Below, one piece after another: positions 1 to 29,106 of a stretch of DNA of 29,106 nt. Position numbers and translations under genes: made by a program. Source of the stretch: a virus; the IMG/VR virus record IMGVR_UViG_3300047287_000472, positions 1 through 29,106 of that record; one strand, given 5' to 3'. The number at the start of each line of letters is the position of its first letter. Within the stretch, counting starts at the first letter, position 1. The notes beneath the pieces are model-generated. The model had not been told where the DNA came from and searched no databases. It saw nothing but the letters and a program-made list of their open reading frames with translations.

Positions 1-41
1 CGCAGCCGATCAATTGCACGGACGGGAATAGAAGAAGCCAT
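1..41 (-). CDS. N-terminal fragment of a late gene cut by the left edge
   Basis: An ATG on the minus strand at position 41 opens a frame of 13 codons that runs off the edge (begins MASSIPVRAIDRL). It is the next gene after the tail tube gene and is separated from it by a terminator at 85-112, so it probably has its own promoter; a TACAGT -10-like hexamer lies at 65-70 on the same strand. By position it could be a tail assembly or tail fibre gene, but 13 residues are too few to assign a function. Confidence 0.5.
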   Translation of the reverse strand, partial: MASSIPVRAIDRL

Positions 42-63
42 AAACCTGTTTGGGTTATCGCTT

Positions 64-78
64 TACTGTAGCGCAGTA
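64..78. promoter_or_regulatory. TACTG-N5-CAGTA palindromic element, copy 1
   Basis: The palindrome TACTG-TAGCG-CAGTA lies just upstream (minus strand) of the partial gene that starts at 41. The extended string TACTGTNGCNCAGTAGTCA recurs at 25509-25527, upstream of another gene. The minus-strand reading contains TACAGT, a plausible -10 box. A shared phage promoter or operator is the inference; no -35 match is visible at the usual distance. Confidence 0.45.
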
Positions 79-84
79 GTCATG

Positions 85-112
85 AAAAAGCCCCAGCTGG
101 TGGGCTGGGGCT
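85..112 (-). terminator. Rho-independent terminator after the tail tube gene
   Basis: Read on the minus strand, a perfect 9-base stem (AGCCCCAGC / GCTGGGGCT) with a 6-base loop is followed by TTTTT. It lies 24 bases after the tail tube stop codon and would end the capsid-to-tail-tube transcript before the next gene. Confidence 0.85.
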
Positions 113-135
113 CAGTGTTGATAACCGGAGAGTTA

Positions 136-906
136 TCAGGCGGTGGTGGAGAAGTCGAAGGTGGGGGTGGAGGCGGGACGGAAGTTGATGGCGATGGTTT
201 GGGCGTTGTCGGGATCGACCGAGATGGAGGCGCTGGTCAGGATGGCGTCCATGGCGATCGAGCGGGACTTGGTGTCGTCCACGGTGCTGCCGCTGATGAT
301 GCGGTTGCTGTACAGCTTGAAGGCTGCACCACCCTGCAGGCGCTGGAGCACGTCCTCGATCATGCGGTTTGAGATCGCAAAATCGTCGTCGGCCATGTAC
401 ACCGTGCAGGAGCCGGTGCCATCACCAAAGCCAGCGATGTAGTTCTTGAAGGGAACGTACTGACCGGGGGTTTGGCCGATGGTCGTAACGTCGATCTCGG
501 TGCGGCTAACGTCAAAGGTCCAGTCGCGGACTTGGCCGACGACAACGTAGTCGGCGTAAGCGACCTGGAATTTGTTGGGGCTGACTGCCGTGCCTTGGGT
601 AGTGATCGTGATGACCGAGCCGCCAAGGGTGGAGGAAACAGTCAGAGCACCAGTGCTGGCGGTGTAGCCAATCACGTAGTAGGTGGTGCCAGCCGTGATG
701 CCCGAGGGGAGCGTACCAGCAGCGGTGCCGCCAGCTTGGTTGACAACGCTGAATTTGACGGGATCGCCTACTTTGAAGTTGTAGTAGGAACCCACGTTCA
801 GGATTGCGCCAGCGACGGTGACGTCGGAGGGGCTGAAGGTGGAAGTGGTGCCTGCAGGTTTGTAGTACAGGGCGCCGGACGTGCCGGTAAGAACGGTGGT
901 GGCCAT
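136..906 (-). CDS. Major tail (tube) protein with an inserted domain
   Basis: This 256-residue protein should polymerise into the tail tube. The C-terminal two thirds (from about residue 118) carry the tail-tube-like pattern VRDWTFDVSRTEIDVTTIG, then a stretch of short beta strands ending in a Phe/Thr-rich tail. Residues 33-112 look like a separate beta-rich insertion built on the motif LPSGITAGTTYYV followed by a GGSVITITTQG segment, a module I recognise as recurring in phage structural proteins. The gene follows the tail terminator gene after 70 bases and precedes a strong terminator. Its position after the neck genes supports the call. Siphovirus versus myovirus tube cannot be settled from this gene alone. 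Confidence 0.85.
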   Translation of the reverse strand: MATTVLTGTSGALYYKPAGTTSTFSPSDVTVAGAILNVGSYYNFKVGDPVKFSVVNQAGGTAAGTLPSGITAGTTYYVIGYTASTGALTVSSTLGGSVITITTQGTAVSPNKFQVAYADYVVVGQVRDWTFDVSRTEIDVTTIGQTPGQYVPFKNYIAGFGDGTGSCTVYMADDDFAISNRMIEDVLQRLQGGAAFKLYSNRIISGSTVDDTKSRSIAMDAILTSASISVDPDNAQTIAINFRPASTPTFDFSTTA

Positions 907-976
907 AGGACGTACCTAAAGAATGAGCAGTGGGGCGGGCACTGCCCGGCTTCTACTAGGTTAGCGCGATTGCAAC

Positions 977-1408
977 CTAAGTTAAAACCGTGGCAGTAAA
1001 TGATGTATCCATACGCCCCATGAAAAGAGGCGCGTCCTCTGTAGCTGAAAATGTTGGGCCGTTTAGTGATCCGACGCGGAAAAAGACGCCAGTGGCAGGT
1101 TTACCGACGTTGTTGATTGTTTCTAGTACGTTTACTGCTGTGGTCATCAAGGTTTGATTTCGAGCCGGACCTTTGCCTTTTTCGGTGAAAATTCGGATAA
1201 TGATGGCGCCACGTGCATTGTCCACGCTGCTGGTGAGCGTAGGGTCGTTGGTCAAACCAAAAGTGACATTGACCCGGACGTATTCGGTTGTTGTGTTAGG
1301 TGGCGCAGCTGTGATGTTGTCAAAGTAGACAGGTACTGCTGGTGCAAGCGCACCGAAAGCCGTCAAAAGAGGATTTTCGATAGCGGCACGAATGGCTTGG
1401 TAGTTCAT
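977..1408 (-). CDS. Tail terminator protein (DUF4128-like)
   Basis: This 143-residue protein should cap the head-proximal end of the tail and fix tail length. It begins MNYQAIRAAIENPLLTAFG and has the alternating strand pattern (EYVRVNVTFG, GAIIIRIFTEKGKG) typical of tail-terminator proteins of the gpU/DUF4128 kind. Its start overlaps the stop of the upstream neck gene by ATGA, which implies translational coupling. The position between neck and tail tube genes is canonical. The family name is from memory of sequence pattern, not a search. Confidence 0.75.
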   Translation of the reverse strand: MNYQAIRAAIENPLLTAFGALAPAVPVYFDNITAAPPNTTTEYVRVNVTFGLTNDPTLTSSVDNARGAIIIRIFTEKGKGPARNQTLMTTAVNVLETINNVGKPATGVFFRVGSLNGPTFSATEDAPLFMGRMDTSFTATVLT

Positions 1409-1965
1409 GCAAATCCTTCTCCTGGTGCAGTGACGGAACCTCTGGGGCCTGCTCTGAAACCTATTTTGACTCCATTGGCGAGGCTTTTTTGCAGTGCTCC
1501 ACCTTGGGTGTAGGTAACATACCAGTCTTTTGGTGCTGTACTAAAGGAATCGTTATCACCTGATGTCACGTTGTATCTGTAGTTTCCTGTACGTTTTCCT
1601 TGACCTCGGCCGCCAGCGATGGGCTCCTTAATAGGATCTTCTGGCTGCCCTCGAAAAATTCCTGGTTCTAGATCCAGTGCTTGTGGCGCATAATCTGCAC
1701 CGTTAACTATTTGGTAGTAAGTACCTGATTTGAATCGAGAGTTAGGTACGTTACGAAGATCATATTTGTACAGCCTGCCGCCATTAGAGCGTGGTTTTCC
1801 AGGGCTTTGACCTGGCTCTACTGCATACCAGGCAGAAGAAAATTGTCCGCTATAGCCAGGGCCTGCAGCAACTAGGTCGTTCATAATCTCTACCGCTGAA
1901 TAGCGTGCAGACTTAGTAACGACATCTTGCACATCTTTTAATAACTGTGAAAACGGCTTAGCCAT
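1405..1965 (-). CDS. HK97 gp10-like neck / tail-completion protein
   Basis: This 186-residue protein is likely a head-tail joining or tail completion protein. The segment AAGPGYSGQFSSAWYAV near residues 32-48 matches the 'P..tG.l..sW' pattern of the gp10 family, and the rest is a basic, Gly/Pro-rich protein. It begins in a TAATG overlap with the upstream gene and ends in an ATGA overlap with the tail terminator gene, so four neck and tail genes form one coupled operon. Confidence 0.7.
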   Translation of the reverse strand: MAKPFSQLLKDVQDVVTKSARYSAVEIMNDLVAAGPGYSGQFSSAWYAVEPGQSPGKPRSNGGRLYKYDLRNVPNSRFKSGTYYQIVNGADYAPQALDLEPGIFRGQPEDPIKEPIAGGRGQGKRTGNYRYNVTSGDNDSFSTAPKDWYVTYTQGGALQKSLANGVKIGFRAGPRGSVTAPGEGFA

Positions 1966-2342
1966 TATTGAGGCCTCGCGATGATGGTGTGGAGGACTGG
2001 GTTGTCGCCACGGTAGCTGCGAACTGAGATGACTTTTGCCTCACGAGTGACGCCATCCTGGAGATACTGGATGCGGTCTTGTTCGCTTGGATAATACGTT
2101 CCAAGCTCGGCTGTTCCAATCAGGACTTTGACGTCTGTTGCTTGGTATAGGCCTTCGTACTCGCGTACATTTACGGGGCTGACGATGGCTTTTACAGTTA
2201 CGTTTGTGTCTGCGCCAGTTACTGCTCCAGTCGTTGGGTTGTAGGAGCGGGCGGGGTTGGTTTTGATGTACGTGATGTTTTGACCCCACACGGCCATAAG
2301 CGGGGCTGGGATGCCGACAAATGTGGAGTCGATTAAGGACAT
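1965..2342 (-). CDS. Head closure / head-tail joining protein
   Basis: This 125-residue beta-rich protein has a C-terminal segment (DRIQYLQDGVTREAKVISVR) typical of small head-closure proteins that seal the connector and receive the tail. Its place between the DnaT-like adaptor and the gp10-like protein is the standard order adaptor, closure, tail completion. It starts 1 base after the adaptor stop codon. Function is inferred from order and fold-like pattern. Confidence 0.6.
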   Translation of the reverse strand: MSLIDSTFVGIPAPLMAVWGQNITYIKTNPARSYNPTTGAVTGADTNVTVKAIVSPVNVREYEGLYQATDVKVLIGTAELGTYYPSEQDRIQYLQDGVTREAKVISVRSYRGDNPVLHTIIARPQ

Positions 2343-2343
2343 A

Positions 2344-2871
2344 TCAGCCTCTTACCAAGGGGACTTGGAAGTTGCTGGAGCCGCCTTGGCAGTAGGGGCC
2401 GAGGTAAGCCTGGAGCCAGGGGTACACATCAAAGACGTTGTTGATGATGCCCATGGATTGGGTCATCGTGTTGTATTTCACTTTGAGGTCGCCTAGTTCG
2501 ACTTGCTCGTAGAGGCCGGTTCCAGTGCTGTTGGTGATGGCGCTGGTGTCGTTGGCGAGGGCGCGGGCCAGCTCAAAGGTGGCGGATTTGATGGCGCTCG
2601 GGATCAGCGTGCAGGCCAGCTTGATGCCGTCAACGGTGTAATTGTCGCGGGGCCAGCGCAGGGCTTGGGTGGTTTCGCAGCGGTCGCCGTAGTAGCTCAG
2701 ACCATCGAGCCAGCGGGTGGCGGAAATCAAAGCGCGGTTTTTCTGGTCGTCGGTTTTGTTGGTCCAGGTGCTGGACTCAGGGACTGTCTCGAAGTACGTG
2801 TTGGCCTCGGCCAGCGTCACGTAGCTGTTAGAGGAGGCCCCAGCAAGAGTGGCGTCGATTACTGCGGCCAC
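2344..2871 (-). CDS. DnaT-like head-tail adaptor protein
   Basis: This 175-residue protein opens with the pattern SYVTLAEANTYFETV, then ALISATRWLDGLSYYG and LRWPR, the signature of the phage 'DnaT-like ssDNA-binding' family. In tailed phages that family acts as the first head-tail connector below the portal. The start is GTG at 2871, because the nearest in-phase ATG, ten codons upstream, is followed directly by a stop. The name DnaT-like is historical; the neck role is the better reading in this context. Confidence 0.7.
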   Translation of the reverse strand: MAAVIDATLAGASSNSYVTLAEANTYFETVPESSTWTNKTDDQKNRALISATRWLDGLSYYGDRCETTQALRWPRDNYTVDGIKLACTLIPSAIKSATFELARALANDTSAITNSTGTGLYEQVELGDLKVKYNTMTQSMGIINNVFDVYPWLQAYLGPYCQGGSSNFQVPLVRG

Positions 2872-2891
2872 GGACTACATAAAGACTTTGC

Positions 2892-3071
2892 TTAAGTGTA
2901 GCGGCGAACTCTACGGGATCTGCGTTTTTTCGGGGGTTCCAGCAGGCTGGCGTGGTAAATCTCGATGCCTTCCATTTCAAGGTCGGCGGCGGTTTCAAAG
3001 TGTTTGCCGTATGGGACGTCTACGTGCCAGCGCTTGGTATCCTGTAGTAGAAAAAGCCTTACCAAGTTCAT
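2892..3071 (-). CDS. 59-residue conserved-looking late protein
   Basis: The minus strand encodes 59 residues (starts MNLVRLFLLQDTKRW, contains DVPYGKHFETAADLE, ends in the basic tail KKRRSRRVRRYT). The codon pattern and the balanced N-terminus look real. It fills the gap between the homing endonuclease region and the neck genes. Its ATG (3071) interlocks with the ATG (3070) of the oppositely oriented HTH gene inside a CATG, so the two genes start back to back. Function unknown; the Arg-rich tail could bind nucleic acid. A shorter form starting further inside is possible. Confidence 0.6.
   Translation of the reverse strand: MNLVRLFLLQDTKRWHVDVPYGKHFETAADLEMEGIEIYHASLLEPPKKRRSRRVRRYT
3038..3043 (+). 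promoter_or_regulatory. Extended -10 promoter for the lone HTH gene
   Basis: TGGTATCCT is an extended -10 (TGn-TATCCT) 27 bases before the ATG at 3070. No good -35 is seen. It would drive the plus-strand HTH gene against the surrounding minus-strand late operon. Confidence 0.4.
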
Positions 3072-3330
3072 GGCTATTAAAAAAGTTGATGAAGCTGCTG
3101 CAAAGGTAGCGCCAGGATTGGATTTCTCGAAGGTGCGGGAATGGGCTGATGTGGCGCCCGAGATTCAGAAGTTGAAGGAGGCTGGGCTCAGCGTTCCTGA
3201 GATTGCGGATCAATTGCAAGTGAGCTACGTGCTGGTTAATCAGTGCGTGCTCCAGTCGTACAAGATGCTGATTGACTCGGTACAGGTGTTTAAGGGGCAG
3301 GAGGAGAAGAGGCTTAATCCTGAAAACTAA
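3070..3330 (+). CDS. Small HTH protein on the opposite strand of the late operon
   Basis: The 86-residue product starts MAIKKVDEAAAKVAPG and carries a helix-turn-helix-like segment, KLKEAGLSVPEIADQLQVSY, at about residues 35-54, followed by a helical tail. I chose the ATG at 3070 because an extended -10 lies just upstream; a longer reading from 2965 would be antisense to the 59-residue gene and has an unnatural N-terminus. It is the only plus-strand gene in the first 9.6 kb, set between a homing endonuclease and the neck genes. A regulator of late transcription, or of its own locus, is plausible but unproven. Confidence 0.65.
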   Translation: MAIKKVDEAAAKVAPGLDFSKVREWADVAPEIQKLKEAGLSVPEIADQLQVSYVLVNQCVLQSYKMLIDSVQVFKGQEEKRLNPEN

Positions 3331-3836
3331 ATATGCTTCCAGGTTTGGCGCAGCAACACTTTCGATACTGTTGATGCGCTGATACCGTATTTAATAGCTA
3401 AGCGCTCTAAGTATCCGGCTTCTCTGTCTGTTTCGGCACGCAGAGATATAACTTTTTCTGTATTTAATTTTGCTAGATGGGTTAAGGCTTCTCCGTAACG
3501 GGTTGGAGGCTTAGGGCTCAAACCCGTTGCGTAGGAGTGCTTCATGTTTTCTGTTTGTGTTACATACTCTAGATTTTCGAGTCTGTTGTCTTGTTTATTT
3601 CCGTTTTTATGGTTTGTTACCATGCCTTCTGGTTTAGGGCCGACCCAGGCTTCGAGTATCAGTATATGTACTAACTTTGTGCGAAAGCCCTTTTCTGTTT
3701 TTACGTTTACTTGTTTATATCCTTGGCTATGAGTTGCTTCTTTTAGTGCAAAAGGTTGGTATTTATGGTGACTATAAATTTTTCCAGTCGCGCAGGCGCT
3801 ATAGCCGATAACAGATGGGATGGTGCGAAGTTCCAT
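3327..3836 (-). CDS. HNH homing endonuclease with NUMOD4-like and HTH parts
   Basis: The 169-residue protein has an N-terminal part resembling NUMOD4 (IGYSACATGKIYSHH), a core HNH nuclease (VHILILEAWVG, then NHKNGNKQDNRLENLEYVT) and a C-terminal helix-turn-helix (YLERLAIKYGISASTVSKVL). This is the usual build of free-standing phage homing endonucleases that cut DNA at an empty site and spread by repair. It is visibly more AT-rich than its neighbours, a sign of recent transfer. Its ATG lies one base past the T-run of the capsid terminator, so it sits between capsid and neck genes as an insertion. Its stop overlaps the stop of the convergent HTH gene. Confidence 0.9.
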   Translation of the reverse strand: MELRTIPSVIGYSACATGKIYSHHKYQPFALKEATHSQGYKQVNVKTEKGFRTKLVHILILEAWVGPKPEGMVTNHKNGNKQDNRLENLEYVTQTENMKHSYATGLSPKPPTRYGEALTHLAKLNTEKVISLRAETDREAGYLERLAIKYGISASTVSKVLLRQTWKHI

Positions 3837-3837
3837 G

Positions 3838-3860
3838 AAAAAGGGCCCCCGAAGGAGCCC
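3838..3860 (-). terminator. Rho-independent terminator after the capsid gene
   Basis: On the minus strand GGGCTCC pairs with GGGGCCC (one G-T wobble) around a short TTCG-type loop and is followed by a T-run. The homing endonuclease start codon follows at once. Confidence 0.8.
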
Positions 3861-3867
3861 ATATCAT

Positions 3868-3884
3868 ACCGCATGTGATGCGGT
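3868..3884 (-). terminator. Second hairpin directly after the capsid stop
   Basis: ACCGCAT-GTG-ATGCGGT is a perfect 7-base stem 3 bases beyond the capsid stop codon. It has no T-run of its own and may act with the terminator at 3838-3860, or protect the 3' end of the capsid mRNA. Confidence 0.5.
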
Positions 3885-3887
3885 TTA

Positions 3888-4991
3888 TCAGTACACCGTT
3901 TGGTCGAAGGGGGTGTTTACGAGCAGGCGGGTGATGGGCACCATTTTGGTGGTGCCGTACACCAGGTTCCAGCTGGCAGTGGCGGCCAGGTTGCCGCTGG
4001 TGGAGGCGTTGGTGGGGTTGTCGCCAGCGGCGGCCCACTTGGTGCCGGCCACGTGGTAACCGTAGTGGTAGTCCACGGCGATCACGTCCTGCATGGACAG
4101 GATGTTGCGGTCGGCAGCCAGGCGCAGATCCTGCTGCACGCCCTCGGAGATCACACCCGACTTGAAGAGGTACACGGGGTACTTCACCAGGTGGGTAGCG
4201 GTGCCACCGGTCAGGTAGGTCAGCTGGTCGTCCACCACCACGCGGAGGCCGCAGAAGTAGGCCACATCCACATTCGTGTTGCCCACACCGCCGCCACCCC
4301 AGGTGATGCTGCCAGCGGCAGCCAGGGAGGAGGTAGAGAAGGTCAGCTGGCCGACCTGCATCAGGTACGAGTACACATTGCTGTGCATCGCGATGGTGTC
4401 GAGGTCGTAGCCGCGCTCACCCAGCAGGTTGCGGGCAGCGATCACGTTGGCAGCCGAGATGTAGTTGGCCTCGGTTGCACTCGTGGTGCCGGTTTTGTTG
4501 GTTTGGTTGGCACCCAGCACACCAGCGCCGCTGATGCCGCCGAACAGACCAGCCAGTTGGGCCAGCAGGGTGGCGGTCTTCAGTTTGTTGATGGCGGCGG
4601 TCAGCTGGTTGCGGACGTGACCCAGGGGGTCGGCGCCAGAACCGAGCTGGGACAGATCATCGGCAGCGTAGGCAAAGCCACGGTGCAGGATGGTCATGAT
4701 CTGTTGGTCAGCCGTGGTCTTCTGAGGGGTCAGATAACCAGCGGTTGAGGTGCCCCAGTTGGAGGCAGAGGTGATGACCTCTTCGGTGGGGGCGATGGGG
4801 TCGAAGAAGGGGACTTGGACGCGGGTGCCGCCAGCGCGGGCATCCAGGGCAGCGTTACGCTGAACGATGCCGGACTGGATCCACTTGGACTGGTTGAAGA
4901 TGCCTTCAGAGGTGTACTGAAGGAACTCGGGGCGCGTAACCAGATCCGACAGGAAAGTACCGCCGGAATAGTTTGCAAGGTTGGCAGACAT
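3888..4991 (-). CDS. Major capsid protein (HK97 fold)
   Basis: This 367-residue protein should be the main shell subunit. It begins MSANLANYSGGTFLSDLVTR, has the conserved early motif GGTRVQVPFFDP (about residues 54-65), an Ala-rich spine helix region (NKLKTATLLAQLAGLFGG) and a C-terminal beta part. Length and placement directly after the coiled-coil scaffold gene and before neck genes are standard. The start has a clear ribosome site, CTGGAGCAATCCA-ATG, with GGAG 7 bases from the ATG. Two hairpins follow the gene, in line with a highly expressed transcript. Confidence 0.85.
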   Translation of the reverse strand: MSANLANYSGGTFLSDLVTRPEFLQYTSEGIFNQSKWIQSGIVQRNAALDARAGGTRVQVPFFDPIAPTEEVITSASNWGTSTAGYLTPQKTTADQQIMTILHRGFAYAADDLSQLGSGADPLGHVRNQLTAAINKLKTATLLAQLAGLFGGISGAGVLGANQTNKTGTTSATEANYISAANVIAARNLLGERGYDLDTIAMHSNVYSYLMQVGQLTFSTSSLAAAGSITWGGGGVGNTNVDVAYFCGLRVVVDDQLTYLTGGTATHLVKYPVYLFKSGVISEGVQQDLRLAADRNILSMQDVIAVDYHYGYHVAGTKWAAAGDNPTNASTSGNLAATASWNLVYGTTKMVPITRLLVNTPFDQTVY

Positions 4992-4994
4992 TGG

Positions 4995-5004
4995 ATTGCT
5001 CCAG
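4995..5004 (-). promoter_or_regulatory. Ribosome site CTGGAGCAAT of the capsid gene
   Basis: On the minus strand CTGGAGCAAT lies just before the capsid ATG with GGAG 7 bases away. The same string with the same spacing precedes the DUF6496 gene (8315-8324), and CTGGAGCAA precedes the genes at 21293 and 21570. Confidence 0.65.
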
Positions 5005-5036
5005 TGGGGTTAGTGATGCGGGGCGCCCCACAGGGG

Positions 5037-5744
5037 CTAGACGCCGGCCTCGGCTTTGAGGAGGCGGGCCATGTCGGGATCCTTACTGAGAAGGATCATT
5101 TGTTGGGTTACGTTCCAGGAATCCTTGGACCAGGGGTTGTTTTGCCCTGGAACGGCGGAGGGGCGGGCACTGCCTGCAACTCCCATACCCGAGCGGTTGG
5201 TGGCCGAAAAGTGATGTTCGTACCCACTGCCCGGATTTTTCAAGTTGGCGATATATTCGCCAACCGGAACTTCGACGCCTCCAGCGACAGCCACGGGCTG
5301 TCCATCTTTGGCGCGAAGATTCTCCTGCAACAAACGATAGAGCTGTTCGGGAGCAACTGCACCAGCGCTTGAAAGTTGGGCGATGGCGGCAGATTTGATC
5401 TGTTCTTTGGTGAAGCCACTGCGAATTTCTTCGATAGTGGATTCTTTCTCGGACAGTTGTTGCTTGAGTTCAGCAACAGTTTTTTGGGCTTCTTCCCAGA
5501 GCGTTTTGTATTCGCCGGTTTCAGCGAGTTTCTGGGTTTTGGCCTGCTCTTGCGCCACCCGGATTTCTTCGAGTTGAGCTTGGAGCTGTTCGCGTGCCTC
5601 TTTGTCTTTGCGGCGCTCACCGATTAGCTCGGCGTTCTTGGCCTTGAGGGCCTCGATTTGCGCTTCAAAGTTGCTCACTTCAGCCACAGGCTGGGACGGG
5701 GTTGGCTCCACAGGAGTTGCTTCCGTTTGTTGAGTTTCAGGCAC
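5037..5744 (-). CDS. Capsid scaffolding protein
   Basis: The 235-residue product has a Pro/Thr/Glu-rich head (residues 1-22), a long charged coiled coil (about 24-115, rich in Glu, Lys, Gln and Ala), and a Gly/Ser/Asn-rich second half that ends LLKAEAGV. This build, and the site between portal and capsid genes, fits a prohead scaffold that guides shell assembly and is then removed. The start is GTG at 5744, with no clear Shine-Dalgarno. No protease gene is seen next to it. Confidence 0.8.
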   Translation of the reverse strand: MPETQQTEATPVEPTPSQPVAEVSNFEAQIEALKAKNAELIGERRKDKEAREQLQAQLEEIRVAQEQAKTQKLAETGEYKTLWEEAQKTVAELKQQLSEKESTIEEIRSGFTKEQIKSAAIAQLSSAGAVAPEQLYRLLQENLRAKDGQPVAVAGGVEVPVGEYIANLKNPGSGYEHHFSATNRSGMGVAGSARPSAVPGQNNPWSKDSWNVTQQMILLSKDPDMARLLKAEAGV

Positions 5745-5764
5745 AGCAATGTGTTACATGGACA

Positions 5765-5779
5765 GTTGTAGTTTACAAC
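5765..5779. other. Short palindrome upstream of the scaffold gene
   Basis: GTTGTA-GTT-TACAAC is a perfect 6-base inverted repeat in the 60-base gap between the portal stop and scaffold start. It could be an operator or an mRNA hairpin; there is no T-run. Confidence 0.3.
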
Positions 5780-5804
5780 AGAAGTACATTGCGTCAGCGG
5801 ATTA

Positions 5805-7253
5805 TTAGCTGCCGGGGCTGGTTTCGGGGCCGATTTCGTCCTCAGCGCCAGGCATTTCGGGAGTTTTGGCAGCCTCGATTAGTTGGGTGGTAGGGAGATT
5901 GGTGAGTTCTTCTTCGATGTTGGTGTCGTCGGGCAGGATTTCGCCACGGCGCAGGATCTCCAGCAGCATGGCGTCGCTGATCTTGCCAGCGGAGTTGAGT
6001 TGGCTAAGGACAGCAATGTCTTGGCCGATCAGGCGGTAGTAGTCGAAGTCGCGGTCGATGTGGATTTCGGGGGGTTCGATGCCCACGTATTGGGCGGCCA
6101 AGGCGAAGGCTTGGTTGAGGCCGCTCTCCAGCTCTTGGCTGACGATGGAGAGGACGGAGTTGGATTGGGCTTGGTCGATGCGCTTGGCCTCAGCAGACTC
6201 GGCAACAAATTTCTGGCCAAACAGCTTTGTGATGCCAAGCGTGGACATTTGGGCCTCCAGCGCTTGGATTTCCTTCATTTGGGCGTCGAAGCTGGTGGCA
6301 TCGGCCTGGACGTAATAGGCCTTGTTGCCTGCTTGCATTGAAATTGCGTAGTTGACGCCCATGGCCACAGGGCCGGTAGTATCGTCCCAGCCCTCAAGGA
6401 CGAGGGTGGGCATGGCGGCGATGTGGAGGGCGTGAATAAGGTCGGCTTGGCGTTGGTAGTGGGTGATATTTAGATTCGCAATGTCCAGCAGTGGGGGCTG
6501 GGAGCGCAACATGCCCCGGCGGTTGCTATAGATCGGGACCAGGGGGATTTGGTCGAGGCTGTAGTTGCCCGACTCGTAAATATCGACGGCTTCTTGGCCG
6601 AGTGTGTACAGCTCGTAGCGACCGGGATAGATGACACGCATCTGCTCCACCTGGTCCTCGCCAAACTCGTTGACGGGGATGGTGGCGTACTCGTGGATGC
6701 GGACTTGGGTGAGTTGGGAGCCAGGCATCGTGGAGGCTTGGCGCCAGCCCCAGATCTGGGGGGCATCGACGTGGATGAAGTAGGGGCGGCGGCCCAAGGC
6801 GCGTTCTTCGGCCAGCGTGCGAGCGTTGCCGATCGGTGGGTAGTCCACCAGGATGGCGCTATGGCCAAAGGTCAGGCTGCTGACAAGGGTACGGCGGGCG
6901 TACTCGTTCAGGTTGGAGCCGATGCCGTCGATGTTTTCGGCCAGATCCAGCCAATACTGGTCGCCTTCGATGTGGATGGGTTTGCGGAGGATGGCGCCAG
7001 CAGCGGTTTCGATTAGGCGGCTGGTGTAGGGGCTGAGGACGCTGCGGTCGATGCGGGTTTGCCAGGCGGTGTCGTCCTCGCGGGGTTCCTGGGGCAGGTA
7101 GGTGTCGGCTAGGTCGCGGATGTAGTCGGTGCCGTTGGTGACGGCGGCCATGACGTTCCAGTTGGTTGTCATGCCGATCACGTCCAGTGACCGGACGAAC
7201 GGAGATTCGCTGACTACAGCTTGCGTGAACGGGGTGCTGCCGCTGTAGACCAC
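5805..7253 (-). CDS. Portal protein (DUF4055-like)
   Basis: This 482-residue protein forms the dodecameric DNA channel at the capsid vertex. It has the DUF4055 pattern: an early YLPQEPREDDTAWQTRIDRS segment, LSPYTSRLIETAAGAILRKP, and SLTFGHSAILVDYPP, followed by the stem/wing region and an acidic C-terminus. Length fits the family. The start is GTG at 7253 with TAGGAG eight bases upstream; the whole leader TGTAGGAGTAAACACCGTG closely resembles that of the primase-helicase gene. It lies upstream of scaffold and capsid in the standard late order. Confidence 0.85.
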   Translation of the reverse strand: MVYSGSTPFTQAVVSESPFVRSLDVIGMTTNWNVMAAVTNGTDYIRDLADTYLPQEPREDDTAWQTRIDRSVLSPYTSRLIETAAGAILRKPIHIEGDQYWLDLAENIDGIGSNLNEYARRTLVSSLTFGHSAILVDYPPIGNARTLAEERALGRRPYFIHVDAPQIWGWRQASTMPGSQLTQVRIHEYATIPVNEFGEDQVEQMRVIYPGRYELYTLGQEAVDIYESGNYSLDQIPLVPIYSNRRGMLRSQPPLLDIANLNITHYQRQADLIHALHIAAMPTLVLEGWDDTTGPVAMGVNYAISMQAGNKAYYVQADATSFDAQMKEIQALEAQMSTLGITKLFGQKFVAESAEAKRIDQAQSNSVLSIVSQELESGLNQAFALAAQYVGIEPPEIHIDRDFDYYRLIGQDIAVLSQLNSAGKISDAMLLEILRRGEILPDDTNIEEELTNLPTTQLIEAAKTPEMPGAEDEIGPETSPGS

Positions 7254-7307
7254 GGTGTTTACTCCTACATTGCTTCTATTTTGACAGACTAGGGGCTGAG
7301 ATTTGTA

Positions 7308-7580
7308 CTACCACTTAACTTTATTTGCCCAGTAGGCGGCAGACATCTTGCCTTTGGCGATGTTCGAGGCGTGGCGGGCTTTGAAGGCTTCGCGGCGTTT
7401 GCGGTCGGAGGTGGATTCTCCAGCGTGTTTGGGGCTGCCGGAGACGCCTTGTTGGCCGAAACGGATAAGTTTTACTTTGTCGCCTTCTTTTGCGAGGACA
7501 ACGTGGGATTTTTTGGGATGATTGGGGGTGCGTTTTGGCTTATTGTAGCCGTCAAATTTTTCGCCGCGATAGTCAATCAT
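7308..7580 (-). CDS. Basic 90-residue virion-cluster protein
   Basis: The product begins MIDYRGEKFDGYNKPKRTP and contains LIRFGQQGVSGSP and AFKARHASNIAKGKMSAAYW. I recognise the general pattern (…R..F.ARH…K.SA.YW) from small conserved phage genes next to portal and terminase genes, but I know no function. It overlaps the upstream 59-residue gene by 8 bases (GATGATTGA), so both are coupled. A minor capsid or DNA-packaging accessory role is only a guess from position and charge. Confidence 0.65.
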   Translation of the reverse strand: MIDYRGEKFDGYNKPKRTPNHPKKSHVVLAKEGDKVKLIRFGQQGVSGSPKHAGESTSDRKRREAFKARHASNIAKGKMSAAYWANKVKW

Positions 7581-7752
7581 CTTCGTCCTCCACTTCGATT
7601 AGCACTTCGATGCCAGCGGCTAGGCGTGACATGAGGCTGGCGAAATCTTCGGGATCGTTCGGGGTCATGAAGACGAAGGTGGCCTCGGTCATCCGAGTCT
7701 GGGCGTCCACTTCCATGTGGATGCAGCCGCCTTGGCAGATACGAGTGCCCAT
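7573..7752 (-). CDS. Acidic 59-residue protein
   Basis: The product starts MGTRICQGGCIHMEVDAQT and ends in a run of Glu and Asp (EVEDEDD). The ATG at 7752 lies in a TGATG overlap with the stop of the upstream gene, which decides the start over a longer reading from 7773. Two Cys near the N-terminus (CQGGC) could bind a metal. Function unknown; it sits in the late operon between a beta-rich protein and the portal gene. Confidence 0.6.
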   Translation of the reverse strand: MGTRICQGGCIHMEVDAQTRMTEATFVFMTPNDPEDFASLMSRLAAGIEVLIEVEDEDD

Positions 7753-8117
7753 CACATCGCTCCAAGCACGCAAGAAACGGTAGCGGTGGTGGTGCTTACG
7801 AGGTCGAGAAGATGGACGCGGATGTAACGGTTTGGCTGGTTTTGCACGTAGTACATCACGGTGCCGTCATCGCTGATGGTGTTTGCGCCAGCGTGTTTGG
7901 TGACGACGGTAAGGTGACCCCAGTTGATGCCATCGAGGCTGCCGTCAAAGTCGAAGACGGCTTGTTTACCGCCACCCAGAAGGCCGCTAACCGTTACTTG
8001 GATGGCCCAGTTCAAGGCAACGGCTTCGTTGATCGGAAAGAAGCCGACGGATGTGCGAGATCCGAGGTTCCAGGTGGTTAGTTCACCGTCGTAAATGATG
8101 CCGCCGTCAACGGTCAT
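7752..8117 (-). CDS. Beta-rich putative virion surface protein
   Basis: This 121-residue protein has short alternating strands, including VFDFDGSLDGINWGHLTVV and NRYIRVHLLDLVSTTTATVS. The pattern resembles beta-sandwich domains found in phage decoration, fibre or baseplate proteins. It overlaps the upstream DUF6496 gene by 4 bases and the downstream gene by 3 bases. A role on the head or neck is inferred from the location between terminase and portal. Confidence 0.55.
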   Translation of the reverse strand: MTVDGGIIYDGELTTWNLGSRTSVGFFPINEAVALNWAIQVTVSGLLGGGKQAVFDFDGSLDGINWGHLTVVTKHAGANTISDDGTVMYYVQNQPNRYIRVHLLDLVSTTTATVSCVLGAM

Positions 8118-8311
8118 TTTTTCTTACCTTTTTTGGCGGCAGGCTTTTTCTTAGGCATGGACATGCCAGCCTCGCTCAGTGCAATGGCGATGGCCTGTTT
8201 GCGGGAAGTTACCAGGGGGCCTTTTTTGCTGCCCGAGTGGAGTTCGCCTTTGCCAAACTCGCGCATGACTTTGGCGGTCTTTTTCTGCGCTTTGGTAGGT
8301 TTTTTAGCCAT
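8114..8311 (-). CDS. DUF6496-like basic protein
   Basis: The 65-residue product is Lys-rich throughout and has the family pattern KVMREFGKGELHSGSKKGP followed by SRKQAIAIALSEAG. DUF6496 proteins occur widely in phages and plasmids without known function; the charge suggests DNA binding. The start has the site CTGGAGCAATTAG-ATG, matching the capsid leader. It lies 13 bases after the large terminase stop. Confidence 0.8.
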   Translation of the reverse strand: MAKKPTKAQKKTAKVMREFGKGELHSGSKKGPLVTSRKQAIAIALSEAGMSMPKKKPAAKKGKKK

Positions 8312-8324
8312 CTAATTGCTCCAG

Positions 8325-9572
8325 CTAGTAGACACGATAGCTGGTTTTGCCGATGTTTTCGGGTTTGGCGAGGTTGAAGACTTGGAGGCAGAGGTATCCC
8401 AGCGCGTCGAAACTGTGGTCTACGCCTAGGTTTTTATTGGGGAGGCCGGTGTTTGGAGCGTAGGTAAGGGTGCGGAGGGATTTGATGAGTTCTTTGCAGT
8501 TGGGGTGGATGAAGAGGCGGCGGGTTCCAGTGGCGTCGAGGAGGGCGGTGTTGACGCAGGTGATCTTGTCGCGGATTTTCCAGGGGGCGCGGGGACTGGA
8601 AACGGTGAAGCCCGAGCGTTTTAGGATGGTGTGGTCGGTGACGCCGATGCCGCTGGTTTTGCGGGCGCCACCCGTGGGGTCGGGGCAGGCGATGATGCGA
8701 CGCTCCACGCCGTAGCGGCGTTGGACTTCTTCGCAGAAATCCCAGGTGGTGGCGCCACCAGTCATCACAATTTCGTCGAATACCCAAAGGTCGCTACCTT
8801 TTTTGACGGCGCAGACGCCAGACATAGGGTCCACGTTGAAGTCCACCCCCAGCAAAAGTGGTAGAACTGGCAAATCTTGGACGTTTTTGTCGATGTTGGC
8901 GTCCGAGAAGCTGATGGCGACCAGGCCGCTTAGGTTCTCGAAGCTGGCCTCGAACTCTTGGCGGAAGGTGCGGGCGTCGAGTTGGCCGCGGGCGGCTTCG
9001 ATTTCTTCGGCGGGGACGTTATCGCCCTGCACGGTGGTGAATTGCCAGCGGGCCCAGTTCTCGTCGCCGCTATCCGCATAGCACCAGAGGTCGTAAAACC
9101 AACTGGCGGTGCCATCCGGGGTGGAGATGAAGAGGGCCCAGCCCTGTTTGTCGGCTAATGCGGGACGGATGACCTCGAACCAGACCTCACGGTCCATAAA
9201 TGCAGCTTCGTCCAGCACCACGCCAGCCAAACTGCGCCCTCGGAGGGCCATGGCGTTTTCGGTGCCCTTAAGTTCGATCGTTGAGCCGTTTACGAGTTCG
9301 ATTTTCAGGTCGGTCTCGTTTTTGCTCTTGATCCACGCCTTCGGGACCAGCTTTTTCATTACTTTCCAGGCAATGTCCTTCGCCATCCGGTATGTAGGGG
9401 CCGCGTAGAAGAATGTTTCGCCCGGCCTTTCGATCGCCCCACGCAGCAATTCGATACATGAGAGGTAGCTTTTGCCGAAACGGCGGCCGGCAACCAGCAC
9501 GCGAAAACGTTTGCGGCTTGAAAATACCTCGCCTTGTGCATGACGAAGGCTCAAATTAGGTCCGGTGTGCAT
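8325..9572 (-). CDS. Terminase large subunit
   Basis: This protein pumps phage DNA into the prohead and cuts the concatemer. From the ATG at 9572 it is 415 residues. Walker A is AGRRFGKS (28-35), Walker B is VVLDEA (Asp121, Glu122), and the RNase H-like nuclease part shows GVDFNVDP (Asp244, Asp248) and HSFDALGYL near residue 390. The frame is open further upstream, but a good promoter lies inside that extension (9637-9664) and the extra 44 residues look unnatural, so I prefer 9572. No Shine-Dalgarno precedes it. The likely small subunit is not adjacent. Confidence 0.93.
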   Translation of the reverse strand: MHTGPNLSLRHAQGEVFSSRKRFRVLVAGRRFGKSYLSCIELLRGAIERPGETFFYAAPTYRMAKDIAWKVMKKLVPKAWIKSKNETDLKIELVNGSTIELKGTENAMALRGRSLAGVVLDEAAFMDREVWFEVIRPALADKQGWALFISTPDGTASWFYDLWCYADSGDENWARWQFTTVQGDNVPAEEIEAARGQLDARTFRQEFEASFENLSGLVAISFSDANIDKNVQDLPVLPLLLGVDFNVDPMSGVCAVKKGSDLWVFDEIVMTGGATTWDFCEEVQRRYGVERRIIACPDPTGGARKTSGIGVTDHTILKRSGFTVSSPRAPWKIRDKITCVNTALLDATGTRRLFIHPNCKELIKSLRTLTYAPNTGLPNKNLGVDHSFDALGYLCLQVFNLAKPENIGKTSYRVY

Positions 9573-9636
9573 ATATTTTTGGGGCTGGCCTGCAGTGTAG
9601 TACAGAAACTCGACCCCTACCCCTAGGAGGTGTGTA

Positions 9637-9664
9637 ACAGTAGAGAAAAATGCGAATATGTCAG
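9637..9664 (-). promoter_or_regulatory. Sigma-70-type promoter of the late module
   Basis: On the minus strand CTGACA (9659-9664), a 16-base spacer and TACTGT (9637-9642) make a good host-type promoter. Transcription would start near 9630, about 58 bases before the large terminase ATG. The same spacing and -10 type is seen before the gene at 25185. Confidence 0.55.
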
Positions 9665-9694
9665 TAGGTTCCCTGGGCAGCGCTTGCCACGCGC

Positions 9695-9744
9695 AAAAAT
9701 TCAACCTAACCCCCTCCGTTTTTGATCGGCGAGGGGGAAGGTTG
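9695..9744 (-). terminator. Long-stem terminator between a small gene and the terminase
   Basis: CAACCT…CCCCCTC pairs with GAGGGGG…AGGTTG with a small internal bulge. On the minus strand the stem is followed by GAATTTTTG. It separates the 61-residue gene from the terminase promoter. Confidence 0.7.
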
Positions 9745-9765
9745 GAAGCAATAAAGGCCGTTTAG

Positions 9766-9951
9766 TTATCGATACTCGTATCTCTTGTGTGTGATCTTAA
9801 CCGAAGCAATCTTAGGGTCTGATTTGTATTTTATCTTTTCTTCTTTAGCTTGTTGTTTGGTTGAACATAGCGTGCCGCAACCGATCACACCGTGTGCCTG
9901 GTGCTCTGATTTGTAGGTTGCTGAGACCTGATAAAAACTGAAGACTTGCAT
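9766..9951 (-). CDS. 61-residue hypothetical protein
   Basis: The product starts MQVFSFYQVSATYKSEHQ, has a Cys pair (CGTLC) in the middle and a basic C-terminus. It has its own terminator downstream and an extended -10 (TGA-TACAGT, 9979-9984 on the minus strand) 28 bases upstream. The pattern of an FYQVSATYKS start and a regular spacing of Lys looks like a real small protein. Function unknown. Confidence 0.5.
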   Translation of the reverse strand: MQVFSFYQVSATYKSEHQAHGVIGCGTLCSTKQQAKEEKIKYKSDPKIASVKITHKRYEYR

Positions 9952-9978
9952 GGGTTGGTTTCCCTTGGTTGCTTGGAA

Positions 9979-9987
9979 ACTGTATCA
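9979..9987 (-). promoter_or_regulatory. Extended -10 promoter for the 61-residue gene
   Basis: Minus-strand TGATACAGT is a TGn extended -10 with TACAGT. No convincing -35 lies 16-17 bases upstream. Confidence 0.35.
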
Positions 9988-9994
9988 CAGAACA

Positions 9995-10014
9995 AGCCAG
10001 CTAATTGGCTGGCT
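9995..10014. terminator. Perfect 7-base hairpin, possible weak terminator
   Basis: AGCCAGC-TAATTG-GCTGGCT lies after the stop codon of the 53-residue gene (minus strand) and before the next promoter. The T-tract on either side is poor (TTGTTC on minus), so termination would be weak. Confidence 0.4.
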
Positions 10015-10035
10015 GTTGATATTTCTTCATAATTG

Positions 10036-10197
10036 CTAGCGACCCAAGAGCCGCAACTCACAAGCCGCCGGGTCGGGCCCTTGCTTGCACTTGGCCATCA
10101 ACTCGCGCGTCTGGGCTGAGAGCGCCAGTCCTAGCCATAGGCCTAGGCCGATGGTCGCGGTGATGCTGGCGAGCGTGGCGCGGTTGGTGTTGTTCAT
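10036..10197 (-). CDS. 53-residue single-span membrane or secreted peptide
   Basis: The minus strand encodes MNNTNRATLASITATIGLG followed by LWLGLALSAQT, giving one hydrophobic segment at about residues 8-28. A small polar tail with two Cys (KCKQGPDPAAC) and the end ELRLLGR follows. This is a typical short single-pass protein, outside if the tail is exported. It lies between the TTTTCCACA cluster and the hairpin at 9995. A role in lysis, superinfection exclusion or envelope modification is possible, but nothing in the sequence decides. Confidence 0.55.
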   Translation of the reverse strand: MNNTNRATLASITATIGLGLWLGLALSAQTRELMAKCKQGPDPAACELRLLGR

Positions 10198-10212
10198 GGT
10201 TTGGTTCGCGGT

Positions 10213-10257
10213 TGTGGAAAAACTGTGGAAAAACCTGTGGAAAACTTTTTTTCCACA
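10213..10257. other. Cluster of four DnaA-box-like sites, candidate origin
   Basis: Three direct copies of TGTGGAAAA (10213-10221, 10224-10232, 10236-10244) are followed by one inverted copy TTTTCCACA (10249-10257), spaced by 11, 12 and 13 bases. TTTTCCACA is, to my knowledge, the usual cyanobacterial DnaA box. The cluster lies in a 125-base gap between two minus-strand genes. The last two boxes form a hairpin which, on the minus strand, is followed by GGTTTTT, so a terminator is the competing reading. Confidence 0.5.
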
Positions 10258-10322
10258 AGCTGTAGGCAGTTGCGAAGGGCCGCAATTCTGGGTGCGAAGG
10301 GAAAGAGGCGAAAGTCAGGCGG

Positions 10323-10976
10323 TCAGACTGACCTAAAAACAAGCCAGTCGCCGCCTCCGATGCTGTGCAGCCGGTAGCCATCGCCCATCTCCAATTCCCG
10401 CCAGGCGTCCTTCCAGTCAACGCAACTCAGCGGCCAGCCTTCAAGCTTGACGCCTAGTTCATCGGCCAGCTGCTGCGCATAGTCGGCGCCGGCTTTATCC
10501 TCGCTCCAGCCTTCCGCCTGTCCGCAGTAGGAGTCTTCTACGGTCTCAGGATCAATGCCGTCAGCGTCAAGCCTTGCAATTAGCTCAGCCCAACCTGTCG
10601 GGTTACCGTTGCCAAAGCCGAACAGCTTCAGGGCTTCGGCCCAGCTCTCGTCAAGCCAAAAACCAAAACAAGCGCCGTCCCCTTCCTGGCTGCCAAAGTT
10701 GAAGCCGATTGGGGCCAGCTCTTGCAGGGCTTCGGTCAGTTCCTCTAAAGTCTGGCAGGCTTCCTCATCGCTCCAGTCAGACTCTCTAGAGTCTTCGCCT
10801 ACCAGCTTTGTCAGGCTGGCAAGCGTGCTAGGTGCGATGGCCTCCGGCTTGTTTGCTGCCAGGGCCAAGGCTTCAGCAACTCCCCAGAATTTGGGCAGCA
10901 GGTCTTCGGTGCGCAGTGTGTCACAGCTGGCAACCCACGGGAAGTGGGCCAGGGCTTCGGTGCTGTAGTGGATCAT
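10323..10976 (-). CDS. ArdA-like antirestriction protein with N-terminal extension
   Basis: The 217-residue product is acidic, as DNA-mimic antirestriction proteins are. Residues from about 140 on (DSYCGQAEGWSEDKAGADYA, then ADELGV, WPLSCVDWKDAWRELE and a closing WLVFRSV) follow the ArdA pattern 'Y.G…eFa…lG…iDw..y.rdL….vFr'. The first 135 residues (MIHYSTEALAHFPWVASCDT…) do not match ArdA as I know it and include Trp/Glu-rich stretches. ArdA blocks type I restriction enzymes by mimicking DNA. The match is by eye and partial, so the antirestriction call is moderate. Confidence 0.5.
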   Translation of the reverse strand: MIHYSTEALAHFPWVASCDTLRTEDLLPKFWGVAEALALAANKPEAIAPSTLASLTKLVGEDSRESDWSDEEACQTLEELTEALQELAPIGFNFGSQEGDGACFGFWLDESWAEALKLFGFGNGNPTGWAELIARLDADGIDPETVEDSYCGQAEGWSEDKAGADYAQQLADELGVKLEGWPLSCVDWKDAWRELEMGDGYRLHSIGGGDWLVFRSV

Positions 10977-11069
10977 TGGAAAGTTGCCTATGGGTGGGCT
11001 TGGTGAAATACTACAGCAGAGCCGGCCGAATGGCCAGCCCCCCGCTTAACAGTCAGTCACATTGAGAGG

Positions 11070-11300
11070 CTAGAGTCCCAGCCATGCTCGGACTTTATCC
11101 ACGCGCGCATAGGTGGAAGCTGCTCCATAGCGTTTGAAATGCTTCTCCTGAGCTGTGCCTAGGGAGCTGAACCGAACAGCTGACCATTCCCAAATGGCTA
11201 AAGCCTGCTGTCGGTTTGATCCCTGAAGCTGGGAGGTTATCTGCTCCCAGCTCAAACCTAAAAACCGTTGCGGCCGTAGCCGGGGTTCTTTGTATGCCAT
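11070..11300 (-). CDS. 76-residue hypothetical protein
   Basis: The product begins MAYKEPRLRPQRFLGLSWEQ and has helix-like segments (NRQQALAIWEW, YARVDKVRAWLGL) and many aromatic residues. It lies 93 bases upstream of the ArdA-like gene on the same strand and diverges from the pair of plus-strand genes that begins at 11449. A long opposite-phase reading over the same stretch (to 11631) has the composition of a shadow. Function unknown. Confidence 0.5.
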   Translation of the reverse strand: MAYKEPRLRPQRFLGLSWEQITSQLQGSNRQQALAIWEWSAVRFSSLGTAQEKHFKRYGAASTYARVDKVRAWLGL

Positions 11301-11393
11301 GGCTTGTTTGCCTTAATGGTCTCGGCAACACTAGAGCCAGCACGCGCCAACCCCTGGCCGCTGTTGTGCTACTTAACAAATCGGCTCGCTGGC

Positions 11394-11421
11394 TTGTCCG
11401 GGCCCGATCGGCTGATACGAT
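11394..11421 (+). promoter_or_regulatory. Promoter of the 11449-12119 gene pair
   Basis: TTGTCC (11394-11399), a 16-base spacer and an extended -10 TGA-TACGAT (11416-11421) lie 28 bases before the ATG at 11449. Confidence 0.5.
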
Positions 11422-11448
11422 GGCCGAGCATTCTCGCCAATCCCGGCC

Positions 11449-11670
11449 ATGCAACCTAACTACACACAAACAAGCTTTGCCGCTTTGCCCATAGGGGCAG
11501 AGTTTTGGTGGGGGGCCTACCGTGTCGCTGACTGCAACTGGGGCCGCAAACGTTCCAGCCGCACGGCAGACTGGCGGCCCCGTATTTGCGGTGAACTCTC
11601 CAGCTTTGAGCGGTGGGGTTACTGGAAACAATCCGAAGCCTGCTACGTGCTGCCGGAGGTGCAGCCATGA
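11449..11670 (+). CDS. 73-residue hypothetical protein
   Basis: The product begins MQPNYTQTSFAALPIGAEFW and continues with NWGRKRSSRTADWRP, a Trp- and Arg-rich small domain. The 'F..LPiGaeFww' opening resembles small phage and cyanobacterial proteins of unknown function. It has a clear promoter upstream and its stop overlaps the next ATG (ATGA), so the two genes form a short plus-strand operon inside a minus-strand block. Confidence 0.65.
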   Translation: MQPNYTQTSFAALPIGAEFWWGAYRVADCNWGRKRSSRTADWRPRICGELSSFERWGYWKQSEACYVLPEVQP

Positions 11671-12119
11671 GCGGAGGCGAATGGGTCACACAGAAAGAGA
11701 GGCGCCAGTCCGCTTCCGATGCGCGGGAACAAGCCAGAGCCGAGAAACGCCAGCTTGTGATCACGTGGCAAGATTCCTATTGGCTTGCCACCAATCATCC
11801 CTGCGATGATTCCGTTCTTGCGTGGCTGTCAGAGCATCGCAGCGAGGCTTCTAAGATCGGCGCCAGTCGTTGGAATCTTGAGACCTTGCCCATGCTCGTG
11901 GCCAAGCAAGTCCAGCTCAGAAAGGCCACCGCATTCCAGGAAGTGTTGGACCGCGCCAAGGTCTCGCATCAAACCCTGACGGTTGAAGCGGTCCTAAAGG
12001 CTGGCAGTTTTCCACAGGCTGATTCTGTGGAAAACGAAAACGCCGCGCAGAAAACCAAACGACCCAAGCGCCGGGACGCCGGAATCGCTCGCAAGCGACC
12101 CAAGGCACCAGCCGCCTAG
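11667..12119 (+). CDS. 150-residue hypothetical protein with basic tail
   Basis: Starting from the ATG at 11667 (ATGA overlap with the upstream stop), the protein has a helical N-terminal half (KERRQSASDAREQARAEKRQ), a middle segment DSVLAWLSEHRSEASK, and a Lys/Arg/Pro/Ala-rich C-terminus (KRPKRRDAGIARKRPKAPAA). The tail suggests DNA or RNA binding. Two TTTTCCACA boxes in inverted order lie inside its coding sequence at 12007-12035. Its stop overlaps the end of the convergent minus-strand gene. Function unknown. Confidence 0.65.
   Translation: MSGGEWVTQKERRQSASDAREQARAEKRQLVITWQDSYWLATNHPCDDSVLAWLSEHRSEASKIGASRWNLETLPMLVAKQVQLRKATAFQEVLDRAKVSHQTLTVEAVLKAGSFPQADSVENENAAQKTKRPKRRDAGIARKRPKAPAA
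12007..12035. repeat. 11-base inverted repeat made of two TTTTCCACA boxes
   Basis: GTTTTCCACAG and CTGTGGAAAAC form a perfect inverted repeat around a 7-base loop, inside the 150-residue gene. It repeats the box type seen at 10213-10257. Confidence 0.6.
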
Positions 12120-12328
12120 CCTCCCACCAACACCCACCACGGCCCAGGCTCACTCCCTGGGCTTTTCTGTGGCGGCACAGCATCGCTGGCCAGCAGCTGC
12201 CCCCTCTCCACACCCTCCCGATACCACCGCAGATACGCCAGCCATTCCAGCTCAGTCAGACCGCCAGGAGCCTGGGCAGGCCTATGAATGGGTTTTGGGC
12301 GAGCCATGAATGGGTTTTGAGCCAGCAT
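12116..12328 (-). CDS. 70-residue hypothetical protein
   Basis: The product has an internal helix-like segment LTELEWLAYLRWYREGVERG and a Pro/Gly/Trp-rich end. The first residues (MLAQNPFMARPKPIH) are encoded by the 21-22 base tandem repeats, each copy of which offers an ATG, so the start could also be 12307 (63 residues). It follows the candidate small terminase gene after a 72-base AT-rich gap and converges with the 150-residue gene. Function unknown. Confidence 0.5.
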   Translation of the reverse strand: MLAQNPFMARPKPIHRPAQAPGGLTELEWLAYLRWYREGVERGQLLASDAVPPQKSPGSEPGPWWVLVGG

Positions 12329-12354
12329 GAATGGGTTTTACAAGGCTATGAATG
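12284..12354. repeat. 21-22 base tandem repeats (ATGAATGGGTTTT)
   Basis: ATGAATGGGTTTT occurs at 12284-12296, 12306-12318 and 12327-12339, and a partial ATGAATG at 12348-12354. The steps of 22, 21 and 21 bases are two helical turns, so a protein could bind all copies on one face. An AT-rich tract begins right after it. Iterons of an origin, a packaging recognition site or an operator are all possible. Confidence 0.65.
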
Positions 12355-12420
12355 CAAATTATGAATAATACTTTTATTAAAAGTTTATTGATAATCTTTA
12401 TTACTCATCTTCACTATTCA
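12355..12420. other. AT-rich tract with a palindrome
   Basis: This stretch is mostly A and T and holds the palindrome ACTTTTA-T-TAAAAGT at 12370-12384. It sits between the tandem repeats and the stop of the HTH gene at 12401. It could be a DNA unwinding element, or a weak terminator for the HTH gene. Confidence 0.45.
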
Positions 12421-12973
12421 AATCAATTCCGGCACTTTCAAGCATATGAATGGCTTCTGCCTCAGCTGATTTCAAAGATCCAGCCCGCTTGTCATCAATG
12501 GTGATACTGAGCATTGGAACTTGGGCCGCATTAACTTCCACAGTCCCCTCTCCAGCTCCTCTGGCCAAACTATCCAGCAGATGCGCCACCACCTGTAAGT
12601 TACCTTTCTTTAGTGCCCTTTTAACAGCGTGCATACGCATGTTGTTCACTTGGTTTAGAAGTTGCTGGCGATCTCCAGCAAAATCATTCTTCATCAACTC
12701 ATTGGCCGCATGAACGTAGTTTTCGGCCTGTCTGAAGCTAACTCCATACCTTGTTGCCAACGCCTGGCAGTTTTCTCGACGACTTCCACCGCTGAGCATC
12801 ATGGTGTAGGCCGCATTAACACGCTCCTCCATCTGAGCGTTGTTGATTGGGCGGCCTTTACTGAAGCGTTTGGTGGGATCGTTGGCGACGGTTGTCTTTT
12901 TAACGATCTCTGTGGACTGTTGCTCGACACTATCGGGCGCCAGTTCTTCCATTGTGCCAGTCACAAACTGCAT
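12401..12973 (-). CDS. HTH protein, candidate terminase small subunit
   Basis: The 190-residue protein has a disordered start, then MEERVNAAYTMMLSGGSRRE and ALATRYGVSFRQAENYVHAA (about residues 48-90). This is the helix-turn-helix arrangement common in phage small terminase subunits, which recognise the packaging site. A helical middle part (oligomerisation) and an acidic C-terminus follow, also in keeping with that family. It lies 2.8 kb upstream of the large subunit on the same strand, not next to it. The tandem repeats just downstream would suit a binding site. A transcription regulator is the alternative. Confidence 0.5.
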   Translation of the reverse strand: MQFVTGTMEELAPDSVEQQSTEIVKKTTVANDPTKRFSKGRPINNAQMEERVNAAYTMMLSGGSRRENCQALATRYGVSFRQAENYVHAANELMKNDFAGDRQQLLNQVNNMRMHAVKRALKKGNLQVVAHLLDSLARGAGEGTVEVNAAQVPMLSITIDDKRAGSLKSAEAEAIHMLESAGIDLNSEDE

Positions 12974-13003
12974 GTTCTGTTGAAGTCTATCTAATGTACC
13001 CGG

Positions 13004-13198
13004 CTATCTACTTTTTTGGCAGTAGTCGCTGGAGGTGTACCAGCCGAGGGGGCAGGTTGATTCCTTTTGAATGAGGGGCGGGCTGGTTTTAGTGCTGGGG
13101 ATGCAGTACGAGCCAGACGTGTACCAGCCGGTGGGGCAGGTGCCGACCTTTTGAATGGGCTCCAGTGCAATCAAAATCGGGGCAATCAGAGTCAGCAT
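13004..13198 (-). CDS. Small secreted peptide with twin CPxGWYTS repeats
   Basis: The 64-residue product begins with a short hydrophobic signal-like segment (MLTLIAPILIALEPI). Two copies of a Cys-flanked repeat follow, CPTGWYTSGSYC and CPLGWYTSSDYC, about 29 residues apart. Two Cys per repeat, four in all, could form disulfides outside the cytoplasm. The ATG overlaps the stop of the exonuclease gene (TCATGCTGA), so it is coupled to it. Function unknown; an envelope or surface role is the natural guess for such repeats. Confidence 0.65.
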   Translation of the reverse strand: MLTLIAPILIALEPIQKVGTCPTGWYTSGSYCIPSTKTSPPLIQKESTCPLGWYTSSDYCQKSR

Positions 13199-14001
13199 GA
13201 ATGGGATTTCTCTTCGAGGCTAGTGTAGTACAGCTTAACCCTCTCTAGGTAGGCATCCTCGGCTAGTACCAGCTCGTCCTGGTTCAGCATGTGCACTTGG
13301 GGGGCTCCACACCGACGCGCCAGCACAATGACACCGCCTTGGGGTCTGAGGCCGGTGAGGTGCTGGAGGCCCAGGCTGTACGCTCCAAGCTGGTGGACGT
13401 ACTGGTGGTCCTGATCCAGCACCTTGGTGCGGGCTGTGGTTTTCCAGTCGGCTACGAACAACTTTCCGTTGATGTCGATCAGGCCATCACACGTACCAGC
13501 AAAGCCGGCTGGGTGGTGAATGGAAAATTCGCTGGCATGGATTTGTGTAACATTATCGACGATCCATTGGGATAGGCCTCGCGCATATCCAGCAGCGCTC
13601 CAGCCAACTGGTGGAAGCTTGGCGTGAATGCGGTTTAGGGCCCACTTGGTTAGGGCTGGGGGAATCTGTGCCAGCCCTCGGTCGTCGAATTTGATGGTGC
13701 GCTTGTTTGCTGCTCGACGCGCCAGTGCAGATGCGGTCTTGAGCAAGTATTCGGCCTGGGAGTGGGCCATGTTGCCGCGTGTTGCGGCGGTATTACGTTG
13801 GCTGGCGGCTTCTACAGCGCCAAGCCGTTTCTCCCATTGCACCAGCCCGGTGGTGTCGCTGGTTTCTTTTAGGATGTGTGTAACACTAGCGTATTTGACG
13901 CTGGGGTTCGAGGCTAAATAGTACGTTCGGTGGGGCCCGCTGTTGTCCTGCACAAGGTTCCAGCGCCTTAGTGTTGCTAGTGTGTCTTGTGCAGAAGGCA
14001 T
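13192..14001 (-). CDS. PD-(D/E)XK exonuclease (RecB/Cas4-like)
   Basis: This 269-residue nuclease likely resects DNA ends during phage recombination and replication. The fold markers are visible: RGNMAHSQAEYLL (His80) as motif I, ASEFSIHHPAGFAGTCDGLID (Glu158, Asp172), DWKTT (Asp185, Lys187) as the catalytic D-x-K pair, and QLGAYSLGL (Gln204, Tyr208) as the QxxxY motif. It belongs to the phage-type RecB-like nucleases. An extended -10 (14023-14031) lies 15-20 bases ahead of the ATG, and the upstream gene is closed by a terminator, so it heads its own transcript with the Cys-repeat peptide. Confidence 0.85.
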   Translation of the reverse strand: MPSAQDTLATLRRWNLVQDNSGPHRTYYLASNPSVKYASVTHILKETSDTTGLVQWEKRLGAVEAASQRNTAATRGNMAHSQAEYLLKTASALARRAANKRTIKFDDRGLAQIPPALTKWALNRIHAKLPPVGWSAAGYARGLSQWIVDNVTQIHASEFSIHHPAGFAGTCDGLIDINGKLFVADWKTTARTKVLDQDHQYVHQLGAYSLGLQHLTGLRPQGGVIVLARRCGAPQVHMLNQDELVLAEDAYLERVKLYYTSLEEKSHSC

Positions 14002-14022
14002 TAGATACTATTTCCCCATTTA

Positions 14023-14031
14023 ACAATACCA
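14023..14031 (-). promoter_or_regulatory. Extended -10 promoter of the exonuclease gene
   Basis: Minus-strand TGGTATTGT fits TGn-TATTGT. Transcription would start near 14016, leaving a leader of about 15 bases. Confidence 0.45.
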
Positions 14032-14032
14032 T

Positions 14033-14059
14033 AAAAAAGCCCCCTTGGCTAGAGGGGGC
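14033..14059 (-). terminator. Rho-independent terminator after the Cys/His gene
   Basis: On the minus strand GCCCCCT and AGGGGGC form a perfect 7-base stem followed by TTTTTT. It ends the transcript of the ssDNA-binding-like and Cys/His genes. Confidence 0.85.
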
Positions 14060-14086
14060 GGTTGTTATGCAGATGCTGAATAACTG

Positions 14087-14293
14087 TTAGTTATCAACAA
14101 AACGACTAATCCAATCACCGCAGCCGTCTGTGCCTTTGACAAAGGGCCAGCTTGCTATGTAGCAACCGGTGTCCTCTGCCTTAGGGATTGGTGCGTGACG
14201 GTGGCACTCTCCGTGGAGAGTTAAAGGGTCTCTGTCTCCAGAAGCAAAGTACCAGCCCCATTGGCAGGTGTAACACTTTCTAACTTCGGTCAT
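14087..14293 (-). CDS. 68-residue Cys/His-rich putative zinc protein
   Basis: From the ATG at 14293 the product begins MTEVRKCYTCQWGWYFASGD and carries CYTC, GECHRHAP, a lone Cys, and a final WP…GCGDW segment. This CxxC…CxRHxP…W…CGxW layout fits a small family of metal-binding proteins seen in bacteria and phages. The start was chosen because it lies one base after the stop of the upstream gene. Zinc binding is inferred from Cys/His spacing. Confidence 0.65.
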   Translation of the reverse strand: MTEVRKCYTCQWGWYFASGDRDPLTLHGECHRHAPIPKAEDTGCYIASWPFVKGTDGCGDWISRFVDN

Positions 14294-14294
14294 C

Positions 14295-14882
14295 TCAACC
14301 AGCCTTGAAAGGGTTGGCGCCGGTAAGGAGGCGTTCCAGGTCAAAGCCTGCCTCTTGGGCTTCGACCCAGGCGGCTACGACGTGCTCTTGGCTGCCCTTT
14401 TTCTTGGGTACAGGGCGGACCGTGTACTTGGGGATGCCGTTGGCTTGGATCTCTTTGCCGATGATTAGGTCGATGCTGGTGAGATCGTTGTCGTAGTCAT
14501 CCATTTGGGAGATGGAATCCAGTTCCTTCAGGATGGTTTTTTGGTTGATGCTCCAGACCTGGACGTTGCCGGTGTCGTAGTTGAAGACGGGGGCGCTGAT
14601 GCAAAACTTAATGTCCACGGTGCCGGGGCCTCCACGGCCTTCGCGGGCCTCGTAGTCACCCAGTTCAGCTGCAATGTCGTCGGGAGTGGGCTCGTAGCCA
14701 AAGCGGAAGGGTTTGGATGCTCCATCAAGAGTGCCCCAGGTCTCGAAGTATTCGAGGGGTTGGTCGGCTAGTACCGTGATGCGGACAGAGCCTTTGTCGG
14801 GCAGTTTGCTCAGGTTCAGGTAGCCGCCGCCACTTGAGTTGGTGCTGATGGCCGCTGTGGCGGACTTGGAAAGAAAAGCCAT
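14295..14882 (-). CDS. Putative phage ssDNA-binding protein
   Basis: The 195-residue product begins MAFLSKSATAAISTNSSGGG, followed by YLNLSKLPDKGSVRITVLAD, a core with FCISAPVFNYDTGNVQVW and SINQKTILKELDSI, and ends NPFKAG. The pattern resembles phage OB-fold ssDNA-binding proteins that coat DNA at the fork: a beta-rich core, with a middle DLTSIDLIIGKEIQANGIPK segment and a variable tail. It sits next to replication genes, divergent from the primase-helicase. The assignment is by eye and the family is known to be divergent. Confidence 0.45.
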   Translation of the reverse strand: MAFLSKSATAAISTNSSGGGYLNLSKLPDKGSVRITVLADQPLEYFETWGTLDGASKPFRFGYEPTPDDIAAELGDYEAREGRGGPGTVDIKFCISAPVFNYDTGNVQVWSINQKTILKELDSISQMDDYDNDLTSIDLIIGKEIQANGIPKYTVRPVPKKKGSQEHVVAAWVEAQEAGFDLERLLTGANPFKAG

Positions 14883-14933
14883 GATGGGGGATCTAGGGTT
14901 TGCTCCAGCAGGTTTTGTCCTGCCGGTTGTGAC

Positions 14934-14942
14934 ACACTAGCA
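14934..14942 (-). promoter_or_regulatory. Extended -10 promoter for the ssDNA-binding-like gene
   Basis: Minus-strand TGCTAGTGT fits TGn-TAnnnT. It lies 52 bases before the ATG at 14882; a 10-base perfect palindrome GGTGGCCACC (14947-14956) lies just upstream and could be an operator. Confidence 0.35.
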
Positions 14943-14968
14943 CGGTGGTGGCCACCTGGCTACCATAC

Positions 14969-15002
14969 AAAAACACCCCAGGGGCCTAGGCCTCCGGGGT
15001 GT
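14969..15002 (-). terminator. Hairpin with T-run between two divergent genes
   Basis: On the minus strand ACACCCC pairs with GGGGTGT around a loop that itself holds GGCCTAGGCC, and TTTTTG follows. It would stop minus-strand transcription coming from inside the primase-helicase gene before it reaches the ssDNA-binding-like gene. Confidence 0.6.
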
Positions 15003-15017
15003 GGCTTTCCAATGTTC

Positions 15018-15037
15018 TGTAGGAGTCTAACACTGTG
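15018..15037 (+). promoter_or_regulatory. Ribosome site and GTG start of the primase-helicase
   Basis: TGTAGGAGTCTAACACTGTG holds a strong AGGAG nine bases before the GTG start. The portal gene has nearly the same leader on the other strand (7251-7269). Confidence 0.6.
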
Positions 15038-17506
15038 TCCCAGAAGTCGCAAGAGTTGCTGGCGTTTGTTCGTCAGTTGCCGGCTGGATTTGCTTACGCG
15101 CCGATTTACGCCAAGGACTGTGCGCTCCAGTCCGGGAAAATCTCGAAGGGCAAGACGCCGCTAGAGCGCAGCCACCATCAGGTGATGGCGCCATCGGATG
15201 TGGCGTTGCAGATCGAGCGGAAGCCTGATGTTTTCCAAGCGGTAGGCGTCTTTACGGGCGGTCGCAGCATGGGACTCGTGATTCTTGACGTAGATCGGAA
15301 TCTCAGCCGTCTCAAGAAAAAGTGGGGAGATTCCCTGGATGGTGCTCCAGTTGTCACTTCGACGAAAGCGAATGCTGCGAAGTACCTCTTCCGCGTCCCT
15401 GAGGCTCTGTGGGGCTTGGTGAAGGGTTTTGGACTGTCGGATACCGGCGCTGGTTACGAGGTGCTCTGGGGCCGTCAGGGCGTCATCTACGGGGCTTATC
15501 CGGGCTCTAATGATGGGAAGGCACCAGAAGGTCAGTACGGGTTTGAAGGTGATCTGGAGGTTATTCCTGAAGCCCCTGAGTGGTTGCTTGCCGAGATGCG
15601 TGATCACGCCGGTAAGGAGATTCAGGACGGCGGCTTTATCAAGAACCGCAAGGCGCTGGATTTTTCAGATCGGGATCCAGCTGAGGTGGCTGAGATTATT
15701 CAGTCGGCGTTGAAGGTGATTCCGGGGCAGGGCGGCGGCAGCCGTGATCACTGGGTGAAGGTGGGAATGGCGATCCACTCTGAATTACCGACTGACCTTG
15801 GCCTAACCCTCTGGTCCGCTTGGTCTTCAGAAGATCCAGAATTTTCACAGGAGTGGTCCAATGGCAATCCCTGTGAAGACGTTTGGAAGTCCTTTCGTAA
15901 AGGGCCAGTCAGCCTGGGAACTTTGTTCTGGATGGCGGACCAGCAGATTCCAGGAAGGGCTTGGCTTTCAGAGGATTTGCGGAAAATTGTTGAGGGCGCT
16001 GAGGCGAGTCCTCTTAGGTATCGCCAGGACTACTTGGCGGGTGAAGCGCTTATTGCCAAGGCGCTGAAACTTGAAGAGACCATTGAAAATCCAGCACTGC
16101 TTGATCAAGCCAAAACGATCCTTGCATTGGAAGGTGGGCGCCGTGAAGGTGCCATGGCTATTGATCGCCTGATTGATGCTCACCTTACTTACGAACGGAA
16201 TAATGGTTCAAAGCCAGTTGATGTGTCCCAGTTGGACTGCAGCGACTTTGATTACATGATTCCTGGTTTACTGCCTAAACCTTGGTTGCTCCTTCTCCAT
16301 GGGGATGGGGGAACAGGTAAATCTGCAATGTGTATGACACTTTGTAAGCATGTGTCTAAGGGTATTGCTTTTAATGTTCATGGTGGTTTGGTTGATGTGC
16401 CAATCGGAAAATGTCTGTGGTTAAACGGTGATCAGAGCGCCAGAACTACACGTCGTGCATTTCATTTGATTGGAGTTAATGAGGGTGTAGATGTTGTTCC
16501 TGAGTGGGACATGCAATGGTATCGACGTTTTTGCAAACTGCAAAACGCCAATAAATACGATTTGGTGATTATCGACAGCCTTGATGGTTGCAATGATTCC
16601 AATCCTTATGAGGAAAATAGGCGTGAATATGCCATGCCTTTAAAGCGGTTGGCTAGGCGTAACGGCGTGGATTTTCATCAATGCACAATTATTGTCATAC
16701 ACCACAACAACAAAAACGGCAGTTTCAGGGGCACCAGCGCCATTCGGGCTGCCGTTGATGAGACCTGGAATATGGTCCGGCCTCAGGTGAAGGATCTGGC
16801 TGAGCTTCAGCTGGAGTTCAACAGCAGGGTGGTCACGGTTGAAAAGTCCAGGGATGACCGAGAGGGCCAGCAGATGGTCTTCACCCTGCGCACGGACTAC
16901 ACGTACCAGATCAGCCCTATGCCGGAGCTACAGACCCGTTTGAAGGCCGACAGCCCCACCGAGTACATGCTTGGGGTACTCAAGGTCATGCGGGAGCAAA
17001 GGCGGCCTTGGAGTGCCTCTGAGCTGTTGGAAACGAGCGAGGTAGGCGGCGACCACCGTAAGCGGGCTATCCGGTATGCGCTCCAGCGTTTGGAGTCCCA
17101 GATGCTGATCGAGCGGTGCGCTGCTCCAGCCGATCTAGTTGTTTCCGGTAGACCCCCTATCTACTACAGAGCTACTGGTACAAATGCTCCAGTGCCTTTC
17201 AGTCAGAGGGCACACGCGCGTGGGGAGTCCGTGGAGTGTGTGTCAAAAGACCAAAACCCTTGCACTGGAACGGATTCGATTGACAAAGCGTTTTGTCAAA
17301 AGTCCGAGTTTGTCAAAAGTCCTGAGCTGGATCCCCAAAGCCCTGGGACTTTTGACAAAGGGGGACTTTTGACAAAACCGTTTGTCAATGAGAACCCTTC
17401 CGGCGCAAGCGAAATGACTTTTGACAGGGGTTTTAAGGGAATAGGGGTGAACACGGATGTTCAGGTGGAACAACAATTCCGTGATGCCTCCACGTTTTGG
17501 GATTGA
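15035..17506 (+). CDS. AEP primase-polymerase / RecA-like helicase fusion
   Basis: The 823-residue protein should prime and unwind DNA at the phage fork. Residues 1-200 are an archaeo-eukaryotic primase (bifunctional primase/polymerase) domain with the catalytic LDVD (Asp86, Asp88) and GYEVLWGRQGVIYG. About 215-315 is a PriCT-like linker domain (IPGQGGGSRDHWVKVGMAIH). About 400-650 is a RecA/DnaB-type ATPase with Walker A GDGGTGKSA (near 424-432), Walker B LVIIDS (near 513) and IVIHHNNKNGSFRG. A winged-helix-like part follows, then a disordered tail encoded by the TTTGTCAAAAGTCC array. The gene starts with GTG behind AGGAG and heads the plus-strand replication module. The helicase part looks more AT-rich than the flanks. 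Confidence 0.88.
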   Translation: MSQKSQELLAFVRQLPAGFAYAPIYAKDCALQSGKISKGKTPLERSHHQVMAPSDVALQIERKPDVFQAVGVFTGGRSMGLVILDVDRNLSRLKKKWGDSLDGAPVVTSTKANAAKYLFRVPEALWGLVKGFGLSDTGAGYEVLWGRQGVIYGAYPGSNDGKAPEGQYGFEGDLEVIPEAPEWLLAEMRDHAGKEIQDGGFIKNRKALDFSDRDPAEVAEIIQSALKVIPGQGGGSRDHWVKVGMAIHSELPTDLGLTLWSAWSSEDPEFSQEWSNGNPCEDVWKSFRKGPVSLGTLFWMADQQIPGRAWLSEDLRKIVEGAEASPLRYRQDYLAGEALIAKALKLEETIENPALLDQAKTILALEGGRREGAMAIDRLIDAHLTYERNNGSKPVDVSQLDCSDFDYMIPGLLPKPWLLLLHGDGGTGKSAMCMTLCKHVSKGIAFNVHGGLVDVPIGKCLWLNGDQSARTTRRAFHLIGVNEGVDVVPEWDMQWYRRFCKLQNANKYDLVIIDSLDGCNDSNPYEENRREYAMPLKRLARRNGVDFHQCTIIVIHHNNKNGSFRGTSAIRAAVDETWNMVRPQVKDLAELQLEFNSRVVTVEKSRDDREGQQMVFTLRTDYTYQISPMPELQTRLKADSPTEYMLGVLKVMREQRRPWSASELLETSEVGGDHRKRAIRYALQRLESQMLIERCAAPADLVVSGRPPIYYRATGTNAPVPFSQRAHARGESVECVSKDQNPCTGTDSIDKAFCQKSEFVKSPELDPQSPGTFDKGGLLTKPFVNENPSGASEMTFDRGFKGIGVNTDVQVEQQFRDASTFWD
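17239..17426. repeat. Inverted iteron array TTTGTCAAAAGTCC / GGACTTTTGACAAA
   Basis: Two direct copies of TTTGTCAAAAGTCC (17292-17305, 17309-17322; step 17) face two inverted copies GGACTTTTGACAAA (17346-17359, 17363-17376; step 17) across 23 bases. Together they form arms of 31 bases with 28 pairs. Degenerate copies lie at 17239-17252, 17279-17288, 17381-17388 and 17416-17426. The array is inside the 3' end of the primase-helicase gene. Lambda-type origins lie in this way inside the initiator gene; a regulator site is the alternative. Confidence 0.75.
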
Positions 17507-17507
17507 C

Positions 17508-17619
17508 CTAGACCGCCTCTTCGGCTAGATTCCTAAAGGATCTAAAAACGTTATGAGGTAGTCGCTGCAACGACTACCTCTGACTGATCCACCGCTCTCT
17601 CGCAGCGGCGAATAGCCGC
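17508..17619 (+). other. Run of hairpins downstream of the primase-helicase
   Basis: Directly after the stop codon there are successive stems: CTAG-CCG/CGG-CTAG (17508-17528), TAGATTCCT/AGGATCTA (17526-17544, one bulge), a perfect 10-base stem GAGGTAGTCG/CGACTACCTC (17555-17580), and CCGCT/AGCGG or GCGGC/GCCGC (17592-17619). No stem has a proper T-run. This could be a structured RNA, a processing site or an unusual terminator. No gene is seen in these 121 bases. Confidence 0.45.
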
Positions 17620-17627
17620 ATCTTCAG

Positions 17628-18299
17628 ATGCTTCCCAAGCTTACTTTTGATTACGCAACGCAGACCTACCACGTCCCAGCAGAATGGGTTAGTTGGGATT
17701 GGATAAATGATTTTGAAAACTATCCAGATCAAAACCATGAAGTTTTTAAGGATGAATATGACTGGAGTTACAGGAATAAATCTGGGGTTTTAAATAGATA
17801 CATCCGCACAATTGAAGGACATACAACTATCTGCACCAGTAAAAAAAGTGTTCAGTACGAAAGGCATACAGCAGCAAAACCTTATGTGTATTACTTTTTT
17901 GCATTAGCAGCAGTTGAACTAATAAATACTCCTTCTTTGTACAGGAGCGAACGTGCCTCAGCTTTAAATGGCGCCTTTGTTGTTAATTATGCTAATTCTA
18001 TTGATATTTCTAATTTAACTATTATGGCAGACAAAACACGTAATAAAAAATATATTATTAGTAGCGAATTTGGTGCCTTACTTGCCCGTGTTTTTAATGC
18101 TACATCAGGAGTAAGACGTGATGATTTTTTAAAAGTTGAACAGCGTGAAGACAAAAAGAGTATATGCCCAAACTGTAAAACTGTTTATGAACTACTATCA
18201 AAAAATTGCTGGACGCCTGAGCATCCAGAGTATCAAAAATATGCCGAGTCGTTTATTGCGCAATTAGAGTACATACGTAGTAGAAACACCAACGGGTAA
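17628..18299 (+). CDS. AT-rich orphan protein of 223 residues
   Basis: The product begins MLPKLTFDYATQTYHVPAEW, is rich in Tyr, Asn and Lys, and has a CPNC motif near residue 183 followed by a helical end (PEYQKYAESFIAQLEYIRS). I recognise no family. Base composition is clearly more AT-rich than both neighbours, which points to recent transfer, as with phage morons or homing genes. It stands apart from the tightly overlapping genes further on, after a run of hairpins. A single CPNC pair alone does not prove zinc binding. Confidence 0.7.
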   Translation: MLPKLTFDYATQTYHVPAEWVSWDWINDFENYPDQNHEVFKDEYDWSYRNKSGVLNRYIRTIEGHTTICTSKKSVQYERHTAAKPYVYYFFALAAVELINTPSLYRSERASALNGAFVVNYANSIDISNLTIMADKTRNKKYIISSEFGALLARVFNATSGVRRDDFLKVEQREDKKSICPNCKTVYELLSKNCWTPEHPEYQKYAESFIAQLEYIRSRNTNG

Positions 18300-18343
18300 A
18301 CATTTTGTGCTTAAACCACCTAACTTTTTCCTGGGGCTGCTTC

Positions 18344-18363
18344 AAGTAGCCGCCTGGCTACTT
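18344..18363 (+). other. Perfect 8-base hairpin next to a ribosome site
   Basis: AAGTAGCC-GCCT-GGCTACTT ends one base before the GGAG that precedes the GTG at 18376. It could affect translation or RNA stability of the next gene. Confidence 0.4.
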
Positions 18364-18375
18364 TGGAGAGAACCC

Positions 18376-18663
18376 GTGGCTACGTTGAAACCAAAACGCC
18401 CTGGTGAGCCCAGCAGGGTTCCAGTCCTGGGCTTTACCACTGGCCCCACGCCGGATGGCATCCATTCGGTGGTGCGGCTTGCCTGGTTCAAAAAGGGCCG
18501 GGCTGTCGAGGTGGATGAGTTCCAGATTGAGGAGTGCCCGGATGCCGAGCAGATCTTCCGCTACACCGTGGGGCAAGCCCTGCGGCGTGGCGCTGATGTC
18601 TGCGTGCTCACCACCTACGAGCCCGAGGAGCTGGGGGTTCCAACCGATGGGCAACTAACATAA
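18376..18663 (+). CDS. 95-residue hypothetical protein
   Basis: I chose GTG at 18376 because GGAGAG lies 7-8 bases upstream; a reading from GTG 18307 would add a hydrophobic 23-residue stretch and has no ribosome site. The product has a Pro-rich start (KPKRPGEPSRVPVLGF), a strand-rich centre (GIHSVVRLAWFKKGRAVEVD) and an acidic helix. It resembles small cyanophage proteins but has no name I can give. If the longer start is real, the extra segment would be a membrane anchor. Confidence 0.6.
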   Translation: MATLKPKRPGEPSRVPVLGFTTGPTPDGIHSVVRLAWFKKGRAVEVDEFQIEECPDAEQIFRYTVGQALRRGADVCVLTTYEPEELGVPTDGQLT

Positions 18664-18687
18664 AAATTCTTATGTTACTCATCGAAT

Positions 18688-18722
18688 CGCTGAGAAGTCT
18701 TGTGCTGCAAGGCTTTTCAGCG
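18688..18722 (+). other. 15-base stem-loop in the longest gene-free gap
   Basis: CGCTGAGAAGTCTTG pairs along its whole length with CAAGGCTTTTCAGCG (two G-U pairs) around a TGCTG loop. No T-run follows. It lies in the 172-base gap 18664-18835, which also holds the T-tailed hairpin at 18794-18821 and otherwise nothing recognised. Confidence 0.5.
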
Positions 18723-18793
18723 TTCATGCTTTGGGCGTGTGTACTTTTGTAACTGGCACACTTGCCCCTGGGGTCATTCTGTGTAACACTACT

Positions 18794-18821
18794 GGTGAGG
18801 GGCGAGAGCTTCTCACCTTTT
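18794..18821 (+). terminator. T-tailed hairpin just before a gene, possible attenuator
   Basis: GGTGAG and CTCACC flank a 12-base loop and are followed by TTTT, only 14 bases before the ATG at 18836. It may end the upstream transcript or act as an attenuator for the operon that follows. Confidence 0.5.
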
Positions 18822-18835
18822 CTCTGTACTACACC

Positions 18836-19060
18836 ATGACTGAAGTTCCGAACGAAAAGCTAAGCCCGTGGTATTTCACGGTCCGCTATGCGTCCCTGGT
18901 GATCCAGCAGCGCATCGCTGAAAATGCTGTGCACGGCTTGGATAGCGCCTACGACCAGCACAACCTCAAGCAACTGACTGACATGGAACAATTTTTTAAG
19001 ATGTCATGGGACACTTGGATGGACGACCTTGCAGCAACCATCCGCCAGGAGGTCAAATGA
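18836..19060 (+). CDS. 74-residue hypothetical protein
   Basis: The product starts MTEVPNEKLSPWYFTVRYAS and is mostly helical, with EQFFKMSWDTWMDDLAATIR near the end. The ATG at 18836 gives a natural N-terminus; the frame is open further upstream only through the gap hairpins. It overlaps the next gene by ATGA and opens a run of short, coupled plus-strand genes. Function unknown. Confidence 0.6.
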   Translation: MTEVPNEKLSPWYFTVRYASLVIQQRIAENAVHGLDSAYDQHNLKQLTDMEQFFKMSWDTWMDDLAATIRQEVK

Positions 19061-19320
19061 ACCCTGATGTGCTGGAGATCTACGACATTAGCTTTAGCCA
19101 TGACAACATTTGTACTGTTGAGGCCATTGTTGAAGACGCTGCAATCGCAGCGCGGCAGACTATGGACGACCCAGAAGAGTATTGCCCTGCCTTGTGCAGA
19201 GGCTCCTTCTACTTTTCTGAAGAGGACGTGATCCCTGCAACCGATGCTGGACTCAAACGACTGCTTGCCGAAAAAATCGACAACTGGGAGCTGGTGGACA
19301 CGTCGGATTGGAGCGAGTAG
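19057..19320 (+). CDS. 87-residue acidic hypothetical protein
   Basis: The product starts MNPDVLEIYDISFSHDNICT and is rich in Asp and Glu, ending WELVDTSDWSE. The start is fixed by the ATGA overlap with the previous gene. The pattern of a strand, then AIVEDAAIAARQTMDDP, then a helical tail looks like a small compact fold. Net negative charge would allow DNA mimicry, but there is no specific evidence. Function unknown. Confidence 0.6.
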   Translation: MNPDVLEIYDISFSHDNICTVEAIVEDAAIAARQTMDDPEEYCPALCRGSFYFSEEDVIPATDAGLKRLLAEKIDNWELVDTSDWSE

Positions 19321-19570
19321 CGCCAGGGATCTGCGCAATGACGAGGACTACGATGACTGGTCCTACGGCACTGAGCCGATCCCTTCGGACACCAGCTGGG
19401 TCAAGCCTAAAAATTTGTCCCAGCTGCTCCACCACATGATCGCCAAGTTTGAAATGGCTGATACTGTGGATAGCCAGAAGCTGGCACGCTTGGCAATTTC
19501 CGAGATTCTCAAGCTACCCAATTCTGTTGTACAAGATCTAAAGAACCAATTCGATGATGCAAAGCACTAA
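19244..19570 (+). CDS. Hypothetical protein, start uncertain
   Basis: The well-formed part is from SSARDLRNDEDYDDWSYG onward, with a Ser/Thr/Pro middle and a helical end (LARLAISEILKLPNSVVQDL). The first ATG in this frame is at 19244, which would overlap the previous gene by 77 bases. No ATG, GTG or TTG is seen in frame near 19320, so either the long overlap or a rare start is used. It overlaps the next gene by 17 bases. Function unknown. Confidence 0.5.
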   Translation: MLDSNDCLPKKSTTGSWWTRRIGASSARDLRNDEDYDDWSYGTEPIPSDTSWVKPKNLSQLLHHMIAKFEMADTVDSQKLARLAISEILKLPNSVVQDLKNQFDDAKH

Positions 19571-19811
19571 TCAGCCCTTTTTTAAGTCTTACCTTCTTGG
19601 TAGAACACTTTCACTGGAGGATATTAAAGAGTTGTCAGATGTGGATCTGGAAACTCTCAATATCGAGACGCTTTCGGCGCTTAGTGATGCTCGCCATGAC
19701 TATGCCCAAACCGACAATCGCAAGTCTCCAGAGTCAGGGCAGATTTTTCACCGCATGAAAGTGGCCAGCTATTTCCAGGCTGCCATCCTTGTGGAGAAGA
19801 ACAGCATGTAA
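19554..19811 (+). CDS. 85-residue hypothetical protein
   Basis: The product starts MMQSTNQPFFKSYLLGRTLS, followed by LEDIKELSDVDLETLNIETL, a helix-rich acidic region. The second Met (19557) may be the true start. It overlaps the preceding gene, so translation is probably coupled. Function unknown. Confidence 0.55.
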   Translation: MMQSTNQPFFKSYLLGRTLSLEDIKELSDVDLETLNIETLSALSDARHDYAQTDNRKSPESGQIFHRMKVASYFQAAILVEKNSM

Positions 19812-19849
19812 CTCTTCTCTTGTACACTCCACCCGTTCACAACTCAACC

Positions 19850-20221
19850 ATGATTACTCTTCTTTCTGATCGTGAAGCCCATCAACTGGCTTCCTATGTG
19901 ACCGAGATCACGACTGCTCTGGACAACATCACGTACATCATTTCTGGTGCCCAGACCGTTCAACTGGAAACTCCAGCTCCAGTTAAATCCGTACTGCCTC
20001 AAGCCGACAAGCCGCAGTCTCAAACCAAGTCTCGTAAGTCTCGCCGCAAGTCGAGGGCTTCGTTGACTGAGAAAAAGGTGCTGGAGATCAAGCGGCGGCT
20101 GGCTGCTGGTGAAAAGGCTGGTGCGATCTCGCAGCTGTACAAGGTGCATGTGACCACCATCAATGCCATTAAATACGGCAAGACATGGGGTCATGTTCAA
20201 CTCCAGCAGACGGAAGCATGA
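19850..20221 (+). CDS. HTH DNA-binding protein with basic linker
   Basis: From the ATG at 19850 the 123-residue product has a helical N-terminal part (MITLLSDREAHQLASYVTEI), a Lys/Arg/Ser linker (KSRKSRRKSRAS) and a C-terminal helix-turn-helix LTEKKVLEIKRRLAAGEKAG…VHVTTINAIKYGKTW. The C-terminal part resembles the resolvase-type HTH found at the ends of HNH nucleases and small regulators. There is no nuclease domain. The stop overlaps the dCTP deaminase ATG. A transcription regulator of the replication module is the likely role. Confidence 0.65.
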   Translation: MITLLSDREAHQLASYVTEITTALDNITYIISGAQTVQLETPAPVKSVLPQADKPQSQTKSRKSRRKSRASLTEKKVLEIKRRLAAGEKAGAISQLYKVHVTTINAIKYGKTWGHVQLQQTEA

Positions 20222-20730
20222 TTCTCTGTGATGCAGAGATCCGGGCCCTGTGTGAGCAGGGCCTTGTGACTCCTTACGATCCAAACCTGGTGAATCCAGC
20301 GAGTCTCGATGTGAGACTGGGCTGTGATTTGATGGTAGAAGTGGCCGAGTGGTCTACCATGACTTCTATTGACATCGGTGGACATACGCAAGCAGAACCG
20401 TTTTATCTGCAGCCCCACGAATTTGTGTTGGCTTGTACTGAGGAAACGTTCTTTCTGCCTAACAACATTGCTGGGCAGTTTGCGTTGAAAAGTTCCAGGG
20501 CTCGATCAGGTATTGAGCATCTGATGGCTGGATATTGTGATCCCGGCTGGAGTGGGTCCAAACTTACGTTGGAGCTGCAAAATGCACGTTCTATGCACCC
20601 TGTTGCTATTTGGCCTGGGATGCGTATTGGGCAGATTGTATTCCATCGTATGTCGCAAACTCCAGTGCGTGATTATTCAATTACTGGCCGCTACAACAAC
20701 GACAAAACAGTAACTGCTTCCAAATTATGA
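20218..20730 (+). CDS. dcd: dCTP deaminase
   Basis: The enzyme deaminates dCTP to dUTP, feeding dTTP synthesis, in the trimeric dUTPase/DCD fold. The 170-residue product has the family motifs: NPASLDVRLG, FALKSSRARSG (Ser92, Ser93, Arg94), GYCDPGWSG (Asp108) and the catalytic LTLELQN (Glu119), with the end YNNDKTVTASK. I chose the ATG at 20218 because it overlaps the preceding stop by ATGA and gives the usual N-terminus (MILCDAEIRALCEQG). A bifunctional DCD-DUT is possible and cannot be excluded by eye. Confidence 0.88.
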   Translation: MILCDAEIRALCEQGLVTPYDPNLVNPASLDVRLGCDLMVEVAEWSTMTSIDIGGHTQAEPFYLQPHEFVLACTEETFFLPNNIAGQFALKSSRARSGIEHLMAGYCDPGWSGSKLTLELQNARSMHPVAIWPGMRIGQIVFHRMSQTPVRDYSITGRYNNDKTVTASKL

Positions 20731-20966
20731 GTGATGCTGTTAACTCCCCATCCCACTATGCCAAGGATAGGAAATTTGAAGTTATCGACAAAATTGAGGA
20801 TGCCGTTCGTTTTGCGCCTGATCCTATCTTGGGCGGGCTCCAGTGGCAAATCCTCAAATACGTCGAAAGATGCTGGGTGAAAAAAGATCCGGTTGAGGAT
20901 CTACAAAAAGCTCGCTGGTATTTGAATCGTCTAATTACCAAACTTGAGGAACAACACAGTGACTAA
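20727..20966 (+). CDS. DUF3310 (SaV-like) protein
   Basis: The 79-residue product shows the family pattern: NSPSHY near the start, EVIDKIED, an internal Y..RCWVKKDPVEDLQKARWYL and a closing helix. DUF3310 proteins are widespread in phages and often lie beside nucleotide-metabolism genes, as here next to dCTP deaminase; their action is not established. The start overlaps the deaminase stop by ATGA. Confidence 0.85.
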   Translation: MSDAVNSPSHYAKDRKFEVIDKIEDAVRFAPDPILGGLQWQILKYVERCWVKKDPVEDLQKARWYLNRLITKLEEQHSD

Positions 20967-21300
20967 CCAACACCCAATCACCCCACCGCCGGAGCTGGTG
21001 CAGCAGTGGTGCCGTACAGCCGAGACCAATCACAAGCCCGACGTGGCTTACTCCTTGGTTTCAATTCTTGCAACTCGCGCCGCCCAATGGGGCGCCGACC
21101 AGGAGCTGGAGGCGTGCTGTGAGTGGCTGGATAAAGAGATCAACAGCGGTTGGGGGCTTGCCCGTCAAATCCGCGCCGCCCGCCGCCCCAAGCCGCCGAG
21201 CTTGAAAGAGCAGGCGTTTGCGTTGCTTGAGGTTGAGCACGGGTTGAACGTGGAAGATCTTGATCTACTTCGCCGCGCACTGGAGCAACTCGATGACTGA
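20959..21300 (+). CDS. 113-residue cyanophage-type protein
   Basis: Starting from GTG at 20959 the product begins with TNQHPITPPPELVQQWC and contains RAAQWGADQELEACCEWLDK, a pattern I associate with small cyanophage proteins of unknown function. The C-terminus PPSLKEQAFALLEVEHG…LRRALEQLDD recurs in altered form at the end of the next gene. The last 30 bases form one copy of a 29/30 repeat (21271-21300) that also carries the ribosome site and start of the next gene. Confidence 0.7.
   Translation: MTNQHPITPPPELVQQWCRTAETNHKPDVAYSLVSILATRAAQWGADQELEACCEWLDKEINSGWGLARQIRAARRPKPPSLKEQAFALLEVEHGLNVEDLDLLRRALEQLDD
21271..21300 (+). repeat. Gene-junction repeat, copy 1
   Basis: These 30 bases encode the end RRALEQLDD of one gene and, through CTGGAGCAACTCG-ATG, the ribosome site and start of the next. 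Copy 2 at 21548-21577 differs by one base. Confidence 0.8.
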
Positions 21301-21577
21301 GTACAAAGCAACGCCCGAGCAGTGGGAAGTGCAAGAAAAGTTTGCACCTGAAAGCGAGGATGCTTGTTGCCTCCTTGAACTTCGCTCAAGAGTTGAACGA
21401 CTTGAACTAGGAGCCGGTATTTACGATTCCGTCATTAAAACTTTGACTTCGCCCAGCCTGAAAGAGCAAGCCCTAGGTGCGATGGGCAGATTTACAACCA
21501 ATGCACATACCAATGGGGATGAGATGATGCGGGATTTTGACACCATCCGCCGCGCACTGGAGCAAATCGATGACTGA
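21293..21577 (+). CDS. 94-residue protein sharing a C-terminal module with its neighbour
   Basis: The product begins MTEYKATPEQWEVQEKFAPE, has a coiled segment (ELRSRVERLELGAGI) and ends SLKEQALGAMG…IRRALEQIDD, a tail related to that of the preceding gene. The ATG at 21293 lies in an ATGACTGA overlap. The repeated tail suggests cassette duplication. Function unknown. Confidence 0.65.
   Translation: MTEYKATPEQWEVQEKFAPESEDACCLLELRSRVERLELGAGIYDSVIKTLTSPSLKEQALGAMGRFTTNAHTNGDEMMRDFDTIRRALEQIDD
21548..21577 (+). repeat. Gene-junction repeat, copy 2
   Basis: 29 of 30 bases match copy 1 at 21271-21300, 277 bases upstream. It again joins an RRALEQ-DD tail to the MTE start of the next gene. Confidence 0.8.
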
Positions 21578-21875
21578 ACAATTTATGGAAAACATTTCCA
21601 ACGAAGAACATGAACGGCTTCTGCTACTATGCGGACACGGTACTGGCCCAGCGTTATCTTTCGCCGCGCAGGCAGTGCTGGATGCAGCAATCAATGTGGC
21701 TGAATCACCTGACGCTGAAGCCATTGCCGCTGCCGCCCTGCGAGCTGCTGCGGATCAGGTGATACCGGAAGTGCCGTTGGCGCTGCTTGGCAGCGATTAC
21801 CAAGCGATAGCACTGCAAGAGGCCCGCGCCGAACTCCTCGCCATCGCCGACGAGCTGGAGGGTGCCTGTGACTAG
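21570..21875 (+). CDS. 101-residue Ala-rich helical protein
   Basis: The product begins MTEQFMENISNEEHERLLLL and is strongly Ala/Glu/Leu-rich (EAIAAAALRAAADQV, ARAELLAIADELEGA), pointing to a helical bundle. The start is in the second junction repeat (ATGACTGA overlap). The next gene starts inside its last codons. Function unknown. Confidence 0.6.
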   Translation: MTEQFMENISNEEHERLLLLCGHGTGPALSFAAQAVLDAAINVAESPDAEAIAAAALRAAADQVIPEVPLALLGSDYQAIALQEARAELLAIADELEGACD

Positions 21876-22137
21876 GTACGCCAAGCAACACGCAGAAAGC
21901 CAGGCTAAGGCTGAACTTGTGGCGGAATTTATTGAGTTTTACGGTCGGTTGCCTAAAAACTCAGAAACCTACAAGGACATTGATATTGGTAGTTTTGTTT
22001 CACGCGCCAGGAGTTTTCGTAGCAAGTTGGCTATGGATGCCCTAGCTCAGCGCGGTATTGATTACACGGAAAACATGCGGTGGCCAAAGTACGGCCATAA
22101 AAGAGTTTATTCCAGCCCTGAACAGAACAATGACTAA
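21868..22137 (+). CDS. 89-residue helicase-associated-like small protein
   Basis: From GTG at 21868 the product contains ELVAEFIEFYGRLPKNSETY…IGSFVSRARSFRS. This resembles the helicase-associated domain pattern (a helix, 'GrlP', then 'lG.w...R..'), a small putative nucleic-acid-binding bundle. GTG at 21862 is an equal option. It overlaps both neighbours, keeping the run of coupled genes. Confidence 0.55.
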   Translation: MTRYAKQHAESQAKAELVAEFIEFYGRLPKNSETYKDIDIGSFVSRARSFRSKLAMDALAQRGIDYTENMRWPKYGHKRVYSSPEQNND

Positions 22138-22597
22138 ATGCGAGCAGTGTGGGATGCAGGAGTGGACCATCAAGGACACTCGGATGACAGTCAGGGGGGA
22201 GCGGAGGCGGCGGCTCCAGTGCAATGTGTGCTCACACCGCTGGACTGTCTTCACCAAGGAAAATGAGGGGCGTCCTTATCGGTCCAAGTGGGATACGCAA
22301 GCTGGGCGGAGTGATGCCTGGCGTCGTCTTTCGCGTGAAGACGCTCGCGCAATTATCCAGTCCGAGCTACCCCAGCGCAACCTTGCAGCGATCTACGGCA
22401 TTACGCGCCAGGCCATCTCGCTGATCCAGACCGGGCGGATGTACAAGGACGTCTACTGGGAGTTGCACCCGCCTCGCGTGGGCAAGATGCTGTACTGCCG
22501 GGAGTGCCAGAACTGGAAACACGACCAGTGTGGCTTTGAGTTCCCGGAAGCTGGGGACGACTTTGCTACAGAGTGTGTCCTGTTCGAGGCCCGGTAG
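22130..22597 (+). CDS. Zinc-ribbon / HTH regulator-like protein
   Basis: The 155-residue product has an N-terminal zinc ribbon (CEQCGMQEW…RRLQCNVCSHRWTVF, two CxxC pairs about 24 residues apart) like those of NrdR and other DNA-binding proteins. A helix-turn-helix segment follows (QRNLAAIYGITRQAISLIQTG), then a third Cys part (YCRECQNWKHDQCGFEFPEA, with a late Cys). This suggests a sequence-specific DNA-binding protein. No ATP-cone, so it is not NrdR itself. It ends the first run of plus-strand genes; a promoter-like element follows it. Confidence 0.7.
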   Translation: MTKCEQCGMQEWTIKDTRMTVRGERRRRLQCNVCSHRWTVFTKENEGRPYRSKWDTQAGRSDAWRRLSREDARAIIQSELPQRNLAAIYGITRQAISLIQTGRMYKDVYWELHPPRVGKMLYCRECQNWKHDQCGFEFPEAGDDFATECVLFEAR

Positions 22598-22605
22598 CTA
22601 GGAGA

Positions 22606-22621
22606 TGTAGTACAGTAGTCC
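22606..22621 (+). promoter_or_regulatory. TGTAGTACAGTAGTCC element, promoter candidate
   Basis: This 16-base string shares TGTWG…CAGTAGTC with the elements at 64-82 and 25509-25527 and contains TACAGT as a -10 candidate. It lies 38 bases before the ATG at 22659, in the only gap between the short genes and the polymerase pair. Confidence 0.45.
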
Positions 22622-22658
22622 GGTAAGCCCACACAGAGGCACACACCCCCAAAATTCC

Positions 22659-22946
22659 ATGTCAGATCATCTGAAATTTTTCTCGACTCATTTTCCCTAC
22701 CGCGTTCGCACTCACTCCAGGCTGGAACTGATCCGAAAAGAGCTTGCTGCTATTGCGGCAAGTGAGGAAACTGCTGACATTTATGATTACGATTTTCATT
22801 TGATTAGTGCGGTTGAGGAAGCGCTGGCTGCTCTGGACGAGTATCTGGATTACGACCCAACGCCTCAATATGCAGAAGAGCCTGGTATCACCATGGCTGA
22901 GATGCACACGGCTGCATGGCAACAACATCAAGCACTGCACTCCTGA
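22659..22946 (+). CDS. 95-residue hypothetical protein
   Basis: The product begins MSDHLKFFSTHFPYRVRTHS and is acidic and Tyr-rich in the second half (LDEYLDYDPTPQYAEEP). It stops 3 bases before the polymerase start, so both share a transcript. Function unknown; a polymerase accessory role would be speculation. Confidence 0.6.
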   Translation: MSDHLKFFSTHFPYRVRTHSRLELIRKELAAIAASEETADIYDYDFHLISAVEEALAALDEYLDYDPTPQYAEEPGITMAEMHTAAWQQHQALHS

Positions 22947-22949
22947 ACA

Positions 22950-24773
22950 ATGAACTACCTATTTGGTATAGAGCACATCAGCTCGATGCAAAATGCTGCA
23001 ACAGTGGCATTCGACTGTGAAACCACCGGTCTTCAGCCAGTTGCTGGAGGGATGCGACTGCTCCAGTTCGGAGCGCTAGATCGGCTGCCAGTTGTTATTG
23101 ATTGCTGGGAGCTGGAAGACAATGGCTGGGATGCGCTCCAGGCGCTCTTTAATCAGGAGCGGTTTTGGCTGGCGCACAATGCTGTGTTTGATCTTGGCTG
23201 GCTCCAGGAGCATGGCATTTATCCACAGGGCAAGGTTCTGTGCACCATGCTGGCAAGTCGCATCCTGACTAATGGGATGCCAAACGTCAAAAATAGCTTG
23301 GAGCAAGTAGTTAAGCGGTATTTGTCGCTGACTATTTCTAAAGAACAGCAGCGAAGTGACTGGTCTGGTGATTTAACTCCAGAACAGCTTGAGTATGCGG
23401 CTAAGGATGTTGATCTGCTGGTGCAGTTGGATGGGCCGATAAACCAGCGCATGGCGTCAGCGTGTTTGCATAAAGCTTGGTTTTTAGAGTGTGCAGCTTT
23501 ACACTCGATGGCACAGCTTTGGCGGACTGGGTTGCCGTTTAACAAGGCTGATTTGGACAAATTGATTGATGATCTGGACGATGATCACTTTGAGGCGGGA
23601 GAAACTTTTATCACTAATTTTGATGCTGCTTTACCTGATGATCACAAGTTACCCAGAGCCCCTGAACATGGCATTATCTTGTATAAAAAAGAAGATGCTG
23701 ACCGCGCTGGAACAAAAGAGTTTTTCAATCTAAATAGTCCGGCTCAACTACTTAAAAAGTTCACTGCATTGCTTGGAGAAGCACCAGTCAATCAGAAGAC
23801 TGGTAAGCCTAGTGCCAGCAAATTAGCGCTGGAAGAATATGCGGGAGATCATCCTGTTATTGCTGAGTATTTGAGGTGGAAGAGGCTGGAGAAGCGTAGG
23901 CAGATGGCTGAAACTTTGATGAAAAATATAGATAAAGATGGGTTTATTAGGGCTAGTTATTTGCAGCTTGGGGCTGATACGGGACGTATGTCGTGCATGA
24001 GCCCCAACCTCCAGCAAATACCGAGAGATTCAAGGTTTCGGGCATGTGTACAGGCGCCCAAGGGATTCAAACTGGTGGTTGCGGACTATGCGCAGATGGA
24101 GCTGAGGCTGGCAGCAGCTGAGGCGAATGACGAACTGATGATCAAGGCGTTCCAGCAGGGGACGGACTTGCACACACTTACCGCGATGCAGATTTATGGG
24201 GTTGATGAAGAAAATGTCACAAAAGATCAGCGACAAATTGCTAAGTCGGCCAACTTCGGTTTGCTGTATGGAAGCGGCGCAAAAGGGTTGCGTAATTACG
24301 CGGCGGCCATGGGGATCCAGATGGATTTGGATGAAGCGGCAGAAATTCGGCAAAAATTTCACGCTGCTTACAAGGGCATCAGCAAGTGGCAGCGGGATAA
24401 TGCTGCAGCGGCTAATGCAGCTTCGGGCCTTGCCCCTATCTTCATTCGTCACTCCGGGTTCCGGCGGTTTCTTCCGGGCGAACACAACAAACTCACCACG
24501 CGCTGCAACACTCCGATCCAGGGTGCTGGCGCAGCGGTTCTCAAGCGGACGCTCGGCAAACTGTGGCCACTGCTCCAGGCAGACGGTGAAGAGATCGTGC
24601 GCCTAGCTGGTGTGATACATGACGAAGTGGTTTTGATAGTGCGGGAGGATCATGCTGAAACTTGGGCGCTCCAGTTGGCCAGCGTCATGGAAGATGCCGA
24701 AGCAGAATGGCTTGGAGATGTTCCACCGCTAGCCGAGGCAAAAGTAGGAGGGTCATGGAACGAGGCCAAATGA
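22950..24773 (+). CDS. Family A DNA polymerase with 3'-5' exonuclease
   Basis: The 607-residue enzyme replicates phage DNA. The proofreading domain shows FDCETTG (Asp22, Glu24), WLAHNAVFDLGWL (Asn77, Asp81) and YAAKDVD (near 150). The polymerase domain has motif A VVADYAQMELRLAA (Asp near 379), motif B RQIAKSANFGLLYG (near 427-440, with Phe at the sugar-discriminating site) and motif C VIHDEVV (near 555). There is no 5'-3' nuclease part and the protein is shorter than T7 polymerase. It works with the primase-helicase and the putative ssDNA-binding protein of this window. Its stop overlaps the next ATG. Confidence 0.95.
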   Translation: MNYLFGIEHISSMQNAATVAFDCETTGLQPVAGGMRLLQFGALDRLPVVIDCWELEDNGWDALQALFNQERFWLAHNAVFDLGWLQEHGIYPQGKVLCTMLASRILTNGMPNVKNSLEQVVKRYLSLTISKEQQRSDWSGDLTPEQLEYAAKDVDLLVQLDGPINQRMASACLHKAWFLECAALHSMAQLWRTGLPFNKADLDKLIDDLDDDHFEAGETFITNFDAALPDDHKLPRAPEHGIILYKKEDADRAGTKEFFNLNSPAQLLKKFTALLGEAPVNQKTGKPSASKLALEEYAGDHPVIAEYLRWKRLEKRRQMAETLMKNIDKDGFIRASYLQLGADTGRMSCMSPNLQQIPRDSRFRACVQAPKGFKLVVADYAQMELRLAAAEANDELMIKAFQQGTDLHTLTAMQIYGVDEENVTKDQRQIAKSANFGLLYGSGAKGLRNYAAAMGIQMDLDEAAEIRQKFHAAYKGISKWQRDNAAAANAASGLAPIFIRHSGFRRFLPGEHNKLTTRCNTPIQGAGAAVLKRTLGKLWPLLQADGEEIVRLAGVIHDEVVLIVREDHAETWALQLASVMEDAEAEWLGDVPPLAEAKVGGSWNEAK

Positions 24774-24919
24774 GGTATTACCAGGTATTACTACGTCCCA
24801 AGCAGGGCCCAATACATACTCATACTGTGGAGGCTGATAGTTCATACATGGCTATGCAATCAGCATTGGCCTGTTTTCCCAAAGCGACAATCATCAAAAT
24901 CACCGAAGTCTCAGGTTGA
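24770..24919 (+). CDS. 49-residue hypothetical protein
   Basis: The product starts MRYYQVLLRPKQGPIHTHTV and has a two-strand, one-helix look (ADSSYMAMQSALACFPKA, TIIKITEVSG). The ATGA overlap with the polymerase stop fixes the start at 24770; ATG 24755 would add five residues. Function unknown. Confidence 0.6.
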   Translation: MRYYQVLLRPKQGPIHTHTVEADSSYMAMQSALACFPKATIIKITEVSG

Positions 24920-24924
24920 GATGC

Positions 24925-25137
24925 ATGAGTCCAGGCCGCACGGGTAGGCAGATTGTTTTGGACTGGCTGTATGCGGAGATTCGGCAGGCTCGTACTGCTG
25001 ATCTCCAGCGTATGGCCGGTTTTTTGGCTTGGGCTAGGGAAATTAGAAAGGGCTGTACGGCCACTCGCCGTACAAGTCGGAAGGCTCAGCTCGGTGCGTG
25101 GCGGAAAAAGGTAGATGAGGACGTGCGCTGGGGCTGA
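24925..25137 (+). CDS. 70-residue basic hypothetical protein
   Basis: The product starts MSPGRTGRQIVLDWLYAEIR and is rich in Arg and Lys (GCTATRRTSRKAQLGAWRKK). A nucleic-acid-binding role fits the charge. It follows the 49-residue gene by 5 bases and ends just as the promoter of the next gene begins. Function unknown. Confidence 0.55.
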   Translation: MSPGRTGRQIVLDWLYAEIRQARTADLQRMAGFLAWAREIRKGCTATRRTSRKAQLGAWRKKVDEDVRWG

Positions 25138-25161
25138 TACTGTGGTACACGGTGCTATTGT
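25134..25161 (+). promoter_or_regulatory. Promoter of the ribbon-helix-helix gene
   Basis: CTGATA (25134-25139), a 16-base spacer ending in TGC, and TATTGT (25156-25161) make a good extended promoter. Start near 25168, 17 bases before the ATG at 25185. Confidence 0.5.
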
Positions 25162-25184
25162 GTAGCAGACTAGACCGCAGGGTG

Positions 25185-25460
25185 ATGCCTCTTAAGCACG
25201 GACAGAAGTTTTATTGCCAGTTACTGCTGGATAAGCACCGCTACCAGCTTGTGGAAAAAATGGCTGAGCAGCAAGGCAAACGGGTGACGGCGCTGTTGCG
25301 GGATATGGTTTATGCAGCCTTGCAGGTGGCGTTTCCAACGTCTGAGTACAAGAGTGCTGAGGAAGCGGATCATGAAGCCTGGGCGGATTCAGTAAAAAGG
25401 CGGGTAGAAGGAAGGATGCGCACCAAGCAGTCCTCGGGTGTCTCAGAATTGGACGCATGA
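25185..25460 (+). CDS. Ribbon-helix-helix DNA-binding protein
   Basis: From the ATG at 25185 the 91-residue product starts MPLKHGQKFYCQLLLDKHRY, followed by QLVEKMAEQQGKRVTALLRD, a strand then two helices, as in Arc/CopG-type repressors. The C-terminal part is charged and helical. It has its own promoter, whose downstream part partly resembles the TACTG…CAGTA elements, so autoregulation is possible. The start choice follows the promoter position. Confidence 0.7.
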   Translation: MPLKHGQKFYCQLLLDKHRYQLVEKMAEQQGKRVTALLRDMVYAALQVAFPTSEYKSAEEADHEAWADSVKRRVEGRMRTKQSSGVSELDA

Positions 25461-25508
25461 TTCTCAGTCGCAGATCGTAATAGTCTGCTCCAGTGAGGCC
25501 ACATCTGC

Positions 25509-25527
25509 TACTGTTGCACAGTAGTCA
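25509..25527 (+). promoter_or_regulatory. TACTG-N5-CAGTA palindromic element, copy 2
   Basis: TACTG-TTGCA-CAGTA followed by GTCA repeats the element at 64-82. TGC-TACTGT at its left end is also an extended -10, 28 bases before the GTG at 25542, so the palindrome would overlap the promoter as an operator. Confidence 0.5.
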
Positions 25528-25541
25528 CATGGATTTGACTG

Positions 25542-25763
25542 GTGCAGCGGTACATCATTGTTTGTGAGGATCGGTACGTTGCGGCGTACCAGCCGGATAC
25601 GCGGATTGTGAGTCTCACTGGACTAAAGGAGGATGCTGGATCCTGGGTGACTTATGAGCGGGCAGTTGAGGCGGCCCGAGCTGTTGCTCAGTGGAGTGGA
25701 TCTCCAGTTGCGATCCATGCAGTCGAGGAGCCAAACTATCCGAAAAGTTGGCTCAAGGTGTGA
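25542..25763 (+). CDS. 73-residue hypothetical protein
   Basis: The GTG start gives MQRYIIVCEDRYVAAYQPDT, then a helix (YERAVEAARAVAQWSG) and a final strand, a small alpha/beta protein. It lies behind the palindromic element and overlaps the next gene by GTGA. Function unknown. Confidence 0.6.
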   Translation: MQRYIIVCEDRYVAAYQPDTRIVSLTGLKEDAGSWVTYERAVEAARAVAQWSGSPVAIHAVEEPNYPKSWLKV

Positions 25764-25984
25764 AGCAGGAGTATTTTGAGCTTCAGATCTGGCTGCCTGG
25801 CCGTGGGCCGTTGCGAGATCTGTTCAAAGCTGAGACGCTGGTGGATGCTGTGGCGCTGGCTGAGTTTCGTTACAGAGGCTGTTTAGTCATCGTGCCACCG
25901 CCAGCGGCGTCTCTAAAGTTGATCCGGTCTAGGCACCACACCAACCCCATTCCCCAGAAAAATCGTTCTATTCGCAATGTCTGA
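25760..25984 (+). CDS. 74-residue hypothetical protein
   Basis: From GTG at 25760 the product contains YFELQIWLPGRGPLRDLFKA and ETLVDAVALAEFRYRGCLVI, again a strand-helix-strand design like the preceding gene, with a basic tail. The GTGA overlap decides the start. Function unknown. Confidence 0.6.
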   Translation: MKQEYFELQIWLPGRGPLRDLFKAETLVDAVALAEFRYRGCLVIVPPPAASLKLIRSRHHTNPIPQKNRSIRNV

Positions 25985-26138
25985 GCTTAAAAATTGGCAG
26001 CTTGTCGTTCGTGAAGATGACAAGCAGGAGTTTTTGGAGTGGCTGTATCTGCTGGATAAGCGGGATGACAAGTCGCATCCGCTCCATTCGAGCTATACCG
26101 GGTTGGCGCAGAAGTACAAAGGGATTTTTGCGGTTTAG
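25977..26138 (+). CDS. 53-residue hypothetical protein, last plus-strand gene
   Basis: The ATG at 25977 overlaps the previous gene's last codons and opens MSELKNWQLVVREDDKQEFL, then EWLYLLDKRDDKSH and a short end. The codon choice and coupling make it likely real. Its stop overlaps the stop of the convergent minus-strand gene by 4 bases (26135-26138), with no terminator visible between the two modules. Confidence 0.6.
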   Translation: MSELKNWQLVVREDDKQEFLEWLYLLDKRDDKSHPLHSSYTGLAQKYKGIFAV

Positions 26139-26356
26139 GCCGAGTCGCGGTCCATGCCGAATTGGCCGGAAAGGTTGTCAGCTGCTTCCCGGATAGCCCA
26201 GGCGGATTTGGCGCGTTCCATGTGATGGAGCGTGTTTAACAGTAGAGCGGCTTCGAGGAGGCCGTTCCAGTCGCCGGCAGCGTGGCGGGCTTTGAGCATG
26301 TCGGCGGTGGTGCGCTCGCTCAGTTTAGTTTCAAGGCTTTGGGCAATTAAGTTCAT
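26135..26356 (-). CDS. 73-residue helical protein after the endolysin
   Basis: The product starts MNLIAQSLETKLSERTTADM and is helical throughout (GLLEAALLLNTLHHMERAKS). The ATGA overlap with the endolysin stop sets the start at 26356. It has no membrane span. Being the last gene of the lysis operon it might be an accessory lysis protein, but no specific sign is seen. Confidence 0.6.
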   Translation of the reverse strand: MNLIAQSLETKLSERTTADMLKARHAAGDWNGLLEAALLLNTLHHMERAKSAWAIREAADNLSGQFGMDRDSA

Positions 26357-27474
26357 TTGGGTCGGATACGCAGGAACCAGCCGGATTCTGCTCCATCCAC
26401 AAGCCAACGGGGCAGCCAGTTCTTTCGAGAATACGCAATTCCAGCGCCGCCTTTGTTGCTGATGTAACCGCCGGAAGTCAGATCCGCTTCTCCGTTGGGG
26501 TCGTTCAGGATGAAGTGGCTTGGGGTGTAGCCGATGACGACGCTCCAGTGCCCGCCGCCGCTTGGGTTGCTGACCGGGCCTCGATGGAGCCAGCCAACTG
26601 GGGTTGGGTAGCCCATGTTGATCTCGGATTCCAGGCTGGCGGCAGTTCCATCCTGGATAAAGGTGGCGATCAGGCCCAGCTCTTTTAATGCCGAGACTTG
26701 GGCATGAACGTCGGTGGAGTCGCCGTACTTTTTGCGGACGAGGTTATAGCTGTCGTCATTGCCGATCTTGCCCCAGTAGCGAGCAACCATGGCACAGCTA
26801 GAGCTAAAACATTCCCGGTAGCCAGTGCCGGATTTGTTGTCGAGCTGGTATTCGTAGGGGACTTTTAAGAGGTGCTCTTTGGGATGGACAGTGGGCGAGT
26901 CATGAGAGTCCATCACTGCAATCAGTTTTTTGGGATAGTCGGGATCGGTGGCATAACCTTCGTTCTTAAGCCATTGGGCAGCTTCATTGCGGCTTGGAGC
27001 GTTGTTGCAGCCTTTCCAGTTTTTATAGTCTTTGTACCAGCGGCTTACGAGATAGCAAACAGCGGTTTGAATATCGGGAAAGTCGAGAAAGCTGTCACGG
27101 ATTGTGATCCAGTTGCCGTTGATGAACTCTTGGGTGGTGGTCAGGGTTCCATCGCCCTTGATGCCGAAGAAGTTGTTGCGGCCTGAGACGAGTTTTCCAC
27201 AGGATGATTCCAGTGCCCATTGGGCGGCTACAAGTTCTGGGTACTTGGCGCCAGCAATGCGGCCAGCTGTAACCATGCCGTCCCAGTTGTTTTCAATTTG
27301 GATTTGTTTGCCGGATTGGCTCCAGGTTTTGAACCATTGCTGGTTGCGGCCCAGGATGTTGGGGTTCGCTTTGTTGATAGCCTCCTCCAGCTCGGATACG
27401 GCAGCCATCTGGTGGGGAAGGCTGCGGTAAAACCGCATGAGATCCAGCAGCCTGATGGTGTTGGGGTTAGCCAC
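26353..27474 (-). CDS. Two-domain endolysin: glucosaminidase plus C39-like peptidase
   Basis: The 373-residue enzyme should cut host peptidoglycan. Residues about 60-195 form a glucosaminidase-like lysozyme domain (AAQWALESSCGKLVSGRNNF with catalytic Glu89, then FFGIKG). Residues about 200-373 form a papain-like C39-type peptidase with Cys222 (YRECFSSSCAMV), His309 (GGGHWSVVIGY) and Asp325 (ILNDPNG). There is no signal peptide, so release would need a holin; small membrane genes lie upstream. Such glycosidase-peptidase pairs are known in phage lysins, with one cutting sugar and the other peptide bonds. Confidence 0.85.
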   Translation of the reverse strand: MANPNTIRLLDLMRFYRSLPHQMAAVSELEEAINKANPNILGRNQQWFKTWSQSGKQIQIENNWDGMVTAGRIAGAKYPELVAAQWALESSCGKLVSGRNNFFGIKGDGTLTTTQEFINGNWITIRDSFLDFPDIQTAVCYLVSRWYKDYKNWKGCNNAPSRNEAAQWLKNEGYATDPDYPKKLIAVMDSHDSPTVHPKEHLLKVPYEYQLDNKSGTGYRECFSSSCAMVARYWGKIGNDDSYNLVRKKYGDSTDVHAQVSALKELGLIATFIQDGTAASLESEINMGYPTPVGWLHRGPVSNPSGGGHWSVVIGYTPSHFILNDPNGEADLTSGGYISNKGGAGIAYSRKNWLPRWLVDGAESGWFLRIRPK

Positions 27475-27510
27475 GGAACAGTTGGCTGAGGAGACGGCTA
27501 CTTAAACCCC

Positions 27511-27654
27511 TTAGCGCTTTTTTGGGCGCAAGACCTCCAGAATTTGAAACACTAGCTGGATGATGCTGTTGGCTTTGAGTTTGGGATTGAGGCCGATCAG
27601 TTCGGAGGCGGCTGCTACCACGATCCAGAAGGCAGGACTATGGAGAATGTCCAT
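27511..27654 (-). CDS. 47-residue hydrophobic protein upstream of the endolysin
   Basis: The minus strand encodes MDILHSPAFWIVVAAASELI, then GLNPKLKANSIIQLVFQILE and a basic end VLRPKKR. One hydrophobic stretch at residues 7-21 and an amphipathic second helix suit a membrane-associated peptide. It ends 36 bases before the endolysin start on the same strand. A holin-like or lysis helper role is inferred from position. The pattern resembles short cyanophage and cyanobacterial proteins I cannot name. Confidence 0.6.
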   Translation of the reverse strand: MDILHSPAFWIVVAAASELIGLNPKLKANSIIQLVFQILEVLRPKKR

Positions 27655-27750
27655 TACTACAAAGTAACTTGTGCAAGTCTAGAGCCTAACGAGTAAAAGT
27701 TCCAGTGCAATTGGTTTTTGTAGCTACCATGACTGGAGCGTCGACCTTAT

Positions 27751-28059
27751 GTGGACTACATCGACGAGGAACTTGGATTCTTAAGCAAACGTGAGGCTAA
27801 GGCTCGATTTCGAGATCAAATACTGAAGGGTTGGGACTATAAGTGCGCATACTGTCAAGAAGATTTAGGTAAGTCTGGAACGCTTGATCACGTAAGGCCA
27901 AAATCCAAGGGCGGTGAAACATCGGTGTCAAATTTGATTGCAGCTTGTTTTAATTGCAATATCAGAAAAAGTTCCAGTGATTGGAAAGAGTGGTACAGAA
28001 TGCAGCATTTTTGGGAGCCGTATCTTGAGGATGCAATTCATTTTTGGATTAGTCAGTAG
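27751..28059 (+). CDS. HNH endonuclease (CxxC type)
   Basis: The 102-residue product begins MDYIDEELGFLSKREAKARF and has KCAYCQEDLG, TLDHVRPKSKGG, NLIAACFNCNIRK, the full zinc-bound HNH (ββα-metal) motif of McrA-type nucleases. Similar short HNH proteins are common in cyanophages. The start is GTG at 27751. It is on the plus strand inside a minus-strand lysis block, consistent with a mobile homing gene. Its 3' end overlaps the convergent 61-residue gene by 11 bases. Confidence 0.9.
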   Translation: MDYIDEELGFLSKREAKARFRDQILKGWDYKCAYCQEDLGKSGTLDHVRPKSKGGETSVSNLIAACFNCNIRKSSSDWKEWYRMQHFWEPYLEDAIHFWISQ

Positions 28060-28234
28060 GCTTGTTCCAGCCCATGCCCTCAGCGTACATATAGGCCATA
28101 TAAGCGTCTTCGCAATAGCGGCAGATGCCCTTGTGGCAGACGCGGTAGTAGGTGTCGCCGCGTTCGTTTTCTAGTTGCTCCACCGTGAAGCCTTGGCCTA
28201 GATCTGTGGTATTGACGATCAGGCGTTCGCTCAT
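28049..28234 (-). CDS. 61-residue Cys-containing hypothetical protein
   Basis: The product starts MSERLIVNTTDLGQGFTVEQ and contains CHKGICRYCEDAYMAYMYAE, with three Cys that could bind a metal. The start overlaps the stop of the upstream membrane protein gene by ATGA. Function unknown. Confidence 0.6.
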   Translation of the reverse strand: MSERLIVNTTDLGQGFTVEQLENERGDTYYRVCHKGICRYCEDAYMAYMYAEGMGWNKPTD

Positions 28235-28479
28235 CTGTACCTCGACATTTCTAACTTGATGATACGCACGTCATGATCTCTAACTTTGTCGTCAATCTCA
28301 CCAATCTTTTTTTGGATGATCTCCTGGTTGCTTAGGAGGTCATCGAGTTTGGTTGGGACTGTATAAACCAGGTAAAAAACGCCAGCAGCAGCCGATCCAA
28401 CAGCTAAAACTGCCAGACCTGCAACGGTGTCTTGCTTGACGCCGCGCCAAAATCCTGGTTGTGGCTCAGGAGTTGACAC
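28231..28479 (-). CDS. Membrane protein with coiled-coil tail, holin or spanin-like
   Basis: The 82-residue product has a Pro-rich cytoplasmic start (MSTPEPQPGFWRGVKQDT), one transmembrane span (VAGLAVLAVGSAAAGVFYLV, about 19-38) and a charged coiled coil (KLDDLLSNQEIIQKKIGEID and on). A single span followed by a helix fits several small phage lysis proteins, pinholins or spanin-like subunits. Its place upstream of the endolysin on the same strand supports a lysis function. It could equally be a virion or exclusion protein. Confidence 0.6.
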   Translation of the reverse strand: MSTPEPQPGFWRGVKQDTVAGLAVLAVGSAAAGVFYLVYTVPTKLDDLLSNQEIIQKKIGEIDDKVRDHDVRIIKLEMSRYR

Positions 28480-28503
28480 GACGCCTTTCTAGGTGTCTGT
28501 ATT

Positions 28504-28641
28504 TTAGCCTTTACCCTGACCACGAAGTTTCTTGCGACCATGATTGGCGCGAGATCTTTTGCCTTGGCCTTGGTTGGTTAATTTTGGTGGGCCAGGTTTG
28601 TGCTCGATGCGAGCGGTGCCAGTTTTGCTGCGTACTGCCAT
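28504..28641 (-). CDS. 45-residue basic protein (MAVRSKTG type)
   Basis: The minus strand encodes MAVRSKTGTARIEHKPGPPK, followed by a Lys/Arg/Gly/Gln-rich tail ending GRKKLRGQGKG. I recognise this short basic family (MAVRSKTG.ARIEHKPGPPK) from cyanophage genomes, without a known function. It overlaps no neighbour and ends 24 bases before the holin-like gene. Confidence 0.7.
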   Translation of the reverse strand: MAVRSKTGTARIEHKPGPPKLTNQGQGKRSRANHGRKKLRGQGKG

Positions 28642-28646
28642 TTGTA

Positions 28647-28817
28647 TTACTCAGCTCCAGGGTTTTCAGGCTCGATTTCAGGTTCGCTGAAAACAAGAGT
28701 GTCCACGCACTGGGTGAGTGCTTCAATTGACATGTTGATCAAGGCAACATCTCCAGTGCATTTGGCGCTGGCATACGAATTGATGGCTGTCACAAGTTGA
28801 TCCTTAGTGCAGGGCAT
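28647..28817 (-). CDS. 56-residue acidic hypothetical protein
   Basis: The minus strand encodes MPCTKDQLVTAINSYASAKC, then SIEALTQCVDTLVF and an acidic Pro/Glu end (SEPEIEPENPGAE). Three Cys are present. The ATG lies in a TAATG overlap with the stop of the previous gene. Function unknown. Confidence 0.6.
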   Translation of the reverse strand: MPCTKDQLVTAINSYASAKCTGDVALINMSIEALTQCVDTLVFSEPEIEPENPGAE

Positions 28818-28993
28818 TAGAGATCTTCTACCAATGGTGGTGTGAAAACGCCATCACTATACGTCCAGCCGATGCCTGCACCGTCCGAAAGTTCAACTAG
28901 TTGTTGTCCTTCTGGTGGCTGCCAGTCTGATTTGCCGTTCCAAACGACGACGTTAACAACCAGACCTGTGTTGTCGATGAGTGCGTAGTTCAT
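28817..28993 (-). CDS. 58-residue protein, tail-fibre-associated type
   Basis: From the ATG at 28993 the product reads MNYALIDNTGLVVNVVVWNG, then W.PPEG and GIGWTYSDGVFTPP. This 'aliD..g.V.nvv.w…GW.y..g.F..P' pattern is common in small proteins next to phage tail fibre genes. It starts 2 bases after the stop of the Gly-rich fibre-like gene at the right edge, which supports a link to it. Confidence 0.65.
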   Translation of the reverse strand: MNYALIDNTGLVVNVVVWNGKSDWQPPEGQQLVELSDGAGIGWTYSDGVFTPPLVEDL

Positions 28994-28995
28994 GG

Positions 28996-29106
28996 TTAGA
29001 TCACCCAAACAGTGCATTGTCCACCACCACCGTTGCCGCTAGTGATGCCGGAAACACCGCCACTCCCACCTCCTGGCGTGGATCCAGCGGTGCTTCCATT
29101 TGATGC
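28996..29106 (-). CDS. C-terminus of a Gly-rich tail fibre-like protein, cut by the right edge
   Basis: The last 36 codons are visible: many Gly and Ser (STPGGGSGGVSGI, NGGGGQ) and the end CTVWVI. Gly-rich C-termini of this kind are typical of phage fibre tips or adhesins. The rest lies outside the window. Frame and stop (28996-28998) are clear; the function is inferred from composition and from the downstream fibre-associated gene. Confidence 0.6.
   Translation of the reverse strand, partial: ASNGSTAGSTPGGGSGGVSGITSGNGGGGQCTVWVI

Follow-up and report, generated by a model that had tools for sequence, protein, structure and literature searches.

A probable replication origin within the 3' end of a phage primase-helicase gene, formed by a mirrored iteron array

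Introduction

The window analysed here, a 29,106-nt stretch comprising positions 1 to 29,106 of the viral record IMGVR_UViG_3300047287_000472, contains a large inverted array of short repeats inside a primase-helicase gene, raising the question of what function such an array serves and of whether the DNA or the protein that it encodes is under selection. The original prediction, made from the window sequence, favoured an origin of the lambda type lying inside the initiator gene, with a repressor site or a strong cruciform as alternatives. The analyses below support its leading idea. The array is very probably the phage replication origin, situated within the 3' end of its own initiator gene, with a winged helix that would recognise the iterons and an initiator-helicase that would load symmetrically, and it is at the array that we infer replication to start.

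Results and discussion

The initiator gene and its predicted domains

The gene carrying the array and the relevant parts of its product are as follows.

15035 to 17506, plus strand: initiator gene, 823 aa (open reading frame, Pfam, AF2 model, fold search)
16943 to 17191, plus strand: winged-helix domain, residues 637-719, candidate iteron binder (Pfam HTH_12; AF2; PDB winged-helix folds)
17051 to 17098, plus strand: recognition helix, residues 673-688 (AF2 secondary structure; iteron co-variation in relatives)
17063 to 17065, plus strand: codon 677, within the recognition helix
17456 to 17500, plus strand: C-terminal helix, residues 808-822, after the linker encoded by the putative origin (AF2; recurs at the C-termini of relatives)

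The product is ordered as Prim-Pol, PriCT-2, RepA-like AAA_25 helicase, winged helix, disordered linker and C-terminal helix. Pfam annotation identified Prim-Pol, PriCT-2, AAA_25 and a winged helix (HTH_12), in agreement with the primase-helicase assignment made originally, and a fold search with the AF2 model matched the helicase part to DnaB, RSF1010 RepA and RadA. The winged-helix model (pLDDT 88, pTM 0.77) matched winged-helix folds in the PDB and consisted of helices at residues 641-655 and 661-665, the recognition helix at 673-688 and wing strands at 692-695 and 710-713. Tail residues 718-807 were predicted to be disordered (AF2, pLDDT <50), as had been anticipated for the protein encoded by the repeats. 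On the combined basis of Pfam, the AF2 model and the fold search, the protein is predicted to have the domains of a self-sufficient initiator. The C-terminal helix that recurs in relatives past the disordered linker, often with the pattern ...EAA..WD, could be a protein-docking peptide.

The mirrored iteron array

The sites of the array are arranged around a single axis.

17239 to 17429, no strand: whole mirrored iteron array, dyad centre 17334, proposed replication origin (sequence, codon-resampled nulls)
17239 to 17252, plus strand: outer left iteron TGTGTCAAAAGACC, 2 mismatches
17263 to 17275, plus strand: second mirrored element CACTGGAACGGAT, 9/13 identical to its mirror
17280 to 17287, minus strand: reversed short iteron TTTGTCAA
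17291 to 17305, plus strand: inner left iteron 1, TTTTGTCAAAAGTCC
17309 to 17322, plus strand: inner left iteron 2, TTTGTCAAAAGTCC
17346 to 17359, minus strand: inner right iteron 2, TTTGTCAAAAGTCC
17363 to 17377, minus strand: inner right iteron 1, TTTTGTCAAAAGTCC
17381 to 17388, plus strand: reversed short iteron TTTGTCAA, mirror of 17280 to 17287
17393 to 17405, minus strand: mirror of the second element, CGCCGGAAGGGTT
17415 to 17428, minus strand: outer right iteron CCTGTCAAAAGTCA, 3 mismatches

The core geometry was as originally described, with two direct and two inverted 14-mers at a step of 17 and 23 bases between the arms. The four exact copies of TTTGTCAAAAGTCC lie at 17292 and 17309 on the plus strand and at 17346 and 17363 on the minus strand, and the two 31-base arms are complementary at 28 of 31 positions since they differ only in the 3-base spacer. 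The prediction of at least four degenerate flanking copies was likewise borne out (17239 plus, 17280 minus, 17381 plus and 17415 minus), and the feature proved longer than claimed, forming a dyad of ~190 bp in the DNA that codes for the disordered tail of the initiator. All sites share the mirror axis at 17334, with TTGACAAA at 17280 on the minus strand mirroring TTTGTCAA at 17381 on the plus strand and the outermost pair (17239 plus and 17415 minus) agreeing within 1 nt. The full dyad is complementary at 60 of 96 positions (z 8.5), and no other 200-bp dyad in the 29-kb record comes close, the next reaching a z of 4.7. An overlapping iteron-like pair at 14130-14148, upstream of the initiator gene, had 3 mismatches in each copy and was within chance expectation.

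GC content was 47% in the array, 61% at the dyad centre and 36% in the next gene. A consistent AT-rich melting region was not found in the window array, nor did the relatives have a consistent GC dip, and there was no turn of GC skew at the array; GC skew, computed for 14 records, seems to follow gene orientation and is uninformative as an origin marker. Rfam and tRNA scans gave no match.

Selection on the DNA rather than the protein

The window array was compared with codon-resampled versions in which the protein was unchanged. Its inverted-repeat score was 29, whereas none of 60 such versions scored above 11, and its dyad z of 8.5 exceeded the best of 50 such controls (5.9), ruling out chance or protein-level repetition as the cause of the array. 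Among relatives at 75-99% protein identity (449 non-independent pairs), fourfold sites within ~150 nt of the dyad centre were 69-95% identical against 62% elsewhere in the gene, while residues in the same interval were 52-79% identical against 90% elsewhere. These comparisons uphold the earlier proposal that the DNA is what selection acts on: as read from the sequences, the selected object is the DNA of the array, and the sequence of the protein tail would be largely dictated by the DNA element that the tail encodes.

A lineage in which the stop codon has moved is, in terms of sequence, a natural experiment against a protein-level cause. Four relatives (L012, L014, L015 and L262) have their stop codon and C-terminal helix within the dyad, such that the right arm is noncoding yet retained, with dyad z values of 7.1 in L012 and 6.1 in L014 and L262; in L015 the spacing is shifted and only the iterons show. 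What looked like a loss of the array in L012-L015 was not one, the stop codon having moved. Genes L012-L015 keep a similar C-terminal helix despite the shift of the stop codon into the dyad.

Conservation of the array across relatives

The family was collected by five scans of viral contigs using family members, yielding hundreds of loci, from which 153 non-redundant genes were tested for dyads with 30 codon-resampled controls each. The dyad was stronger than every codon-resampled control in 129/153 relatives, and z exceeded 6 in 113/153 compared with 0/306 control segments of the same genes. A single perfect dyad was too strict as a criterion, the remaining 24 genes failing it mostly because spacings shift, and counting iteron copies recovered 23 of them, in which the copies exceeded their nulls. 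In L267 there were four weak, roughly mirrored copies across the stop codon, not above the null.

The iterons themselves were clade-specific, e.g. TTTCGGAAAAGTC, CCGGAACAAAT, TGTCTAAAGTCC, TGTCCCACTG, TGTCCCACCT, TGTCCCCCCT, TGTCCTCTTTT, TGTCCGTTTT and TGTATAAACC, with the mirrored layout kept and with TGTC, GACA and TGGAA at matching offsets on both arms. The original expectation that relatives would keep the repeats while the residues vary thus held for the mirrored layout and the internal repetition, and not for one particular 14-mer. A 29-base stretch with two window iterons had exact matches in no more than three contigs of the viral collection, other clades having other iterons.

Nucleotide and protein searches of isolated phages with the window gene gave no match, and a prophage and host search of GTDB genomes, with scans that reach close relatives only, found no relatives. 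The closest cultured relatives of the initiator gene are in cyanophages and cyanobacterial plasmids, at <30% identity.

A possible explanation for the symmetry is a cruciform or RNA hairpin in which pairing matters rather than sequence, and the single strand of the window array does fold far better than shuffles (z -8.4). However, complementarity across relatives is highest at the iterons and drops between them and near the centre, and a stem alone leaves unexplained both the iteron copies in direct repeat and the arms that are, in most relatives, only ~50-65% complementary. Nor would it explain the co-change with residue 677 described below, and a role of this kind is accordingly considered highly improbable.

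Co-variation of the recognition helix with the iterons

Co-variation was assessed in 97 relatives with TGTCC-type iterons, using a tree of residues 1-600 and 424 variable columns; clades with other cores fall outside this set because the iteron consensus script was anchored on TGTC. Changes in iteron bases 6-8 fall on 44 of the 192 branches of this tree. Residue 677, within the recognition helix, ranked first of the 424 columns, with 23 of its 29 changes coinciding with changes in iteron bases 6-8 (p=1.4e-12), and the other leading columns were in the winged helix or the iteron-encoded tail, the best of residues 1-640 ranking 31st. Residue 677 was still first with a tree of residues 1-715 minus the recognition helix and, by a small margin (5e-6; next 2e-5), with a winged-helix-only tree minus column 677. 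In a permutation stratified by branch length it was first outside the array-encoded tail, with 23 coincident changes seen against 7.8 expected (0/20000 permutations). Codon 677 lies ~175 nt upstream of the array, so the co-change is not a coding artefact. Block swapping of the 3' end may contribute, as columns across the winged helix, not 677 alone, co-change with the iterons.

The correspondence takes the form of a fairly consistent code. K677 occurs with C6 followed by C/G7; RKALQ, RKGLQ, RKTLQ, RKSLQ or RKAVQ with CA; RKAL[ED] with mostly G6; R/T/QKAT with A6; and GKAL with T6. The code is not strict, S677 and T677, for example, each occurring with several iterons.

This co-variation points to the winged helix of the protein itself as the probable binder of the iterons, which makes the repressor-site and cruciform alternatives raised originally much less likely. 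Inverted repeats commonly serve as operators, and the array might in that case be an operator bound by some other regulator of the replication module, e.g. the RHH or zinc-ribbon protein. The array is, however, at the 3' end of a gene, and a third protein would not explain why recognition-helix residues of that same gene track the iterons while residues 1-640 do not do so comparably, leaving this reading very unlikely.

A model for the proposed origin

In the proposed model, the winged helix would recognise the iterons, and owing to the mirrored layout the initiator subunits on one arm would face the opposite way to those on the other, such that two helicase rings could be assembled for bidirectional replication. 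Priming would be carried out by the same protein, and the repeats would be read through as a disordered linker joining the winged helix to the short C-terminal helix. Binding, melting, the two rings and origin activity are steps that we infer. At the level of sequence, the array is near-universal among the relatives, is kept as DNA and changes together with the recognition helix.

The nearest competitor to this model is that the initiator binds the array and is itself controlled by it, through titration of copy number, handcuffing or incompatibility, and that replication begins at another place, as is the case with the inc iterons of plasmids. The winged-helix co-variation ties the binder to the site and is silent on initiation, and the AT-rich melting region was not found, both of which would fit a control array. 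Against this, no other 200-bp dyad surpasses the array in 11 of 14 long records, and a second one of equal strength was not seen in these records, a comparison that covers dyad-symmetric elements only. A purely regulatory role is considered unlikely, though less so than any of the other alternatives. Packaging, partition and termination sites can also be repeat clusters, and one could happen to fall in the initiator gene, but those functions have no evident link to the winged helix of the primase-helicase, and such a coincidence is the least probable of the alternatives.

If the origin model is true, both the origin and the protein that binds it would be predictable from sequence alone for hundreds of uncultured phages. 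Among these phages, more than a dozen initiator/iteron specificities would be available as a natural series and, with both the residue (677) and the bases (6-8) that decide specificity named, the recognition of DNA and the way it evolves would be directly testable. More tentatively, the initiator and origin could form one self-recognising module, with a DNA specificity that is diversifying fast across the phage group, perhaps driven by satellites, competitors or nucleases directed at the origin, and with variants enough to derive a residue-to-base code for one winged-helix fold.

Other features of the record

Just 3' of the initiator gene, at 17555-17580, there is a 13-bp inverted repeat with no loop, 92% complementarity (GAGGTAGTCGCTG / CAACGACTACCTC) and no T-run, possibly a terminator or other site. 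The gene directly after the initiator (17628-18299) has a CPNC motif, no match in Pfam or PHROG and a GC content of 36% against 53.5% for the record, and was perhaps recently acquired. On the minus strand, 26353-27474 combines glucosaminidase and C39-like peptidase domains in one gene, whose product is a possible lysis or cell-wall enzyme. The window terminase is closest to those of Vibrio phages (43%).

Distant relatives with iterons in the coding tail

Iterons in a coding tail were also observed in distant relatives. Synechococcus phage S-CBS1 gp41, an AAA_25 helicase with a winged-helix match after it, has 6 copies of GTGCGAAACC (null maximum 4) in the last 440 nt of 3626-5362, and L396, a relative of S-CBS1, has 6 iteron copies against a null maximum of 3. 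The helicase WP_015217793 of Anabaena cylindrica plasmid pANACY.03 has 8 copies of TGTTGGACAA (null maximum 5) in the 3' part of 2179-4443. Gp41 and the Anabaena helicase resemble the window gene in that the coding tail following their AAA_25 helicase contains iteron copies, but they are only distantly related and without a large dyad (z 3.4 and 4.4, respectively). There was no convincing array in S-CBS4, Caulobacter phage RW, Pam2, AeroV_348, Manatee Spring phage or CyRepA-type plasmids, and the marine S-CBS1 relatives L398-L403 had only 4 weak copies where the null gave 3-4 (L397, L404 and L405 being outside this comparison). These observations suggest that AAA_25 helicases may more widely have an origin coded in their tail; the cultured cyanophage and the Anabaena plasmid would provide a laboratory entry to a distantly similar arrangement. 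Searches of the open-licence literature found no account of an array of this kind in cyanophages.

Comparison with known systems

The window array is a compact set of repeated sites with fixed spacing, as in iteron-controlled replicons, and is conserved at the DNA level and not solely as a repeat in the protein, as in an intragenic origin of the lambda type. Lambda O is not known to contain a helicase or primase, and lambda has 4 iterons mid-gene beside an AT-rich tract, whereas the window has 6-8 sites in a dyad at the 3' end and an AT-rich tract was not found. In the lambdoid phages the initiator's iterons lie within its own gene O and are translated (PMC7466680), and in both systems the iterons are inside the initiator coding sequence. 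In place of lambda O/P-style loading of a host helicase, the window protein has its own helicase and Prim-Pol domains.

The origin of PY54 spans 212 bp in the 3' part of repA, a stretch not needed for the protein to act in trans. The RepA proteins of PY54 and N15 are of the P4-alpha type, while the window protein combines an AEP Prim-Pol with a RecA-type helicase; the sites of P4 alpha itself (ori/crr) are outside the 3' end of its gene. For circular replication of the PY54/N15 replicons, repA alone has been stated to suffice (PMC10612081). Phage P4 alpha is a single protein in which primase and helicase are joined to a winged helix that binds the repeats of the origin, the primase being of the bacterial Toprim type (PMC4234260). 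The window protein likewise combines a primase, a helicase and a C-terminal winged helix in one polypeptide, but with Prim-Pol and a RecA/RepA-type AAA_25 domain rather than a Toprim primase and P4/D5-type helicase.

In the SaPI Rep-ori and SCCmec Cch2 systems, an initiator helicase recognises iterons (SaPI Rep via its C-terminal domain) and two hexamers have been proposed (PMC7581432); unlike in the window, the origin is downstream of the gene, the primase is separate and the helicase is of another family. In the PLE satellites of Vibrio cholerae, the initiator gene repA and its origin co-vary between lineages, and an origin-directed phage nuclease has been suggested as selecting for diversification (PMC8263062). 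PLE RepA differs from the window protein in belonging to the RepA_N family, in having an intergenic origin and in not being a helicase-primase (PMC7145576). Intragenic origins as a kind are thus already known from lambda O and PY54 repA, whereas the protein architecture, the dyad layout and the co-evolving code described here appear to be new.
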